In this document: one piece after another, positions 1-64,000 of the stretch
Layout of the letters: every line of letters begins with the position of its first letter
How positions within the stretch are numbered: position 1 is the stretch's first letter
Assembly: GCF_002741105.1 (NCBI RefSeq)
Contig: NZ_NIQU01000001.1
Location: forward strand, 124,001 to 188,000
Length of the DNA stretch: 64,000 nt
Direction: 5' to 3'
Source: Pseudomonas sediminis
Lineage (GTDB): Bacteria > Pseudomonadota > Gammaproteobacteria > Pseudomonadales > Pseudomonadaceae
The notes under the pieces: generated by a model
Told to the model about the DNA's origin: nothing
The model's database searches: none
Seen by the model: the letters and a program-made list of their open reading frames with translations, nothing else
Program-made: the position numbers and the translations under genes

Positions 1-180
1 CTGATCCAGCGGCGTGGAATTGAGCGCATTGAAGATCAGTGGGCCCGGCGGATAGATTTCCTTGCCGGCCGCCTTTTCCGCCTGCAGGAACGCACGCAGC
101 TCGCTCATGTAAGGCTTGTCGAACTCCTCACGCAGCGCGTGTTTCCAGCTGGCTTCGAGCTTGATGCGATCGTCGGTCAT
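1..180 (-). CDS. ung: Uracil-DNA glycosylase, N-terminal part (runs off the window)
   Basis: The minus strand translates from ATG at 180 to 60 residues starting [16 protein letters not shown] and continuing to [18 protein letters not shown] at the window edge. This matches the N-terminus of family-1 uracil-DNA glycosylases of Pseudomonas, which remove uracil from DNA in base-excision repair. The water-activating GQDPYH motif expected just after this point lies outside the window, so catalytic residues cannot be checked. It is divergent from the HDOD gene, with about 147 bp between the two starts. Confidence 0.9.
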
Positions 181-327
181 GCGGTTTTCCTGCAGGGTCA
201 AAACAAGTGCAGGCACGCTAGTGAAGGGGGCCGGGCAAGTCAAGGCAACAGCTGTGCATCGGCTTTAGGCCAAGGCTCTGCTAGCATCTCAATACGCCGC
301 TGCGGTTCCACGGAAATCCCCGCCATC

Positions 328-1143
328 ATGTCGCTGTCCCCCGAAGCCATCCGCTTCGCCCTGCTTACACGCTTTCTCAAAGGTCAGGCCAAAGTGCCGC
401 AAATGCCGGAAGCGGCCATGCGCATTCGCCAACTGCTGGACGACCCACGCACCTCGCTGGAACAGCTGGCGCGGGTGATCAACAGTGATCCCCCGCTGGC
501 CGCCTATCTCATGCAGTTCGCCGAAAGCCCGCTGATTCGTGGCGCGCGGCCGTGCGTGTCGATGCGCGACCTGCTCGCCCGAATCGGCACTCGCCAACTC
601 GGCACCCTGGTACTGGGGTTCACCGCGCGCAATCTATTCGCCAGCAAGGAAAAAGCCCTGCAGCAAGCCTTTCGCCAGCGCTGGCGCAAGGCGCGCGAAC
701 GTGCCGCGTTCTGCGCCGCCCTGGCGCAGCGCTGCAACCAGCCACTCGATGAGGCCATGCTCGCCGGCCTGCTGCAGGATATCGGCAGCCTACCCCTTCT
801 CGCGGAGCTGGAGCACTGGCCGGATTTCCCCCGTGATGCCGAGCACCTGGATGGGCTCTGCGATTACCTCTCCGGCGACATCGGTGCGCTGGTGCTGACA
901 CGCTGGCAGGTGCCGACCACCCTGATCGAGTGCGCCAGGCAACGTAACAAATGGCTGCACGATCACGACGGCGAAGCCGACCTGACCGACCTGGTGCTGC
1001 TGGCCAGCGCGTTGCAGATACAACCGGCGAACCTGTCCGAGCCCCTGCCCGCGCAGCGCCGGCTGGGGTTTGAACAACCACTGGCCAGCCTGCGCGAAGA
1101 GCTACTGGCCGAGCAACAGCTGTGGCTGCGCATGCTGGCCTGA
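328..1143 (+). CDS. HDOD domain-containing protein
   Basis: A 271-residue protein with an HDOD domain over roughly residues 15-215 (features such as KVPQMPEAAMRIRQLLDD and AGLLQDIGSLPLL). HDOD proteins are non-catalytic relatives of HD phosphohydrolases, often linked to signalling and motility. Here the HD pair is degenerate: LLQDIG occupies the place where catalytic HD proteins have an H-D motif. The start at 328 (MSLSPEAIRF) is chosen because the family similarity begins there. The frame is open further upstream, but that stretch overlaps ung and looks non-coding. No signal peptide or membrane segment is seen. The specific role is unknown. Confidence 0.8.
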   Translation: MSLSPEAIRFALLTRFLKGQAKVPQMPEAAMRIRQLLDDPRTSLEQLARVINSDPPLAAYLMQFAESPLIRGARPCVSMRDLLARIGTRQLGTLVLGFTARNLFASKEKALQQAFRQRWRKARERAAFCAALAQRCNQPLDEAMLAGLLQDIGSLPLLAELEHWPDFPRDAEHLDGLCDYLSGDIGALVLTRWQVPTTLIECARQRNKWLHDHDGEADLTDLVLLASALQIQPANLSEPLPAQRRLGFEQPLASLREELLAEQQLWLRMLA

Positions 1144-1233
1144 GCGCCTCTGGCCGATAGATCACGTTGCCTTGAATACCCAGGCGGTACTCAGGGCGCA
1201 ACCTGCCCCGAGCAAGATATGCCGGGCCCTCAC

Positions 1234-2118
1234 CTACCCCTGGTGGAGTGCCCGGTAATGACTGGGCGCCATGCCCACCACCTTGCGAAACAGCCGTGAG
1301 AAGTAATAGGGATCGTCGTAGCCAAGCTGCTCGGCGACCTGGCGCACTTCGGCGTCGCCTCGATCGAGCAGACGGCAGGCCAGGGCCATCTTCAACTGGA
1401 TGAAGTCCTGGATCGGCGCATGGCCGGTCAGCGCGCGGTAGGTCTTGGCGAAATGAAAGCGCGACAGCTTGAACTGTGCAGCCAGCTCATCAAGGTTGAG
1501 GCTGCCGTGCAGGTGCTCGCGCATCACTGCCTGCACCGCCTCGATATCCAGCACGCGGCCGGACTTGAGGTTGACCCGCGCCGGCAGCACGGCCAGCGAG
1601 CTGAGCATCGCCTGCAAACGGTGCACAGCGTGGATGAAGGGCAAGATGTTGAGGCCCTGGCGCTGCAAGCCCAGCAACGCCTCGAAATCGCCGATCAGCC
1701 GAGGCTGCACGCCGATGCGCCGCAGCGTTTGCGTGCCCAGCAGGCGCAGGAAGTCTTCGCCGTGGCTGCCGTCGAAATGTACCCAGTAGATCGTCCAGGG
1801 GTTATGCAGGTCAGCGCCATAGGCATGCGCAGCGTCCTTGGGCAGCAGCAGCAAATCGCCAGCAGCGACCTCAAATCGTCCATCCGATGTTTCCAACCAC
1901 CCCTTGCCCGAGCGGCAGTAGATCAGCAGATGGTCATCCGGTTGCGCGCGGCGCATCTGGTGACCGGTTGCATCGGGGTAGAAGCCTATGGCCAATGGAT
2001 AGCACCCAGCGCTCAAGGCATGGCGCGCCAGCAGGCGGCGCAGGCGCGGTGGCGTGATGAAGCGTTGCCCACCGACAGGCAACGGCCAATTGGAGGTTTC
2101 CACCCGCATTCCCACCAT
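1234..2118 (-). CDS. mmsR: AraC-family regulator of valine catabolism, MmsR-like
   Basis: A 294-residue AraC/XylS regulator. An N-terminal cupin-like sensing region (residues about 20-160) is followed by two helix-turn-helix motifs over the last 100 residues (SLNLDELAAQFKLSRFHFAKTY, then VRQVAEQLGYDDPYYFSRLFRK). The start at 2118 has a strong AAGGAGCG ribosome-binding site. It is divergent from mmsA, the arrangement known for mmsR-mmsAB in P. aeruginosa, where MmsR activates mmsAB when valine-derived intermediates are present. The symbol rests on this context plus family. Paired direct repeats that could be its operator lie in the shared intergenic region (2147-2182). Confidence 0.85.
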   Translation of the reverse strand: MVGMRVETSNWPLPVGGQRFITPPRLRRLLARHALSAGCYPLAIGFYPDATGHQMRRAQPDDHLLIYCRSGKGWLETSDGRFEVAAGDLLLLPKDAAHAYGADLHNPWTIYWVHFDGSHGEDFLRLLGTQTLRRIGVQPRLIGDFEALLGLQRQGLNILPFIHAVHRLQAMLSSLAVLPARVNLKSGRVLDIEAVQAVMREHLHGSLNLDELAAQFKLSRFHFAKTYRALTGHAPIQDFIQLKMALACRLLDRGDAEVRQVAEQLGYDDPYYFSRLFRKVVGMAPSHYRALHQG

Positions 2119-2146
2119 ATCGCTCCTTGCCAGCCTGATCGAGTGA

Positions 2147-2182
2147 CAAGATCGTCCATCCCAAGCCCAAGATCGTCAATCC
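2147..2182. promoter_or_regulatory. Putative MmsR operator: two direct repeats upstream of mmsA
   Basis: Two near-identical copies, CAAGATCGTCCATCC at 2147-2161 and CAAGATCGTCAATCC at 2168-2182, start exactly 21 bp apart on the same strand. That two-helical-turn spacing is typical of AraC-family activator half-sites. A TATAAA -10-like element follows at about 2203-2208 and the mmsA ribosome-binding site (AGGAGG) at 2228-2233. Binding by MmsR is inferred. Confidence 0.6.
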
Positions 2183-2239
2183 ACAAACGGGCATCCAATG
2201 GCTATAAAAGGTCCCATACAAGAACAACAGGAGGCGACC

Positions 2240-3736
2240 ATGCCCCGCACGCTACCGCAACTGATCGACGGCCAGTGGCAAACCAGCCAGGCCCGTGAGC
2301 TGATCGAAGTCACCGACCCGACCACCCAGGACGTGATCGCCCTCGCCCCCAAGGCCACTGCCGAGGAAATCGAGGCCGCGGTGGCCGGCGCGCAGAAAGC
2401 CTTCCTCGCCTGGCGCGAAGTACCGGTATCGGAGCGCGCCCGTCTGATGCTGCGCTACCAGCACTTGCTCAAGGAACACCACGACGAGTTAGCGCAGATC
2501 CTCGCGGCGGAAACCGGCAAGACCTTCGCCGACGCCAAGGGCGACGTCTGGCGCGGTATCGAAGTGGCCGAACATGCAGCCAATATCGCCAGCCTGATGA
2601 TGGGCGAGACGGTGGAGAACGTCGCCCGCGAGATCGACACCGCTAGTTGGATCCAGCCGCTGGGCGTGTGCGTCGGCATCACCCCGTTCAACTTCCCGGC
2701 GATGATCCCTCTGTGGATGTTTCCGCTGGCCATCGCCTGCGGCAATAGCTTCATTCTCAAACCCTCGGAACAGGACCCGATGACGCCCAATCGTCTCGCC
2801 GAGCTGTTCCTCGAAGCCGGCGCGCCGGCCGGGGTATTGCAGGTGCTGCATGGCGGGCGTGAGCAGGTCGATGCGCTGCTGGTGCATCCGCTGGTACGCG
2901 CGGTGTCCTTCGTCGGCTCAGTCGCGGTGGGCCAACATGTCTATCGCACCGGCACCCAGCACCTGAAGCGCGTGCAGGCCTTTGCCGGGGCGAAGAACCA
3001 TATGGTGATCATGCCGGATGCACCCAAGGATCAGGTGATCAGCAACCTGCTCGGCGCCAGTTGTGGCGCCGCCGGGCAGCGCTGCATGGCCATCAGCGTG
3101 GCGGTGTTCGTCGGTGAATCGAAACAATGGATCGATGAGCTGGCAACGCAGATGGCCGCGCTGCGCCCTGGTCATTGGCAGGACAGCGGCGCCGCCTACG
3201 GCCCGCTGATCAGCCCGCAGGCACGCCAGCGCGTGTTGCACCTGATCGAACAAGGCAAGGCCGAAGGCGCCGAGTGTCTGCTCGACGGCTCGCAATGCAA
3301 GGTAGACGGTTACCCGAACGGCAACTGGGTCGGGCCAACGCTGTTCCGTGGCGTGACCACGGAGATGGGCCTGTACCGCGAGGAAATCTTCGGCCCGGTA
3401 CTGGTGTGCATGGAGGTTGCGACCCTGGAAGAAGCCATCGAACTGGTCAACGCCAGCCCCTATGGCAACGGCACCAGCCTGTTCACCCGCTCCGGCGGCG
3501 CTGCGCGGCATTTCCAGCACGCGGTTGAAGTCGGCCAGGTGGGCATCAACGTACCGATTCCGGTACCGCTGCCGTTCTTCTCCTTCACTGGCTGGAAGGG
3601 CTCGTTCTACGGCGACCTGCACGCCTACGGCAAGCAGGCGGTGCGTTTCTACACCGAGACCAAGACCGTGACCAGCCGCTGGTTCGACGACACACCGCTC
3701 GGTGATGGCCCGAACATGACCATTTCACTGAAGTGA
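2240..3736 (+). CDS. mmsA: Methylmalonate-semialdehyde dehydrogenase (CoA-acylating)
   Basis: A 498-residue CoA-dependent aldehyde dehydrogenase, the normal MmsA length. It oxidises methylmalonate semialdehyde to propionyl-CoA with NAD+ at the end of valine degradation. The active-site cysteine lies in GAAGQRCMA (about residue 280), with [17 protein letters not shown] in the NAD-binding half and the C-terminal EIFGPVL motif intact. The start at 2240 is set by AGGAGGCGACC just before it. An in-frame start 42 bp upstream would overlap the promoter. It is the first gene of the valine cluster and is divergent from mmsR. Confidence 0.95.
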
Positions 3737-3833
3737 GAACTGGGTGAGCGTTTCTTAGACTAATAGACGATCACTCGAACTGGACGAGCGGCGTAAAACG
3801 GTTCTCTGCAGAACAAAAACAAGGAGAACTGCA

Positions 3834-5081
3834 ATGCGCCAACTGTCCGCCACGCTGGCCCTGTGGGCCGCACTTACCGCCTGTGCGCAGGCTGCCGAGC
3901 CGATCACCCTCGGCCTCAATTACCCGCGCACCGGACCATATAAGGAAGAGGGATTGGCGCAGATGCGTGGAGCCCTGCTGGCCATCGATGAAATCAACGC
4001 TGCAGGCGGTGTACTGGGCCGACCGTTGCGCCTGTCCAGCAAGGACACCGCCTCGCGGCCGGCCAAGGCCGAGAAGAACGTCGACAAGCTGGCCGCCGAA
4101 GGTGCGGCAATGCTCTTCGGTGGCTCTTCCAGCGCGGTCGCCATCGCCGCAGGCAAGCGCGCCAAGCAGCACGGCCTGCTGTACTTCGGCACCCTTACCT
4201 ACTCCAACGACACCACTGGCAAGGATGGCCATCGCTACATGTTTCGCGAGTGCAACAACGCCTGGATGAGTGCCAAGGTGCTCGGCCAATACCTGAGCAA
4301 GACCCTGCCGAACAAGCGCTACTTCTATGTCACCGCTGACTACACCTGGGGCCACACCAGCGAGGCATCGCTGCGCCAGGCCACCGCCAGCGACAATGCC
4401 GCCCAGCACGCCAGCGTACGCATCCCCTTCCCGGGCGCGCGCCTGGCCGACTATCAGGACGCGCTGACCCAGGCCGCCGCCAGCAACGCTGAAATCCTTG
4501 CCCTGGTGCTGTTCGGTGAAGACCTGGTGCGTGCCATGCGCGTCGCCAAGGACCTTGGCCTGACCGAGCGCATGCAGATCGTCGCGCCGAACCTGACCCA
4601 GAGCATGGTCGAACAGGCCGGCCCCAATCTGATGGCAGGCGTGATCGGCACCGAGCCCTGGACCTGGCGCGTACCGGCGTTGGAAAAATCTGCGCGTGGC
4701 GAAGCCTTCGTCGAAGCTTTCAAGACCCGCTACGAGATGTACCCATCCAGCTCCGCCGCCTCGGCCTACAGCATCGTCCAGCAGTGGGCCGACGCCGCCA
4801 CACGAGCCAAGAGCCTCGACAGCGAAACGCTGATCAAGGCACTGGAAGGCCACCGCTACACCTTGCTCAAAGACGAACAGCAATGGCGTGCCTTCGACCA
4901 CCAGAACCTGCAGACGGTCTACGCCGTGAAGGTCAAGCCGCGCGACGAGGTCCTCAAGGACCCACTCAAGCAGGACTACTTCGAAATCGTCGACCGCCTC
5001 GATGCCAGCAGCGCGCTGCCCAGCCTCGCCGAGTGGCAGGCCGAGCGCCGCGCTGGCGGCCAACCCCTGACCTTGCAATGA
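3834..5081 (+). CDS. Periplasmic ligand-binding protein, branched-chain amino acid (LivK-like) type
   Basis: A 415-residue type-1 periplasmic binding protein with a Sec signal peptide (residues 1-20, cleavage near AQA-AEP). The mature part begins ITLGLNYPRTGPYKEEG, the usual opening of LivK/AmiC-fold receptors, and contains GGSSSAVAIAAGKRAK. No permease or ATPase genes adjoin it, so it may serve a shared Liv-type transporter or act as a sensor. Its place inside the valine operon, followed after 6 bp by the acyl-CoA dehydrogenase gene, suggests that it binds a branched-chain amino acid or acid. That substrate is inferred. A ribosome-binding site AAGGAGAA precedes the start. Confidence 0.8.
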   Translation: MRQLSATLALWAALTACAQAAEPITLGLNYPRTGPYKEEGLAQMRGALLAIDEINAAGGVLGRPLRLSSKDTASRPAKAEKNVDKLAAEGAAMLFGGSSSAVAIAAGKRAKQHGLLYFGTLTYSNDTTGKDGHRYMFRECNNAWMSAKVLGQYLSKTLPNKRYFYVTADYTWGHTSEASLRQATASDNAAQHASVRIPFPGARLADYQDALTQAAASNAEILALVLFGEDLVRAMRVAKDLGLTERMQIVAPNLTQSMVEQAGPNLMAGVIGTEPWTWRVPALEKSARGEAFVEAFKTRYEMYPSSSAASAYSIVQQWADAATRAKSLDSETLIKALEGHRYTLLKDEQQWRAFDHQNLQTVYAVKVKPRDEVLKDPLKQDYFEIVDRLDASSALPSLAEWQAERRAGGQPLTLQ

Positions 5082-5087
5082 GATGCC

Positions 5088-6251
5088 ATGGACTTCGAAC
5101 TCAGTGATGAACAACGCCTGCTGACCGACAGCGCCCGCGCCTTCGCCGCGCGGGAGCTGACGCCCCACGCTGCCGAGTGGGATCGCGAGCAGCACTTCCC
5201 CGTCGAGGTGATTCGCCGCGCTGCCGAACAGGGCTACCTGGCCCTGTATCTGCGCGAAGAGGATGGCGGCCTGGGCCTGTCCAGGCTGTCCAGCTCACTG
5301 ATTTTCGAACAACTGGCGGCCGGCTGTGTCGCCACCACCGCCTACCTGACCATCCACAACATGGCCACCTGGATGCTCGCCAGCTTCGCCGACCAGAGCC
5401 TGAAAGATGCCTGGCTGCCGGGGCTGATCAATGGCCAGTCGCTGGCCTCCTACTGCCTGACCGAGCCGGACGCCGGCTCCGACGCCGCCCATCTGCGCAC
5501 CCGCGCACGGCGCGATGGCGACGACTACGTGATCGACGGCAGCAAGTGCTTTATCTCCGGGGCGGGAAGCACACAGGTGCTGGTCGTCATGGCGCGCACC
5601 GGTGAGGATGGTGCCAAGGGTATTTCCTGCTTCCTGGTGCCTGCCGATGCGCCCGGCGTACGTTACGGACGCAACGAGGACAAGATGGGCTGGAAGGCGC
5701 AGCCGACCCGCACCATCACCTTCGAAGGCGTACGCATTCCCGCCAGCCACCGCATCGGCCCAGAGGGAGAAGGCTTCGTCTATGCCATGAAGGGCCTCGA
5801 TGGTGGCCGCCTGAATATCGCCAGCTGCTCGCTCGGTGCGGCCCAGGCAGCGCTGCAGCAGAGCCTGCGTTACGTCGAGGAACGCAAGCAGTTCGGCAAA
5901 GCGCTCAGCGAATTCCAGGCCCTGCAATTCAAGCTGGCCGACATGCTCACCGCCCTCACCGCCAGCCGGCAGATGGTGCGCCTGGCCGCGCACAAGCTCG
6001 ACCATGGCCACGGCGAGGCCAGTCTGTACTGCGCCATGGCCAAGCGCTTCGCCACCGACCAGTGCTTCGATGTGTGCAACGAAGCACTGCAACTGCACGG
6101 CGGTTACGGCTATCTGAATGACTATCCGCTGGAACGCTGGGTACGCGACGCCCGCGTGCACCAGATACTCGAAGGCACCAACGAAATCATGCGGGTGATC
6201 GTCGCCCGTCGCCTGCTGCTGCAGGGCGGCATGCTCGATCGTCTGCTGTAA
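5088..6251 (+). CDS. Acyl-CoA dehydrogenase, probable isobutyryl-CoA dehydrogenase
   Basis: A 387-residue acyl-CoA dehydrogenase of standard length: N-terminal helical domain, beta domain with FAD/substrate motifs (SYCLTEPDAGSDAA near residue 120) and a C-terminal domain ending LEGTNEIMRVIVARRLL. The glutamate of that last motif is the usual catalytic base. Position between mmsA and mmsB with two crotonase-family genes makes oxidation of isobutyryl-CoA to methacrylyl-CoA in valine degradation the likely reaction. It starts 6 bp after the binding-protein gene, so the two are co-transcribed. Confidence 0.88.
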   Translation: MDFELSDEQRLLTDSARAFAARELTPHAAEWDREQHFPVEVIRRAAEQGYLALYLREEDGGLGLSRLSSSLIFEQLAAGCVATTAYLTIHNMATWMLASFADQSLKDAWLPGLINGQSLASYCLTEPDAGSDAAHLRTRARRDGDDYVIDGSKCFISGAGSTQVLVVMARTGEDGAKGISCFLVPADAPGVRYGRNEDKMGWKAQPTRTITFEGVRIPASHRIGPEGEGFVYAMKGLDGGRLNIASCSLGAAQAALQQSLRYVEERKQFGKALSEFQALQFKLADMLTALTASRQMVRLAAHKLDHGHGEASLYCAMAKRFATDQCFDVCNEALQLHGGYGYLNDYPLERWVRDARVHQILEGTNEIMRVIVARRLLLQGGMLDRLL

Positions 6252-6256
6252 ACCGT

Positions 6257-6313
6257 TTTCCCTCTCCCTACGCGGGCCGGGCCCGCCCTCTCCCATGAAT
6301 GGCAGAGGGGAGA
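6257..6313. repeat. Palindromic repeat, CCCTCTCCC family
   Basis: A short GC-rich inverted repeat (CCCTCTCCCTACG... with a matching GCAGAGGGGAG arm) between the dehydrogenase and hydratase genes. The same CCCTCTCCC/GGGAGAGGG motif recurs at 45475-45656 and, inside a coding sequence, at 24184-24281. Confidence 0.6.
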
Positions 6314-6332
6314 TAATCGACGAGGAATCGTG

Positions 6333-7151
6333 ATGAGCACTGCACTGGAAACCTACAAACCCGGCATCTTCGACCTGACCCACAAGCTCACCGTGGAAAA
6401 ACACGGGCATACCGCGCTGATCACCATCAACCATCCACCGGCCAACACCTGGGACCGCGACTCGCTGATCGGCCTCAAGCAGGTGATCGAACACCTCAAC
6501 CGCGACGACGAGGTGTATGCACTGGTGGTGACCGGCCAGGGGCCGAAATTCTTCTCCGCTGGCGCCGACCTGAACATGTTCGCCGATGGCGACAAGGCCC
6601 GTGCCCGCGAGATGGCCCGACGCTTTGGCGAAGCCTTCGAAACCCTGCGCGATTTTCGCGGCGTGTCCATTGCCGCGATCAACGGCTACGCCATGGGCGG
6701 CGGCCTGGAGTGCGCGCTGGCCTGCGATATCCGCATCGCCGAACGCCAGGCGCAGATGGCCCTGCCGGAAGCGGCGGTCGGCCTGCTGCCCTGCGCCGGT
6801 GGCACCCAGGCGCTGCCCTGGCTGGTCGGCGAAGGCTGGGCCAAACGCATGATCCTTTGCGGCGAGCGCATCGACGCCGAGACCGCCCTGCGCATCGGCC
6901 TGGTCGAGCAGGTGGTGGACACCGGCGAATCACGCGGCACTGCCCTGCTGCTGGCATCCAAGGTGGCGCGACAAAGCCCGGTGGCAGTGCGCACCATCAA
7001 ACCGCTGATCCAGGGTGCACGCGAGCGTGGCTCCAACACCTGGCTGCCGGAGGAACGCGAGCGCTTCGTCGACCTGTTCGACGCCGATGACACCCGCGAA
7101 GGGGTCAACGCCTTTCTGGAAAAACGCAATCCGCAGTGGCGCAACAAATAA
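6333..7151 (+). CDS. Enoyl-CoA hydratase/isomerase family protein (methacrylyl-CoA hydratase candidate)
   Basis: A 272-residue crotonase-fold enzyme. The oxyanion-hole segments are GPKFFSAGADLNMFADG and INGYAMGGGLECALACDIRIA, and the latter region leads to ALPEAAVGLLPCAGGTQ, where the glutamates expected of a hydratase sit. In context it should hydrate methacrylyl-CoA to 3-hydroxyisobutyryl-CoA. ATG at 6333 is preferred over the GTG directly before it. A GAGGAATC element precedes it. Confidence 0.85.
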   Translation: MSTALETYKPGIFDLTHKLTVEKHGHTALITINHPPANTWDRDSLIGLKQVIEHLNRDDEVYALVVTGQGPKFFSAGADLNMFADGDKARAREMARRFGEAFETLRDFRGVSIAAINGYAMGGGLECALACDIRIAERQAQMALPEAAVGLLPCAGGTQALPWLVGEGWAKRMILCGERIDAETALRIGLVEQVVDTGESRGTALLLASKVARQSPVAVRTIKPLIQGARERGSNTWLPEERERFVDLFDADDTREGVNAFLEKRNPQWRNK

Positions 7152-7170
7152 CTCGCGGTTTCGCTCCGCC

Positions 7171-7193
7171 CGTAGGGTGCGCCGTGCGCACCG
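7171..7193. repeat. Short palindromic repeat, GTAGGGTGCGCCGTGCGCAC family
   Basis: The unit GTAGGGTGCGCCGTGCGCAC contains the palindromic core GGTGCGCCGTGCGCACC. Same or inverted copies lie at 8318-8340, 16300-16319, 39200-39253, 51665-51689 and 61141-61212. They are all intergenic apart from this one, which borders a start codon. Confidence 0.7.
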
Positions 7194-7201
7194 AGAGTCA
7201 G

Positions 7202-8308
7202 ATGATGAACGTAACCTTCGAAGAACGCCCCAGCCTCCATGGCTACCGCATCGGCATCGCCAGCCTCGACGCCGAGAAGAGCCTCAACGCCCTCTCCCTG
7301 CCGATGATCGAAGCACTCGACGAACGCCTCAAGGCCTGGGCCGAGGATCCAACCATCGCCTGCGTCATGCTGCGCGGCAATGGCCCCAAGGCCTTCTGCG
7401 CCGGCGGCGACGTGGTGCAACTGGTCAATCAGTGTCGTGAACAGCCAGGTGAAGTGCCGGCCCTGGCGCGACGTTTCTTCGCCGACGAATACCGCCTCGA
7501 CCATCGCATCCACACCTTCCCCAAACCCTTCATCTGCTGGGCCCACGGCCATGTGCTGGGGGGCGGCATGGGCCTTATGCAGGGCGCGGGTATCCGTATC
7601 GTCACGCCAAGCAGCCGACTGGGCATGCCGGAAATCAACATCGGCCTGTACCCGGATGTCGGCGGCAGCTGGTTCCTCGCCCGCCTGCCGGGGCGCCTGG
7701 GTCTGTTTCTAGGTCTCACTGCCGCCAGCATCAATGCCCGCGATGCGCTGGACCTGAATCTGGCCGACCGTTTCCTGCGCGATGACCAGCAAGAGGCTTT
7801 GCTCGAAGGCCTGGTACAACTGAACTGGCGCGAACAAGCCGACCTGCAACTGCACAGCCTGCTGCGTGCGCTGGAGAACGAAGCCCACGTTGAACTACCG
7901 GCTACACAGTGGCTGCCACGTCGCGAACGTATCGATGAGTTGCTCGACGTTGCCGACCTGCCGGCTGCCGTGCACGCGCTCAGCGCACTGCAAACGGATG
8001 ACGACGCCCTGCTCGCCCGCGCCGCCAAGACCCTGGCCCATGGCTGTCCACTGACCGCGCACCTGGTCTGGGAGCAGATCCGCCGCGCCCGCCATTTGTC
8101 GCTGGCTGAGGTATTTCGCATGGAATACGCCATGAGTCTGAACTGCTGCCGCCGCCCGGAATTCCCCGAGGGCGTGCGCGCCCGCCTGATCGACAAGGAC
8201 CAGACGCCGAAATGGCATTGGCCGGATGTGGCCGCGATCCCAGCCGCCGTGGTCGAGGCGCACTTCGCGTCGGTCTGGGAAGGCGAACACCCGTTGGCAG
8301 ATCTTTAG
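7202..8308 (+). CDS. 3-hydroxyisobutyryl-CoA hydrolase (crotonase family)
   Basis: A 368-residue crotonase-family protein, about 100 residues longer than hydratases, as is usual for HIBYL-CoA hydrolases. The motif FCAGGDVVQLV and the segment GHVLGGGMGLMQGAGIRIVTPSSRLGMPEINIGLYPDVGGSWFLARLPG are typical. It would release 3-hydroxyisobutyrate, the substrate of MmsB. Start: ATGATG at 7202/7205. The open frame further upstream runs into the intergenic repeat at 7171 and is discounted. It is the fourth enzyme of the valine operon. Confidence 0.88.
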   Translation: MMNVTFEERPSLHGYRIGIASLDAEKSLNALSLPMIEALDERLKAWAEDPTIACVMLRGNGPKAFCAGGDVVQLVNQCREQPGEVPALARRFFADEYRLDHRIHTFPKPFICWAHGHVLGGGMGLMQGAGIRIVTPSSRLGMPEINIGLYPDVGGSWFLARLPGRLGLFLGLTAASINARDALDLNLADRFLRDDQQEALLEGLVQLNWREQADLQLHSLLRALENEAHVELPATQWLPRRERIDELLDVADLPAAVHALSALQTDDDALLARAAKTLAHGCPLTAHLVWEQIRRARHLSLAEVFRMEYAMSLNCCRRPEFPEGVRARLIDKDQTPKWHWPDVAAIPAAVVEAHFASVWEGEHPLADL

Positions 8309-8317
8309 CTTACGGAT

Positions 8318-8364
8318 CGGTGCGCACGGCGCACCCTACATGTAGCCCGGATGCGCTCCGGGAG
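8318..8364. repeat. Two intergenic repeat units between the hydrolase gene and mmsB
   Basis: An inverted copy of the GGTGCGCACGGCGCACCCTAC unit is followed directly by a GTAGCCCGGATGC...CCGGG unit. The second type also occurs at 16385-16411, 39340-39361 and 48285-48345. Confidence 0.65.
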
Positions 8365-8432
8365 AGCTCAACAGCAATCCTCGAACAATGACAATCGGCG
8401 CGCACCACGCGCCAACAGGAAGGAGAGCCGTC

Positions 8433-9317
8433 ATGACCCAGATCGCCTTTATCGGCCTCGGTAACATGGGCCTGCCCATGGCCCGCAACCTGCTCAAGGC
8501 GGGCTACCCGCTGAAAGTCTTCGACCTGCAGCGCAGCGCCGTCGACACCCTGGCTGGCGAAGGTGCAGTGGCGGCCGATAGCGCCACCGATGCCATCGAT
8601 CAGGCACAGGTAGTGATCAGCATGCTGCCGGCCAGTCGTCATGTGGAAGGCCTGTACCTGGGCGATGACGGCCTGCTTGCGCGGCTACCCGCCGGCACGC
8701 TGGTGATCGAGTGTTCGACCATCGCCCCGGAGTCCGCGCGCAAGGTGCACGCTGCAGCCCGCGAGCGCGGTATCGCCTTGCTCGATGCGCCGGTCTCCGG
8801 CGGCACTGGCGGCGCAGCAGCCGGCACCCTGACCTTCATGGTCGGTGGTGAAGCCCAAACGCTGGAAAAGGCCAGACCGATGCTCGCCGCCATGGGCAAG
8901 AACATCTTCCACGCCGGCCCCGACGGCGCCGGCCAGGTGGCCAAGGTGTGCAACAACCAGGTACTCGCGGTGCAGATGATCGCCACCGCCGAGGCCATGG
9001 CCATGGGCGTCGCCAACGGCCTGGAGCCGGCGGTGCTGGCCGAGATCATGCGACAGAGCTCGGGCGGCAACTGGACGCTGGAGAAGTACAACCCCTGGCC
9101 TGGGGTGATGGAAAACGCGCCAGCATCGAAGGGCTATAGCGGCGGCTTCATGGCCGAACTGATGGCCAAGGACCTCGGTCTGGCCCAGGAAACCGCCAGC
9201 CACAACGGCAACAGCGCGCCGATGGGCGCCCTGGCACTGCAGCTGTACCGCCTGCTGCTCAAACAGGGCAAAGGCAAGCAGGATTTCTCCGTAGTGCAAC
9301 AGCTGTTCGTGGAATAG
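8433..9317 (+). CDS. mmsB: 3-hydroxyisobutyrate dehydrogenase
   Basis: A 294-residue beta-hydroxyacid dehydrogenase. The N-terminal Rossmann motif IAFIGLGNMGLPMARNL binds NAD+, the substrate motif DAPVSGGTGGAAAGTLTFMVGG lies near residue 120, and the catalytic lysine is expected in GAGQVAKVCNNQ (about residue 170). It oxidises 3-hydroxyisobutyrate to methylmalonate semialdehyde, the substrate of MmsA. The start at 8433 is fixed by AAGGAGAGCCGTC upstream. Confidence 0.93.
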   Translation: MTQIAFIGLGNMGLPMARNLLKAGYPLKVFDLQRSAVDTLAGEGAVAADSATDAIDQAQVVISMLPASRHVEGLYLGDDGLLARLPAGTLVIECSTIAPESARKVHAAARERGIALLDAPVSGGTGGAAAGTLTFMVGGEAQTLEKARPMLAAMGKNIFHAGPDGAGQVAKVCNNQVLAVQMIATAEAMAMGVANGLEPAVLAEIMRQSSGGNWTLEKYNPWPGVMENAPASKGYSGGFMAELMAKDLGLAQETASHNGNSAPMGALALQLYRLLLKQGKGKQDFSVVQQLFVE

Positions 9318-9445
9318 CGCCTACAGCCAGTGCGCATACATGCACAGTCGACCCGGCGCCAAGCCCGTAAGAGTGCGCTGTGCACACCAGCGCCGTTCTC
9401 GTGGCTGGTGCGCATGGTTCCCCCTGCCTGATGCCTATCTCACCG

Positions 9446-11233
9446 CTAACGCAGAGTCAGGCCGAAGGCTTCATCACCGAAATCGAAGCAGGCGAGGAAG
9501 CGACGAATCTCCAGCAGGTTGCCATCGACCTGCACATCACCGAGCAGTGCGCCTTTGACCAGGCCACCTTCGCCGGTCAGCAGCGTCTCCATGAAGCGCT
9601 TGTCCATGCTCAGGCGCAGAGCCGTGCCCTCAGGAATGCCCTTGTGCAACTGCGCGACACCACGGCGGACCTCCAGCGCCCATTGCTCGCCCACGTCGGG
9701 GAAGCTGAAGCCCAGGGTCAGCTCGACATCGCCGGCCTTCTGCGGATCGATACGCGTGACCCAATTCTGCAGGAAGCTCTGCGGAGTGAAGCTGCGCACC
9801 ATGTCGGGCGATAGGAAAACCTTGCGCATCTCCACCGAGCGTTGGCGGATGACATCGCCGCCGAGCTTGCCCTCCAGCTCCATCGCACTCATCAGGTACC
9901 AGTTGCGCCAGTTGATGTTCATGCTCGCGTAGCCCAGCTTGCGGAAGCTGCGTGCCTTGATCTCGCGCGCCAGCATGTCTTCGTGGTCGACTCGGATCGC
10001 ATATCCGGCCAGTTCCGCCGCCCACTGGTAGTCGCCCTTGAGGTAGGCATTGCCGGCTTCCAGCAGCAGTTTTTCGCGTCCACCAGCCAGGGCAATCAGG
10101 CGTTCGGCCTGCTGCTTGGGTGGAGTCGGGTCGAGTGCCACCGGGTCGCCCTGGAACCAGCCCAGGTAACCGTTGTAGATCTGTCGCACGCTGTGTTTCA
10201 CCGTGCCGTAGTACTCGCGCAGATAAGGCGTGTAGCCGGCCAGGTGCGGCGGCAATTTGACCTTCTCCACCAACTCGTCTGGCGTCAGGCCCTTGTTCAT
10301 CCAGCGCACGGTCTGGTCGTGAACGTAGGCAATGCCGTCGCGGGTCATTCGCAGCACTTCCTCGACCTTGTCCTGGCCGCTGACCGGGCGCCCATGCAGC
10401 GGCACCATGTACTCGGCCTGGTAGGCACGCAGCTTGTCCAGGCTCTCGACCCACTGCACCGGGTCGCGGAACTTGGTGCCGCGCAGTGTGTGGATGTTCG
10501 GCAGCGTCGGGCCCTGGTCGACCTCGGCGCTGATCAGCACGCGGTTGGCCGGCAGGTACAGGGTGATCTCGTCCGGCGCCTCGCTGGGCACATGTAAAAA
10601 CTGCACGTCGAGGCCGGCGATGTTGGTGTCCAGGCGCTCGCCGAAAGTCACGGTCGGCGCGATGAAAGACGACGGCTCGGGCTTGGCCAACGGACCGATG
10701 CCACCGTTCATGCCCTCCTGGTCGCTGGCTGGCAGGAACGAGCCAAAGCTGTACGCCGAGCGCACACCAAGAATCGGCCCGACCAGCGCCCCCTGCGCCA
10801 CCACGTTCTGCAACAGGGTCTCGTGGGCGTAGATCTGCACGTCGCCGCGCTCCACCTGCTCGCGGGTGACGAAGGCCTGCACACCGTTGATGTGATCCGG
10901 GTGGAAGTGGGTGTAGACCACGGCCTTGACCGGCTTGTCGCTGAGCTTGCGGAACTCGGCCATGATCTTGCGCGACTCGCTGACCGATTCACCGGTGTCG
11001 ACGATGATCAGCCCCTGCGGCGCCTCGATCATCACCACGTTGCCCAGTTGCCAGCCGACCGCCGAATAGACGTTGTTGGCGACGCGATAGACCTGCTGGG
11101 CAAAAACCTTGGTGTGAGCCGCCAGTTCGGCGTTGATGCTGGGTTCGATACGCTCGGCCGGCAGTTCGGCAACGGCGCTCAATGGCAGGGTGGCGGCCAG
11201 CAGCAGGCCGCTGAAGCGTGAGAAGGAACTCAT
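9446..11233 (-). CDS. Alkyl/aryl sulfatase of the SdsA1 metallo-beta-lactamase type
   Basis: A 595-residue protein with a signal peptide (MSSFSRFSGLLLAATLPLSAVA) and a metallo-beta-lactamase domain carrying YTHFHPDHINGVQAF (about residues 106-120), the zinc-binding HxHxDH motif. A helical dimerisation region and a C-terminal SCP-2-like domain (last about 120 residues) follow, as in SdsA1 of P. aeruginosa, which hydrolyses alkyl sulfates such as SDS. ATG at 11233 is chosen because it gives the signal peptide; a longer version would need TTG at 11275. It is divergent from a LysR gene, the sdsA-sdsB pattern. Confidence 0.88.
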   Translation of the reverse strand: MSSFSRFSGLLLAATLPLSAVAELPAERIEPSINAELAAHTKVFAQQVYRVANNVYSAVGWQLGNVVMIEAPQGLIIVDTGESVSESRKIMAEFRKLSDKPVKAVVYTHFHPDHINGVQAFVTREQVERGDVQIYAHETLLQNVVAQGALVGPILGVRSAYSFGSFLPASDQEGMNGGIGPLAKPEPSSFIAPTVTFGERLDTNIAGLDVQFLHVPSEAPDEITLYLPANRVLISAEVDQGPTLPNIHTLRGTKFRDPVQWVESLDKLRAYQAEYMVPLHGRPVSGQDKVEEVLRMTRDGIAYVHDQTVRWMNKGLTPDELVEKVKLPPHLAGYTPYLREYYGTVKHSVRQIYNGYLGWFQGDPVALDPTPPKQQAERLIALAGGREKLLLEAGNAYLKGDYQWAAELAGYAIRVDHEDMLAREIKARSFRKLGYASMNINWRNWYLMSAMELEGKLGGDVIRQRSVEMRKVFLSPDMVRSFTPQSFLQNWVTRIDPQKAGDVELTLGFSFPDVGEQWALEVRRGVAQLHKGIPEGTALRLSMDKRFMETLLTGEGGLVKGALLGDVQVDGNLLEIRRFLACFDFGDEAFGLTLR

Positions 11234-11329
11234 GGCATTGACTGTCTTGTTGTTGGAATGCTGGCAGGTTGGCAAAGGCCGACCGATAATTCCAATGCAT
11301 TCGAATAGACCAGTTAATGCAGGAGGCGC

Positions 11330-12250
11330 ATGAACGATCTACGCCAGCTCCGTCATTTCGTCGCCCTCGCCGAACATGAACACTTCGCCCGCGCCGCCGC
11401 GGCCGTTCACCTCAGCCAACCGGCGCTGAGCCGCAGCATCCAGGCGCTGGAGAGCCAACTCGGCTGCACCCTGGTGGATCGCCACAGCCGTGGCGTCAGC
11501 CTCACCGCCCATGGCCGACTGGTACTGGAACATGCGCGTCGCCTGATGGCCGGCAGCCTAGCGCTGAGCAATGCGGTCAATCAGCTGGGCAATCTGGAGG
11601 CTGGCGAATTGCGCCTCGGCGCCGGCCCTTATCCGGCCGCACGGCTGATTCCGCAGGCGCTGGGGCAGTTGCTGCAACGCTACCCGCGGGTGCAGGTGAA
11701 ACTGGACATCGCCAACTGGCTGGAACTGCGCGACAGCCTGCTGGACTCGACCATCGAGCTGTTCGTCGCCGATATCCGCGAATTGCAGGACGACGCTCAA
11801 TTGCGCATCGAACCGCTGCGCGTGCATCAGGGCGTACTGTTCTGCCGCCCGGCTCATCCGCTACTACAGCGGCAAAACCTGCAACTGCGCGACCTGCTCG
11901 ACTTCCCGCTCGCCGGCACACAGCTGCCACAGGTGGTCGAACGCAGCCTGGGCCTGGCCAGCGGGCGAGCGCAGCTGTTGAGCGTGCAGTGCGACAACTT
12001 CCTGGTGCTCAAGCGCCTGGTGGCCGACAGCGATGTGCTGAGCATGGCGCCTTGGGACGTGATCGCCGACGAAGTCGAAAGCGGTCAGCTCACCCTGCTG
12101 CCGCTGTTGCCCCAGGGCTTGCACCAGCATTCAGCCTATGGCCTGGTCAGCCGTGCCGGCCACAGCCTGTCGCCAGCAGCGCAGGCCATGGTCGAAGCGA
12201 TTCGTCGGGTAGATGAGGAAACGCCGCGTGCAGGGCACGCGGCGGATTGA
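11330..12250 (+). CDS. LysR-family regulator, probably of the divergent sulfatase gene (SdsB-like)
   Basis: A 306-residue LysR regulator. The winged helix (LRQLRHFVALAEHEHFARAAAAVHLSQPALSRSIQALE) occupies the first 60 residues and the effector-binding domain fills the rest. A divergent LysR activator beside an SDS-hydrolase gene is known for sdsAB in Pseudomonas. Control of 9446-11233 is inferred. A ribosome-binding site GGAGGCGC precedes the ATG. Confidence 0.85.
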   Translation: MNDLRQLRHFVALAEHEHFARAAAAVHLSQPALSRSIQALESQLGCTLVDRHSRGVSLTAHGRLVLEHARRLMAGSLALSNAVNQLGNLEAGELRLGAGPYPAARLIPQALGQLLQRYPRVQVKLDIANWLELRDSLLDSTIELFVADIRELQDDAQLRIEPLRVHQGVLFCRPAHPLLQRQNLQLRDLLDFPLAGTQLPQVVERSLGLASGRAQLLSVQCDNFLVLKRLVADSDVLSMAPWDVIADEVESGQLTLLPLLPQGLHQHSAYGLVSRAGHSLSPAAQAMVEAIRRVDEETPRAGHAAD

Positions 12251-12257
12251 AGGGAGG

Positions 12258-12680
12258 CTACCAGCGACGCTCGCCGCTACGACGTTGTTCGTTGTTGCTG
12301 CGCCCGTTGGAGAAACGATGCTGCGTGTTGCGGCCTGCCTCCCAGCCGCGCTGAATCTGCCCGCCGCGGTGTTCCTGACGACGCTGGTCGCGGCGATAGT
12401 CATGTCGCGGCTGCTGGTGCTTGTAGCCGTCGTGATACCGGCGATCGTGGCCGTATTGATGACGCGGCGGCGGCGCTGGCACGTAGCGCGGAGGAGCCGG
12501 GTAGTAATTATGCCGACGCTCCTCGTAGTAGTAGCGTGGCGGCGGGTAGTAATCACGCCGATAGCCGTCGTAATACCGGTAGCCATGGCCGTTGTGGTAA
12601 CCACGGTCGTGGCCATCGCCATAAACGGCGCAACCGGAAAGCAGCAAGAGCACGGCGGAAAACAGCATCTTGTAGGGCAT
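12258..12680 (-). CDS. Small lipoprotein rich in histidine, tyrosine and arginine
   Basis: A 140-residue protein with a lipoprotein signal (MPYKMLFSAVLLLLSGC, lipobox LSGC, Cys17). The mature part is very low in complexity and rich in H, Y, R, G and P: DRGYHNGHGYRYYDGY, PPPRYYYEERRHNYYP, and several H-D-R-x-Y-H-D units. It resembles YXWGXW- or RcnB-like envelope proteins in composition, but no domain is recognised. The start has a clear AGGAGGCCGCC site. A metal-binding or envelope-stress role is conceivable, with no direct evidence. Confidence 0.75.
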   Translation of the reverse strand: MPYKMLFSAVLLLLSGCAVYGDGHDRGYHNGHGYRYYDGYRRDYYPPPRYYYEERRHNYYPAPPRYVPAPPPRHQYGHDRRYHDGYKHQQPRHDYRRDQRRQEHRGGQIQRGWEAGRNTQHRFSNGRSNNEQRRSGERRW

Positions 12681-12842
12681 GGCGGCCTCCTGTGACCGCT
12701 GGGACGACGCCGACCGATGTCGGCCTCCGGGATGGTTATCCCTGAGGCATCAGACAGCGCTGCCCGCAACAGGTGCGATTCCCTTCGTCGGCTGTGATCG
12801 ACGGCGCAAAACCACAAGAGCGCAGAGCAGTTGCCAAGCAGC
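12681..12842. other. Intergenic region upstream of guanidine riboswitch 1
   Basis: No gene is seen. It holds the start region of the divergent lipoprotein gene and, at 12761-12777, the imperfect dyad TGCCCGCAACAGGTGCG, loosely like an NtrC site (TGCACC-N5-GGTGCA), about 75 bp upstream of the sigma-54-like motif at 12843. The NtrC reading is weak. Confidence 0.35.
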
Positions 12843-12858
12843 TGGCATGGCATTCGCT
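12843..12858 (+). promoter_or_regulatory. Sigma-54-like promoter upstream of riboswitch 1
   Basis: TGGCATGGCATTCGCT keeps the GG-N10-GC spacing of RpoN promoters and matches TGGCACG-N4-TTGCW except at two positions. Near-identical motifs precede riboswitches 2 and 3, each with its -12 GC 68-72 nt before the conserved CTAGGG of the aptamer. The repetition supports function; sigma-54 use itself is inferred. Confidence 0.6.
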
Positions 12859-12911
12859 TGCTCAGCACCGCGGAAAGCCGATCCATGCACAGGATCGTCA
12901 GTGGTAGCGAA

Positions 12912-13032
12912 TCGCAATGGCCGACTAGGGTTCCGGCTCGTCAAACGGCGAGTGACTGGTCCGAGAGTGGGCGACCTCATGCAGCGGCGGGAAGCCGCGG
13001 GGTTACACGGCGGGACAAAAGCCCGGGAGAAC
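12912..13032 (+). ncRNA. Guanidine-I (ykkC) riboswitch, copy 1
   Basis: It contains the conserved blocks of the ykkC/guanidine-I aptamer in order: ACTAGGGTTCCG (12924), CTGGTCCGAGAG (12956), ACACGGCGGGACAAAAGCCC and GGGAGA (13014-13030). The variable hairpin is longer here than in copies 2 and 3 (GCAGCGGCGGGAAGCCGCG). It sits about 50 nt upstream of the first binding-protein gene. This copy has only a 5-nt match (ACCTC, 12974) to the downstream ribosome-binding site. These riboswitches switch genes on when guanidine binds. Confidence 0.92.
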
Positions 13033-13083
13033 GCGCAGCAAGGCTGCCGGCTTTCCCGCTTTCGTCCCTAACCCGAGGTGTCC

Positions 13084-14145
13084 ATGTCCATTCGCTCCCT
13101 GCTCACCATTGTGCTCTGCGCCTGCCTGTTCGGCGCCCCGACCACCCAGGCCGCGCCAAAAACCTTCAAATTGTGCTGGTCGATCTTCGCCGGCTGGATG
13201 CCCTGGGGCTACGCCGCCGAACAGGGCATCGTGAAGAAGTGGGCGGACAAGTACGGCATCGACATTCAGGTGCAGGAAGTGCCGGATTATGTCGCCTCCA
13301 TCGAGCGCTACACCGCCGGCCAGTTCGACGCCTGCAGCATGACCAACATGGATGCCCTGACCATTCCGGCTGCTGCCGGCAAGGACAGCACCGCGCTGAT
13401 CATCGGCGACTTCTCCAACGGCGCCGACGCCCTGCTGCTGCGCGGCAGTGGCAAGCGTATTCAGGACCTCAAGGGCAAGAGCGTGCTGCTGGTGGAAAAC
13501 TCGGTTTCGCATTACCTGCTCACCCGCGCACTGGAGTGGGCCCTGCTCGATGAAAACGACGTGACCATCATCAACGTCTCCGACACTGAAATCGCTGATG
13601 CCTTTCTCGCCGACAAGGGCGACGCGGTCATCACCTGGAACCCGATCCTCTCCGAGATTCGGCACAAGACCGAGGTCAGCCAGGTATTCAGCTCCAACCT
13701 GATTCCCGGAGAAATCCTCGACCTCACCGTGGTCAGCACCCAGACCCTGGCTCAGCATCCGGAATTCGGTCGCGCGCTGACCGGCGCCTGGTTCGAGACT
13801 CAGCGTCTGCTAGGCCTGCCCACCCCGGCCGGTCGTGAGGCCAGGGCCAGAATGGCAGCCGCCGCCGAAACCACGCCGGAAGACTTCGACGCCCAGCTGG
13901 GCACCCTGCGCTCGTTCTACTCACCGCGCACCGCGCTGAACTTCGCGCGTACCGGCAAGCTGCCGGACCTCATGCAACGGGTCGCACGCTTTGCCGATGC
14001 TCACGGCCTGCTGGGCAAAAGCGGCATGGGCCTGACCAACCTGGGTATCGAATTCAGTGGCGAGAAGCCGCTGGGCAACGCCCAGCGCATCCTGCTGCGT
14101 TTCAACCACGACTACATGCAGCTGGCCGCTGACGGAAAGCTCTGA
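13084..14145 (+). CDS. NitT/TauT-type ABC periplasmic binding protein 1 (guanidine-riboswitch controlled)
   Basis: A 353-residue binding protein with a signal peptide (MSIRSLLTIVLCACLFGAPTTQA). The mature part opens KLCWSIFAGWMPWGYAAEQGIVKKWADKYGIDIQV, the pattern of NMT1/TauA/NrtA-like receptors. The conserved SMTNMDALTIPAAAGKDSTALI segment is shared with the second copy at 19038, and the two paralogues align over their whole length. It lies directly behind riboswitch 1, so guanidine or a related guanidino compound is the likely ligand (inferred). ATG at 13084 is chosen with a CGAGGTG site; GTG at 13078 is the alternative. Confidence 0.88.
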   Translation: MSIRSLLTIVLCACLFGAPTTQAAPKTFKLCWSIFAGWMPWGYAAEQGIVKKWADKYGIDIQVQEVPDYVASIERYTAGQFDACSMTNMDALTIPAAAGKDSTALIIGDFSNGADALLLRGSGKRIQDLKGKSVLLVENSVSHYLLTRALEWALLDENDVTIINVSDTEIADAFLADKGDAVITWNPILSEIRHKTEVSQVFSSNLIPGEILDLTVVSTQTLAQHPEFGRALTGAWFETQRLLGLPTPAGREARARMAAAAETTPEDFDAQLGTLRSFYSPRTALNFARTGKLPDLMQRVARFADAHGLLGKSGMGLTNLGIEFSGEKPLGNAQRILLRFNHDYMQLAADGKL

Positions 14146-14187
14146 CAACGCCCCGACGCCCCAGCAGGCAGCACGCCACAACCAGCA

Positions 14188-14204
14188 CGCACCACTGCGG
14201 CGCA
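14188..14204. promoter_or_regulatory. NtrC-like dyad upstream of riboswitch 2
   Basis: CGCACCACTGCGGCGCA fits the NtrC consensus TGCACC-N5-GGTGCA in most positions and lies about 60 bp upstream of the sigma-54-like motif at 14257. Nitrogen control would suit guanidine as a nitrogen source. One dyad alone is weak evidence. Confidence 0.35.
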
Positions 14205-14256
14205 CTGGATGTTCGATACATGGATTCAGGCCGCCGTCTGGCGCGGCTCGCGGGGA

Positions 14257-14272
14257 TGGCACGATGTTCGCT
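14257..14272 (+). promoter_or_regulatory. Sigma-54-like promoter upstream of riboswitch 2
   Basis: TGGCACGATGTTCGCT agrees with TGGCACG-N4-TTGCW at all positions except one (C for T at -13) and has the required GG-N10-GC spacing. The -12 GC is 69 nt before the CTAGGG core of riboswitch 2. Confidence 0.65.
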
Positions 14273-14330
14273 AAGAACAGGTCGTGCAGGAACAACCCGG
14301 TTCGCCGGGATCGCGGCACCACAATTTGCC

Positions 14331-14432
14331 AATAGCCGGCTAGGGTTCCGGCTCGCCACAGGCGAGCGACTGGTCCGAGAGCTAGCGACCTCCAGCGAGG
14401 TTACACGGCGGGACAAAAGCCCGGGAGAACGC
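14331..14432 (+). ncRNA. Guanidine-I (ykkC) riboswitch, copy 2
   Basis: Conserved aptamer blocks CTAGGGTTCCG (14340), CTGGTCCGAGAG (14370), ACACGGCGGGACAAAAGCCC and GGGAGA are all present. ACCTCCAG at 14388-14395 can form a small hairpin with CGAGGT just after it, or pair with CTGGAGGT at 14480-14487. That second element is the ribosome-binding site of the 26-codon ORF at 14493. The two pairings exclude each other, so translation control is likely. The flanking sequence (ATCGCGGCACCACAATTTGC) is shared with copy 3, so the cassette was duplicated. Confidence 0.93.
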
Positions 14433-14492
14433 GCCCCATCCGTGGGAACCGCCGCGAACTCCTGTCCGCCCCTGTCAAACTGGAGGTTCATC

Positions 14493-14573
14493 ATGGGTAT
14501 CCCCCACTCGCATCAGCGGCAGCCAGCCGTCACCCCCAAAGGCCCGAAACCAGCGCGCTATTGCGCTTGCTAG
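14493..14573 (+). CDS. 26-residue ORF directly controlled by riboswitch 2
   Basis: ATG at 14493 with a strong ACTGGAGGT site 5 nt upstream opens 26 codons, beginning MGIPHSHQRQ and ending ARYCAC before TAG. The peptide is basic, with three prolines near PKGPKP and a Cys-x-Cys tail, and no family is recognised. Its ribosome-binding site, not that of the permease 120 nt downstream, is the one complementary to riboswitch 2. It could be a leader peptide coupling translation to the permease, a functional micro-protein, or the vestige of a start copied together with the cassette (the SBP2 leader has the same site). Expression is unproven. Confidence 0.45.
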   Translation: MGIPHSHQRQPAVTPKGPKPARYCAC

Positions 14574-14613
14574 CTGCGCACGCATTTCGTTCCAGGCCTG
14601 ACGAGGACTATCC

Positions 14614-15429
14614 ATGCGCCTGATCAACCGCCACCCGGATCGCAGCGGCCGCCTGCTGCTGATCCTGCTGCCCTTCGCCCTGCTGCTGTTCGTCTACTTC
14701 AGCGCCTCGACCAGTCGCCTGGCCGAGAACCCCAACGACAAGCTGCTGCCCAGCGCCAGCCAGATGGTCGATGCCATCGACCGCCTGGCCTTCACCGAAG
14801 ACAAACGCAGCGGCCAGTACCTGTTCTGGCAGGACACGGCTTCCAGCCTGCAGCGCCTTGGTATCGGCCTCGGTATCGCCGCTCTGCTGGGCCTGGTACT
14901 AGGCATTGCCGCCGGCAGCGTGCCGCTGTTCGGCGCACCGCTGTCGCCGCTGCTCACCGTGCTGTCGATGATTCCGCCACTGGCGATCCTGCCGATTCTG
15001 TTCATCGTCTTCGGCCTGGGCGAGCTGTCCAAGGTGATGCTGATCGTCATCGGCATCACCCCCTGCATCGCCCGCGATATCGAACAACGTGCCCGCGAGA
15101 TTCCCGGCGAGCTACTGATCAAGGCGCAGACGCTCGGTGCCAACTCCTGGACGCTGATCCTGCGCCTGGTACTGCCGCAACTGATGCCGCGCCTGCTGAT
15201 CTCGCTGCGCCTGATGCTCGGTTCGGCGTGGCTGTTTCTGATTGCCGCCGAGGCCATCGCCTCGACCGACGGCCTCGGTTACCGCATCTTCCTGGTCCGT
15301 CGCTACATGGCCATGGACGTGATCCTGCCCTACGTCGTGTGGATCACCCTGCTGGCCTGGCTCATGGATCTGGGCCTGCGCCAGGTGCTGCGCCTGTGCT
15401 TCCCCTGGCATGAAGGAGGCAAGGCATGA
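14614..15429 (+). CDS. NitT/TauT-type ABC transporter permease (guanidine cluster)
   Basis: A 271-residue inner-membrane permease of the SsuC/TauC type. There is one N-terminal helix (LLLILLPFALLLFVYF), then about five further helices. The cytoplasmic loop with the ATPase-docking EAA-like sequence is near residues 170-195 (ELLIKAQTLGANSWTLILRLVLPQLMPRLLISLR). It overlaps the ATPase gene by 4 nt (ATGA). Both binding proteins of the cluster probably share it. Confidence 0.9.
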   Translation: MRLINRHPDRSGRLLLILLPFALLLFVYFSASTSRLAENPNDKLLPSASQMVDAIDRLAFTEDKRSGQYLFWQDTASSLQRLGIGLGIAALLGLVLGIAAGSVPLFGAPLSPLLTVLSMIPPLAILPILFIVFGLGELSKVMLIVIGITPCIARDIEQRAREIPGELLIKAQTLGANSWTLILRLVLPQLMPRLLISLRLMLGSAWLFLIAAEAIASTDGLGYRIFLVRRYMAMDVILPYVVWITLLAWLMDLGLRQVLRLCFPWHEGGKA

Positions 15430-16286
15430 CCCTGTACAGCCAACACATCGTCCCACTGAGTGAACCCGTCATGCACGACTCCAGTACGCCTCCTGCAAGC
15501 ACAGGGAAACCCGCCTTTATCGAAGCGCGCAACCTGTGGCAGGAATACGGCGACCTGGTCGTGCTCGAACGCCTCAACATCAAAGTCAACGAGGGTGAGT
15601 TCTGCACCCTGGTCGGCGCCTCCGGCTGCGGCAAATCTACCTTCCTGCGCATGCTGCTCGGCCAGGAACGACCGAGCCGTGGCGAGCTGCTGCTCGGCGG
15701 CCAGGCGCTACCCAACGAGCCCGACCCGAGCCGGGGCGTGGTGTTCCAGCGCTACTCGGTATTCCCGCACCTGAGCGTACTGGACAACGTCGCCCTGGGC
15801 CTTGAGCTGCCGAAGTCGAAGCTGCTGGGCAGACTGTTCGGCGCAGCCAAACGCGAAGCTCGCGAACGCGCTGCCGAAATCCTCACCAAGGTCGGCCTCG
15901 GCCATGCCCTGAACAAGTACCCCAGCGCGCTCTCTGGTGGCATGCAGCAACGCCTGGCCATCGCCCAGGCACTGGTGATGCAACCGCGCATGCTGCTGCT
16001 CGACGAACCCTTCGGCGCCCTCGATCCCGGCATCCGCAAGGACATGCACGCGCTGCTGCTGGAGCTGTGGCAGGAGACCCGCCTGACCGTGTTCATGGTC
16101 ACCCACGACCTCTCCGAAGGCTTCAGCCTCGGCACCCGCCTGCTGGTATTCGACAAGGTGCGTCACGACCCGCAGGCGCCCAACGCCTATGGCGCGCGCA
16201 TCACCTACGACATCCCCCTGAACGAGACGCGCCGGGCGCAGGTGCAATTGCCCAGCGAATTGGCCGAGCGTATTGCCACCCGCTGA
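15426..16286 (+). CDS. ABC transporter ATP-binding protein (guanidine cluster)
   Basis: A 286-residue NitT/TauT-class ATPase. Walker A GASGCGKST (about residue 64), Q-loop VFQRYSVFPHL, signature LSGGMQQRLAIAQAL, Walker B MLLLDEPFGALD and H-loop MVTHD are all intact. The C-terminal 45 residues (SLGTRLLVFDK onward) are longer than in minimal ATPases. The start overlaps the permease stop (ATGA), so the two are translationally coupled. Confidence 0.92.
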   Translation: MTLYSQHIVPLSEPVMHDSSTPPASTGKPAFIEARNLWQEYGDLVVLERLNIKVNEGEFCTLVGASGCGKSTFLRMLLGQERPSRGELLLGGQALPNEPDPSRGVVFQRYSVFPHLSVLDNVALGLELPKSKLLGRLFGAAKREARERAAEILTKVGLGHALNKYPSALSGGMQQRLAIAQALVMQPRMLLLDEPFGALDPGIRKDMHALLLELWQETRLTVFMVTHDLSEGFSLGTRLLVFDKVRHDPQAPNAYGARITYDIPLNETRRAQVQLPSELAERIATR

Positions 16287-16298
16287 TTGAGCGGCAAT

Positions 16299-16572
16299 TA
16301 CGGTGCGCACGGCGCACCGACTGCGCCTCCGGTCACAGAGGCGCAGCTGTAGCTTGGCTGAAATCCGGGGATCATCGGGACCGTTTTCCCGGATTGCATC
16401 CGGGCTACGGAGCCATCGTTTCGATCCAACCAAAGCGTCGCGGCTACGACTGCATGGATGCAGGAGGTAGAGCGAAGCAGGATGCCCGAGCCGAAAGCCC
16501 CTCCCACAAATCGATCAGAGACAAACCGTGGGAGGCGCTTCAGCGGCGAGCTTTTCAGCGGAGCATCACGCA
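16299..16572. repeat. Cluster of intergenic palindromic repeats
   Basis: Three repeat types follow one another: CGGTGCGCACGGCGCACC (16300), TTTTCCCGGATTGCATCCGG (16382) and a REP-like pair CCCCTCCCACA ... GTGGGAGGCGCTTCAGCGG (16499-16551). No gene is seen here. The array separates the ATPase gene from the convergent 16584 gene and may end transcription from both sides. Confidence 0.65.
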
Positions 16573-16583
16573 AGCACCGATAG

Positions 16584-17516
16584 CTAGTTCAACACCTCAA
16601 GATACCGAGACAGCGTTTCGCTCTCCGCGGCAAACCAGCGCTGCGCCTCGCCGGTAGTCGGCGTGGCGAGTTCCGCACACCAATCCGGCTCCAACGTATC
16701 GATGATGAACGTCCGCACCACCGCACGGCCGTCCGGGCGTTGCAGGTGCTGACAGACGCGCCCTGCTCCAGGTAGCTCGAAGCCCTCCAGCGAAATCATC
16801 TGCCCCACCCGTGCCGGCATGGTCGACAACGCCACTTGGTAACGCCCCTGCTGATCGGCGTAAGCCAACGAAGTCTCGCAGTCGAACAACGCGGCCAAAG
16901 CCTCACCATCACCTTGCGCCAGTTCGGCGCGCTCACGCAGTTGCAACGCTGACTCGCCAGGCTCTGCTCCCCGGCCATGCACCCAGCCAAGCTGCTCGCC
17001 ACAGAGAATCAGGCCACCGCCGCGTTGCAGCACCTCGCCGGTTTCAGCGTCGCATTCCTCCAGCAAACGCAGACCGATCAGCGGCCCGCTGCTAGCTTGC
17101 AAACGCCAGTCCTCGACATAGGCGCCCGTGGTACCGAACTCGATCATGCAATTGCCGATGCGCTGTAACTGCGCCGGCTCCGGCCAGCGGTTGTGCAGTT
17201 GCAGGGACACGCCACCATGCCAGCTCAGGTAGCCGTTCTCCCAAACGCTATCGGCCACCCAGCCTTCATGGTTGGCAAGCTGGCGCAGCTCGGCGGCGCC
17301 GTAGTCCTGCCAGGCCCGTACCGGCAGCGCGGGCGCATCCGGCAAGCGCAAGTCGATGGTGAAGGTGCGGCTTTGCAGCCAGTGCACCTGGGTACGCTCG
17401 TCACTGCGGCCATCGGCAAAGCTGATGGTGCGGCGGCGAAAGTGCCCGAGCATCCAGTCCGGCACGCCGCCTTCGGCGCGCTGCGGGTAACGTGCAGCCA
17501 GTTCCAGCAGGTTCAT
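16584..17516 (-). CDS. Protein of unknown function, coupled to the 2-oxoglutarate oxygenase gene
   Basis: A 310-residue soluble protein beginning MNLLELAARYPQRAEGGVPDWMLGHFRRRTISFADGRSDERTQVHWLQSRTF. It has no signal peptide or membrane segment. Alternating short hydrophobic strands with many W, G, E and R residues (GYLSWHGGVSLQLHNRW, CMIEFGTTGAYVEDWRLQ, GGGLILCGEQLGWVHGRG) suggest an all-beta, calycin- or lipocalin-like barrel; this is only an impression. I recognise no family. It starts inside the stop of the oxygenase gene (ATGA overlap), so the products probably act together. It may process a guanidino compound, judging by the surrounding cluster (inferred). Confidence 0.75.
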   Translation of the reverse strand: MNLLELAARYPQRAEGGVPDWMLGHFRRRTISFADGRSDERTQVHWLQSRTFTIDLRLPDAPALPVRAWQDYGAAELRQLANHEGWVADSVWENGYLSWHGGVSLQLHNRWPEPAQLQRIGNCMIEFGTTGAYVEDWRLQASSGPLIGLRLLEECDAETGEVLQRGGGLILCGEQLGWVHGRGAEPGESALQLRERAELAQGDGEALAALFDCETSLAYADQQGRYQVALSTMPARVGQMISLEGFELPGAGRVCQHLQRPDGRAVVRTFIIDTLEPDWCAELATPTTGEAQRWFAAESETLSRYLEVLN

Positions 17517-18538
17517 ACCGTCACCTCCCGACGACCTTGGCCGAAGCTGGACAAACCCGCGGCACCATCGGGCAGTTGCAGCGAACCATCCTCCAGCCGC
17601 TCGCGCAGATAGCGGAAGGTCTGCGCGGTCTGGGCGAACAGATGATCGCCACAATTCACAGGCTCGTACACACGCTCACCGCGCGCTGGCAAGCCGGCAA
17701 TCGGCGCGATGCGCGTCGGGTAGTCACAGGCGCAGAACAGCGGGAAGGCGAAACGCTCCTCGCTGACCTTGCGTACGCGGTGCGAGGTGGCGACAAAGTT
17801 GCCGTTGCTGAGCACCTCGAGCATGTCGCCGATATTGATCACGAAGGCGTCCTCCACCAGCGGCACGTCGATCCACTGGCCATCGCCGTTAAGCACCTGC
17901 AAGCCTTCGGCGGTAGGCAACAGAATGGTGAAACACTCGTAGTCGGTGTGTGCGCCGATACCGGGACGGTCGGCCACCGGATCGGGATCGAGCGGGTAAT
18001 GGATCATGCGCAACTGGCTGGTGGGCTGCCGGGTGATACCGGCGAAGGTGTCCTCGGCCAACCCCAGCGCCAGGGCGAAGCCACGAAACAGCGTGTCGCC
18101 CAGTGCCAGCGCCGCCCGATAGTAGGCGCCGACCTCGCGCTTGAAGTCAGCCGAGTCCGGCCACTGCGTTGGCCCCAGCAGCGGATAGACCTGTGGCGCC
18201 GCGGTATAGTCGTAATTGACGTCGTAGGCTTCCTTGAGGTCCTTGCTGCCGCCGGCAAACTGCTCCTCGCCTTCCGGCACGTAGCCGCTGTGGTTGCTCG
18301 ACTGGCCGATGTAGAAACGCATCTTCTGCTCCAGCGGGCGGGCGAAGAAACTGCGCGCCTGCTGGATCAGTCCTTCGCGCAGCTCGCGCGAAATGCCGTG
18401 CCCGGTGATCTGCAGGAAGCCGACCTCGCGAGCGGCGCGGCCCAGCTCGTCGGCAACGCGCTGACGCTGGGCAAGGTCGTCGGCATACAGCCCGGCAACA
18501 TTGATCAGAGGAATGGACGTGAAGTGGGTATGCGCCAT
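17513..18538 (-). CDS. 2-oxoglutarate/Fe(II)-dependent oxygenase, isopenicillin-N-synthase-like
   Basis: A 341-residue DIOX_N/2OG-FeII oxygenase. The N-terminal domain has IPLINVAGLY and GFLQITGHGIS. The iron ligands are H197 and D199 (GIGAHTDYECFTILLPT) and H253 (ATSHRVRK). R262 (RFAFPLF) would bind the 2-oxoglutarate carboxylate. The substrate is unknown. Related enzymes hydroxylate amino acids, and hydroxylation of arginine or homoarginine by family members is known to release guanidine. That makes its place between guanidine-riboswitch operons notable. It starts with GGGAGATT upstream and overlaps the following 310-residue gene by 4 nt. Confidence 0.88.
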   Translation of the reverse strand: MAHTHFTSIPLINVAGLYADDLAQRQRVADELGRAAREVGFLQITGHGISRELREGLIQQARSFFARPLEQKMRFYIGQSSNHSGYVPEGEEQFAGGSKDLKEAYDVNYDYTAAPQVYPLLGPTQWPDSADFKREVGAYYRAALALGDTLFRGFALALGLAEDTFAGITRQPTSQLRMIHYPLDPDPVADRPGIGAHTDYECFTILLPTAEGLQVLNGDGQWIDVPLVEDAFVINIGDMLEVLSNGNFVATSHRVRKVSEERFAFPLFCACDYPTRIAPIAGLPARGERVYEPVNCGDHLFAQTAQTFRYLRERLEDGSLQLPDGAAGLSSFGQGRREVTV

Positions 18539-18796
18539 GGCAATCTCCCTTGAACAAGTGAGTTACCTGGTCGTCCAGACGAGCAGCGGGTCGGGTCGTC
18601 CCGAGGGCGGCAGCGAGGTCGCCTCTGCAACAGGGTCGATAGCGATTTCCATGCCACCGCCATAACGCCGCCAAGCGGTTATCCCACGCGCAAACTCGCC
18701 CCAGAGCAGTGCAACCAATCCCTCGCAAGCACCATCAGGCAGCGCGCAAGCGCCAGCACGTGCCGCCGCAGCGCCCAATCACGGGCCTCGGCGAGC
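18539..18796. other. Intergenic region between the oxygenase gene and riboswitch 3
   Basis: No convincing gene is present. A 71-codon minus-strand frame (18563-18778) lacks an ATG and a ribosome-binding site; it may be decayed coding sequence. The region must hold the oxygenase promoter and any activator sites for the riboswitch 3 promoter. Confidence 0.4.
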
Positions 18797-18812
18797 TGGC
18801 ACGCTATTCGCT
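18797..18812 (+). promoter_or_regulatory. Sigma-54-like promoter upstream of riboswitch 3
   Basis: TGGCACGCTATTCGCT is almost identical to the motifs at 12843 and 14257, with GG-N10-GC spacing. Its -12 GC lies 72 nt before the CTAGGG core of riboswitch 3. Confidence 0.65.
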
Positions 18813-18872
18813 ACAGCTTGGGTGTGCAGGTTCTAACCGGGATTTCCCGGAATCGCGGCACCACAATTTGCG

Positions 18873-18972
18873 AAATGGATGACTAGGGTTCCGACTTGCC
18901 TGGCAAGTGCTGGTCCGAGAGTCATCGACCTCCAGTGAGGTTACACGGCGGGATAAAAGCCCGGGAGAACGC
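18873..18972 (+). ncRNA. Guanidine-I (ykkC) riboswitch, copy 3
   Basis: Aptamer blocks ACTAGGGTTCCG (18882), CTGGTCCGAGAG (18910), ACACGGCGGGATAAAAGCCC and GGGAGA (18944-18968) are in order. ACCTCCAGT at 18928-18936 is a perfect 9-nt complement of the SBP2 ribosome-binding region ACTGGAGGT (19024-19032). It can instead fold on itself as ACCTC-CAGT-GAGGT (18928-18941). This suggests that guanidine binding frees the ribosome-binding site. Confidence 0.94.
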
Positions 18973-19037
18973 GCCTTTCGAACGATTCGAAACGTGCCGC
19001 GACTCCTGCCCGTACTCAACAAGACTGGAGGTTCCAA

Positions 19038-20105
19038 ATGCGCAAGTACCGTCTGTTCTCCTTCGCCGCTGCCGGTCTGGCCGCGGTACTCAGCTTCAGC
19101 GCTCACGCCGAGAAGAAAGACAACTTCAGCGTCTGCTGGACGCTTTACGCCGGCTGGATGCCCTGGGGCCACGCCAGCACCTCCGGCATCATCGACAAAT
19201 GGGCGAAGAAATACGGCATCAACATCGATGTCGTGCAGCTCAATGACTATGTCGAGTCCATCAACCAGTACAGCGTCGGCCAGTTCGACGGCTGCACCAT
19301 GACCAACATGGACGCCCTGACCATCCCTGCCGCCGGTGGCGTGGACAGCACCGCGCTGATCGTCGGTGATTACTCCAACGGCAACGACGGCCTGCTGATC
19401 AAGGGCGAGGGCAAGACCCTGGCCGATCTCAAAGGCATGCGCGTCAACCTGGTGGAACTCTCGGTCTCCCACTACTTCCTCGCCCGCGCCCTGGAAACCG
19501 CAGGCATGAGCGAGCGCGACGTGACGGTGGTGAACACCTCCGACGCCGACATCATCGCCGCCTACACCACCCCCAGCGTGCAGGCCGCTGCGACCTGGAA
19601 CCCGATGCTCGCCGAGATCAAGGCTCAGCCAGGCAGCACTGAGGTGTTCGACTCGTCGAAGATCCCCGGTGAAATCCTCGACATGATGGTGGTCAACACC
19701 CAGACCCTGAAGGACAACCCGGACTTCGGCAAAGCCCTGGTCGGCGCCTGGTTCGAGATTCTCGAACTGATGCAGGCCGGCACCCCGGAAGCCACCGACG
19801 CCCTGACCGAAATGGCCAAGGCCTCCGGCACCGACCTGGCCGGCTACCAGTCGCAACTGGCGACCACCAAACTGTTCTACACGCCGAAGGAAACCCTGGA
19901 CTTCGTCACCAGCCCGGCCCTGCCGGAGACCATGACCAAGGTCGCCAACTTCAGCTTCGAACACGGCATCCTCGGTGAAGGTGCGCGCAGCGCAGACGCC
20001 ATCGGCATGACCTTCGCGGGCGACGTGACAACCGGCGACAGCGCCAACATCAAGCTGCGTTTCGACCCGAGCTACGTACAAATGGCCGTCGACGGCAAGC
20101 TCTGA
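19038..20105 (+). CDS. NitT/TauT-type ABC periplasmic binding protein 2 (guanidine-riboswitch controlled)
   Basis: A 355-residue paralogue of the 13084 product, with signal peptide MRKYRLFSFAAAGLAAVLSFSAHA. Shared landmarks are CWTLYAGWMPWGHAS, TMTNMDALTIPAAGGVDSTALIVGDYSNGNDGLL and the final VQMAVDGKL. It lies behind riboswitch 3 and ahead of the DUF1989/carboxylase genes, so it is the more likely dedicated receptor for the catabolic operon. Guanidine as ligand is inferred from the riboswitch, not from binding-site residues. Confidence 0.9.
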   Translation: MRKYRLFSFAAAGLAAVLSFSAHAEKKDNFSVCWTLYAGWMPWGHASTSGIIDKWAKKYGINIDVVQLNDYVESINQYSVGQFDGCTMTNMDALTIPAAGGVDSTALIVGDYSNGNDGLLIKGEGKTLADLKGMRVNLVELSVSHYFLARALETAGMSERDVTVVNTSDADIIAAYTTPSVQAAATWNPMLAEIKAQPGSTEVFDSSKIPGEILDMMVVNTQTLKDNPDFGKALVGAWFEILELMQAGTPEATDALTEMAKASGTDLAGYQSQLATTKLFYTPKETLDFVTSPALPETMTKVANFSFEHGILGEGARSADAIGMTFAGDVTTGDSANIKLRFDPSYVQMAVDGKL

Positions 20106-20112
20106 CGGGCAA

Positions 20113-20240
20113 CTCTAAAAACTACCTGCGTTGCCATCACTGCGTTAAAAACAGGCTCAAAATGCTCATTTACTACTCGTAAACTCCGCTTTTTCGCCTG
20201 TTTTTGCCTTGTGCTGACTGCCTCGCCAACGTTTTTAGAG
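20113..20240. repeat. MITE-like repeat with 10-bp terminal inverted repeats
   Basis: A 128-bp element bounded by CTCTAAAAAC and its exact reverse complement GTTTTTAGAG. The interior carries GAGCATTTTGAGCC- and CGGAGTTTAC-type blocks (inverse orientation here). A second copy in reverse orientation, mostly identical over about 130 bp, lies inside the coding sequence of an ABC permease at 58545-58686. No transposase is encoded, as expected for a non-autonomous element. Confidence 0.8.
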
Positions 20241-20322
20241 CCGCCCTAAACCAAACGTATCGCAACGATGATCAGGCGCCCCTGCCGGCGCCTGACGACC
20301 AGGCTTTGATCTCGAGGTACCC

Positions 20323-21051
20323 ATGACTACTGCCCTCACCCTGCGCCCCGCTCTCTATGAGGAAACCGTCCCCGGCGGCGGCCACACCTCATTCATCCTC
20401 AAGCGCGGACAGCTGCTGCGCATTACCGATATCGAGGGTGGCGCCAACGTCAGCCTGCTGCTGTTCAATGCCGCCGAGAAAAGCGAGCGCCTGAACCTAC
20501 CCGACACCCTCAAGGGCCAGCACACCGCCAAGCTCACCGCCGGCCACTGCCTGTATTCGGACATGGGCAAGGTGCTGGCGGCCATCACCGCTGACACCTG
20601 CGGTTGGCACGACAGCTTCGGCGGCGTGTTGAACGCCGACGAAGTGCTGGAGAAATACGGCCAGGGCCGCTACCAGGAACTGCGCAACGGCTTCTTCCGC
20701 AACGGCATGGACAACCTGCTGGTGGAGATGGGCAAGTGGGACCTGAACCTGCTCGACCTGCTGATGAACCTCAATCTGTTCAGCCGCGTGGATGTCGACG
20801 CAAACGGCGCCTTCCACTTCCAACCCAATAACAGCAAGGCCGGCGACTACATCGAGCTGTACGCGCCGATGGACACCCTGGTAGTGCTCACCGCCCTGCA
20901 ACACCCGATGGACCCGAACCCGCAGTACGCACCCAAACCGGTGCAACTGACCTGGAGCAAGGTCGACAGCGACGGCATCACCGTGCTCTGCCGCACCTCG
21001 CGCCCGGAGAACAGCCGCGGCTTCCACAACACCGAACGCCAGTACATTTGA
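20323..21051 (+). CDS. DUF1989 protein, urea carboxylase-associated UAAP1 type (carboxyguanidine deiminase subunit)
   Basis: A 242-residue DUF1989 protein. [14 protein letters not shown] (about residues 86-99) carries the conserved Cys and His. The partner gene starts 10 bp downstream and has the same motif as [13 protein letters not shown]. Such pairs next to guanidine carboxylase form the carboxyguanidine deiminase CgdAB, which turns carboxyguanidine into allophanate and ammonia; they were formerly named urea amidolyase-associated proteins. Which of the two is CgdA or CgdB is not decided here. The ribosome-binding site is CGAGGTACCC. Confidence 0.88.
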
Positions 21052-21061
21052 GGGTGCCGAC

Positions 21062-21697
21062 ATGAGCCTGACCGCAAGCAACCTGCATCCCGAAACCGCC
21101 ACGTTCCGCCACACCATCCCGGCGGGCGAACCCTACCTGTTCGAGGTCAAGGCCGGGCAGACCCTGCGCCTGCACGACCTGGAAGGCAACCAGGCGATCG
21201 ACACCCTGTTCTTCGCCGCGAAAAACCCGCGCGAGCGCTTCGACCCACAGCGCACCCTGCGCAAGCAGAACAACGTCTACCTGACCACCGGCACGGTGCT
21301 CTACTCCAACCTGGGCAAACCGCTGCTGACCATCGTCGCCGACACCTGCGGTCGCCACGACACCCTCGGCGGCGCCTGCGCGCAGGAGAGCAACACCGTG
21401 CGCTACGCCCTGGACAAACGCTACATGCACAGCTGCCGCGACAACTTCCTGCGCGCCAGCCTGCACGACGGCCGCCTGAGCAAGCGCGACATCGGCGCCA
21501 ACATCAACTTCTTCATGAACGTTCCCGTAACGCCGGAGGGCGGCCTGACCTTTGAGGACGGCATCTCCGCACCCGGCAAGTACGTGGAGCTGAAAGCCGA
21601 GACCGATGTGATCGTGCTGATCTCCAATTGCCCGCAGTTGAACAACCCCTGCAACGGCTGGAACCCGACGCCGGCCGAAGTGCTGGTGTGGAACTGA
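21062..21697 (+). CDS. DUF1989 protein, urea carboxylase-associated UAAP2 type (carboxyguanidine deiminase subunit)
   Basis: A 211-residue DUF1989 protein with [22 protein letters not shown] and the cysteine-containing [34 protein letters not shown] segment. It ends with a conserved [21 protein letters not shown]. It is the second subunit of the probable deiminase and sits in an operon with the gene 10 bp upstream. The cysteine and histidine residues are plausible metal or catalytic sites. Confidence 0.88.
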
Positions 21698-21698
21698 C

Positions 21699-21747
21699 GT
21701 AGGGCGGGTGAAACCCGCCAAGGCCCGGCGGGTTTCACCCGCCCTAC
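21699..21747. repeat. Hairpin repeat GTAGGGCGGGTGAAACCCGCC
   Basis: GTAGGGCGGGTGAAACCCGC is followed by an inverted copy ending CACCCGCCCTAC, making a strong hairpin between UAAP2 and the carboxylase gene. The same family is seen at 48219-48270. It may attenuate read-through into the carboxylase gene. Confidence 0.7.
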
Positions 21748-21861
21748 AAAATTTGTCCCCAGCACGCACAACACGCATCACCGGACTTTTCACCACGGAC
21801 GACCGTGGCACATGACGAATGACGGCGGGACGGCCCGCCATGACCTTCGAGGGTCACCCTG

Positions 21862-24800
21862 ATGTTCGACAAACTCCTGATCGCCAACCGTGGCGCCATC
21901 GCCTGCCGCATCCTGCGCACCCTGCGTGAGCTGAACGTCGGCGGCGTCGCCGTCTACTCCGAAGCCGACGCCGCCAGCCTGCATATCCAGCAGGCCGCTG
22001 AAGCCTTCTCGCTCGGCGACGGCCCGGCCGCACAGACCTATCTGGTGGTCGACAAGATTCTCGCCGTCGCCAAACAGACTGGCGCTAAAGCCATCCACCC
22101 AGGATACGGTTTTCTCTCCGAAAACGCCGCCTTCGCCGAAGCCTGTGAAGCCGCCGGTATCGCCTTCGTCGGCCCGACGCCAGAGCAACTGCGCGTATTT
22201 GGCCTCAAGCACACCGCCCGCGCCCTGGCCAAACAACACGGCGTGCCGATGCTTGAAGGCACCGAACTGCTGGAAAACCTCGACGCCGCGCTGGTCGCTG
22301 GCGAGCAGGTCGGCTACCCGGTGATGCTGAAAAGTACCGCCGGTGGTGGCGGTATCGGCATGCGCGTCTGCCGCTCGGCAGAGGAACTGAGCGACGCCTT
22401 CGAGGCAGTCAAACGCCTGGGCCAGAACAACTTCAGCGACAGCGGCGTCTTCATCGAGAAGTACATCCAGCGTGCCCGCCATCTGGAAGTGCAGGTGTTC
22501 GGCGATGGCCAGGGCGAGGTGCTCGCCCTCGGCGTGCGCGACTGCTCGGTGCAGCGGCGCAACCAGAAGGTGCTGGAAGAAACCCCGGCACCGAACCTGC
22601 CGGCCGGCATGAATGAGGCGCTGTGCTCGGCGGCGATCAAGCTGGCCAGGGCGGTCAATTACCGTAGCGCCGGCACCGTCGAATTCGTTTACGACAGCGA
22701 GGCCGAGCGCTTCTATTTTCTGGAAGTGAACACCCGCCTGCAGGTCGAACACGGCGTTACCGAACAGGTATGGGGCGTCGACCTGGTGCGCTGGATGATC
22801 GAACTGGCGGCTGGCGATCTGCCGCCGCTGAGCGAGCTGGCCAAAGCACTCAAACCATCCGGCCATGCCATTCAGGCGCGGCTGTACGCCGAAGACCCGG
22901 GCCGCGATTTCCAGCCCAGCCCCGGCCTGCTCACCGCCGTGCAGTTTCCTGCAGCCGACGGCAAGGCCCTGCGCATCGACACCTGGGTCGAAGCCGGCTG
23001 CGAAATTCCGCCCTACTTCGACCCGATGATCGCCAAGCTAATCACCTGGGCACCAAGCCGCGAAGAGGCCTCCAAAGCGCTGGACCAGGCCCTGGCCGAC
23101 TCCGTGCTGTACGGCGTGGAATGCAACCGCGACTACCTGCGCCAGATCCTCAGCGACGCGCCTTTCGCCAGCGGTTCGCCATGGACGCGCTGCCTGGAGA
23201 ATCTCGCCTACCAGGCGACCACCTTCGAAGTGCTCAGCGCCGGCACCCAGACCAGCGTGCAGGACTTCCCCGGCCGCCTCGGCTACTGGGCCGTCGGCGT
23301 GCCGCCGTCCGGGCCGATGGACGACCGCGCCCTGCGCCTGGGCAATCGCCTGCTCGGCAATGACGAGGGCGCCGCCGCGCTGGAAATCACCATGAGCGGC
23401 CCGCTGCTGCGCTTCAACACCGATGCCGTGATCGCGGTGACTGGCGCCGAGATTCCACTGAGCATCGATGGCGTGGAACAGCCAATGAACACCGCGCTGC
23501 TGATCGCAGCCGGCAGCACCCTAACCCTTGGCACCATCGCAGGCAGTGGTGCGCGCAGCTACCTGAGCATTCGCGGCGGCATCCAGGTACCGGATTACCT
23601 GGGCAGCAAGAGCACCTTCACCCTCGGCCAGTTCGGCGGCCACGGCGGCCGCGCGCTGCGTGCCGGCGACGTGCTGCACCTGCTGCCGCTGAGCGACACC
23701 AGCAGCGGCGCGCAACTGCCCGCAGAACTCTGCCCCGCTTTGCCGGCCGTGCGTGAACTACGGGTGATCTACGGCCCGCACGGCGCGCCGGAATACTTCA
23801 CGCCCGGCTATGTCGACATCTTCCTCGCCACCGACTGGGAAGTGCACTTCAACTCCAGCCGCACCGGCGTACGCCTGATCGGGCCGAAACCGGAATGGGT
23901 GCGCGACAGCGGCGGCGAAGCCGGCCTGCACCCCTCCAACATCCACGACAACCCCTACGCCATCGGCGCGGTGGATTTTACCGGCGACATGCCGGTGATC
24001 CTCGGCCCGGATGGCCCCAGCCTCGGTGGCTTCGTCTGCCTGGTAACCATCATCGAAGCCGACCTGTGGCAGCTCGGCCAACTCAAGGCCGGCGACAAGG
24101 TGCGCTTCGTGCCGGTGGATATCGCCACGGCGCGGGAGTTGGCGCAAAGCAATGCACGTGAATACGCAGAACTCACGCTTGTCTCCCCTCTCCCGCTTGC
24201 GGGAGAGGGGCCGGGGGAGAGGGTTCTTGAAAACGCCCAAAGCCCCTCTCCCCAACCCTCTCCCATAAATGGGAGAGGGAGCCGTTCGGTGTTGGCTTCC
24301 CCCATCGTCCTCGACATCGGCCATGCCGATACCCGTCTGGTCGCACGCCTGTCCGGCGACACCCACCTACTGCTGGAAATCGGTGCGCCAGAACTCGACC
24401 TGGTGCTGCGCTTCCGTGGCCATGCGCTGATGCAGGCACTGGAGGCCAAGCAACTGGACGGCGTGATCGACCTCACCCCCGGCATCCGCTCGCTGCAAGT
24501 GCACTACCAGCCGGAAACCCTGACCCTGCAGACGCTGCTCGACATCGTCGCGGGCGAGTGGGACGCCGTCTGCGCCGCGCGCGACCTAAAAGTACCCTCG
24601 CGCATCGTCCACCTGCCGCTGTCCTGGGACGACCCGGCCTGCCAGCTGGCAATAGAAAAATACATGACCACCGTGCGCAAGGACGCCCCCTGGTGCCCGA
24701 GCAACCTGGAGTTCATTCGCCGCATCAATGACCTGCCGAACCTCGATGAGGTGTATCGCACCGTGTTCGACGCCAGCTACCTGGTCATGGGCCTGGGCGA

Positions 24801-25545
24801 TGTCTACCTCGGCGCGCCAGTGGCCACACCGCTCGACCCGCGCCACCGCCTGGTCACCACCAAGTACAACCCGGCGCGCACCTGGACGGCGGAAAACTCC
24901 GTCGGCATCGGCGGCGCCTACATGTGCGTGTACGGCATGGAAGGCCCCGGCGGCTACCAGTTCGTCGGCCGCACCCTGCAGATGTGGAACCGCTACCGCG
25001 CGGTCGAAGCCTTCGACGGCAAGCCCTGGCTGCTGCGCTTCTTCGACCAGATCCGCTTCTACCCGGTATCAGCTGACGAACTGCTACGCATCCGCCGCGA
25101 CTTCCCGCTGGGCCGCTACCCGCTGCGCATCGAACAGAGCGAACTGGCCATGGCTGACTACCAACAGTTTCTCGATGACGAAGCCGAGGGCATCGCCGCC
25201 TTCCGCCAGCAGCAGCGCGCCGCCTTCGACGCCGAACGCCAACGCTGGATCGACAGCGGCCAGGCGCACTTCGAAGTCGAGGAAGCAGCCCCCGAGCAGG
25301 GTGAGGATGCCCCGCTCGACGCCGGCCAGCACGCCATCGAAAGCCATATCGCCGGTAACCTCTGGCAGGTGCAGGTAGAGCCCGGCGCGCAAGTGCAGGC
25401 TGGTGACGTGCTGGTGATCCTCGAGTCGATGAAGATGGAGATTCCGCTGACCGCGCCAATAGCCGGTACCGTACGCGAAGTGCGTGTGCAACCGGGCTCG
25501 CCGGTACGTGCCGGACAGCGTGTGGTGGTACTGGAAGAAGCCTGA
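21862..25545 (+). CDS. Guanidine (urea) carboxylase, biotin-dependent
   Basis: A 1227-residue multidomain enzyme. Biotin carboxylase spans residues 1-450 (NRGAIACRILRTLRELN, AIHPGYGFLSENAAFA, glycine-rich STAGGGGIGMRVC). The carboxyltransferase halves are a KipA-like part from about 455 (SVQDFPGRLGYWAVGVPPSGPMDDRALRLG) and a KipI-like part from about 815 to 1110. The biotinyl domain closes the protein (LVILESMKMEIPLTAPIAGTV, lysine of ESMKME biotinylated). Family members make carboxyguanidine or allophanate from guanidine or urea with ATP and bicarbonate. The riboswitches and CgdAB-like genes favour guanidine. Oddity: residues about 773-808 are encoded by a dispersed palindromic repeat inserted in frame between the two carboxyltransferase halves. 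Confidence 0.92.
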   Translation: MFDKLLIANRGAIACRILRTLRELNVGGVAVYSEADAASLHIQQAAEAFSLGDGPAAQTYLVVDKILAVAKQTGAKAIHPGYGFLSENAAFAEACEAAGIAFVGPTPEQLRVFGLKHTARALAKQHGVPMLEGTELLENLDAALVAGEQVGYPVMLKSTAGGGGIGMRVCRSAEELSDAFEAVKRLGQNNFSDSGVFIEKYIQRARHLEVQVFGDGQGEVLALGVRDCSVQRRNQKVLEETPAPNLPAGMNEALCSAAIKLARAVNYRSAGTVEFVYDSEAERFYFLEVNTRLQVEHGVTEQVWGVDLVRWMIELAAGDLPPLSELAKALKPSGHAIQARLYAEDPGRDFQPSPGLLTAVQFPAADGKALRIDTWVEAGCEIPPYFDPMIAKLITWAPSREEASKALDQALADSVLYGVECNRDYLRQILSDAPFASGSPWTRCLENLAYQATTFEVLSAGTQTSVQDFPGRLGYWAVGVPPSGPMDDRALRLGNRLLGNDEGAAALEITMSGPLLRFNTDAVIAVTGAEIPLSIDGVEQPMNTALLIAAGSTLTLGTIAGSGARSYLSIRGGIQVPDYLGSKSTFTLGQFGGHGGRALRAGDVLHLLPLSDTSSGAQLPAELCPALPAVRELRVIYGPHGAPEYFTPGYVDIFLATDWEVHFNSSRTGVRLIGPKPEWVRDSGGEAGLHPSNIHDNPYAIGAVDFTGDMPVILGPDGPSLGGFVCLVTIIEADLWQLGQLKAGDKVRFVPVDIATARELAQSNAREYAELTLVSPLPLAGEGPGERVLENAQSPSPQPSPINGRGSRSVLASPIVLDIGHADTRLVARLSGDTHLLLEIGAPELDLVLRFRGHALMQALEAKQLDGVIDLTPGIRSLQVHYQPETLTLQTLLDIVAGEWDAVCAARDLKVPSRIVHLPLSWDDPACQLAIEKYMTTVRKDAPWCPSNLEFIRRINDLPNLDEVYRTVFDASYLVMGLGDVYLGAPVATPLDPRHRLVTTKYNPARTWTAENSVGIGGAYMCVYGMEGPGGYQFVGRTLQMWNRYRAVEAFDGKPWLLRFFDQIRFYPVSADELLRIRRDFPLGRYPLRIEQSELAMADYQQFLDDEAEGIAAFRQQQRAAFDAERQRWIDSGQAHFEVEEAAPEQGEDAPLDAGQHAIESHIAGNLWQVQVEPGAQVQAGDVLVILESMKMEIPLTAPIAGTVREVRVQPGSPVRAGQRVVVLEEA
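24184..24281. repeat. CCCTCTCCC repeat pair inside the carboxylase gene
   Basis: Two inverted-repeat units (CCCCTCTCCCGCTTGCGGG and AACCCTCTCCCATAAATGGG with matching arms) about 98 bp long. They read through in frame as a low-complexity linker rich in P, S and G (PLPLAGEGPGERVLENA, then QSPSPQPSPINGRGSR). Intergenic relatives are at 6257 and 45475. Confidence 0.85.
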
Positions 25546-25548
25546 AAC

Positions 25549-25735
25549 GCTCGCAGCTGAAGCGCCTCCTACAGGGTCCGCGAACATCCTGTAGGAGCGG
25601 CTGGGCGGCATTCCGCTTCAGCCGCGATCCACACCAACACCGACTCCCTGTGGGAGGGGCTTCAGCCGCGACAGCTTTATGCTCCACCGCAATACCCAAA
25701 AAAACCAATCGCGGATAAATCCGCTCCTACAGTCC
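25549..25735. repeat. REP-like repeat array downstream of the carboxylase gene
   Basis: Several alternating palindromic units: GCTGAAGCGCCTCCTACAGG, CCTGTAGGAGCGGCTGGG, CTGTGGGAGGGGCTTCAGCC and GATAAATCCGCTCCTACAG. Related units are at 16499, 39262, 56706 and 63078. They probably stabilise or terminate the upstream mRNA. There is no gene in this stretch. Confidence 0.75.
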
Positions 25736-25768
25736 GTGGCCCGGATGAAATCCCGGCCACATAACTGC

Positions 25769-25790
25769 GCCAATTGTGATCACAACTGGC
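25769..25790. promoter_or_regulatory. Near-perfect 22-bp operator-like palindrome upstream of the diguanylate cyclase gene
   Basis: The core TTGTGATCACAA (25774-25785) is a perfect dyad, extended outwards by GCCA/TGGC with one mismatched pair. It lies about 57 bp before the start at 25847, where a repressor or activator would act. It is not a Crp/Vfr site, because the 6-bp spacer between TGTGA and TCACA is missing. Confidence 0.5.
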
Positions 25791-25846
25791 GCTATCCCCT
25801 CCCGGCAAGCTAGCATCACGCCATCAACCCGCTCCCGGATTCACCC

Positions 25847-27313
25847 ATGTCCCTGCGCCCCAAACGGCACACGCAAACCTCGTTGGTGTTACTGCTCCTG
25901 TTCCTGCTCGGTAGCGGCTTTCTCACCACTTCGCTGCTGAGCTACTACGCCTCGCGCGACTCCATTCGCAACAGCATCATCAACACCGAACTGCCGCTGA
26001 CCTCCGACACCGTCTATTCGGAAATCCAGAAGGACCTGGTGCGTCCCATCCTCATCTCCTCGATGATGGCCCGCGACACCTTCCTGCGTGACTGGGTGCT
26101 GGCCGGTGAACAGGACACCGGGCAGATGACCCGCTACCTGCGTGAAGTGCAGGAGCACTATGGCGCCTTCACCAGCTTCTTCGTCTCCGACAAGACCAGC
26201 ACCTACTACCAGGCCAAGGGCGTGCTCAAGCAGGTCAAGCCGGAAGAACCGCGCGATGTCTGGTACTACCGCGTGCGCATGCTGCCCGAGCCCTACGAGA
26301 TCAATGTCGACGTCGACATGGCCAACGCCGACCGCCTGACCATCTTCATCAACTACAAGGTGTTCGACTACGACGGCAGCTTCATCGGCGCCACCGGCGT
26401 CGGCCTGGCGGTCGATGCCGTGGTCAAGTTGATCGACGAGTACCAGGCGCGCTACGAACGCAGCGTCTACTTCGTCGACACCACCGGGCGCATCACCCTC
26501 ACCGGCGCCCAGGGCGGGCCAATGGGTGCCCGGGTCGGCGATTCGCTGGCCGATGTGCCCGGCCTCGACGGCCTGATGGCAAAATTGCCCACGCCACAAA
26601 GCGGCCAGTTCGAATACCAGGAACAGGGCCGCGAGCACTTCCTCAACGTGCGCTACATCCCCGAACTGGAGTGGTACCTGTTCGTCGACAAGCAGGACAA
26701 GGCCCTGGCCGGCATCCGCCAGGGGCTCTACATCAACCTGCTGCTGTGCCTGCTGGTCACCGCCATCGTGCTGACCCTGGTGAGCCTGGCGATTCGTCGC
26801 TACCAGCAGCGCATCGCCGCCCTGGCCACGACTGACAGCCTCACCGAACTGCCCAACCGCCGTGGCTTCGACATCCTCGCCGAACAGGCCCTGCAGGAAG
26901 CGCAGCGCGACAGCAGCCCGCTGTGCGCCGTGCTGCTGGACCTCGACAACTTCAAACTGATCAACGACCAGCACGGCCACCTCGCCGGCGACCAGGTGCT
27001 GCATGACTTCGCCCAGCAACTACGCGGCACGCTGCGCCAGGCCGACATTCTCTGCCGCTGGGGTGGCGAGGAATTCATCCTGCTGCTGAAGAACACCGAC
27101 CGCCAGGCCGCCTACGATCTGGCCGAGAAGCTGCGCCAGCAATGCGCCGAACAGCGCTATGACGTCGAAGGCCAGAGCCTGCAGGTCACCGTCAGCCTTG
27201 GCCTCAGCCAATGGCACGCTGGCGAGAGCCTGCACACCCTGCTCGGCCGCACCGACCGCGCGCTGTACCGCGCCAAGCAGGCGGGGCGCGACCGCGTTTG
27301 CGTCGACAGCTGA
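25847..27313 (+). CDS. Membrane-bound diguanylate cyclase with periplasmic Cache-type sensor
   Basis: A 488-residue protein. Helix 1 (SLVLLLLFLLGSGFLTTSLLSYY), then a periplasmic sensor of about 250 residues resembling a dCache domain (YYRVRMLPEPYEINVDVDMAN, FIGATGVGLAVDAVVKLIDEY), helix 2 (LYINLLLCLLVTAIVLTLVSLAI) and a GGDEF domain with GGEEF near residue 408. The active-site sequence is intact, and an RxxD inhibitory site (RQAD) lies five residues before it, so the enzyme should make c-di-GMP under product inhibition. The ligand of the sensor is unknown. Confidence 0.92.
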   Translation: MSLRPKRHTQTSLVLLLLFLLGSGFLTTSLLSYYASRDSIRNSIINTELPLTSDTVYSEIQKDLVRPILISSMMARDTFLRDWVLAGEQDTGQMTRYLREVQEHYGAFTSFFVSDKTSTYYQAKGVLKQVKPEEPRDVWYYRVRMLPEPYEINVDVDMANADRLTIFINYKVFDYDGSFIGATGVGLAVDAVVKLIDEYQARYERSVYFVDTTGRITLTGAQGGPMGARVGDSLADVPGLDGLMAKLPTPQSGQFEYQEQGREHFLNVRYIPELEWYLFVDKQDKALAGIRQGLYINLLLCLLVTAIVLTLVSLAIRRYQQRIAALATTDSLTELPNRRGFDILAEQALQEAQRDSSPLCAVLLDLDNFKLINDQHGHLAGDQVLHDFAQQLRGTLRQADILCRWGGEEFILLLKNTDRQAAYDLAEKLRQQCAEQRYDVEGQSLQVTVSLGLSQWHAGESLHTLLGRTDRALYRAKQAGRDRVCVDS

Positions 27314-27516
27314 TGGACACGCAACACTGCCCGCTATGCGGCAACAGCAACCAGTGCAGCGTCGCCGCCGGGCGTGATGAACCCTGCTGGTGCTTCGACG
27401 CGCAAATCGACCCTGCCGCACTGCAGCGCCTGACGCCCGAGCAACGCAACCAGGCCTGCCTGTGCCCGGCCTGTGCTGGTGCGCTGAAGGCCACTGAGCC
27501 TCGCGAGCGCGATTGA
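27313..27516 (+). CDS. Cysteine-rich CWC family protein
   Basis: A 67-residue protein with CPLCGNSNQC, DEPCWCFDAQI and ACLCPACAGAL, the cysteine pattern that names the CWC family (probable zinc binding, function unknown). The start overlaps the cyclase stop by one base (TGATG) and 3 bp separate it from the pseudouridine synthase gene, so it belongs to a tight operon. Confidence 0.85.
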   Translation: MDTQHCPLCGNSNQCSVAAGRDEPCWCFDAQIDPAALQRLTPEQRNQACLCPACAGALKATEPRERD

Positions 27517-27519
27517 GCC

Positions 27520-28212
27520 ATGCGCCTGGATCGCTTCCTCAGCAACTTCCCCCGCTTCAGCCGCCAGGACAGCCGCCTGCTGATCAGCGCCGGCCGCCTG
27601 CGTGTGGACGGCGCCGTGGTACACGACCCGCGCCATGAGGTGCGCGACTTTCAGCGTGTCGAGCTGGATGACGAACTGCTGCAAGCCGGGCGCAGCGCGC
27701 GCTACTGGATGCTGCACAAACCGGTCGGCGTGGTCAGCGCCACCGAGCACGACGAACACCGCACCGTCCTCGACCTGCTGAACGAGCCGGACAAACACGA
27801 CCTGCACCTGGCCGGGCGCCTCGATCTGAACACCAGCGGCCTGCTGCTGATCACCAACGACGGGCGCTGGTCGCGGCGCATCACCCAGCCGCAGCAGCGC
27901 AAGCCCAAGGTCTACCACGTCACCACCGAACAGCCGATCACCGCCGAATACGCCGAGGTCTTCGCCCAAGGCCTGTACTTCGCCTTCGAAGACCTCACCA
28001 CCCTGCCCGCCCAGCTCGATGTATTGAGCAGCCACCAAGCCCGGCTGACCCTGTTCGAAGGCCGTTACCATCAGGTCAAGCGTATGTTCGGCCACTTCCG
28101 CAATCGCGTTGTCACCCTGCACCGCGAAAGCATGGGCGAAATCGTCCTCGACCCACAGCTCGCCCCCGGCCAATACCGCGCACTGACGGATGCGGAAATC
28201 GCCAGCGTTTGA
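27520..28212 (+). CDS. RsuA/RluB-family pseudouridine synthase (16S rRNA type)
   Basis: A 230-residue pseudouridine synthase. An S4-like N-terminus (MRLDRFLSNFPRFSRQDSRLLISAGRLRVDG) precedes the catalytic domain. The catalytic aspartate is in AGRLDLNTSGLLLITNDG (about residue 105), with the late motif EGRYHQVKRMFGHFRNRV. The length and S4 domain fit RsuA, which modifies 16S rRNA position 516, but RsuA, RluB, RluE and RluF are hard to tell apart without alignment. Confidence 0.88.
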   Translation: MRLDRFLSNFPRFSRQDSRLLISAGRLRVDGAVVHDPRHEVRDFQRVELDDELLQAGRSARYWMLHKPVGVVSATEHDEHRTVLDLLNEPDKHDLHLAGRLDLNTSGLLLITNDGRWSRRITQPQQRKPKVYHVTTEQPITAEYAEVFAQGLYFAFEDLTTLPAQLDVLSSHQARLTLFEGRYHQVKRMFGHFRNRVVTLHRESMGEIVLDPQLAPGQYRALTDAEIASV

Positions 28213-28605
28213 TCGTCGCCCTGCGTCTGAATCTGACTACCCGACCAACGGCATCGCCAATCGGCTACAAAGATGTGACTCACCCTTGCGTGGCTGCAAG
28301 GTAACTGCTTGAATCGAACCATAAGTCTTCAGGTGACCAGTCGGTCACAGAAAGACAGTAAAGTGTTTTTTCGGTTGATGGTGCTCTGCGCCGACTGGAT
28401 TCCTGCCTGGTAACACCGCCCTCTCCAAGGCCCTGAAAAAGCCTGGAGCGCTCGCCTGTTTCGATCCTAACTGATTGAAATTCCTATACTTATAAAAATC
28501 TCCAGCCTGACATCATGCTGTCACGCTCAGGCGCTTTTCTAACTGCTCATTCCAGCGCGAACGGTCGCCCGCTCGCCTTGCTCACTTGCGCCAGGAGGAA
28601 ACGAC
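28213..28605. other. Intergenic region upstream of phaG
   Basis: No gene is seen in 393 bp. It is AT-richer than its surroundings near 28480-28505 (a possible promoter, TCCTATACTTATAAAAATC) and contains the dyad GTGACC-AGTC-GGTCAC at 28333-28348. The run AGGAGGAAACGAC before 28606 is the phaG ribosome-binding site. Confidence 0.5.
28333..28348. promoter_or_regulatory. Operator-like dyad GTGACC-N4-GGTCAC upstream of phaG
   Basis: GTGACCAGTCGGTCAC has perfect 6-bp arms and resembles TetR-family operators (GACC-N4-GGTC). It lies about 260 bp upstream of phaG, so a long leader or another transcript would be needed. The binder is unknown. Confidence 0.4.
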
Positions 28606-29493
28606 ATGAGGCCAGAAACCGCAGTCGTCGAGATCAACAGGAAGCACAACGTACACACGGAGTTCTACGGCAATCCGGCAGCAAGCAAGACCATCATCCT
28701 GGTCAACGGCTCTCTGGCGACCACCGCCTCGTTCGCGCAAACGATCAAATACCTGCAGCCGCAGTTCAACGTGGTGGCTTTCGACCTGCCCTATGCCGGC
28801 CAGTCGAAGCCCTACAACAGCGACTTCACGCCCATCAGCAAGGAAGACGAAGCGGCGATCCTGCTGCACCTGATCGACCTCTACGGTGCCAACTACCTGA
28901 TGTCCTTCTCCTGGGGCGGTGTCGCCTCCATGCTCGCCCTGGCCCAACGCCCGGCGACGCTGGAGAAGGCCGCCATCTGCTCCTTCTCGCCTATCCTCAA
29001 CGTGCCGATGCTCGACTACCTGCACAAGGGCCTGCGCTTCTTGAACGCAGTGGATCGCGACAACGTCGCCCTGCTGGTCAACAGCACCATCGGCAAGCAC
29101 CTGCCGTCGCTGTTCAAGCGCTTCAACCACAAGCACGTCAGCACCCTGGATGAACACGAATACCGGCAGATGTACGCGCACATCAAACAGGTGCTGAGCA
29201 TGGAGGCGCACTGCAGCATGGAATGCCTGCAGGCCATCGACATCCCGCTGATATTCGTCAACGGCGACCGTGACGAATACACCTCGGTGGAAGACGCCTG
29301 CCTATTCGCCCAGCACATCGACCACGCCCAGTTCGCCGTGATCGACGATGCCGGCCACTTCCTCGACATGGAACACAAGGCCGCCTGGCTGCAGAGCCAA
29401 CGCGTACTGCTGGACTTCTTCAACGCCCCCAGCAAACGCCTGCAACTGCCAGTCAAAGGCGACCTGCGCGACCTCCAGGCCATGGCGGTATGA
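28606..29493 (+). CDS. phaG: (R)-3-hydroxyacyl-ACP:CoA transacylase/thioesterase PhaG
   Basis: A 295-residue alpha/beta-hydrolase of the PhaG/RhlA family. Family hallmarks are the opening with TEFYGNP, then ILVNGSLATTASFAQTIKYL, the nucleophile elbow FSWGGV (Ser about 102), the segment TIGKHLPSLFKRFNHKHVSTLDEHEY, and the acid/His end of the triad in DEYTSVEDA and DAGHFLDME. These segments agree better with PhaG than with RhlA as I recall both sequences. PhaG diverts 3-hydroxyacyl-ACP from fatty-acid synthesis towards medium-chain polyhydroxyalkanoate. It is transcribed alone. Confidence 0.85.
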   Translation: MRPETAVVEINRKHNVHTEFYGNPAASKTIILVNGSLATTASFAQTIKYLQPQFNVVAFDLPYAGQSKPYNSDFTPISKEDEAAILLHLIDLYGANYLMSFSWGGVASMLALAQRPATLEKAAICSFSPILNVPMLDYLHKGLRFLNAVDRDNVALLVNSTIGKHLPSLFKRFNHKHVSTLDEHEYRQMYAHIKQVLSMEAHCSMECLQAIDIPLIFVNGDRDEYTSVEDACLFAQHIDHAQFAVIDDAGHFLDMEHKAAWLQSQRVLLDFFNAPSKRLQLPVKGDLRDLQAMAV

Positions 29494-29502
29494 CGGGCAC
29501 CG

Positions 29503-29545
29503 AGCGCGGAGCGGATGCGTCTATCGCCCTGCTCCGCGCTTTATT
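29503..29545 (+). terminator. Intrinsic terminator after phaG
   Basis: AGCGCGGAGC (29503-29512) pairs perfectly with GCTCCGCGCT (29531-29540), followed by TTATT. Confidence 0.75.
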
Positions 29546-29578
29546 CTCAGATCGAGTTCCGGTATAAAGGCACCCGCT

Positions 29579-29652
29579 GCGGGTGTCGTATAATGGTAAT
29601 ACCCTAGCTTCCCAAGCTAGAGCCGTGGGTTCGATTCCCATCACCCGCTCCA
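29579..29652 (+). tRNA. tRNA-Gly (anticodon CCC)
   Basis: A 74-nt cloverleaf including encoded CCA. Acceptor arms are GCGGGTG/CACCCGC, the anticodon stem CTAGC/GCTAG, the loop TTCCCAA with CCC at 29611-29613, and the T-arm GTGGGTTCGATTCCCAT. A TATAAAG box lies just upstream. Its 3' end from 29627 is repeated at 35131, marking it as the insertion site of the island that follows. Confidence 0.97.
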
Positions 29653-29662
29653 GACAGCCTAT

Positions 29663-29694
29663 AAAAAGCCCCGTCATCACTGACGGGGCTTTTT
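29663..29694 (+). terminator. Terminator of the tRNA-Gly gene
   Basis: AAAAAGCCCCGTCA-TCAC-TGACGGGGCTTTTT is a perfect stem with a T-tract. Its near-copy at 35167-35198 belongs to the right end of the island. Confidence 0.92.
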
Positions 29695-29859
29695 CGTTTC
29701 TAGCGTTTGAAGGGCTTGACCGCAAGGGTTTGAGCCGGGAAAGATGGCGCGCTACAGTCAGGTGGTAAACGACTAGCCGGTTTTGAAGCGGCAGCAGGAG
29801 ACGTACTGTTTACGGGATTGTTGTACAGCAATGGTGCCGATGATATCTTTGAGCCACTG

Positions 29860-30004
29860 TCTTAGGGACAGAACGGTGCCCCTAAAATGGGTTAATGCTC
29901 ATAAATGGCTGTAAGGCGAATCCCAAACCTTACAGAAGAGTGCGGATAATTACTTTTATCAAGGTTGGCACCGTGGAAGGCCCGAGCACTGCTTGGGCCT
30001 TTTG
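29860..30004 (+). ncRNA. Candidate structured RNA upstream of the reverse transcriptase, ended by a terminator hairpin
   Basis: Long-range pairing CGGTGCC (29874-29880) with GGCACCG (29967-29973) encloses the perfect 8-bp hairpin CTGTAAGG/CCTTACAG (29909-29935). A terminator-like hairpin AGGCCC-AGC/GCT-GGGCCT with TTTT follows (29978-30003) and ends only 19 nt before the RT start codon. Defence RTs (some DRT types) and retrons carry a template RNA in this position. The 5' end and function are unproven. Confidence 0.5.
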
Positions 30005-30022
30005 TTATAAGGAGAGTACAAA

Positions 30023-31516
30023 ATGGACTTCCAAGAAAAAGTACAGCAAGTAATAATCGAGCAAGCCGAAGAAAAAATCAGAGAATTTCACGAATATCAC
30101 AATTTCCTACACCTAGATTTAACCCGAAAAGGGGAAAGGCTAGGATTAAAACTCCGCAAAACCATCAAAACCCCGGAGTCTTGGAATAGCAATCGGCTTT
30201 TCGATCCTTTTTATGTACGCAGGCGCGCAGGCAACATAGCCAGATCAATTACAAAAAAAATCATATCTGGAACGTATCAGCCCAACCCAGCTTATCAACG
30301 GAAAGTTCCTAAGAAAGGCGGTGGATTCAGAGTAATTTCTGAATACGAAATTCCAGATACCGCTATATCCCGCCTATTTTATAAAGGCCTCCTCGGTAAG
30401 AACAGACATCGCTTTAGCTCCTTCTCTTACGCGTACCGTAACGACCGAAATGTTCATTTCGCAATTCAAGATATTGATGTTGATATCAAACAATACACTA
30501 GACTCTTTATCGCTGAATTTGACTTCTCAGATTTTTTCGGATCTATCAGCCATGATTATCTTAGAAACCAGTTCAGCAGAAATGGCTTTCTGGTAAGTGA
30601 AACTGATCAGAAGGTCATAGATGCCTTTCTGACATCTTATGGAAAAAAAGGCATCCCACAGGGAACATCTATATCTCTCTTCCTCGCTAATATGGTTTGC
30701 TGGGAGTTAGACAAAAAGCTAGAAAGACTCGGTGTAAAATTCGCTCGCTATGCGGACGATACAGTCATATGGACACCTGATTACTCGAAAGCTTGCGAAA
30801 GCTTCACGCTCATAGAAGAATTTTCTAGGGAGACCGGAATCCGTATAAACGCTTCGAAATCTGCGGGCATCAGTCTTCTTGCACCAAAGGGCATGCCAAC
30901 TGAGTTAGCATCCAAAAGTCATTTCGACTTTCTGGGATACTCGCTATCGACGGACTATGTCTCAATCAAAGAGTCAGCGGTAAGCAAAATCAAATCAAAC
31001 ATCTCATACATTCTATTCAAACACCTTATACAACCACTAAACACTTCAAACTTGAAAAGTGTAAAAATACCATCAAACAGCAAAGATGAATCCTTACTAG
31101 CAGCCATATGCGAAGTAAGAAGATATCTATACGGAAATCTTACAATCGCACAAATCCAAGACTACCTTAATGGCAAGACAAAAAGAATTAGCTTCAAAGG
31201 CTTGATGAGCTACTACCCTTTGATAAACAACACCGAGCAACTAAAGGCACTTGACGGCTGGCTAGTATCAGCAATCCACCGAGCCGTACAAAAGCGAAGC
31301 AAACTCTTAATAAAGCACAATTTCAATCGCCAATACATGTTCCCTTTCAACGTCAAGAAAAAAGACATTGTGGCAACCTACAGAACTCAAGTCATAAAAA
31401 GAAAACCACTACTTGAAGTACCAAGCCTCTCGCTTCTATATGCCGCATTGAAATTAGCAATCTTCAACCATGGCATCGAGAAGGTAATGAGTGCTAAGTC
31501 ATTAGAATATTATTAA
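30023..31516 (+). CDS. Reverse transcriptase of the unknown/defence-associated (UG/DRT-like) kind
   Basis: A 497-residue RT with motifs in order: PDTAISRLFYKGLL (111-124), catalytic aspartates in FIAEFDFSDFFGSIS (162-176), IPQGTSISLFLANM (211-224), ARYADDTVIW (241-250, YADD), GIRINASKS (272-280) and FDFLGY (301-306). From about 355 to 440 an alpha-helical thumb-like region (GLMSYYPL ... LDGWLVSAIHRAVQKRSK) recalls the maturase thumb. No HNH endonuclease, no DGR-type LGNxTSQ and no retron VTG motif are seen. These absences point to an unclassified or DRT-type RT rather than group II intron, DGR or retron. The ribosome-binding site GGAGAG precedes ATG 30023. Confidence 0.85.
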   Translation: MDFQEKVQQVIIEQAEEKIREFHEYHNFLHLDLTRKGERLGLKLRKTIKTPESWNSNRLFDPFYVRRRAGNIARSITKKIISGTYQPNPAYQRKVPKKGGGFRVISEYEIPDTAISRLFYKGLLGKNRHRFSSFSYAYRNDRNVHFAIQDIDVDIKQYTRLFIAEFDFSDFFGSISHDYLRNQFSRNGFLVSETDQKVIDAFLTSYGKKGIPQGTSISLFLANMVCWELDKKLERLGVKFARYADDTVIWTPDYSKACESFTLIEEFSRETGIRINASKSAGISLLAPKGMPTELASKSHFDFLGYSLSTDYVSIKESAVSKIKSNISYILFKHLIQPLNTSNLKSVKIPSNSKDESLLAAICEVRRYLYGNLTIAQIQDYLNGKTKRISFKGLMSYYPLINNTEQLKALDGWLVSAIHRAVQKRSKLLIKHNFNRQYMFPFNVKKKDIVATYRTQVIKRKPLLEVPSLSLLYAALKLAIFNHGIEKVMSAKSLEYY

Positions 31517-31605
31517 TCGCACGCAGCATGTCAAAAAGAGCATCAAGGGGAAATTAATAATGGATCAAAAGTCGCACAGCTAGGCTATGTGATCATTTTA
31601 ACTGA

Positions 31606-32505
31606 TTAATTTTTTGGGTAGGGATAAATTAAATCCATACTTTTCTCCCCCGCAACACAAACTTGGCTTGCCAAAAAATAACCTTTAATGGCGTCATGCC
31701 CATTCAATGGGCCGCAGTCCGATTCTAAAACATACCGTTTCAGGTGATGATTTAAACTATTGGTGACAACGTCAGCCAAAATCGACAAACTTGAATCAAC
31801 TATCTCAACGCGACCCGAGCTATCCTGCAATAATTTAAACCTGAAATCACCAGCATCAACATTAACATTTACCTCCACACCAAAATTCCTTACCTCACGC
31901 GTCTCAAAATGATAATGACGCCCCTTCAAAATACCCCTAGAATTTATATTATGATACCTTTCTATTGATCTTGAATATTGATCAAAAAGCATATCATCAA
32001 CTCTATCTGTCTTTACCAAGCCTAACAAAGGCTGATTAAGGACGTGCAAAGAAAAACCCATAGCCTTGCTGTAAAAATTAAAGAAAGCTTCAACCTGAGC
32101 ATTCATCGTAAACCTAGATATATTTGAGGAGAGTCCGACACCTTGCCTCTTCATATTAACAACAGCGGACTCAATACTCTCCTTAAGCTCAAGGTATCTC
32201 AGGTAAAGCGGCTGAAAATAGTTAGCGCCATATACCAATGGAATATCATGCATTTTAATAAAGCTTAAAACATCCTCACGAATTAATTCCCGACCCACGC
32301 CCATATCAGCCACATGAAACTTACCTCCCTCCTCCAAAAGCCTGTAACGATCACTTAGATAATCACAGAATCTAACAACCTCATGCATGACGTACCCAGA
32401 AACAATAAGTCCAGCAACAAGAGTAAATTCACCACGGTATTTTTCCGGGCTATCGACATATCCAAGACGACCAGCCTCATCACAATAAAATTCGACCTCA
32501 ATCAT
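31606..32505 (-). CDS. DUF3800-like protein in the RT island
   Basis: A 299-residue protein. The opening EVEFYCDEAGRLGYVDSPEKYRGEFTLVAGLIVSGYVMHEV matches the DUF3800 pattern (a D-E-x-G near the start of a first strand, then a second hydrophobic strand), and SSLSILADVVTNSLNHHLKR resembles its later Q/L-x-x-A-D helix. DUF3800 is thought to have an RNase H-like fold and is frequent in defence and mobile regions. ATG at 32505 is preceded by AGGTGA; in-frame upstream codons cross repeat DNA and are not used. It is convergent with the RT gene (89 bp between the stops). Confidence 0.6.
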   Translation of the reverse strand: MIEVEFYCDEAGRLGYVDSPEKYRGEFTLVAGLIVSGYVMHEVVRFCDYLSDRYRLLEEGGKFHVADMGVGRELIREDVLSFIKMHDIPLVYGANYFQPLYLRYLELKESIESAVVNMKRQGVGLSSNISRFTMNAQVEAFFNFYSKAMGFSLHVLNQPLLGLVKTDRVDDMLFDQYSRSIERYHNINSRGILKGRHYHFETREVRNFGVEVNVNVDAGDFRFKLLQDSSGRVEIVDSSLSILADVVTNSLNHHLKRYVLESDCGPLNGHDAIKGYFLASQVCVAGEKSMDLIYPYPKN

Positions 32506-32781
32506 AATTTCACCTAAGCAGATCAGGGCGATTGCAAAAAAATCAAAAAAATGGGACAGATTCTGAGGAATCCCCACACAATATCCATGCAGATCCAAAA
32601 AGGTCAAAAAAGGGGACAGATTTATTTATGGCGCAGCGCAATCAGCCTGAAAATAAATCTGTCCCCTTTTCGAGCCCGGCCTATGACGAAGCCAACAGAA
32701 ACTTGAGCCAACCCAACGCGGGATAGCGATCACCCAGGAAGCAGCTAGGCGCTGGTATGCCCGAAAGGAGCTCGGTACACC
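32506..32781. other. Intergenic region of the island with repeat DNA
   Basis: It contains the promoter of the leftward DUF3800-like gene, a partial GGGACAGATT unit (about 32553) and a perfect inverted repeat (32608-32670). From about 32671 the base composition returns to host-like GC for roughly 100 bp, which suggests the island was assembled from pieces. Confidence 0.5.
32608..32670. repeat. Perfect 20-bp inverted repeat AAAAGGGGACAGATTTATTT
   Basis: AAAAGGGGACAGATTTATTT (32608-32627) and its exact reverse complement (32651-32670) are separated by 23 bp. This GGGGACAGATTTATTT unit is a dispersed repeat of gammaproteobacteria, often seen near IS200-like/REP-associated transposase genes. No transposase is present here. 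Confidence 0.8.
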
Positions 32782-33240
32782 ATGAAGAAACTGATATGCA
32801 CCATCCTGTGCCTGATCGCAGTCACGCAGGCCAAGGCAGCCGAAGAAGTAGCCTTCTATGTCGGACAAGCCCATGACGAATGGGCTTTCAAAGTAACAGG
32901 GAAAGGTCGAGCGCTAGCGGGAAAGAGCCTTATCTACACAAGGCTCGACGAGCTGCAGATCGTAAACAATCCAAAACACTCAAAAACCAGACACATAGAA
33001 AGTGTTGAAGTCGCCTACGTATACGCCACCGACAATGGTGGCTGGAACTTCAAATCAGTTAACAGCTTTCGCCCCATCAATAGAAATATTCGCTCAGGGG
33101 AGAAGCTAATAATCAAAAACCTCGAAGCGGGAATGGAAATAGTCAACCTAAGAGCTAGTGATTACTGGGTACTTGTCACTCTCTGGATGAGAAAGAAAGA
33201 AACCGTACACGCCCATTCAAAAATTGGCACATTCAAGTAA
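32782..33240 (+). CDS. Secreted protein of unknown function (RT island)
   Basis: A 152-residue protein with signal peptide MKKLICTILCLIAVTQAKA. The mature part (about 133 residues) alternates short strands (EVAFYVGQAHDEWAFKVTGK, ESVEVAYVYATDNGGWNFKSV) and contains no cysteine. No family is recognised. A good AAAGGAGCTC site precedes the ATG. The gene begins GC-rich and becomes A-rich towards its end, unlike host genes. Confidence 0.65.
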   Translation: MKKLICTILCLIAVTQAKAAEEVAFYVGQAHDEWAFKVTGKGRALAGKSLIYTRLDELQIVNNPKHSKTRHIESVEVAYVYATDNGGWNFKSVNSFRPINRNIRSGEKLIIKNLEAGMEIVNLRASDYWVLVTLWMRKKETVHAHSKIGTFK

Positions 33241-33268
33241 CCACACTAAAAAAAGCCACCATAAGAAG

Positions 33269-34186
33269 CTACCTAATCATATCACGCAAAACGTTCCGTG
33301 CTTCCCCCTTAAAAGCAATGCGAGGCAGAGCCACACGAATTCTATCCCCTTTAACTATGCCATAATGCTTTACATACCCTGGATCAATACCCACAACATA
33401 CTCGTAAGCATCCTTATAATATTGCTTCTCCCCCGCCAACAACAGTGCCTCAGAACCACTAAAAACCTTATCCACCGCATTAATAAATTGCCACCTATTA
33501 CACTGACTCAAATAGACTTGCAAGTTACCATAGGCATCTTCATCATAAAAAACCAGTACACTAGATGGTGAAATAGGCAGCATAAACACCTTTGCACTTA
33601 TTGCAGACGAATACTTATCACGAACCACTACATTACCATGGTCAAAAAAAACTACAGGATTATCGCCAATAATAAACCTATCATCGTCCGACCTAAAAAC
33701 TGTCATTCTTTTCTTTAATAAAATTTCTTTATAAAGCTCCGAGCTAGGCTTGACATGTTCCAAAAAGAAACTTTTCACGTCACCATCGAATATCTTGAAA
33801 TCGCTCGACACATCATCAACAAACCCCTCTGCAAGTCTTTTCAAAGCATCCAACACATATGGAACTCGACATATCTGCGAGGCTACATAAATTGCAATCC
33901 CTTCCATCTCAACCGCATCGAGAATGGGCAAACGCTCGCTCAGCAGAATCTTTCTAACTATAATTGCAGCATCGCTATCAATCTTATTAAACAAATCCAC
34001 CTCAAGAGATTTATTCTGCCCCTTATAATCGTAAAATTTATTTATACAAGCCAACCCTCTTAAGCCTGACGGATGCTCACCCATACCGTTATCTTTACTA
34101 TAAAAGAAAAGCTTTTCTTTTTTCCCGTAACAAAATGATTTAAGAATACCTCTAGGCAGGTAATGATGACTTATAGGTTTACTCAT
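33269..34186 (-). CDS. DUF4238-like protein in the RT island
   Basis: A 305-residue protein opening SKPISHHYLPRGILKSFCYGKKEKLFFYSKDNG, the pattern of DUF4238 (H-Y-x-P-R-x-x-L-x-x-F). Other family-like features are the N-terminal CINKFYDYKG segment and the late DDDRFIIGDNPVVFF. DUF4238 has no established biochemical role and is common in accessory DNA. Codon use is very A+T-rich. It is convergent with the secreted-protein gene, with 28 bp between the stops. Confidence 0.7.
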   Translation of the reverse strand: MSKPISHHYLPRGILKSFCYGKKEKLFFYSKDNGMGEHPSGLRGLACINKFYDYKGQNKSLEVDLFNKIDSDAAIIVRKILLSERLPILDAVEMEGIAIYVASQICRVPYVLDALKRLAEGFVDDVSSDFKIFDGDVKSFFLEHVKPSSELYKEILLKKRMTVFRSDDDRFIIGDNPVVFFDHGNVVVRDKYSSAISAKVFMLPISPSSVLVFYDEDAYGNLQVYLSQCNRWQFINAVDKVFSGSEALLLAGEKQYYKDAYEYVVGIDPGYVKHYGIVKGDRIRVALPRIAFKGEARNVLRDMIR

Positions 34187-34263
34187 GAGACCCCACTGGA
34201 GATAAGTATAATATGAGGAGAGAATCCTTTACCGGAAGAAATAAATCCACTCTTTATCATGTA

Positions 34264-34905
34264 CTACTGAGATAGCGAATCATCATAGATACGCTGACTG
34301 AGGAAGTATGTTTCAATGGCATATTCTCCGGAACCCTTGAGAATTTTTATAACCAACCCCATTTCCGCTTCACTGCCAGGCTTTTCGTCAGTGCAGATGG
34401 TACCGGTTTTGAAGTTTTCCGACCCAGACAACTCAACTCGAACAGCACTTGCCCCTGGCCCACTACTCATCCACGAAAGGTCTATTTCGCTCGGGGGCTG
34501 CGCCACGGCCAAATAGCGCTTACAAGTACCACTCGGCAAATTGAACCTCAGAATTCCTTGACCTAGCACGGTAAGTGTTCCTCGTTTGAAACTCTCTGGC
34601 CTTGAAGCATGAGCATAGGAATTGCGCAAATCGGCCAAATAGTCATCAAAGTTCACCACAGCGCCGGGATCTGGAGTAGGCTTTTGATTGAAGAAAGACC
34701 TTACCACCTCACTTGTTAAACCAAGCCCGGCCAGAACAAGCGAAAAAATCATAAACCTATTGATTGCTGCAAGAATAGATTCTCGTGGCTCTTTCGTATG
34801 CTGCTCCTGCAGCAGCAGAAAGTAGGCAAGTAACGCCAGCAAGAAACCCAGCCCAATTACGCCATAACTAAGAATGGTAGCCGGCTCGATTGTTCCGAAC
34901 TTCAT
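34264..34905 (-). CDS. Small membrane protein of unknown function (RT island)
   Basis: A 213-residue protein with two N-terminal membrane helices (ILSYGVIGLGFLLALLAYFLLL and INRFMIFSLVLAGLGLTSEVV) followed by a soluble domain of about 150 residues with YLAVAQPPSEIDLSW and a strand-rich end. No family is recognised. Placement beside the DUF4238-like gene and in the same direction suggests a shared cargo unit, with a 77-bp gap. Confidence 0.6.
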   Translation of the reverse strand: MKFGTIEPATILSYGVIGLGFLLALLAYFLLLQEQHTKEPRESILAAINRFMIFSLVLAGLGLTSEVVRSFFNQKPTPDPGAVVNFDDYLADLRNSYAHASRPESFKRGTLTVLGQGILRFNLPSGTCKRYLAVAQPPSEIDLSWMSSGPGASAVRVELSGSENFKTGTICTDEKPGSEAEMGLVIKILKGSGEYAIETYFLSQRIYDDSLSQ

Positions 34906-35130
34906 GAGGCGCCTCTCATATTGATATTCGAACCTGGCAGCCTAGCGATGTCGAAAAAACGACACACCAAGGACTGGTGGCCAGAAGCTAGCCATAGCAG
35001 CTAAACATGTCTAGCGCCCGTGTCGAAAAAGTGTCGAAGACACTGCAAGAGATAGCGGAAAAATGCCGTCTTGGGCAGGCTGCAAGGCCAGTAAAGCCGG
35101 GTTTTGCAGATCACAGCCAGACTCTGAAAA
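34906..35130. other. Right end of the island without a clear gene
   Basis: It holds several copies of a GTGTCGAAAAA/GTCGAAG-type motif (34949, 35021 and 35031) next to the right repeat, possibly integrase arm sites. The last frame before the repeat (…KVSKTLQEIAEKCRLGQAARPVKPG) could be the tail of a lost integrase, but no integrase motif remains. Confidence 0.35.
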
Positions 35131-35162
35131 GGGTTCGATTCCCATCACCCGCTCCAGACAGC
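35131..35162. repeat. Right attachment repeat (attR-like) of the tRNA-Gly island
   Basis: An exact 32-bp copy of 29627-29658, from GGGTTCGATT through CACCCGCTCCA to GACAGC, i.e. the tRNA 3' end with no upstream tRNA body. Confidence 0.92.
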
Positions 35163-35166
35163 AAAG

Positions 35167-35198
35167 AAAAAGCCCCGTCATCATTGACGGGGCTTTTT
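35167..35198 (+). terminator. Terminator copy at the island's right border
   Basis: AAAAAGCCCCGTCA-TCAT-TGACGGGGCTTTTT differs from the hairpin behind the intact tRNA only in the loop. Confidence 0.9.
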
Positions 35199-35345
35199 CG
35201 TTTTACTACTCCAGTTTTTACTTACTGCCACGGCCTCTCCTCCTCCGGGTTAAAGTCATCCTGACCACTCACCCATTTCCCCGGAACTTCTGCCTCCCAA
35301 CGCCACCAGAACCGTATATGTCTTTTTTTCTGGAGGCCCCTGGCG

Positions 35346-36479
35346 ATGGAACAGTGGAATATCTGGCTTGAACGCGATGTCTGGCTCAACGTGGCGATTG
35401 TTCTGGTCGCCACGGCGCTGATCTACAGCGTGCTGCGTACCCTGGTGAATACCCTGCACAAGCGTCTGAAGGCCGGGTCTGCTGACCAGGAGAGCAGTTG
35501 GTCACACTTCATCGCCATGGTCATCGGCCGCACCAGCCGCGTGCTGTTGTTGGCGTTTTCCCTGCTGTTGGCGTTGCGTCTGGCGGACTTGCCGCTCGCC
35601 TGGCAAAGCGCGCTGAGCCATACCTGGTTCGTCGCCCTAGCCCTGCAGGTAGCGTTGTGGGTCGATACTGGTGTGCGCCTGTGGTCGCGCAGCCTGGTGG
35701 TAGGCAAGAGCGGCGGCAGCTACAACCCGGTGATGACCACCATCATCAGCATCATGATTCTGATCGTGGTGTGGTCGGTGATGCTGCTGTCGATCCTGGC
35801 CAATCTGGGGGTGGATATCACCGCGCTGGTGGCCAGCCTGGGTGTCGGTGGTATCGCCGTGGCGCTGGCGGTGCAGACGGTGCTCAGCGATGTGTTCGCG
35901 TCACTATCGATTGGCGTCGACAAGCCGTTCGAGATCGGTGATTTCGTGGTGTTCGGCGAAGTCGCCGGCTCCATCGAGCATATCGGTCTGAAGACCACGC
36001 GTATTCGTAGCCTCAGCGGTGAGCAGGTGGTGTGCGCCAACGCCGATCTGCTGCGCCAGATCGTGCATAACTACAAGCGCATGAACACCCGCCGCATCGT
36101 CTTCAAGTTCGGCATCAATTACGACACGCCCAGCGCCAAGGTGCGCCAGGTGTCGGAAAAGGTAGGCGATATCATCCGCGCCACGCCCCAGGCCCGCTTC
36201 GACCGCGCACATTTTCTCGGCTTCGATGAAAGTCAGCTGACCTTCGAGGTGGTGTATATCGTGCTGACCTCGGACTACAACCAGTACATGGACATTCAGC
36301 AGGAGATCAACCTGCAACTGCTCGATGCCCTGCGCGAGCTGGACGTGCGCTTCGCCCTGCCCCGCCGCGATCTGCGCCTGGTGGGCGAGAGGATGCCGGT
36401 ACTCAAGGTCGATGGCCTGCCGCAACCGGCCGAGGCTAACGAAAGCACCAGCGATGGCCGCCTGCCACGCTTCAGCTAG
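35346..36479 (+). CDS. Mechanosensitive ion channel, MscS family
   Basis: A 377-residue channel. There are four to five N-terminal helices, then the pore helix VDITALVASLGVGGIAVALAVQTVLSDVFASLSIGVDKPFEIGDFVV, which is the MscS TM3 plus beta-domain signature, and a cytoplasmic vestibule region to the end. It would open under membrane tension to release solutes during osmotic downshift. It is larger than minimal MscS (286 residues) because of extra N-terminal helices. Confidence 0.9.
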   Translation: MEQWNIWLERDVWLNVAIVLVATALIYSVLRTLVNTLHKRLKAGSADQESSWSHFIAMVIGRTSRVLLLAFSLLLALRLADLPLAWQSALSHTWFVALALQVALWVDTGVRLWSRSLVVGKSGGSYNPVMTTIISIMILIVVWSVMLLSILANLGVDITALVASLGVGGIAVALAVQTVLSDVFASLSIGVDKPFEIGDFVVFGEVAGSIEHIGLKTTRIRSLSGEQVVCANADLLRQIVHNYKRMNTRRIVFKFGINYDTPSAKVRQVSEKVGDIIRATPQARFDRAHFLGFDESQLTFEVVYIVLTSDYNQYMDIQQEINLQLLDALRELDVRFALPRRDLRLVGERMPVLKVDGLPQPAEANESTSDGRLPRFS

Positions 36480-36907
36480 CACAACCGTCGTTACGCCAAG
36501 GGGGCGAGGCGAACAAAAGAGCCTCTCCCGCCTCTTACACAACGCCGTTAGCGCCTGACGTCATTACAGCGAATATTAGAGCTGGCGATGAAGCATATTC
36601 GTAAAATATCCACAACAGCGATAAGCATAAAACCTCGGAGCGCCTGATCTCAGTGCCTTAAACACTTTACAGGCCTATCGTTTATCATTTTTTCCGCTGA
36701 ACAAGCCTTTATCTGTTTGACATATTTTACGGCTTTGGCAGACTGCTCGCCCGTTGCGGCAGGTGGCCGCGAACCCGGCATGGCGAGCGCCTGAGTGGGA
36801 TCGCGCGCCAGCTGGGACGCGCCATGAAAACAATAATGCTGTCTGTCCGGGCGGCCTAGCGGGCACTGCCCACGCCGGACGACGGGCGAGCCACTGGTAT
36901 TCATCCA
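36480..36907. other. 428-bp leader region of the symporter gene
   Basis: No gene is convincing. There is a promoter-like TTGACA at about 36717, then about 170 bp that could form a structured leader, including GTCCGG/CCGGAC (36845-36850 with 36875-36880) around GGGC-act-GCCC. The symporter start has no clear Shine-Dalgarno sequence, so leader control is possible. Confidence 0.4.
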
Positions 36908-38359
36908 ATGCTGATCTGGTTTGTTGCGATCTACCTGCTGTTCACTGTCGGTGTCGGCGTCTATGCATCCACTCGCGTCAAAAACTCCAAGGATTTCGCC
37001 GCCGGCGGCAGGAGCATGTCCTTCCCCCTGGTCGCAGCCATGGTGTTCGCGACCTGGTTCGGCTCAGAAGCGGTGCTGGGTATCCCGGCCACCTTCATTG
37101 AGGAAGGCTTCGCCGGCATCATCGAGGACCCGTTCGGCTCCTTCGGTTGTCTGATGTTGGTGGGCCTGATCTTCGCCCGCCCGCTGTACCGCATGAACCT
37201 GCTGACCATCGGCGACTTCTTCCGCAAGCGCTACGGCCCGCAGGTGGAGATACTCACCAGCCTGGTAATCATCGGGTCCTACCTGGGCTGGGTTGCCGCG
37301 CAGCTGACCGCACTGGGCGTGGTGTTCAACGTGCTCTCGGATGGCTCGATCACCACCACCCAGGGCATGCTAATCGGCACTGCCATCGTGCTGCTGTATA
37401 CCCTGTTCGGTGGCATGTGGTCGGTGGCGCTGACCGACTTCATGCAGATGATCATCATCGTCGCCGGCCTGTGCTATCTGACCTGGTTGATTGGTGACAT
37501 GGCCGGCGGCGCCGACGTGGTGATCAGCCACGCAGCGGCCGAGGGCAAGTTCACCTTCATGCATGCCTTCGAGCCACGGGATATCGTCGCCTTCATCGCG
37601 GCGGCGGTGACACTGATGCTCGGTTCCATTCCGCAGCAGGACGTGTACGCCCGCGTGATGTCGGCCAAGACCGAGAACATCGCCGCGCGCGCCTCGATGG
37701 CAGGCGCGGTGTTCTACCTGTCGTTTTGCATGCTGCCGATCTTCCTCACCTACGCGGCCTCGCTGATCGACCCGGCGATGGTGCAGAAGTGGCTGGCCGA
37801 GGACGCGCAGATGATCCTGCCGCACCTGATCATGGAGCGCACTCCGCTGTTCGCCCAGGTGATGTTCTTCGGTGCGCTGCTGTCGGCGATCATGTCCACT
37901 GCCTCTGGCACCCTGCTGGCACCGTCGGTGACCTTCACCGAGAACATCCTGAAGAACTTCGTGCCCGTGATGAGTGACCGCCAGTTCCTCCTGGCCATGC
38001 GCGTGAGCGTGGTGGCGATGACAATCGCCACGTCGATCTTCGCCCTGAACTCGACGGCGAGCATCTACGAGATGGTCGGCAACGCCTACAAGGTGACCCT
38101 GGTAGCCGCCGTGGTGCCGCTGTTCGCCGGCCTGTTCTGGAAACGTGCGACCACCCAAGGTGCGCTGCTGGCCATCATCCTTGGCCTGTCGAGTTGGGTT
38201 GCCCTGGAGCTGACCTACCAGGAAAGCGACTTCTGGCCACCGCAGCTGGCCGGTCTGTTGATCAGCCTGGCGGGCATGCTGATCGGCTCGCTGCTGCCGC
38301 AGTTCAGCCGTCACCGCGGCGAAAGCGTGCAAGCCATCACCGCCTCGGCCAACGCCTGA
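36908..38359 (+). CDS. Sodium:solute symporter (SSS family)
   Basis: A 483-residue integral membrane protein with about 13 helices and SSS features: GGRSMSFPLVAAMVFATWFGSEAVLGIPATFIEEG near residue 35, GSYLGWVAAQLTALGVVFN, and the inverted repeat of the LeuT fold later in the protein (SAIMSTASGTLLAPSVTFTENI). It co-transports an organic solute with Na+; the substrate cannot be told from sequence. It is a single-gene unit ended by a strong terminator. Confidence 0.9.
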   Translation: MLIWFVAIYLLFTVGVGVYASTRVKNSKDFAAGGRSMSFPLVAAMVFATWFGSEAVLGIPATFIEEGFAGIIEDPFGSFGCLMLVGLIFARPLYRMNLLTIGDFFRKRYGPQVEILTSLVIIGSYLGWVAAQLTALGVVFNVLSDGSITTTQGMLIGTAIVLLYTLFGGMWSVALTDFMQMIIIVAGLCYLTWLIGDMAGGADVVISHAAAEGKFTFMHAFEPRDIVAFIAAAVTLMLGSIPQQDVYARVMSAKTENIAARASMAGAVFYLSFCMLPIFLTYAASLIDPAMVQKWLAEDAQMILPHLIMERTPLFAQVMFFGALLSAIMSTASGTLLAPSVTFTENILKNFVPVMSDRQFLLAMRVSVVAMTIATSIFALNSTASIYEMVGNAYKVTLVAAVVPLFAGLFWKRATTQGALLAIILGLSSWVALELTYQESDFWPPQLAGLLISLAGMLIGSLLPQFSRHRGESVQAITASANA

Positions 38360-38361
38360 GC

Positions 38362-38394
38362 AAAGGCGCCCTTCTCTTTCGAGAAGGGCGCTTT
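38362..38394 (+). terminator. Intrinsic terminator after the symporter gene
   Basis: The stem GCGCCCTTCTC/GAGAAGGGCGC, with AAAGG and CTTTG flanks, lies 3 bp behind the stop codon. Confidence 0.85.
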
Positions 38395-38470
38395 GCCACC
38401 ATATAAGCCTTTGAAAAACCTGAATTTTCCTTCTTCACAAGCGTGGCAGTGACGGCTAACCTGCCGCCCC

Positions 38471-39169
38471 ATGATTCGACGTCTACTGCCCCTGCTCTGC
38501 TGTTTCACAGCCCTTTCCCTGCACGCCGCACCCGCCACTTTCGCCGAGGCCAAGCGCCTGGCCTGGCCGCTGTATGAGCAGCAATCCACCGAGTTCTATT
38601 GCGGCTGCAAGTACAGCGGCAATCGGGTCGATCTGCGCTCCTGTGGTTACACGCCACGCAAGAACGCCAATCGCGCCCAGCGCATCGAGTGGGAACATAT
38701 CGTCCCGGCCTGGGTGATCGGCCATCAGCGCCAGTGCTGGCAGAAAGGCGGGCGCAAGAACTGCGCGGCCAACGATATGCAGTTCCGCAGGGCCGAGGCC
38801 GACCTGCACAACCTGGTGCCGAGCATCGGCGAGGTGAATGGTGATCGCAGCAACTACAGCTTCGCCTGGCTGCCACAGAAACCGCATCAATACGGCCGTT
38901 GCGAGACAGTAGTGGACTTCAAGGCGCGCAAGGTGATGCCGCGCCCGGCCATTCGCGGGATGATCGCGCGCACCTATTTCTACATGTCCGACCGCTACAA
39001 GCTGCGCCTGTCGAAACAGGACCGGCAGCTCTACGAAGCCTGGAGCAAGGCCTACCCGCCGAAGGTCTGGGAGCAGCAGCGCAACCAGCAGGTGGCGTGC
39101 GTGATGGGCTGGGGCAACCCCTATGTGGGCAAGGTGGATATGAGCCGCTGTGCGCGCAAGCGGGCGTAG
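38471..39169 (+). CDS. endA: Endonuclease I (secreted or periplasmic nuclease)
   Basis: A 232-residue endonuclease I with signal peptide MIRRLLPLLCCFTALSLHAA. The catalytic beta-beta-alpha-metal region is IEWEHIVPAWVIGHQRQCW, and the metal-binding asparagine lies in ADLHNLVPSIGEVNGDRSNY. Paired cysteines (CGCKYSGN, LRSCGY, CWQKGGRKNC) suit a periplasmic disulfide-bonded enzyme. It degrades double-stranded DNA non-specifically. Confidence 0.92.
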   Translation: MIRRLLPLLCCFTALSLHAAPATFAEAKRLAWPLYEQQSTEFYCGCKYSGNRVDLRSCGYTPRKNANRAQRIEWEHIVPAWVIGHQRQCWQKGGRKNCAANDMQFRRAEADLHNLVPSIGEVNGDRSNYSFAWLPQKPHQYGRCETVVDFKARKVMPRPAIRGMIARTYFYMSDRYKLRLSKQDRQLYEAWSKAYPPKVWEQQRNQQVACVMGWGNPYVGKVDMSRCARKRA

Positions 39170-39171
39170 GA

Positions 39172-39361
39172 CGGCTTCACGTAGGGTGTCGCGGGGCCGC
39201 CTAGGCCGTGCGCACCAACGGCAGTAAGGCTGGTGCGCGCAGCGCACCCTACGGGTCGCGGCTAAAGCCCCTCCCACAGGTGCGGGAGACTTGTGGGAGG
39301 GGCTTTAGCCGCGACAGCTTTGGCATATTTCAAACAGTCCCCGGATTGCATCCGGCCTACG
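39172..39361. repeat. Array of intergenic repeats downstream of endA
   Basis: A GTAGGGTG ... CGCAGCGCACCCTAC pair (39181-39252), a REP-like pair CTAAAGCCCCTCCCACAGG / TGTGGGAGGGGCTTTAGCC (39262-39312) and a CCCGGATTGCATCCGGCCTAC unit (39341-39360) follow one another. The last unit reaches the stop codon of the leftward gene at 39357. Confidence 0.7.
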
Positions 39362-39554
39362 AAAAGCGCTGCAACTCGCGACGCACCATGTTGGCGAATT
39401 CCGGAGGGCTGAGCTGGTACAGCTCCTGAGCCACCCAGGGCAGCCAGCGCCCCTGCAGTTCGGCCTTGCGCGCCAACAGGCGCTGGGCCTCGGCTTCGGC
39501 GCGGGCCTGGTGCTCGCGGTGGTAGTCGGCGCGGCTCGGTTTTTCTGTGCTCAC
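39357..39554 (-). CDS. Small protein of unknown function, divergent from gcsR
   Basis: A 65-residue, highly charged protein starting from GTG at 39554 (VSTEKPSRADYHREHQARAEAEAQRLLARKAELQGRWLPW). The first 40 residues should form a long charged helix. A GAGGAAAAGG stretch lies upstream. No domain is recognised. The frame is open further upstream, but that would cross the gcsR start region. Confidence 0.55.
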   Translation of the reverse strand: MSTEKPSRADYHREHQARAEAEAQRLLARKAELQGRWLPWVAQELYQLSPPEFANMVRRELQRFS

Positions 39555-39627
39555 GGTGCAGCCCTTTTCCTCATATCGAGCAGAGCAGGCATAATCGCCG
39601 CCTGTTCGCCCATTTCGACCGTCATCA

Positions 39628-41148
39628 ATGCGCATCCACGTCAGTTTCATCGACCGCGTCGGCATCACCCAGGAAGTCCTGGCGCTGCTTGGCGGGCGTA
39701 ATCTGAACCTCGATGCGGTGGAGATGGTACCGCCAAACGTCTATATCGACGCACCGACCCTGAGCGCTGCCGTGCTCGAGGAGCTGCGCGGCGCGCTGCT
39801 GCAGGTGCGCGGTGTGCAGAGTGTCGAGGTGGTGGACATTCTGCCCGGCCAGCGCCGCCGCCTGCAGCTCGATGCGCTGCTCGCGGCCATGCCCGACCCG
39901 GTACTGGCGGTGGATGACCGCGCCACCGTGCTGCTGGCCAACCCGGCACTGGTGGACATGTGCAACCGCCCGCCCGAAGGCCTGAGCATCGCCGCGCTGT
40001 TCGCCGATGACGCGTTGCAGCAATCGCTACTCGCCGCAGGTTTTCATCAGCCGCTGCGCGAGGTGCATTTCGCCGGTCAGCCGCTGCTGCTCGATGCCCA
40101 GCCGATCACCGAAGACGGTCGCCTGACCGGCGGCCTGCTCACCCTCTATGCCCCGAGCCGCATGGGTCAGCGCCTGGCTGCACTGCATCATGATCATGCC
40201 GAGGGCTTCGATTCTCTGCTGGGCGAGTCGGCACCGATTCGTGCCCTCAAGGCTCGCGCGCTGCGCGTGGCGTCGCTCGATGCGCCGCTGCTGATCCACG
40301 GCGAAACCGGTACCGGCAAGGAGCTGGTGGCACGCGCCTGCCACACCGTCAGCGTGCGCCGCACTGCGCCTTTCCTGGCGCTTAACTGCGCCGCCCTGCC
40401 AGAGAACCTGGCTGAGAGCGAGCTCTTCGGCTACGCCCCCGGTGCCTTCACCGGCGCCCAGCGCGGCGGCAAGCCGGGGCTGCTGGAGCTGGCCAACCAG
40501 GGCACGGTGTTTCTCGACGAGATCGGCGAGATGTCGCCCTATCTGCAGGCCAAGCTGCTGCGCTTTCTCAGCGATGGCAGCTTCCGCCGCGTCGGTGGCG
40601 ACCGCGAGGTGAAGGTGGACGTGCGCATCCTCAGCGCCACCCACCGTGACCTGGAAAAGATGGTCGCCGAAGGTAGCTTCCGCGAAGACCTGTTCTACCG
40701 CCTCAACGTACTCAACCTGGAAGTGCCGCCGCTGCGCGAGCGTGGCCAGGACATCCTGCTGCTGGCCCAGCATTTCATGGCCCAGGCCTGCGCGCAGATC
40801 CAGCGCCTGCCCTGCCGCCTGGCGCCGGCTACCTTCCCGGCGCTATTGGCCGGGCGCTGGCCGGGCAACGTGCGTCAGTTGCAGAACGTGATCTTCCGCG
40901 CCGCTGCCATCTGCGACAGCAACTGGGTAGAGATGGACGACCTGGATATCGCCGGCACCGAAGTGGCGCCGAGGGTGGAAGGGGAAGTCGCCAGCCTGGA
41001 ACAGGCCATGGACGAGTACGAGAAGGCGCTGCTGGAAAAGCTCTACGACAGCCACCCTTCCAGCCGCCAGCTGGCCGCGCGCCTGGGCACCTCGCATACC
41101 GCCATCGCCAAGCGCCTGCGCAAGTACGGGATACCGGGCAAGCACTGA
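39628..41148 (+). CDS. gcsR: Sigma-54-dependent TyrR-like activator of the glycine cleavage operon, GcsR-like
   Basis: A 506-residue enhancer-binding protein. ACT domain (residues 1-70), PAS domain (about 78-190), AAA+ domain with Walker A GETGTGKE (about 227), the sigma-54-contacting GAFTGA loop ([13 protein letters not shown]) and Walker [12 protein letters not shown], then a TyrR-type C-terminal helix-turn-helix ([25 protein letters not shown]). Unlike true TyrR it keeps GAFTGA. In P. aeruginosa GcsR activates gcvH2-gcvP2-glyA2-sdaA-gcvT2 in response to glycine. Here the same operon begins 1.1 kb downstream. Confidence 0.9.
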
Positions 41149-41160
41149 CGCACTCGCTCC

Positions 41161-41324
41161 GTAGGGTGGGTTAGGCGCTTGTTTTGAGTACGGACCACCC
41201 CGCAGGGTCAGATGCGCCGTAACCCACCATTGGCGCAAAGCGGAATATCGCTCGGTGGGTTACGCGGCGCACCACGACCGCAGTGTCTGAAAGCTCACCT
41301 ATTGGCGCCGCTAACCCACCCTAC
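41161..41324. repeat. Large inverted repeat GTAGGGTGGGTTA ... TAACCCACCCTAC
   Basis: Outer arms GTAGGGTGGGTTA (41161) and TAACCCACCCTAC (41312) enclose a second pair, GCGCCGTAACCCACC and GGTGGGTTACGCGGCGC. It lies between convergent gcsR and sodC and could form a cruciform or a bidirectional terminator. Confidence 0.7.
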
Positions 41325-41340
41325 GGTTCTCGGCGTTGAG

Positions 41341-41892
41341 TCAGATCGGCGTGGTGCTGGTCGGCACCTTGATCACACCGCAGGCTACACGCGCCCCACC
41401 GCCGCCCAGCGGCTGCGGATGATCGGCGTGATTGTCGCCGCCGGCGTGAATCATCAGCGAGCGGTTATGCAGGTCTTCCAGACGCTTGAGTCGCGGTGCC
41501 AGCACCGGCTGGCTGGCGCTGCCATCCTCGATGACGAGCAGCGCCGGCAGGTCGCCGAGATGGGCATCGTCTTCCCAGGGGAAACCGTGGCGGCCAGCGT
41601 TCTGCGGGTCCCAATGGCCGCCTGCTGCGCCGGCCGGTGTCAGCTTGCCGTCCACTTCGGCTGCATTGCAGTTGGCCTCGGTGTGTACGTGAAAGCCATG
41701 CGCGCCCGGCTCCAGGCCCTGAAGATCGGGAGTAAACACCAGCCCATAGGGCGACTGGCTGATGGTCACGGTGCCGACAGGCGCGCCTGTGCCGTTTTCG
41801 GTGGCCTGTTCGAGGGTCACGGTGACCGTCTCGCTAGCCTGCAGACTGGTGGCGCCGAGCAGTGCGAATGCCAGGGGGATCAGGGGTCTCAT
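41341..41892 (-). CDS. sodC: Periplasmic Cu/Zn superoxide dismutase
   Basis: A 183-residue SodC with signal peptide [19 protein letters not shown]. Metal ligands are in [11 protein letters not shown] (Cu His pair) and [27 protein letters not shown] (bridging and zinc ligands), and [27 protein letters not shown] supplies the last Cu ligand and the disulfide cysteine. The start at 41892 has AAGGAGATAG upstream. It is divergent from gcvH. Confidence 0.93.
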
Positions 41893-41967
41893 GGTCGGTC
41901 TATCTCCTTGTTTATAAAGCCTCCCAGTTACCGACCCCAATGCCCTTAAGCGGTTCCAGCCAGATGA

Positions 41968-42085
41968 CGTATCGATATCATTACACCGTAACGATTAAGC
42001 AACAATCGGACGAAAGCCGCGCCGTGTCTGGTGCGACTTCAACTTTTCCATTTGCGACGCCCGGTTTCGTAGCGATATCGTTCCA
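41968..42085. promoter_or_regulatory. Candidate GcsR binding sites upstream of gcvH
   Basis: Three similar 18-bp boxes: CGTATCGATATCATTACA (41968-41985), CGTAACGATTAAGCAACA (41987-42004) and CGTAGCGATATCGTTCCA (42068-42085). The first two are one turn-pair apart (19 bp). They resemble the TGTAACG-N4-CGTTCCG sites described for GcsR. They lie about 65-180 bp upstream of the sigma-54 promoter, a normal enhancer distance. Confidence 0.6.
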
Positions 42086-42148
42086 GAGGACTGTATACAA
42101 CCACCATAAATATAGTTAAGTAACTGATTTTATTGACTATTTATACAT

Positions 42149-42163
42149 TGGCACCGGCATTGC
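42149..42163 (+). promoter_or_regulatory. Sigma-54 promoter of the gcv operon
   Basis: TGGCACCGGCATTGC is an essentially perfect -24/-12 element (TGGCAC-N5-TTGC). It is located 62 bp before the gcvH start, downstream of the candidate GcsR boxes. Confidence 0.9.
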
Positions 42164-42224
42164 AAACGCTCCCGCAACCTGCCCGCCACCTAGAAGCGGA
42201 CACCATTACCCCTGAGGATTTGAC

Positions 42225-42608
42225 ATGAGCGAGTTGCGTTTCACCGCCGATCACGAATGGCTGCGTCTGGACAACGATGGTCTGGTTACCGTCGGCATCA
42301 CCCATTACGCCCAGGACGCGCTCGGCGACGTGGTGTATGTGCAACTGCCGGAAGCCAAGTCCTACGCCCAGGGCGAGGAAGTGGCCGTGCTGGAGTCGGT
42401 CAAGGCCGCCAGCAATATCGTCATGCCGCTGGACGGCGAGATCGTCGAAATCAACGCCGACCTGGAAGGCAGCCCGGAGCTGGTCAACGAGTCGCCGCTG
42501 GACAAGGCCTGGTTCTTCCGCATGCGCCTGGCCGACAACGCCGTGCTGGCCGACCTGCTGGACAAGGCCGGCTATGATCGCCTGCTGAACGCCAACGCCG
42601 ACGCCTGA
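42225..42608 (+). CDS. gcvH: Glycine cleavage system H protein
   Basis: A 127-residue lipoyl carrier. The lipoylated lysine is in VLESVKAASNIVMPLDGEIVEIN (about residue 65), the standard H-protein motif. It shuttles the aminomethyl group between GcvP, GcvT and lipoamide dehydrogenase. It is the first gene of the operon behind the sigma-54 promoter, with AGGATTTGAC before the ATG. Confidence 0.95.
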   Translation: MSELRFTADHEWLRLDNDGLVTVGITHYAQDALGDVVYVQLPEAKSYAQGEEVAVLESVKAASNIVMPLDGEIVEINADLEGSPELVNESPLDKAWFFRMRLADNAVLADLLDKAGYDRLLNANADA

Positions 42609-42617
42609 GTGACCGCC

Positions 42618-45470
<2,853 letters not shown>

Positions 45471-45474
45471 TAAA

Positions 45475-45656
45475 CCTCCCCTCTCCCACTTGTGGGGCGA
45501 TAGCGGAAAAAGCGAAGCACCGCTTCGCCCGCTTGAGCGCCCTGAGCTCTGCGAAGGGCTGGGGCGCGGAGCGGGGGCCGGGGGAGAGGGTAAAGCGGTT
45601 GTCTACGCAGCCCCCTCTCCCTAACCCTCTCCCCGAGGGGAGAGGGAACCGTTCTT
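45475..45656. repeat. CCCTCTCCC repeat array between gcvP and glyA
   Basis: CCCCTCTCCCAC, then GGGGGCCGGGGGAGAGGG and CCCCCTCTCCCTAACCCTCT with AGGGGAGAGGG form nested inverted repeats. A TTGAGCGCCCTGAGCTCTGC segment lies between. This is the largest of the three arrays of this family in the window. Confidence 0.7.
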
Positions 45657-45738
45657 CGCTTCATCCAGTTTCTTTCGGCTCCCCCTCATCGGGGCGGGCT
45701 GACTTCATCCCGAGAAAAACGATAAAGAGGGCCTCACC

Positions 45739-46992
<1,254 letters not shown>

Positions 46993-47057
46993 TACCCGAC
47001 TGACCACGGGCCGCTCGGCGGCCCCAACCGGTGCGACGCACCCAACAGGAAATCGAC

Positions 47058-48182
47058 ATGACCACTGAAACTCTCGCCAAGACTCCGCTGCACGCCCTGC
47101 ACCTCGAACTCGGCGCGCGCATGGTGCCTTTCGCCGGCTATGACATGCCCGTGCAGTACCCGCTGGGCGTGATGAAGGAGCACCTGCACACCCGCGACGC
47201 CGCCGGCCTGTTCGACGTCTCGCACATGGGCCAGATCCTGCTGCGTGGCGAGCATGCCGCGCGCGCTCTGGAAACCCTGGTGCCGGTGGACATCATCGAC
47301 CTGCCGGTGGGCACGCAGCGCTACGCCATGTTCACCGATGCCCAGGGCGGCATCCTCGACGACCTGATGGTCGCCAACCTGGGTGACGACACCCTGTACC
47401 TGGTGGTCAATGCCGCCTGCAAGGATCAGGACCTGGCCCACCTGAAGAAACACATCGGCGAGCAGTGCCAGATCGAGTGCCTGTTCGAAGAGCGCGCCCT
47501 GCTCGCCCTGCAAGGCCCGAAAGCGGTCGACGTGCTGGCCCGCCTGGCCCCTGAAGTGAGCAAGATGACCTTCATGCAGGTCGCCCGTGTGCGCCTGCTG
47601 GGCAGCGAATGCATCGTCAGCCGCAGCGGCTACACCGGCGAAGACGGCTTCGAGATTTCCGTCGCCGTCGATCAGGCCGAAGCCCTGGCGCGCAGCCTGC
47701 TGGCCGAAATGGAAGTCGAGGCTATCGGCCTGGGGGCACGTGACTCGCTGCGCCTGGAAGCCGGCCTGTGCCTGTACGGCCACGACATGAGCAGCGCCAC
47801 CACGCCGATCGAAGCCAGCCTGCTGTGGGCGATCTCCAAGGTGCGCCGCGCTGACGGCGAGCGTGCCGGCAACTTCCCGGGCGCCGAGCGTGTATTCGAG
47901 CAACAGCAAAAAGGCGTGGCGCGCAAGCGCGTCGGCCTGCTGCCGCAGGAGCGTGTACCGGTGCGTGAAGGCGCGGAAATCGTCGATGCCGACGGCCAGG
48001 TGATTGGTCAGGTGTGCAGCGGCGGCTTCGGCCCGACCCTCGGTGCGCCGGTGGCCATGGGTTACGTCAACGCCAGCCACGCCGCCATCGACAGCGACGT
48101 CTGGGCCGTGGTGCGCGGCAAGCGCGTGGCGATGAAAGTGGCCAAGACCCCGTTCGTGCCGCAGCGCTACTACCGCGGCTGA
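47058..48182 (+). CDS. gcvT: Glycine cleavage system aminomethyltransferase, T protein
   Basis: A 374-residue T protein with DVSHMGQILLRG, the folate-binding aspartate region (VPFAGYDMPVQYPLGVMKEHLHTRDAAGLFDVS) and the late SRSGYTGEDGFEISV motif. It starts 65 bp after glyA. In P. aeruginosa sdaA (serine dehydratase) lies between glyA2 and gcvT2; it is missing here. Confidence 0.95.
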   Translation: MTTETLAKTPLHALHLELGARMVPFAGYDMPVQYPLGVMKEHLHTRDAAGLFDVSHMGQILLRGEHAARALETLVPVDIIDLPVGTQRYAMFTDAQGGILDDLMVANLGDDTLYLVVNAACKDQDLAHLKKHIGEQCQIECLFEERALLALQGPKAVDVLARLAPEVSKMTFMQVARVRLLGSECIVSRSGYTGEDGFEISVAVDQAEALARSLLAEMEVEAIGLGARDSLRLEAGLCLYGHDMSSATTPIEASLLWAISKVRRADGERAGNFPGAERVFEQQQKGVARKRVGLLPQERVPVREGAEIVDADGQVIGQVCSGGFGPTLGAPVAMGYVNASHAAIDSDVWAVVRGKRVAMKVAKTPFVPQRYYRG

Positions 48183-48218
48183 TTTCCTCACTTTCCCGCT
48201 CGAGGGAAAGGGCAATGG

Positions 48219-48345
48219 CGTAGGGCGGGTGAAACCCGCCGTATGGATCTGGCGGGTTGTACCCGCCCTACGCACCGCCAATCTCGTAGCCCGGATGCAA
48301 TCCGCGGATGCCCTGAAAAGCTCCCGGATTGCATCCGGGCTACAT
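48219..48345. repeat. Two hairpin repeats downstream of gcvT
   Basis: GTAGGGCGGGTGAAACCCGC with GGCGGGTTGTACCCGCCCTAC (48220-48271), then GTAGCCCGGATGCAATCCG with CCCGGATTGCATCCGGGCTAC (48287-48345). The likely role is end of transcript between convergent gcvT and the flavin reductase gene. Confidence 0.75.
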
Positions 48346-48350
48346 CGTTT

Positions 48351-48929
48351 CTACCCCCTGATCCGCTCGTAAGGCACCCGCTCGCGTCCGGCGCGCAGCG
48401 TCTGCGCCCACCAGTTCAACTGCACCAGCGTATGCGCCAACGCCGAGTTGGCGTGCCGTGGCTCGCTCAACTGGCCCTGCTCATCGAACTGCTCCCAGGC
48501 ATTGGTGAAGCACACAGAGCTACGCACTGTCATCGCATGCAACTCCGCCAGCACCTGACGCAGTTGCTCCACCGCGCGCAGCCCGCCGGACACCCCGCCA
48601 TAGCTGACAAACCCAACCGGCCGTGCTTCCCAGGATGCCGGCACCTCGTCGATGAACTGCTTGAGCGCCGCCGGGTAGCCGTGGTTGTACTCCGGGGTGA
48701 CGATCAGAAAGGCATCGGCACGCAGCAACTGCTGCAGCGACTGATGGCGTTGCGCGGCGAGCTCCTGCGCCTCGCCGGGCTGGCGAAACATCACGGCCGG
48801 GTCGACCAGGCTCAGCTCGAATTCGCTGCGCTGCTCGATCTGTTCCCGCGCCCAGGCCACCACCTGGTCGCAGAAACGCTCTTCACGCACGCTGCCGTAA
48901 ATCAGTACCAGTCGGATGCGGTCCTGCAT
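48351..48929 (-). CDS. NADPH-dependent FMN reductase family protein
   Basis: A 192-residue flavodoxin-like reductase. The FMN phosphate loop is LVLIYGSVREERFCDQV near the start, and LIVTPEYNHGYPAALKQFIDEV is the family motif. It reduces flavins or quinones with NAD(P)H in the cytoplasm. It is divergent from soxR, with a SoxR-box palindrome between them, so it is a probable SoxR target for redox-cycling stress. The start at 48929 has a GAGGGTA site. Confidence 0.88.
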   Translation of the reverse strand: MQDRIRLVLIYGSVREERFCDQVVAWAREQIEQRSEFELSLVDPAVMFRQPGEAQELAAQRHQSLQQLLRADAFLIVTPEYNHGYPAALKQFIDEVPASWEARPVGFVSYGGVSGGLRAVEQLRQVLAELHAMTVRSSVCFTNAWEQFDEQGQLSEPRHANSALAHTLVQLNWWAQTLRAGRERVPYERIRG

Positions 48930-48973
48930 GGAAATACCCTCGGTGTTGTCGATCAAGGCCTGCGAGGGTAAAA

Positions 48974-48991
48974 CCTCAACTTAACTTTAGG
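48974..48991. promoter_or_regulatory. SoxR box between soxR and the flavin reductase gene
   Basis: CCTCAACTTAACTTTAGG matches the SoxR operator CCTCAAGTTAACTTGAGG at 16 of 18 positions, with the two changes placed symmetrically. It lies 17 bp before soxR and 45 bp before the divergent reductase gene. Confidence 0.88.
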
Positions 48992-49007
48992 TCAACAGGA
49001 ATTTTCC

Positions 49008-49466
49008 ATGGACACGCACCGCTCCTTCCACGAGCGCCCACTGACTGTCGGCCAGGTTGCCGAGCGCAGTGGCGTGGCGGTTTCCACGCTGCACTTCTAC
49101 GAGACCAAGGGGCTGATCCACAGCCAGCGCAATGCAGGCAATCAGCGGCGTTATCGGCGTGATGTGCTGCGCCGCGTCGCGCTCATCAAGGTGGCGCAGC
49201 GCCTGGGCATTCCCTTGGCCGATATCGGTGTGGCGCTGAGCACACTGCCTTGCGATCACATACCCACGGCAGCGGACTGGCAGCAACTGTCGGCGCAATG
49301 GCAGCGCGATCTGGACGCGCGCATCGAGCAAATGACGCGACTGCGCGACCAGCTTACCGGTTGTATCGGTTGCGGTTGCCTGTCGATGCAGGACTGCCCA
49401 CTGCGCAACCCCAGCGACGAACTCGGCGCACAGGGTGCTGGCGCGCGTTTGCTCGAAACGGATTAA
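49008..49466 (+). CDS. soxR: Redox-sensitive transcriptional activator SoxR
   Basis: A 152-residue MerR-family regulator. The DNA-binding part is [25 protein letters not shown], then a coiled-coil dimer helix, and the [2Fe-2S] cluster cysteines C119, C122, C124 and C130 ([12 protein letters not shown]). Pseudomonas SoxR responds to redox-active compounds and, lacking soxS, activates a few genes directly. The final 4 bp overlap the convergent tautomerase gene. Confidence 0.95.
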
Positions 49467-49816
49467 TCGTCCAGGCAATTGCGCCTGTTGCTGAACACCT
49501 CGCGGCGGATGTCGCGCACATCCAGGGAGATCGCCGGCACCTGCGGCAGGCGCTCGACCAGTGCGCGCACGACGCGCCGCGACAGCGCCCGTTTGTCGTC
49601 ATCGCTGCGCCCGGCCAGCACGTAGAAGATCAAGTGCACGAACATTCCCTGCTCGCCGCCGACGCAGTGGTGCTCGTACAAACTCAGGCGCACCTTGACC
49701 TCGCCGGGTTGGAACAACCCCGTGGCAGCCGCCTGGTCATGCACCAGTTGCACCAGCTCCTGCGGCGCGATCAGCTCACTCACCTCGAGGGCGGCTTCGA
49801 TCAGGCAATGCGGCAT
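49463..49816 (-). CDS. 5-carboxymethyl-2-hydroxymuconate isomerase-like tautomerase
   Basis: A 117-residue tautomerase-superfamily protein. The start at 49816 places a proline directly after the initiator Met ([12 protein letters not shown]), as needed for the catalytic Pro1. A longer in-frame version would bury it. [27 protein letters not shown] is the CHMI core. In aromatic degradation HpaF isomerises CHM, but no hpa genes are nearby, so the substrate is uncertain. Confidence 0.85.
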
Positions 49817-50288
49817 GGATAAACCCTTGATGTAAGTGAATTTGTCATACGTTATCACACAACAAATTCGATACCAGATGGTTTACCGGTTCGGCACTGA
49901 ACGCTCGCTTCATCGCCGATAGCGCCGCTACACGGGGAAATACCATTCAGACTTTCGTCTAGCCATACGTTGACAAGCGACAAAAAGGCTGTCGATAATC
50001 TGGAAAGTTGTATGACGACATATGACAACGATAACAACAATAATCAGGGCCATAACATGACTGTCCTCGCCTCTCCCTCAGCGCTGCAGCCCCTCGCCTG
50101 CTCGCCCCCCATCGTTGCCACACGCCATAGCACCGGATTCGCCGGAGGCTGACGTCAGCCACCAGCAATGACCGGCCGCGTTCGGCCGGGCTATCGCCCT
50201 CCAAGGGCAAACACAACATTCCCATCATGCCGGTCCTGATGCAGACCGGCAGGGGATGCTTCGTTCAAAAACTGGGAGCACAACAACA
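49817..50288. other. 472-bp leader of the OprD-type porin gene with hairpins and A-rich motifs
   Basis: Related motifs CGTATGACAA (inverted at about 49843), TTGTATGAC (50005) and CATATGACAA (50018) suggest an operator. Two perfect hairpins follow: CCGGCCG/CGGCCGG (50172-50189) and GCCGGTC/GACCGGC (50229-50250). AACAACAATAA (about 50033) and ACAACAACAA just before the porin start resemble Hfq/Crc target motifs. A 31-codon frame with ATG at 50057 (MTVLASPSALQPLACSP…) could be a leader peptide; evidence for it is weak. Confidence 0.45.
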
Positions 50289-51548
50289 ATGACCGCACGC
50301 AACATCATTCCATTGGCCCTGCTCGGCAGCACGGCTCTGGCCCTGGTTATGCCGACCGCCACGCACGCTGCCGGCTTCGTCGAAGACGCCAAGGTCACCC
50401 TCGGCCTGCGCAACTACTACTTCAACCGTAACTACCTGAACGGCACCGACCCTGTGATCCGCGGTGAGCGCCAGGGCCAGGCCGAAGGCTGGACTCAGAA
50501 CTTCATCCTCGATGCCCGCTCCGGTTTCACTCAGGGCACAGTCGGCTTCGGTCTCGATGTGCTCGGCCTTTACAGCATCAAGCTGGACGGCAACCGTGGC
50601 GCCGCCAACACCCAACTGATGCCGATCCACGATGACGGCCAGGCCGCTGATCAGTACGGCCGTACCGCCGTGGCTGCCAAGGCCAAGCTCTCCAAGACCG
50701 AACTGAAGGTTGGCGAGTGGTTCGCCGTGCTGCCGATCCTGCGCGCTGACGACGGTCGTTCGCTGCCGCAAACCTTCCAGGGCGCCCAGCTGACTTCCAG
50801 CGAGATCGACGGCCTGACCCTGTATGGCGGCCAGTTCTGGAAGAACAGCCAGCGTCACGATGCCAGCCGTGAAGACATGTCGTTCAACGGCGTAGAAGGC
50901 GATGACTTCAACTTCGGTGGTGGTGAGTTCCGTTTCAACGGCAACAACACCATGGTCGGCGTCTGGCACGCCCGCCTAGAAGACGTGTATCAGCAAAGCT
51001 TCCTGCAGTTGACCCACAGCCAGCCTGTCGGTGACTGGGTACTAGGCGCCAACCTTGGCTACTTCAACGGCAAGGACGAAGGCGCGGCCAAGGCCGGCGA
51101 CCTGGACAACAAGGTCTATCAGGGTGCGCTGTCGGCCAAGAGGGGTAACAACACCTTCCAGGTCACCTACCAGCGACTGAGCGGTGATACCAAGTTCCTG
51201 CGTATCGACGGCGCCAGCGGCGGCTCGCTGGTCAACGACGGTTTCCTGTCGGCGTTCGACAGCCCCGAGGAGCGTTCCTGGCAGCTGCGTCATGATTACA
51301 ACTTCGCCGGCCTCGGCATTCCGGGCCTGACCCTGATGAACCGCTACACCAGCGGCTCCAACATCCACGCTGGCGGCCGCACCGATGCCGAAGAGTGGAG
51401 CCGTGAGACCGAGCTGGCCTACACCATCCAGGAAGGCACTCTGAAGAACCTGAACGTGCGCTGGCGTAATTCCAACGTCCGCCGTGACGTTGGCCAGGAT
51501 CTGCACGAAAACCGCCTGATCATCAACTATCCGCTATCGATTCTGTAA
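50289..51548 (+). CDS. OprD-family outer-membrane porin
   Basis: A 419-residue porin with signal peptide MTARNIIPLALLGSTALALVMPTATHA. The mature start GFVEDAKVTLGLRNYYFNRNYLNG and the end ENRLIINYPLSIL are typical of OprD/Opd channels (18-strand barrel for uptake of amino acids or carboxylates). The subfamily and substrate are not assigned. It is transcribed alone and followed by a terminator. The A-rich run at the ribosome-binding site suggests catabolite repression by Hfq/Crc. Confidence 0.9.
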   Translation: MTARNIIPLALLGSTALALVMPTATHAAGFVEDAKVTLGLRNYYFNRNYLNGTDPVIRGERQGQAEGWTQNFILDARSGFTQGTVGFGLDVLGLYSIKLDGNRGAANTQLMPIHDDGQAADQYGRTAVAAKAKLSKTELKVGEWFAVLPILRADDGRSLPQTFQGAQLTSSEIDGLTLYGGQFWKNSQRHDASREDMSFNGVEGDDFNFGGGEFRFNGNNTMVGVWHARLEDVYQQSFLQLTHSQPVGDWVLGANLGYFNGKDEGAAKAGDLDNKVYQGALSAKRGNNTFQVTYQRLSGDTKFLRIDGASGGSLVNDGFLSAFDSPEERSWQLRHDYNFAGLGIPGLTLMNRYTSGSNIHAGGRTDAEEWSRETELAYTIQEGTLKNLNVRWRNSNVRRDVGQDLHENRLIINYPLSIL

Positions 51549-51601
51549 TACCGGACGCATCACTGCGTCCTATTGACTCCTGTGTGTTAACGGCACTTTA
51601 C

Positions 51602-51627
51602 GCCCGTCCTTGTGACGGGCTTTTTTT
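51602..51627 (+). terminator. Intrinsic terminator after the porin gene
   Basis: GCCCGTC-CTTGT-GACGGGC followed by seven T residues. Confidence 0.9.
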
Positions 51628-51664
51628 GCCTACCAACTTTGACGCACCCTACGCGATGTCAACT

Positions 51665-51689
51665 CGTAGGGTGCGCCGTGCGCACCGGC
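51665..51689. repeat. GTAGGGTGCGCCGTGCGCAC repeat unit
   Basis: Identical in core to the unit at 7171, sitting between the porin and peptidase genes. Confidence 0.7.
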
Positions 51690-51718
51690 TTACACGCCAG
51701 CAGCCGGCACGCGCAGTT

Positions 51719-52846
51719 TCAGCGCAAACGCCCGACCATCTGCGCCAACACGGTCAACACATCCTGCCCCAGCTTCTGCGAGCGCGCGCCATTCCAGCCG
51801 GTGCGTGGCTGCGGGCTATCGTCATGGTCCTTGAACGGCATCTCGATGGTGAACGACAGGCAATCGAAGGCCTGGCCAACGGCGTTGCAGGCCAGGGTCA
51901 GGTTGGCCTGGCCCGGCTCATCACGCGGATAACCGAAGCGGGTCTGGAACTCGGCGCCGATAGCAACCAGACGACTGCGGAAGTCTTCTTCCAACGCTGC
52001 CAGCCGTGGGGTGTAGCCCGGATTGCCCTCGCAACCGGCGGTGAACACATGAGGAATTTCCTCGTCGCCATGAATATCGAGGAACAGGTCGACGCCAATA
52101 CGCTGCATATGCTGCAGCACGAACAGCACCTCGGGGCTGCGCTCGGAGCTGGCGGACTGCCAGGCACGATTGAGGTCCTGCCCGGCATAATTGGTGCGCA
52201 GGTGACCGCGATAGGCGCCGTCCGGGTTCATGTTCGGCACCAGATAGAACTCGGCCTCGCGCAGCAAGGCGACAACCTCGGCATCCTGCGGATTCTGCAG
52301 GCGCTCGATCAGCCCTTCCATGAACCATTCGGCCATGTGCTCGCCCGGATGTTGTTGGGCGATGATCCACAGTTTGCGCGGCGCGCCCGTCTGGCCACCG
52401 ATACGTAGCAACTGGATATCACGGCCTTCCAGACTTCTGCCGCTGGCCACCAATTCAGCGCCGCGCTCCAGCGCGTTGGCAATCAAACGTTCATGCCGCG
52501 CTCGCGGGTAGGGCTCGAAATAAGCGAACCAGACGCGCTCATGCTCGGCCTGCAACTCGAAGTGCAACTGGCCGTCCTGATAGCGGGTCGGCACGCGAAA
52601 CCAGTCCCGCTGGTCGTAACTGGCCACGGCCTGGTAACCGTCCCAGGCGCGGTTGTAGGCCGACTGCCCGGCATTGGTCAGGTTGAAGCCGTGGCGTTGC
52701 CCCAGCTGGAGGCCCTCGACCTGAAAGTGAAACCACTGGAAATGGTGGCTGTTGAGGTCCGGGCGCATGGCCAGCAAGACGCGCTGCGGGTCACTGGCGT
52801 CGATGACCTGGATATTGCCACTGTCGAAATCCGCACTGATTTTCAT
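51719..52846 (-). CDS. M14-family cytosolic-type zinc carboxypeptidase
   Basis: A 375-residue protein. An N-terminal beta domain of about 130 residues precedes an M14 peptidase domain with zinc ligands in QQHPGEHMAEW (HxxE) and LDIHGDEEIPHVF. The catalytic glutamate region is LSFTIEMPFKDHDD near the end. The NPDGAYRGHLRTNYAGQDLNRAW segment is the family substrate-binding signature. This group relates to eukaryotic cytosolic carboxypeptidases; substrates in bacteria are unknown. No signal peptide. Confidence 0.9.
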   Translation of the reverse strand: MKISADFDSGNIQVIDASDPQRVLLAMRPDLNSHHFQWFHFQVEGLQLGQRHGFNLTNAGQSAYNRAWDGYQAVASYDQRDWFRVPTRYQDGQLHFELQAEHERVWFAYFEPYPRARHERLIANALERGAELVASGRSLEGRDIQLLRIGGQTGAPRKLWIIAQQHPGEHMAEWFMEGLIERLQNPQDAEVVALLREAEFYLVPNMNPDGAYRGHLRTNYAGQDLNRAWQSASSERSPEVLFVLQHMQRIGVDLFLDIHGDEEIPHVFTAGCEGNPGYTPRLAALEEDFRSRLVAIGAEFQTRFGYPRDEPGQANLTLACNAVGQAFDCLSFTIEMPFKDHDDSPQPRTGWNGARSQKLGQDVLTVLAQMVGRLR

Positions 52847-53000
52847 GACTGCCTCGTAAGCGAAATCAGCGCTCAGGATTGCAGCTCATGGCGCGAGTGT
52901 GAAGTCGCACCGCGACAGACCGATCAACGACAGCGAACTATGGTGGCCAGGGTCAGCCTAATAGCGACTTGCCCTGTTTCTCGCCTACGGAGTTTCTGCC

Positions 53001-53537
53001 ATGCCTAGCCCGATCAACCTGCGTCACGCCACCACCGCCCTGCTCGCCCTTGCGCTACTGGCGGGCTGCGCCGGGCGTGAACCCGACTCCACCGCGCCGG
53101 AAGAACAGCCGCAGGTCGACCAGCCCATCACCCAGACCGAACAAGACCAACTGCGCCAGCAGGCCCAACGCGGTGATCTGGAAAGCCAGTTCCAGCTCGG
53201 CAGCAGCTACTTCGTCGGCCAGCCGGAAAAGGACATCAAGCAAGCCGAGTACTGGTGGAAGCAGGCCGCAGACAAGGGTCACTCCATGGCTGCGGTCAGT
53301 CTTGCCTACCTCTATACCGGGCGTGACGCACCGGAGCTCGCCAACCAGCGCGACATGCTCAAGTACCTCAACCAGTCAGCCGCTGCGGGCAACCCGATGG
53401 CGCAGCATGTGCTGGGCAACCTTTACCGACGCGGTGAAGGCGGCGTAGCACGTGACCCCGACCAGGCCCAGCGCCTGTACCAGAGTGCCTGCCAGCAGAA
53501 CTACGAGCTCTCCTGCACGGCGCTGGGTCGTCAGTAA
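53001..53537 (+). CDS. Sel1-repeat lipoprotein
   Basis: A 178-residue protein with lipoprotein signal (LLALALLAGC, Cys24), a linker rich in E, Q and P, and three to four Sel1-type helical repeats (SQFQLGSSYFVGQPEKDIKQAEYWWKQAADKGHSMA, AQHVLGNLYRRGEGGVARDPDQAQRLYQSAC). Such proteins scaffold protein interactions in the envelope. Specific role unknown. Confidence 0.85.
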   Translation: MPSPINLRHATTALLALALLAGCAGREPDSTAPEEQPQVDQPITQTEQDQLRQQAQRGDLESQFQLGSSYFVGQPEKDIKQAEYWWKQAADKGHSMAAVSLAYLYTGRDAPELANQRDMLKYLNQSAAAGNPMAQHVLGNLYRRGEGGVARDPDQAQRLYQSACQQNYELSCTALGRQ

Positions 53538-53618
53538 CTCGTTGCCGCAGAGCCAACTCGCGCGCGAGCCCTGTTACAACTCAGCATGGCCAACGCGCAG
53601 CAGGCTTTGAACGGGTTA

Positions 53619-54041
53619 TCAGGGCTGCAGGTCGAACAGCGCCTTGCCGCTTTCCATATCGCAAGGCGCGGAGAAGTGCTCGTGAAAGATCAGCCAGCGG
53701 CCGCCTTGGCGACGCAGGCACTGAGTCACACGCATCCAGCAGGTTTCCAGCTCGCCCTTGTCATTGGTGCCGCCGCAGTGCAGCAGGTAATGAGTGACGC
53801 CTAGATCGCCGTCGGAGGTGAACGTCGGCTCGTGCGGTTCGAAACGCCCTTCGCCGCTGCACATTTCCATGCAGGCCTGCCAATGCGCCTGGTATGCCGG
53901 ACGCCGCTGGAAGCGCAGCGGCCCCACGGCATCGTAGGCGACCACGCCTTCCACGTAGTGACCCATGATGCGCGCCACATCCTTGCTGCGGCAGGCGTCG
54001 GTCCAACTGTTCAGTGCATCTTGCAGTTCATGCTGACTCAT
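53619..54041 (-). CDS. SnoaL-like / NTF2-fold protein
   Basis: A 140-residue protein of the NTF2/SnoaL-like polyketide-cyclase fold: N-terminal helix DALNSWTDACRSKDVARIMGHYVEGVVAYD, and C-terminal strands ETCWMRVTQCLRRQGGRWLIFHEHFSAPCD. Start at 54041 with AAGGAAAA upstream. Context with the YciI-like gene (32 bp upstream) suggests a small stress or detoxification operon; substrate unknown. Confidence 0.82.
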   Translation of the reverse strand: MSQHELQDALNSWTDACRSKDVARIMGHYVEGVVAYDAVGPLRFQRRPAYQAHWQACMEMCSGEGRFEPHEPTFTSDGDLGVTHYLLHCGGTNDKGELETCWMRVTQCLRRQGGRWLIFHEHFSAPCDMESGKALFDLQP

Positions 54042-54073
54042 ATCGATTTTCCTTCGTGCGTGGATTAGGTGAC

Positions 54074-54436
54074 TCAATGGCCAGCAGCCGGGTCGACATC
54101 CAGTTGGCGAACCGGCCGCACTTCCACGCAGCCGACACGAGCGGCAGGAATATCTCCGGCCAGCTGGATGGCCTCGTTGAGATCCCGTGCCTCGATCAGA
54201 TAGAAGCCGGCGAGCTGCTCCTTGGTTTCAGCGAAAGGGCCATCGGTGATGGCCAGCTTGCCGCCACGCATGCGCACCGTGGTGGCGCTCTGTACCGACT
54301 GCAACGCCTCGGCGGCAAGCATGCGCCCGCTTTCCTGCACACGCTGGGCGTAGGCGTGGCACTCACTGTCATGCGGGCTGTTGGGGGAGCTGTGCAACTC
54401 CTGTTCGTTGGCGTAAACAAGGCAGAGGTATTTCAT
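54074..54436 (-). CDS. YCII-related (DGPF) domain protein
   Basis: A 120-residue YciI-like protein starting MKYLCLVYANEQEL at 54436, with the DGPF motif (ITDGPFAETKEQLAGFYLIEARD) that names the family and probable active-site H/D residues. These genes often neighbour an ECF sigma factor, which is absent here. It is in the same direction as the NTF2-fold gene, 32 bp apart. Confidence 0.88.
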   Translation of the reverse strand: MKYLCLVYANEQELHSSPNSPHDSECHAYAQRVQESGRMLAAEALQSVQSATTVRMRGGKLAITDGPFAETKEQLAGFYLIEARDLNEAIQLAGDIPAARVGCVEVRPVRQLDVDPAAGH

Positions 54437-54603
54437 GGCGCGCTCCAGTTCCTCGACGGTGGGTACTGGATAGTCGAACGCAGCGAGCGCGTTTCGACAT
54501 TGGCCGGAAAAATATCGTAGAGGCCGACGAACGGTCGGGGCCGCCGCGCTCATCAGACTCCGAACTGCACCCTATACAGGGGTCAGTCGAAGCCAGCCCC
54601 ACC

Positions 54604-55323
54604 CTACTCGGGGACTTCGACGCTGACGTGAATGGCGTCGTGGCGCCAGAACTCCAGGTCGCAGTCGATGATGCGCCCGTGCTGGTCGCGGTTGACCCGG
54701 GTGATGCGCAGCGCCGGACTGCCCGGCGCCACCTTGAGGCTGGCAGCGGCCTCGGCATGTAGCGCGGTGGGCACCATGTCGAAACGCACACGACCATAGT
54801 GAATGCCGTACTCGCTGGCATAGAGGTCGGTCAGCGAACGCGTCAGGTCGAACTCGAGAATGCCGGGGAAGTAGGCCGGATTCAGATAGTGCTCGACATA
54901 CAGCACCAGACGCCCATCGATACGCCGCGCGCGGCACACCTGATAGACGCTCGACAATGCCGGCAACTCCAGCACCTGGCAGATCTGCGCGGGGGCCGGC
55001 ATCAAGCGCGCACTCAGAACGTCGGTAGCTGGCACTCGCCCCTGCTCGGCGACCATGGCATGAAAGTGGGTACGCACCAGGGGGTTGTAGGCCACCCGCG
55101 TAGGTGAAACGAACCAGCCACGGCGCTCCTCGCGATAGACCAGCCCCTGCGCCTCCAACTGGCCGAGCGCCTCGCGCAGGGTAATGCGCGTGGTATCGAA
55201 CAACTCACTGAGTTTGCGCTCGGCCGGCAACTTGCTGCCAGAGGGCAGCAGGCCTTGGTCGATCTGCTCCTGTAACGCGCGGCAGATGATGGTGACGGCC
55301 CGTGGCGCTTCTTCGCGCATCAA
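54604..55323 (-). CDS. GntR-family (HutC/UTRA type) regulator of the adjacent ABC operon
   Basis: A 239-residue regulator. The winged helix (LPSGSKLPAERKLSELFDTTRITLREALGQLEAQGLVYREERRGWFV) precedes a UTRA ligand-binding domain. It is divergent from the uptake operon at 55638, and paired dyads TGG-xCTAGx-CCA in the intergenic region are candidate operators. The ligand is presumably the transported phosphate ester or phosphonate (inferred). Confidence 0.88.
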   Translation of the reverse strand: MMREEAPRAVTIICRALQEQIDQGLLPSGSKLPAERKLSELFDTTRITLREALGQLEAQGLVYREERRGWFVSPTRVAYNPLVRTHFHAMVAEQGRVPATDVLSARLMPAPAQICQVLELPALSSVYQVCRARRIDGRLVLYVEHYLNPAYFPGILEFDLTRSLTDLYASEYGIHYGRVRFDMVPTALHAEAAASLKVAPGSPALRITRVNRDQHGRIIDCDLEFWRHDAIHVSVEVPE

Positions 55324-55335
55324 AACTTCCCCTTT

Positions 55336-55347
55336 TGGACTAGTCCA
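55336..55347. promoter_or_regulatory. GntR operator candidate 1
   Basis: TGGACTAGTCCA is a perfect 12-bp palindrome 13 bp upstream of the regulator start codon, placed for autorepression. Confidence 0.6.
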
Positions 55348-55599
55348 GCCCCATCACAGGGCAAAAACCGCTCGCTCAGATGGGTTACAAGCCTAGGCAA
55401 TCTAGATGACTGATAGATGACAACCTTGCTGCAAGCACGCCGCATGCCACTGCCAGCCCCCTTCGCAGCCCGCGAAATCAGCTACTTATCCATGGTCTAC
55501 GCTTGTGAAGCGCGCCAGCCGCTTACACCTAGACATCTGCCACACCATGGCTGGACATAAAACTGTCATTGAAGGCGCTTAGATTGGCTCGGGTATTGC

Positions 55600-55611
55600 T
55601 GATCTAGACCA
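55600..55611. promoter_or_regulatory. GntR operator candidate 2
   Basis: TGATCTAGACCA shares the CTAG centre and CCA arm of the dyad at 55336 and lies 27 bp before the binding-protein start, fitting repression of the ABC operon. TGGTCTAGACCA-type sites are common for HutC-group regulators. Confidence 0.55.
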
Positions 55612-55637
55612 ACACTCTCACTGCGAAGGAGTTTCCA

Positions 55638-56696
55638 ATGAAACAACTGCTGCTGGCTTCACTGATGGGTTCGGCCATCGCTCTGGCGACTTCCGCCATG
55701 GCCGAAGGCACCGACTTGCAGGCACTGGAACAGGCTGCACGCGCCGAAGGCGTGGTGAATAGCGTGGGGATGCCCGATAGCTGGGCCAACTGGAAGGACA
55801 CCTGGAGCGACCTGAATAGCAAGTACGGCCTCAAGCACTCTGACACCGACATGAGCTCGGCGCAGGAGATCGCCAAGTTCGCCGCCGAGAAGGATAACGC
55901 CACCGCCGATATCGGTGACGTCGGCGCCGCCTTTGGTCCCATCGCCGTGCAGCAGGGCGTGACCCAGCCGTACAAGCCGAGCACCTGGGAGCAGATCCCG
56001 AGCTGGGCCAAGGACGCCGATGGTCACTGGATGCTGGCGTACACCGGCTCCATCGCCTTCATCGTCAACAAGCAACTGGTCAAGGATGTACCGAAATCCT
56101 GGGCCGACCTGAAGAACGGCAAGTACCGTGTCGCCATCGGTGACGTCAGCGCTGCAGCCCAGGCCGTCAATGGCGTGCTGGCTGCAGCCATCGCCAACGG
56201 CGGTGACGAGAAAAACATCCAACCGGGCCTGGACTTCTTCGCTGCCATCGCCGAGCAGGGCCGCCTGTCGCTGTCCAACCCGACCATCCAGACCCTGGAA
56301 AAGGGTGAAGTGGAAGTCGGCATCGTCTGGGACTTCAACGGCCTGTCGTACCGCGACCAGATCGACCCCAACCGCTTCGAGGTGCTGATCCCGTCCGATG
56401 GTTCGGTGATCTCTGGCTACACCACCATCATCAACAAGTACGCCAAGAACCCCAACGCGGCCAAGCTGGCGCGTGAGTACATCCTCTCCGACGCAGGCCA
56501 GATCAACCTGGCCAAAGGCAATGCCCGACCGATCCGCGCCGAGCACCTGACCCTGCCGGCCGAGGTGCAGGCCAAGTTGCTGCCTAACGAGCAGTACGCC
56601 AAGGTCAAGCCAATCGCCGACGCGGCTGCCTGGGAAACCACTTCCAAGGCACTGCCACAGATGTGGCAAGAGAACGTGATCATCAATATGGAATAA
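55638..56696 (+). CDS. ABC periplasmic binding protein (family 1 / polyamine-iron-like)
   Basis: A 352-residue receptor with signal peptide MKQLLLASLMGSAIALATSAMA. The type-2 binding fold is indicated by SWANWKDTWSDLNSKYGLKHSDTDM, VQQGVTQPYKPSTWEQIPSW and YTGSIAFIVNKQLVKDVPKSWADLKNGKYRVAIG, as in Fe3+, thiamine, putrescine and phosphonate receptors. First gene of the operon, with GAAGGAG upstream. Confidence 0.9.
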   Translation: MKQLLLASLMGSAIALATSAMAEGTDLQALEQAARAEGVVNSVGMPDSWANWKDTWSDLNSKYGLKHSDTDMSSAQEIAKFAAEKDNATADIGDVGAAFGPIAVQQGVTQPYKPSTWEQIPSWAKDADGHWMLAYTGSIAFIVNKQLVKDVPKSWADLKNGKYRVAIGDVSAAAQAVNGVLAAAIANGGDEKNIQPGLDFFAAIAEQGRLSLSNPTIQTLEKGEVEVGIVWDFNGLSYRDQIDPNRFEVLIPSDGSVISGYTTIINKYAKNPNAAKLAREYILSDAGQINLAKGNARPIRAEHLTLPAEVQAKLLPNEQYAKVKPIADAAAWETTSKALPQMWQENVIINME

Positions 56697-56702
56697 CCCG
56701 GG

Positions 56703-56880
56703 CTCGGTGGGAGGGGCTTCAGCGGCGACACTCGCGGCTGAAGCGCCTACCACAAGCTGCTCCGGATACCTTTGGAGCGCGTAGGGTGGACCGGGGCGCG
56801 TAGCTGACGCTTCATCCGTCCACCCTGCCATTTTGGCGTTTACCCATGCGGTGGATCGATGAAGCGCGATCCACCCTACG
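56703..56880. repeat. Repeats between the binding-protein and phosphodiesterase genes
   Basis: A REP-like pair GGTGGGAGGGGCTTCAGCGG / CGGCTGAAGCGCCTACCACA (56706-56753), then GTAGGGTGGACC ... GTCCACCCTG (56780-56827) and GGTGGATCGATGAAGCGCG to GATCCACCCTACG (56852-56880). These may lower expression of downstream genes relative to the receptor. Confidence 0.65.
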
Positions 56881-56896
56881 CTTTTTAGGATTTCCC

Positions 56897-57703
56897 ATGC
56901 CTTCCAAGGTCATTCTCGTTGTGCTCGACGGCCTCAGCCACTCGGTCGCACAACACGCCATGGGCCATCTGCACGCCTGGTGCGACGCTGGCCGCGCGGC
57001 CTTCTACCGCCTCGACTGCGAGCTGCCGGCGCTGTCGCGCCCGCTCTACGAGGCCATCCTCACCGGCGTACGCCCCATCGACAGCGGCATCGTGCACAAC
57101 GATGTTTCGCGTCTGTCGCGCGAACGCAGCCTCTTCCATTACGCCCGCGATGCCGGTCTGAGCACCGCCGCCGCGGCCTATCACTGGGTCAGCGAACTGT
57201 ACAACCGCTCGCCCTTCGTCGCCGTGCGCGACCGGCATACCTGCGATGAATCGCTGCCGATCCAGCATGGCCACTTCTATTACGCCGACCACTACCCGGA
57301 CTCGCACCTGTTCGTCGACGCCGAGAGCCTGCGTTTGCAGCACACGCCAGACTTGCTGCTGGTGCACCCGATGAACATCGACGACGCCGGCCACAAGCAC
57401 GGCCTGGACAGCTCCCAGTACCGCAACGCCGCGCGGATGGCCGACGTGCTGCTGGCCGACTACCTGCAGAACTGGGTCGATGCCGGCTATCAGGTACTGG
57501 TCACCGCCGACCACGGCATGAACGTCGACCGCTCGCACAATGGCCTGCTGCCGGAAGAGCGCCAGGTGCCACTGTTCGTCATCGGTGATGCCTTCAGCCT
57601 CGATGCCAATGCGCGTCCACGTCAGCTCGAACTGTGCGGCAGCATTTGCCAGTTGCTCGGCGTCCCGCACGACAAACCCTACTGCGCGGAGTTACTTAAA
57701 TGA
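56897..57703 (+). CDS. Alkaline-phosphatase-superfamily phosphodiesterase/phosphatase
   Basis: A 268-residue cytoplasmic enzyme with superfamily metal motifs: VVLDGLSH near the start, the nucleophile region ALSRPLYEAILTG, MNIDDAGHKHG and VTADHGMNVDRSHNG (metal-binding Asp and His residues). No signal peptide, so it acts on an imported compound, probably a phosphodiester, phosphomonoester or phosphonoacetate-like substrate. Its stop overlaps the permease start (ATGA). Confidence 0.85.
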   Translation: MPSKVILVVLDGLSHSVAQHAMGHLHAWCDAGRAAFYRLDCELPALSRPLYEAILTGVRPIDSGIVHNDVSRLSRERSLFHYARDAGLSTAAAAYHWVSELYNRSPFVAVRDRHTCDESLPIQHGHFYYADHYPDSHLFVDAESLRLQHTPDLLLVHPMNIDDAGHKHGLDSSQYRNAARMADVLLADYLQNWVDAGYQVLVTADHGMNVDRSHNGLLPEERQVPLFVIGDAFSLDANARPRQLELCGSICQLLGVPHDKPYCAELLK

Positions 57704-58545
57704 GCGCGCCATCCTCCCTGCGACGCTGGCTGCCGCTGTTGTGTCTGCTGCCCTTCGCCCTGTTCTTCCTCGTGTTCCAGGTGGCACCGCTGGTGTGGGT
57801 GGCGGTCAATAGCCTGAACAGCCCCAATGGCTGGGGCCTGGGCAATTTCGAGAAGATTTTCGCCTCCAAGTTCTACATGCAGGCGATCAAGCACAGCCTG
57901 GAAATCGCCTTCTGGTCGAGCCTGTTCGGTATGGCCATCGCCATCCTCGGCAGCTACTCGTTGCGTCAGGTGGACTCGAAGCTGCGCGACTTCGTCATCG
58001 CCTTTTCCAATATGACCAGCAACTTCGCTGGGGTGCCGCTGGCCTTCGCCTTCATCATTCTGCTGGGTTTCAACGGCGCACTGACCCTATTGCTGATCCA
58101 ACTTGGCTTGATCGAGAGCTTCAACCTCTACTCGAAGAACGGCCTGATCGTGCTCTACACCTACTTCCAGATTCCGCTCGGCGTGCTGCTGCTCTACCCG
58201 GCGTTCGACGCCCTGCGTCAGGACTGGCGCGAATCGGCCGCACTGCTTGGCGCCGGCACCTGGGATTTCTGGCGCCACATCGGCCTGCCGGTGCTGACGC
58301 CGGCGCTGCTCGGCACCTTCGTCATCCTCCTGGCCAATGCCCTGGGCGCCTACGCCACGGTGTATTACCTGACTACCGGCAACTTCAACGTGCTGCCGAT
58401 CCGCATCGCGGCGATGGTCTCCGGCGACATCTCGCTGGACCCGAACCTGGCCAGCGCCCTGTCGATGATTCTGGTCGGGCTGATGGTGCTGATCACCGCC
58501 GTCCACCAGTTGCTGCTGAAAAGGAGCCAGCATGTCACGCGCTAA
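57700..58545 (+). CDS. ABC transporter permease 1
   Basis: A 281-residue permease with six helices (LLPFALFFLVFQVAPLVWVAV first) and an EAA loop near residue 185 (LRQDWRESAALLGAGTWDFWRHIGLPVLTPALLG). Overlaps the phosphodiesterase gene by 4 nt and the next permease gene by 14 nt. Its stop codon TAA at 58543-58545 lies at the edge of the repeat element inserted in permease 2. Confidence 0.92.
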   Translation: MSAPSSLRRWLPLLCLLPFALFFLVFQVAPLVWVAVNSLNSPNGWGLGNFEKIFASKFYMQAIKHSLEIAFWSSLFGMAIAILGSYSLRQVDSKLRDFVIAFSNMTSNFAGVPLAFAFIILLGFNGALTLLLIQLGLIESFNLYSKNGLIVLYTYFQIPLGVLLLYPAFDALRQDWRESAALLGAGTWDFWRHIGLPVLTPALLGTFVILLANALGAYATVYYLTTGNFNVLPIRIAAMVSGDISLDPNLASALSMILVGLMVLITAVHQLLLKRSQHVTR

Positions 58546-59473
58546 CAGGCCGTTTAAAAACGTAGGCGAGGCCGCCGATGCGAGGCAAAAACAGGCGAAA
58601 AAGCGGAGTTTACAAACTGTAAATGAGCATTTTGAGCCTGGTTTTAACGAAGCAGCGGCAACGCAGGTAGTTTTTAAACCGCCTGTGAAAGCCCCCACCG
58701 CCAGCCTTTACCACCGCATCGTGGTCTGGCTGCTGTTCCTCATCCTGCTGCTGCCGCTGGCCGGTACCCTGCTCTACTCGCTATCCACCAGTTGGTCGGC
58801 GACCATCCTGCCGGACGGCTTGACGCTGAAGTGGTACGCCGCGTTGTGGAGTGATGAGCGCTTCCTGCGCGCCTTCGGCCAATCGCTGCTGGTGTGCTTC
58901 GGCGCTCTGGCGTTGTCGGTGGCGCTGATCCTGCCGCTGATGTTCGTGGTGCATTACCACTTCCCCAAACTCGACACGCTGATGAACGTGCTGATCCTGT
59001 TGCCGTTCGCCGTACCGCCAGTGGTGTCCTCGGTGGGCCTGCTGCAGCTCTATGGTTCCGGGCCGCTGGCGATGACTGGCACGCCGTGGATACTGCTCGG
59101 CTGCTACTTCACCATCGCCCTGCCGTTCATGTACCGCGCCATCGCCAACAACCTGCAGGCGATCAACCTGCGCGACCTGATGGACGCCGCCCACCTGCTC
59201 GGCGCCAGCACCTGGAAGGCAGCCTTCCTGGTGGTGCTGCCGAACCTGCGCAAGGGCCTGATGGTGTCGCTGTTCCTCTCCTTCAGCTTCCTGTTCGGCG
59301 AATTCGTCTTCGCCAACATGCTGGTGGGCACTCGCTATGAAACCCTGCAGGTGTACCTGAACAACATGCGCAACAGCAGCGGCCACTTCAACAGTGCGCT
59401 GGTGATCTCCTACTTCTTCTTCGTCCTGGTATTCACCTGGGCGGCCAACCGTTTGAACAGGGACAAGGCATGA
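58532..59473 (+). CDS. ABC transporter permease 2 with repeat-derived N-terminus
   Basis: A 313-residue permease; the canonical part begins at about residue 52 (KAPTASLYHRIVVWLLFLILLLPLAGTLLYSL) and contains six helices with the EAA loop INLRDLMDAAHLLGASTWKAAFLVVLPNLRKG. Residues 5 to about 51 (NRPFKNVGEAADARQKQAKK ... VVFKPPV) are encoded by a 142-bp MITE-like repeat inserted in frame, making a basic cytoplasmic extension absent from typical relatives. The start overlaps permease 1. Confidence 0.9.
   Translation: MSRANRPFKNVGEAADARQKQAKKRSLQTVNEHFEPGFNEAAATQVVFKPPVKAPTASLYHRIVVWLLFLILLLPLAGTLLYSLSTSWSATILPDGLTLKWYAALWSDERFLRAFGQSLLVCFGALALSVALILPLMFVVHYHFPKLDTLMNVLILLPFAVPPVVSSVGLLQLYGSGPLAMTGTPWILLGCYFTIALPFMYRAIANNLQAINLRDLMDAAHLLGASTWKAAFLVVLPNLRKGLMVSLFLSFSFLFGEFVFANMLVGTRYETLQVYLNNMRNSSGHFNSALVISYFFFVLVFTWAANRLNRDKA
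58545..58686. repeat. MITE-like repeat inside the permease 2 gene
   Basis: Terminal inverted repeats ACAGGCCGTTTAAAAAC and GTTTTTAAACCGCCTGT match at 16 of 17 positions. The interior (GGCAAAAACAGGCGAAAAAG, then CGGAGTTTAC, TGAGCATTTTGAGCCTG, CAACGCAGGTAGTTTTTA) is the reverse of the intergenic element at 20113-20240. It is open throughout in the host gene's frame. Confidence 0.88.
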
Positions 59474-60456
59474 GCTTGCTGAGCATCCATAACCTGCATA
59501 AAAGCTACGGCGACACCCGTATCTTCAGTGACATCAACTGCGAGATCGGCCAGGGCGAGTTCGTCACCCTGCTCGGCCCCTCCGGCTGCGGCAAGTCCAC
59601 TCTGCTACGTTGCATCGCCGGGCTGACCGACGTCGATGGCGGGCAGATCAATCTCGGCGGCGAAGACCTGGTGCCGCTACCGCCGCAAAAACGCGGCATC
59701 GGCATGGTGTTCCAGAGCTATGCACTGTTCCCCAACATGAGCGTGGCGCAGAACGTCGCCTTCGGCCTGCGCATGCAGAAAGTGGCCAAGGACGAAAGCG
59801 AGCAGCGCGTACGCGAGGCACTGGAGATGGTCGAGCTGGGCGACTTCGCCGCGCGTTATCCGCACCAGCTTTCCGGCGGCCAGTGTCAGCGCGTGGCCCT
59901 GGCCCGCTCACTGGTCACCCGTCCACGCCTGCTACTGCTCGACGAGCCGTTGTCGGCCCTCGATGCACGTATCCGCAAACACCTGCGCGAGCAGATCCGC
60001 GCCATCCAGCAGGAACTGAACCTGACCACCATCTTCGTCACTCACGATCAGGAAGAGGCGTTGACCATGAGCGACCGCATCTTCCTGATGAATGCCGGGC
60101 AGATCGTCCAGAGCGGCGACGCCGAAACTCTCTACACCGCACCGGTGGATGCCTTCGCTGCCGGCTTCATCGGCAACTACAACCTGCTCGAGGCCGACGC
60201 CGCCAGCCGTCTGCTGCTGCGCCCGGTCAACAGTCGTGTGGCAATTCGTCCGGAGGCGATCCAGATCGGTGGGGTGGGAATCGAAGGCACCATTGTCAGC
60301 CACAGCCTGCTGGGTAACGTCGTGCGCTACCGGGTCGAGGCCCGCGGTGTGCAACTGCTGGTGGACGTGCTCAACCGCTCCGCCGCCGACCTGCACCGCG
60401 ACGGCCAAAATGTCAGCCTGGCCATTGGCGCCGATGCGATCCGGGAGGTGGCGTGA
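59470..60456 (+). CDS. ABC transporter ATP-binding protein (PotA/FbpC-like)
   Basis: A 328-residue ATPase. Walker A GPSGCGKST (about residue 37), Q-loop VFQSYALFPNMS, signature LSGGQCQRVALARSL, Walker B LLLLDEPLSALD and H-loop VTHDQEEAL are intact, followed by a TOBE-type C-terminal domain. ATGA overlap with permease 2. Confidence 0.94.
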   Translation: MSLLSIHNLHKSYGDTRIFSDINCEIGQGEFVTLLGPSGCGKSTLLRCIAGLTDVDGGQINLGGEDLVPLPPQKRGIGMVFQSYALFPNMSVAQNVAFGLRMQKVAKDESEQRVREALEMVELGDFAARYPHQLSGGQCQRVALARSLVTRPRLLLLDEPLSALDARIRKHLREQIRAIQQELNLTTIFVTHDQEEALTMSDRIFLMNAGQIVQSGDAETLYTAPVDAFAAGFIGNYNLLEADAASRLLLRPVNSRVAIRPEAIQIGGVGIEGTIVSHSLLGNVVRYRVEARGVQLLVDVLNRSAADLHRDGQNVSLAIGADAIREVA

Positions 60457-61109
60457 TGGCCCTGGCGATTTTCGATCTCGACGAAACCCTGATCCACGGC
60501 GACTGTGCCAGCCTGTGGACACAGGAAATGGTCAAGATCGGCTGGGCCGATGGCGACTCCTTCCTGGCCCACGAGCAGGAACTGATGCGTCAGTACGCCG
60601 CCGGCACCCTGGCCATGGAGGACTACATGGCCTTCACCCTGTCGCCGCTGGTTGGCCGCACGCCCGAGGAGGTCGCCCATGTGGTCGAGCCCTTCGTCGA
60701 GGACGTGATCGAGCCGATCTTCTACAGCGACGCCAGCCGAACCCTGGCCACGCATCGCGCCGCCGGCGACCGCTTGCTGGTGATTTCCGCCTCGGCGCAC
60801 TTCCTGGTCAGCGCCATCGCCGAACGCTTCGGCATCGACGAGGTGCTGGCCATCGATTTGGAGCTGCAGCATGGTTTCTATAGTGGTCGCACCGAAGGCG
60901 TACTGACCTATCGCGAAGGCAAGGTGACGCGTCTGCATGCCTGGCTCGCCGAGCAGAGCGAAAGCCTGGCCGGCGCCAGCTTCTACTCCGACTCGCGCAA
61001 TGACCTGCCGTTGCTGCAGTTGGTCGACAAGCCCTTCACCGTCAACCCCGACCCGACCCTGCGCGCCCATGCCGAACAGGCTGGCTGGCCGATTCTCAGT
61101 TGGCGCTGA
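60456..61109 (+). CDS. HAD-superfamily (subfamily IB) phosphatase
   Basis: A 217-residue HAD-IB hydrolase: nucleophile motif FDLDETLIHGDC, motif II VISASAHFLVSAIAERFGID, and motif IV GASFYSDSRNDLPLL. Such enzymes (SerB-like) dephosphorylate small phosphomonoesters. The start overlaps the ATPase stop (TGATG). With the phosphodiesterase upstream it suggests import and stepwise dephosphorylation of an organophosphate. Confidence 0.88.
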   Translation: MALAIFDLDETLIHGDCASLWTQEMVKIGWADGDSFLAHEQELMRQYAAGTLAMEDYMAFTLSPLVGRTPEEVAHVVEPFVEDVIEPIFYSDASRTLATHRAAGDRLLVISASAHFLVSAIAERFGIDEVLAIDLELQHGFYSGRTEGVLTYREGKVTRLHAWLAEQSESLAGASFYSDSRNDLPLLQLVDKPFTVNPDPTLRAHAEQAGWPILSWR

Positions 61110-61110
61110 G

Positions 61111-61212
61111 CCTGTCGTAAGGTATGGCGGAGCCGCCCAGGCCGTGCGCACCGGCGTCCGTCGACGTGTACGCGAAACACTGGTTTCAAGGTGCGCATGG
61201 CGCACCCTACCC
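61111..61212. repeat. Intergenic repeat with CCGTGCGCACCGG and GGTGCGCATGGCGCACCCTAC
   Basis: A diverged pair of the GTAGGGTGCGC family between the convergent HAD and LysR genes. Confidence 0.6.
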
Positions 61213-61226
61213 GGCCCCGTGACGCC

Positions 61227-62081
61227 CTATTGGCTCATGATCCCTTCGCAGGCCTCAATCAACGCCGCCGCCAGTTCCCGTGCATAGCCGGGCAACTGGT
61301 TGCGCGCATGCAAGGCCACTTCCACCGGCGCCACCGGGGCGAAGCCTTCGGCCTCACCCAGTTCGCGGTGCGCAGCGGTGATCAACCGGCGCGGCAGCAG
61401 GGTCAGGCCCAGGCCACCTTCGGCCGCGGCGCTGACGCCGGGCAAACTGCTGCTGACATAGGCGATACGCCAGGGCTTGCCCATGGCATCCAGCGCGTGG
61501 GTCATCTCCAGGCGATACAGGCCGTTGGGTGGAAACACCGCCAGTGGCACCGGGTTGCGCGCCAGCACCGGTCGCGCGCGGCTGTCGAGCCAGGCAACCG
61601 GCTCGGCCCAGCTGGCCAGGCCCTTGGCACTGCCGGCGCGCTGCTTGATCAGCGCCAGGTCCAGCTCGCCGGCATTGAACGCGCGCCAGACGTCATGACT
61701 GAGGCCACTGGTGATCTCCAGGCGAATGCCCGGATGCGCGTCGGCGAAATCGGCCAGATAAGGGGTCAGGCTATTGGCGGCGAAATCGTCCGGCACGCCG
61801 AGGCGCACCTCGCCTTCCACCGCGCTCTGCCCCAGCGCCAACATGGCTTCGTCCATCAGTGCGACGATGCGGTTGGCATAACCCAGCAAGCGTTCACCCT
61901 CGGTGGTGGTCACTACGTAGCGGCCACTGCGGTCGAGCAGCTCAGCACCGAGCTGCTCCTCCAGGCGCCGCACCTGCTGGCTGACCGTGGACTGGGTCAG
62001 GTGCAGGCTGGCAGCCGCACGGGTAAAGCCACCGGTCTGCACAACGGTCAGAAAACTGCGTAACAACACCGGATCGAGCAT
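61227..62081 (-). CDS. LysR-family regulator divergent from the ureidoglycine aminohydrolase gene
   Basis: A 284-residue LysR protein: winged helix MLDPVLLRSFLTVVQTGGFTRAAASLHLTQSTVSQQVRRLEEQLG, then the effector domain. ATG at 62081 with GGGTGG upstream is chosen; ATGs at 62093/62096 and GTG at 62105 are in frame. Likely regulates the divergent allantoin-pathway gene (inferred from position). Confidence 0.88.
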   Translation of the reverse strand: MLDPVLLRSFLTVVQTGGFTRAAASLHLTQSTVSQQVRRLEEQLGAELLDRSGRYVVTTTEGERLLGYANRIVALMDEAMLALGQSAVEGEVRLGVPDDFAANSLTPYLADFADAHPGIRLEITSGLSHDVWRAFNAGELDLALIKQRAGSAKGLASWAEPVAWLDSRARPVLARNPVPLAVFPPNGLYRLEMTHALDAMGKPWRIAYVSSSLPGVSAAAEGGLGLTLLPRRLITAAHRELGEAEGFAPVAPVEVALHARNQLPGYARELAAALIEACEGIMSQ

Positions 62082-62224
62082 AGTGCCACCCATCATGAAA
62101 TCCACTGACAGGCATTCTACTATTTAATTTCCGAATCCAGACGCGAATTCCTATAGTGCATGGGAGCCAATTTTCCGCTCGGGGAGCGAACCCCGAGCCC
62201 TTCACCCGCCGAGGCAACCTCTCG

Positions 62225-63067
62225 ATGAGCAAATCGCCCTACTACTACGCACCGCATGGCGGTCACCCAGGTCAGGATCAACTGCTGACCGACCGCGCCA
62301 TGTTCACCGAAGCCTATGCCGTGATCCCCAAAGGCGTGATGCGTGACATCGTCACCAGCCACCTGCCGTTCTGGGACAACATGCGCATGTGGGTCATCGC
62401 TCGCCCGCTGACCGGCTTCGCCGAGACCTTCTCGCAATACATCGTCGAAGTCGGCCCGAACGGCGGCAGCGACAAGCCTGAGCTGGACCCGACCGCCGAA
62501 GGCGTGATCTTCGTCGTCGAAGGCACCTGCGACCTGAGCCTCAACGGCACCCAGCACGCCCTGCGTCCGGGCAGCTACGCCTTCATCCCGCCAGAAAGCG
62601 ATTGGTCGCTGCGCAACAACGGCAGCGAAGCCGTGCGCTTCCACTGGCTGCGCAAGGCTTACCAACCGGTCGAAGGCGTGCCGTATCCGGAAGCCTTCGT
62701 CACTCACGAGCAGGACATCGAGCCGATCGTCATGCCCGGCACCGAAGGCCGCTGGAGCACCACGCGCTTCGTCGAGATCAGCGACATGCGCCATGACATG
62801 CATGTCAACATCGTCAACTTCGAGCCGGGCGGCGTGATTCCGTTCGCCGAAACCCACGTCATGGAACACGGCCTGTACGTGCTGGAAGGCAAGGCGGTAT
62901 ATCGCCTGAACCAGGACTGGGTCGAGGTCGAGGCTGGTGACTTCATGTGGCTGCGCGCCTTCTGCCCGCAGGCCTGCTACGCCGGCGGCCCGAGCCGCTT
63001 CCGCTACCTGCTGTACAAGGATGTGAACCGCCAGATGCCGCTGACCCTGGGCGGCCTGAAGCGCTGA
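62225..63067 (+). CDS. allE: (S)-ureidoglycine aminohydrolase (bicupin)
   Basis: A 280-residue double-cupin protein. YYYAPHGGHPGQDQLLTDRAMFTEAYAVIPKGVMRDIVTS opens the family. The second cupin holds the metal site in MRHDMHVNIVNFEPGGVIPFAETHVMEHGLYVLEGKAVYRLN. It releases ammonia from (S)-ureidoglycine in allantoin (purine) breakdown, probably with Mn2+. Some annotations label the family bifunctional with allantoicase. Start set by CGAGGCAACCTCTCG upstream. Confidence 0.9.
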   Translation: MSKSPYYYAPHGGHPGQDQLLTDRAMFTEAYAVIPKGVMRDIVTSHLPFWDNMRMWVIARPLTGFAETFSQYIVEVGPNGGSDKPELDPTAEGVIFVVEGTCDLSLNGTQHALRPGSYAFIPPESDWSLRNNGSEAVRFHWLRKAYQPVEGVPYPEAFVTHEQDIEPIVMPGTEGRWSTTRFVEISDMRHDMHVNIVNFEPGGVIPFAETHVMEHGLYVLEGKAVYRLNQDWVEVEAGDFMWLRAFCPQACYAGGPSRFRYLLYKDVNRQMPLTLGGLKR

Positions 63068-63077
63068 TGATCGGAGA

Positions 63078-63133
63078 GCTTGTGGGAGGGGCTTTAGCCG
63101 CGAAGCTGTCGCCGCTAAAGCGCCTCCCACAGA
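63078..63133. repeat. REP-like pair after allE
   Basis: CTTGTGGGAGGGGCTTTAGC and CTAAAGCGCCTCCCACAG form an inverted repeat of the family seen at 25549 and 39262. Confidence 0.7.
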
Positions 63134-63139
63134 TACACC

Positions 63140-63176
63140 AACGACAAAGGCCACCCGAGGGTGGCCTTTGTCGTTC
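63140..63176. terminator. Bidirectional terminator between allE and ahpF
   Basis: AACGACAAAGGCCACC pairs perfectly with GGTGGCCTTTGTCGTT around a 5-nt loop. The 16-bp stem serves both convergent genes. Confidence 0.85.
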
Positions 63177-63187
63177 CAGCGTTGCGA

Positions 63188-64000
63188 TCAGCTATGGCGG
63201 ATCAGGTGATCGAAGGCGCTCAGCGATGCCTTCGAACCTTCGCCCATGGCGATGACGATCTGCTTGTACGGCACAGTGGTCACGTCACCGGCAGCGAACA
63301 CGCCAGGGATGTTGGTCGCGCCCTTGGCATCGACGATGATCTCGCCGAAGCGGTTGAGCTCCACGCTCCCCTTGAGCCAGTCGCTGTTGGGCAGCAGGCC
63401 GATCTGCACGAAGATGCCTTCCAGCTCGACGGTGTGCAGCTCCTCGGTGGTGCGATCCTTGTACACCAGGCCGTTGACCTTCTGGCCGTCGCCCTTGACC
63501 TCGGTGGTCTGCGCGCTCTTGATCACGGTCACGTTCGGCAGGCTGTTGAGTTTTTTCTGCAGTACGGCGTCGGCACGCAGGGTGTCGGCGAATTCCAGCA
63601 GAGTCACATGGGCGACGATACCAGCCAGGTCGATAGCCGCTTCGACCCCGGAGTTACCGCCGCCGATCACCGCGACACGCTTGCCCTTGAACAGCGGGCC
63701 ATCGCAGTGCGGGCAGAAGCACACGCCCTTGGCCTTGTATTCCTGCTCGCCGGGGACGCCCATCTCGCGCCAGCGTGCGCCGGTGGAGAGAATCACGGTC
63801 TTGGCCTTGAGCGAAGCGCCGTTCTCGAACTTCACTTCGTGCAGGCCGCCTTCACTACTGGCCGGCACCAGCGCCGAAGCGCGCTGCAGGTTCATCACAT
63901 CGACTTCGTATTCCTTGACGTGCTCTTCCAGGGCGCGCACCAGTTTCGGGCCTTCGGTTTCCTTGACGGAGATGAAGTTCTCGATGGCCATGGTGTCGAG
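63188..64000 (-). CDS. ahpF: Alkyl hydroperoxide reductase subunit F, C-terminal part (runs off the window)
   Basis: At least 270 residues of a thioredoxin-reductase-like flavoprotein. The redox-active pair is [37 protein letters not shown] (CPHC plus NADPH-binding GGGNSG). FAD-binding [40 protein letters not shown] closes the protein. The CPHC motif and ending fit AhpF, which reduces AhpC with NADH. The N-terminal thioredoxin-like part lies outside the window. Confidence 0.92.

Follow-up and report, generated by a model that had tools for sequence, protein, structure and literature searches.

DRT9 (UG28), described for SenDRT9 and PsaDRT9, is a defence system that makes poly-dA and aborts infection, with a reverse transcriptase (RT) and an ncRNA as its only components (PMC12483538, PMC12489045). 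The RT needs the ncRNA encoded upstream, in which a U tract is universally conserved (PMC12483538). The priming tyrosines of SenDRT9 are Y496 and Y498, and one of them, either, is enough for activity against T2. Two groups of mobile elements are also relevant here. Some Pf phages integrate into tRNA-Gly(CCC) and carry defence genes in their accessory region (PMC7549136, PMC11878078); Pf integrases specific for this tRNA exist, and integrase types track their sites (PMC7549136). P4-like satellites carry defence hotspots, and DUF4238, from the P2 hotspot, is a single-gene defence against T7 (PMC9122126).

Here we describe an island in the window, by which we mean the whole 64-kb stretch of Pseudomonas sediminis DNA that was analysed. 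It carries a DRT9 system and lies at tRNA-Gly(CCC). We consider it very likely that the island is composite, a defence island without integrase at the Pf attachment site in which the accessory arm of a Pf-type element remains and the core of that element was replaced by a cassette of DRT9 and a DUF3800-like gene, and that its DRT9 would act as published. The DRT9 system is already known; the location and packaging of the island are mildly new. The features are listed in Table 1.

Table 1. Features of the island and its flanks, in window coordinates.
Feature	Position	Strand	Basis
alpha/beta hydrolase, conserved left flank	28606–29493	+	Pfam Abhydrolase; same place in relatives
tRNA-Gly(CCC), integration target	29579–29652	+	ARAGORN; Pf-tRNA-Gly phages have their attB in this tRNA (PMC7549136)
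Left copy of 73-bp repeat (exact 32-bp core 29627–29658 and terminator)	29627–29699	+	
Left-end segment, 51 bp, followed by different cargo elsewhere	29700–29750	+	comparison with relatives
DRT9 template ncRNA	29848–29977	+	covariance model R1
3′ hairpin and T tail of ncRNA (SL6/terminator-like), GC-rich	29977–30001	+	fold
DRT9 (UG28) reverse transcriptase, 497 aa	30023–31516	+	PADLOC, PDB, alignment
299-aa protein, remote DUF3800-like (DEAG motif)	31606–32505	-	homologue profile score and motif
Inverted repeat, 63 bp (perfect 20-bp arms AAAAGGGGACAGATTTATTT, 23-bp spacer), possible cassette boundary	32608–32670	.	
Pf-type repressor C remnant (C-terminal 17 codons, SPAYDEANRNLSQPNAG, and stop)	32673–32726	+	tblastn, DNA match
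ORF152, 152-aa putative periplasmic protein	32782–33240	+	signal-peptide-like start
DUF4238 protein, known single-gene defence family	33269–34186	-	Pfam PF14022
ORF213, 213-aa putative membrane protein	34264–34905	-	two hydrophobic stretches
Conserved right end, Pf-like attachment arm (TGTCGAAAAAGTGTCGAA at 35021–35038)	34985–35130	+	
Right copy of repeat (exact 32-bp core 35131–35162 and host-type terminator 35166–35199)	35131–35203	+	
mscS-like channel gene, conserved right flank	35346–36479	+	Pfam; same place in relatives

The reverse transcriptase and its template RNA

The PADLOC Drt9 profile matched residues 4–496 of the RT with 679 bits (E=8.5e-205), the runner-up family reaching 107 bits. 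Solved Salmonella DRT9 chains (PDB 9ioa, 9nlv and others) matched residues 2–496 (E=8e-180), and in an alignment four DRT9 homologues were 52–55% identical to the window RT. The YADD motif, invariant across the alignment, occupies residues 243–246, the same residue numbers as in the published enzyme (PMC12489045). By its sequence the window RT is a full-length DRT9 and an ordinary member of the family. It differs from the described systems in residing in a Pf-derived tRNA island and in its C-terminus, SLEYY, where the two tyrosines are adjacent without a spacer; most homologues have YxY and a few vary (SLYY in L154, GYYY in L127). Y496 is kept, while the second tyrosine stands at 497 as against 498 in SenDRT9. 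Because either SenDRT9 tyrosine alone suffices against T2, the SLEYY variant is probably functional.

Upstream of the RT gene lies the DRT9 ncRNA, which the earlier note on this DNA had overlooked. As in the described systems, it comprises a first hairpin, a long-range stem (ACGGUGC/GGCACCGU), a template loop (UUACUUUUA, 29950–29958) with the U4 tract at 29954–29957, and a terminator hairpin, which is found at the same position in homologues. The covariance model R1, built from 18 homologous upstream regions with the window left out, had a single match in the 64 kb, at 51.4 bits and a rough E-value of 3.1e-9. RNAalifold on these 18 regions gave 24 pairs with compensatory changes in 15 of them, and folding of the whole region upstream of the RT showed strong structure (z=-4.75). 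A pattern search for the template motif and the stem halves expected to flank it succeeded upstream of 43 of 44 DRT9 genes, a descriptive count, as the patterns were widened after sequence inspection.

Acting as published, the RT-ncRNA complex would copy the U4 template into long poly-dA, with the C-terminal tyrosines as primers. A host nuclease would clear the poly-dA until a phage factor blocks this clearance, and the ensuing build-up would kill the infected cell, i.e. abort the infection. Both the activity of the window DRT9 and its poly-dA product are predicted here from sequence.

DRT9 homologues at this identity level occurred in 3 of 399 sampled genomes of the genus, the source genome not counted. 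A scan of one genome per species across 84,980 species, queried with the alignment, yielded 38 DRT9 loci, a lower bound given that the scan is pattern-based; the genome-contig scan queried with a single RT sequence returned none. There was no close DRT9 in phage records, and plasmids gave just two matches, both more distant. An IMG/VR viral contig (L162) carries a DRT9 with intact ncRNA adjoining an Int_N integrase, together with a tRNA-Met; with this integrase and no Pf coat genes, it was not taken for a Pf-like element.

Borders of the island and Pf origin of its right part

The island borders on the sole tRNA within the window. The two copies of the repeat core are identical in 32 of 32 bp, corresponding to the last 26 bases of tRNA-Gly(CCC) and the next 6, and the match extends through the terminator to 29699 and 35203 (73 bp, 95%), much more than chance would give. 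Of the two copies, just the left one belongs to an intact tRNA gene; ARAGORN found no second one at 35131. Between the repeats the GC content is 38–46%, versus 57–67% (about 60%) outside, and GC3 of the block ORFs is 0.36–0.53 against an outside mean of 0.76. Codon adaptation of the five block ORFs ranges from 0.31 to 0.43, and the lowest value among 44 long outside ORFs, which were chosen mechanically by length and may include some that are not genes, is 0.46. The earlier note had described an AT-richer block between exact 32-bp repeats of the tRNA 3′ end and a doubled terminator, in which no gene is host-like in codon use, and all of this was confirmed. Its statement that the island is integrase-less also holds for the repeat-bounded block; we now ascribe the missing integrase to the probable loss of a Pf-type integrase/replication core. 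A promoter scan showed no enrichment over shuffles. In close relatives the hydrolase gene on the left flank has 91–98% DNA identity.

The right part of the island is of Pf origin. The repressor C remnant, overlooked in the earlier note together with the 63-bp inverted repeat, matches the repressor of Pseudomonas phage 62-2 (tblastn, E=5e-5), and the DNA at 32671–32788 is 89% identical to phage 62-2 and 84% to a Pf prophage resident in the same genome (E about 3e-27 and 4e-31). The start of ORF152 follows the repressor C gene at a distance of 55 bp, as it does in G202, one of four relatives with an integrase-bearing island at tRNA-Gly(CCC) (G202 L107, G248 L102, G177 L106, G369 L103); there the same gene follows directly behind repC with 84% DNA identity. 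The right end is 79–90% identical in relatives' islands, and 81–90% in the integrase-bearing ones. A motif related to TGTCGAAAAAGTGTCGAA is present in the PfAC13 end, and the window genome has a single TGTCGAAAAAGTGTCGAA site. It speaks against the Pf reading that the repressor tail is just 17 codons long, though the DNA match runs 116 bp. Taken together, the remnant, the placing of ORF152 as in G202 and the shared right end mark the right part (repC tail, ORF152, DUF4238, ORF213, right end and right core) as the accessory arm of a Pf-type (Inoviridae) element. With Pf phages in tRNA-Gly(CCC) (PMC7549136, PMC11878078) the island has in common the attachment tRNA with its 26–27-bp core, the right-end arm motif, and the repressor C end beside an accessory region with defence cargo. 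It differs in that the repressor C tail is the only match to Pf genes in the block, which has no integrase, Rep, excisionase, coat, CoaA or assembly genes.

The left junction has another character. In G325 (L109) the site is near-empty, comprising the tRNA, the terminator, a small putative lipoprotein gene and mscS with a single repeat copy, as the earlier note had expected of an empty site in related genomes. When the flanks of the G248 island are joined at the core, they match this site without a break (90% over 2.5 kb), and the terminator that follows the tRNA in G248, GGCCCTGTTTTTACAGGGC, comes from the element. Neither an element-borne terminator nor the arm motif, both features of the integrase-bearing islands, is present at the left junction in the window. 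Because a host-type terminator stands there instead, the junction, as far as its sequence tells, is not a canonical integrase junction. The 51-bp left-end segment is common to other integrase-less islands at the locus with 81–98% identity (G064, G008, G012, G063, G078, G304, G271 and G369). The DRT9 cassette (29751–32607) lies between this segment and the inverted repeat, which is the only full copy in the genome and borders cargo in several of the integrase-less loci. We infer that the left half arose by cassette replacement via recombination in shared flanks, not by simple integrase insertion: the integrase-to-repressor core of a Pf-type element would have been replaced by a cassette of the complete DRT9 system and the DUF3800-like ORF, and cassettes would be exchanged by recombination in the conserved flanks.

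An abundant REPIN was rejected as an explanation of the inverted repeat, which is rare in the genome. At the hotspot, a perfect inverted repeat of 53 bp, GGGACAGATTTATTT-N-AAATAAATCTGTCCC, stands between cargo cassettes (window 32608–32670; L061 2931–3002 and 3109–3173; L103 5515–5579, 6432–6496 and 10508–10572). It is rare, with 0–2 perfect copies per genome and 10 in 18 genomes, 4 of these 10 at the hotspot. In L168, L171 and L175 the copies are found in arrays that by eye resemble Rhs/polymorphic-toxin immunity regions. A role as cassette boundary or two-way terminator is possible.

Cargo genes and alternative readings

The earlier note had named a reverse transcriptase, a DUF4238-like and a DUF3800-like protein and two small envelope proteins. 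The RT is discussed above, and the DUF4238 assignment was borne out by PF14022, which matched residues 7–245 at profile positions 2–279 of 281 (93.3 bits, cut-off 27, E=2.3e-26); no solved structure was found for the family. The DUF3800 likeness stands only weakly: the 299-aa protein itself had no significant Pfam, PADLOC or PHROG match, and a homologue with 26% identity reached 16.4 bits against DUF3800 (cut-off 21), with a DE[AS]G motif in common. Relatives of this protein occur in 2 other genomes among 329 and in none of the plasmids or viral contigs, and its single-sequence structure prediction was unusable (pLDDT 32). ORF152 and ORF213 fit the proposed envelope proteins by the signal-peptide-like start of the former and the hydrophobic stretches of the latter, both read by eye; ORF213 had no family match in profile searches (PADLOC, Pfam and others).

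The earlier note did not recognise this combination of genes, and the RT proved to be a textbook DRT9 with its ncRNA, which in the publications acts alone. That the RT is instead a retron or a group II intron maturase has next to no probability. Such RTs do give weak profile matches, but the scores lie far under the curated cut-offs (133.9 bits vs 300 for the group II intron maturase, 72.9 vs 235 for retron St85), the upstream RNA fits the DRT9 covariance model, and Rfam, which reported above threshold only tRNA in the window, gave no intron. A new multi-gene defence system, in which the RT works jointly with the DUF3800-like and DUF4238 proteins and the envelope proteins, would suit the close packing of the genes in one island and the fusion of DUF3800 domains to some retron RTs (RT-DUF3800 profiles). 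We nevertheless regard it as very improbable. The genes lie in both orientations and are split by the inverted-repeat boundary and the repressor C remnant, ORF152 stands beside other cargo in G202, and published DRT9 comprises the RT and ncRNA only. The search for the RT with its neighbours elsewhere, which the earlier note had proposed, covered 40 further DRT9 loci (38 genomic, 2 on viral contigs) and found no relative of the 299-aa ORF, ORF152, DUF4238 or ORF213 in any of them. From this absence, the island reads as a collection of separate cassettes and not as a new multi-gene system.

A further question is whether the island can move. A CIME is a cis-mobilisable element without a recombinase. 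The island is likewise flanked by attachment-like repeats and has no recombinase, while its left end departs from a canonical attachment arm. Excision or transfer of the block 29653–35156 by an integrase acting in trans appears unlikely to us. Such an integrase might come from the source genome (G000), where a complete Pf-type prophage on contig C2 at about 325.7–337.4 kb (L118, L123) encodes CoaA, coat and Rep along with a 60%-identical integrase; in the island itself, the core direct repeats and the right arm are intact. However, this prophage resides at tRNA-Ser(CGA), so its integrase has another target, in line with the tracking of sites by Pf integrase types. In addition, the left end of the island has a host-type terminator and no int-side arm, and the block contains no excisionase. 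We keep to a composite island formed by cassette replacement. Its present mobility is doubtful because the resident prophage uses another attachment site and there is no arm motif at the left end. The accessory region of the prophage encodes a 493-aa putative ATPase without a Pfam family match.

Occupants of the tRNA-Gly(CCC) site in relatives

Across about a dozen species, the interval from the hydrolase and tRNA-Gly(CCC) to mscS has a differing occupant in almost every relative. The occupants include a type I-B retron RT with an ATPase (G008, L062 1926–4272, reversed orientation), a PIN_8 protein (G064), Septu PtuA/PtuB (G078), AbiTii (G202), TIR and FRG proteins (G369), an ATPase with a putative methyltransferase, the latter by eye (G271), a NACHT-like protein under the cut-off (G113) and type I restriction genes identified by eye (G012). 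The gene block of the window is not shared by these relatives; its presence in nearly all of them would, by the earlier note, have refuted that note's view. The view of a horizontally acquired, integrase-less tRNA island carrying phage defence was right, given the near-empty site and the occupant turnover. In G304 (L104 1646–3678) the slot is taken by a two-gene cassette (336 and 340 aa) without Pfam or PADLOC match, a pair of candidate defence genes of unknown kind. The tRNA-Gly of G078 (L065, L066) has also received an element of about 125 kb that encodes a tyrosine integrase of its own, and this insertion has displaced the older Septu island from the tRNA.

The integrase-bearing islands encode a tyrosine integrase, Rep, an excisionase and one or two repressor C genes, followed by cargo and the conserved right end. 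Their cargo is defence-like and different in each of the four. The integrase is 57% identical to Pf phage integrases, and Rep is 80% identical to that of Pseudomonas phage 62-2 and 55% to that of Pf1. Three measured elements are 6.1–7.4 kb long, and Pf coat, CoaA, assembly-ATPase and gp5 proteins had no match in these islands. Recent transfer, considered in view of their very similar integrases, was rejected because DNA identity in the core (86–94%) does not exceed that in the flanks (88–95%).

These coat-less elements might be Pf satellites, a suggestion we put forward tentatively and hold to be rather less than probable. They would replicate by means of their own Rep and be packaged by a helper Pf, with the slot from repC to the right end as a defence reservoir, and the island in the window would be a fixed descendant. 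The resident Pf prophage could be such a packaging helper. P4-like satellites (PMC9122126) resemble the elements of the relatives in being small and integrative, with one variable defence slot and conserved ends, and DUF4238 is among the kinds of cargo in the P2 hotspot. They differ in that the putative packaging helper here would be a filamentous Pf and not P2. In the open-access papers searched, we met no account of Pf-like elements that lack coat genes and have a defence slot, which is weak evidence.

With this analysis, an RT island that seemed unknown can be tested as a DRT9 system whose template RNA has been located. It ties a small Pseudomonas defence hotspot to a Pf attachment site and offers an explanation of why such islands can be integrase-less. 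Should the coat-less relatives prove to depend on Pf helpers for packaging, Pf phages would, like the P2-type phages with their P4 satellites, have satellites that spread defence genes.
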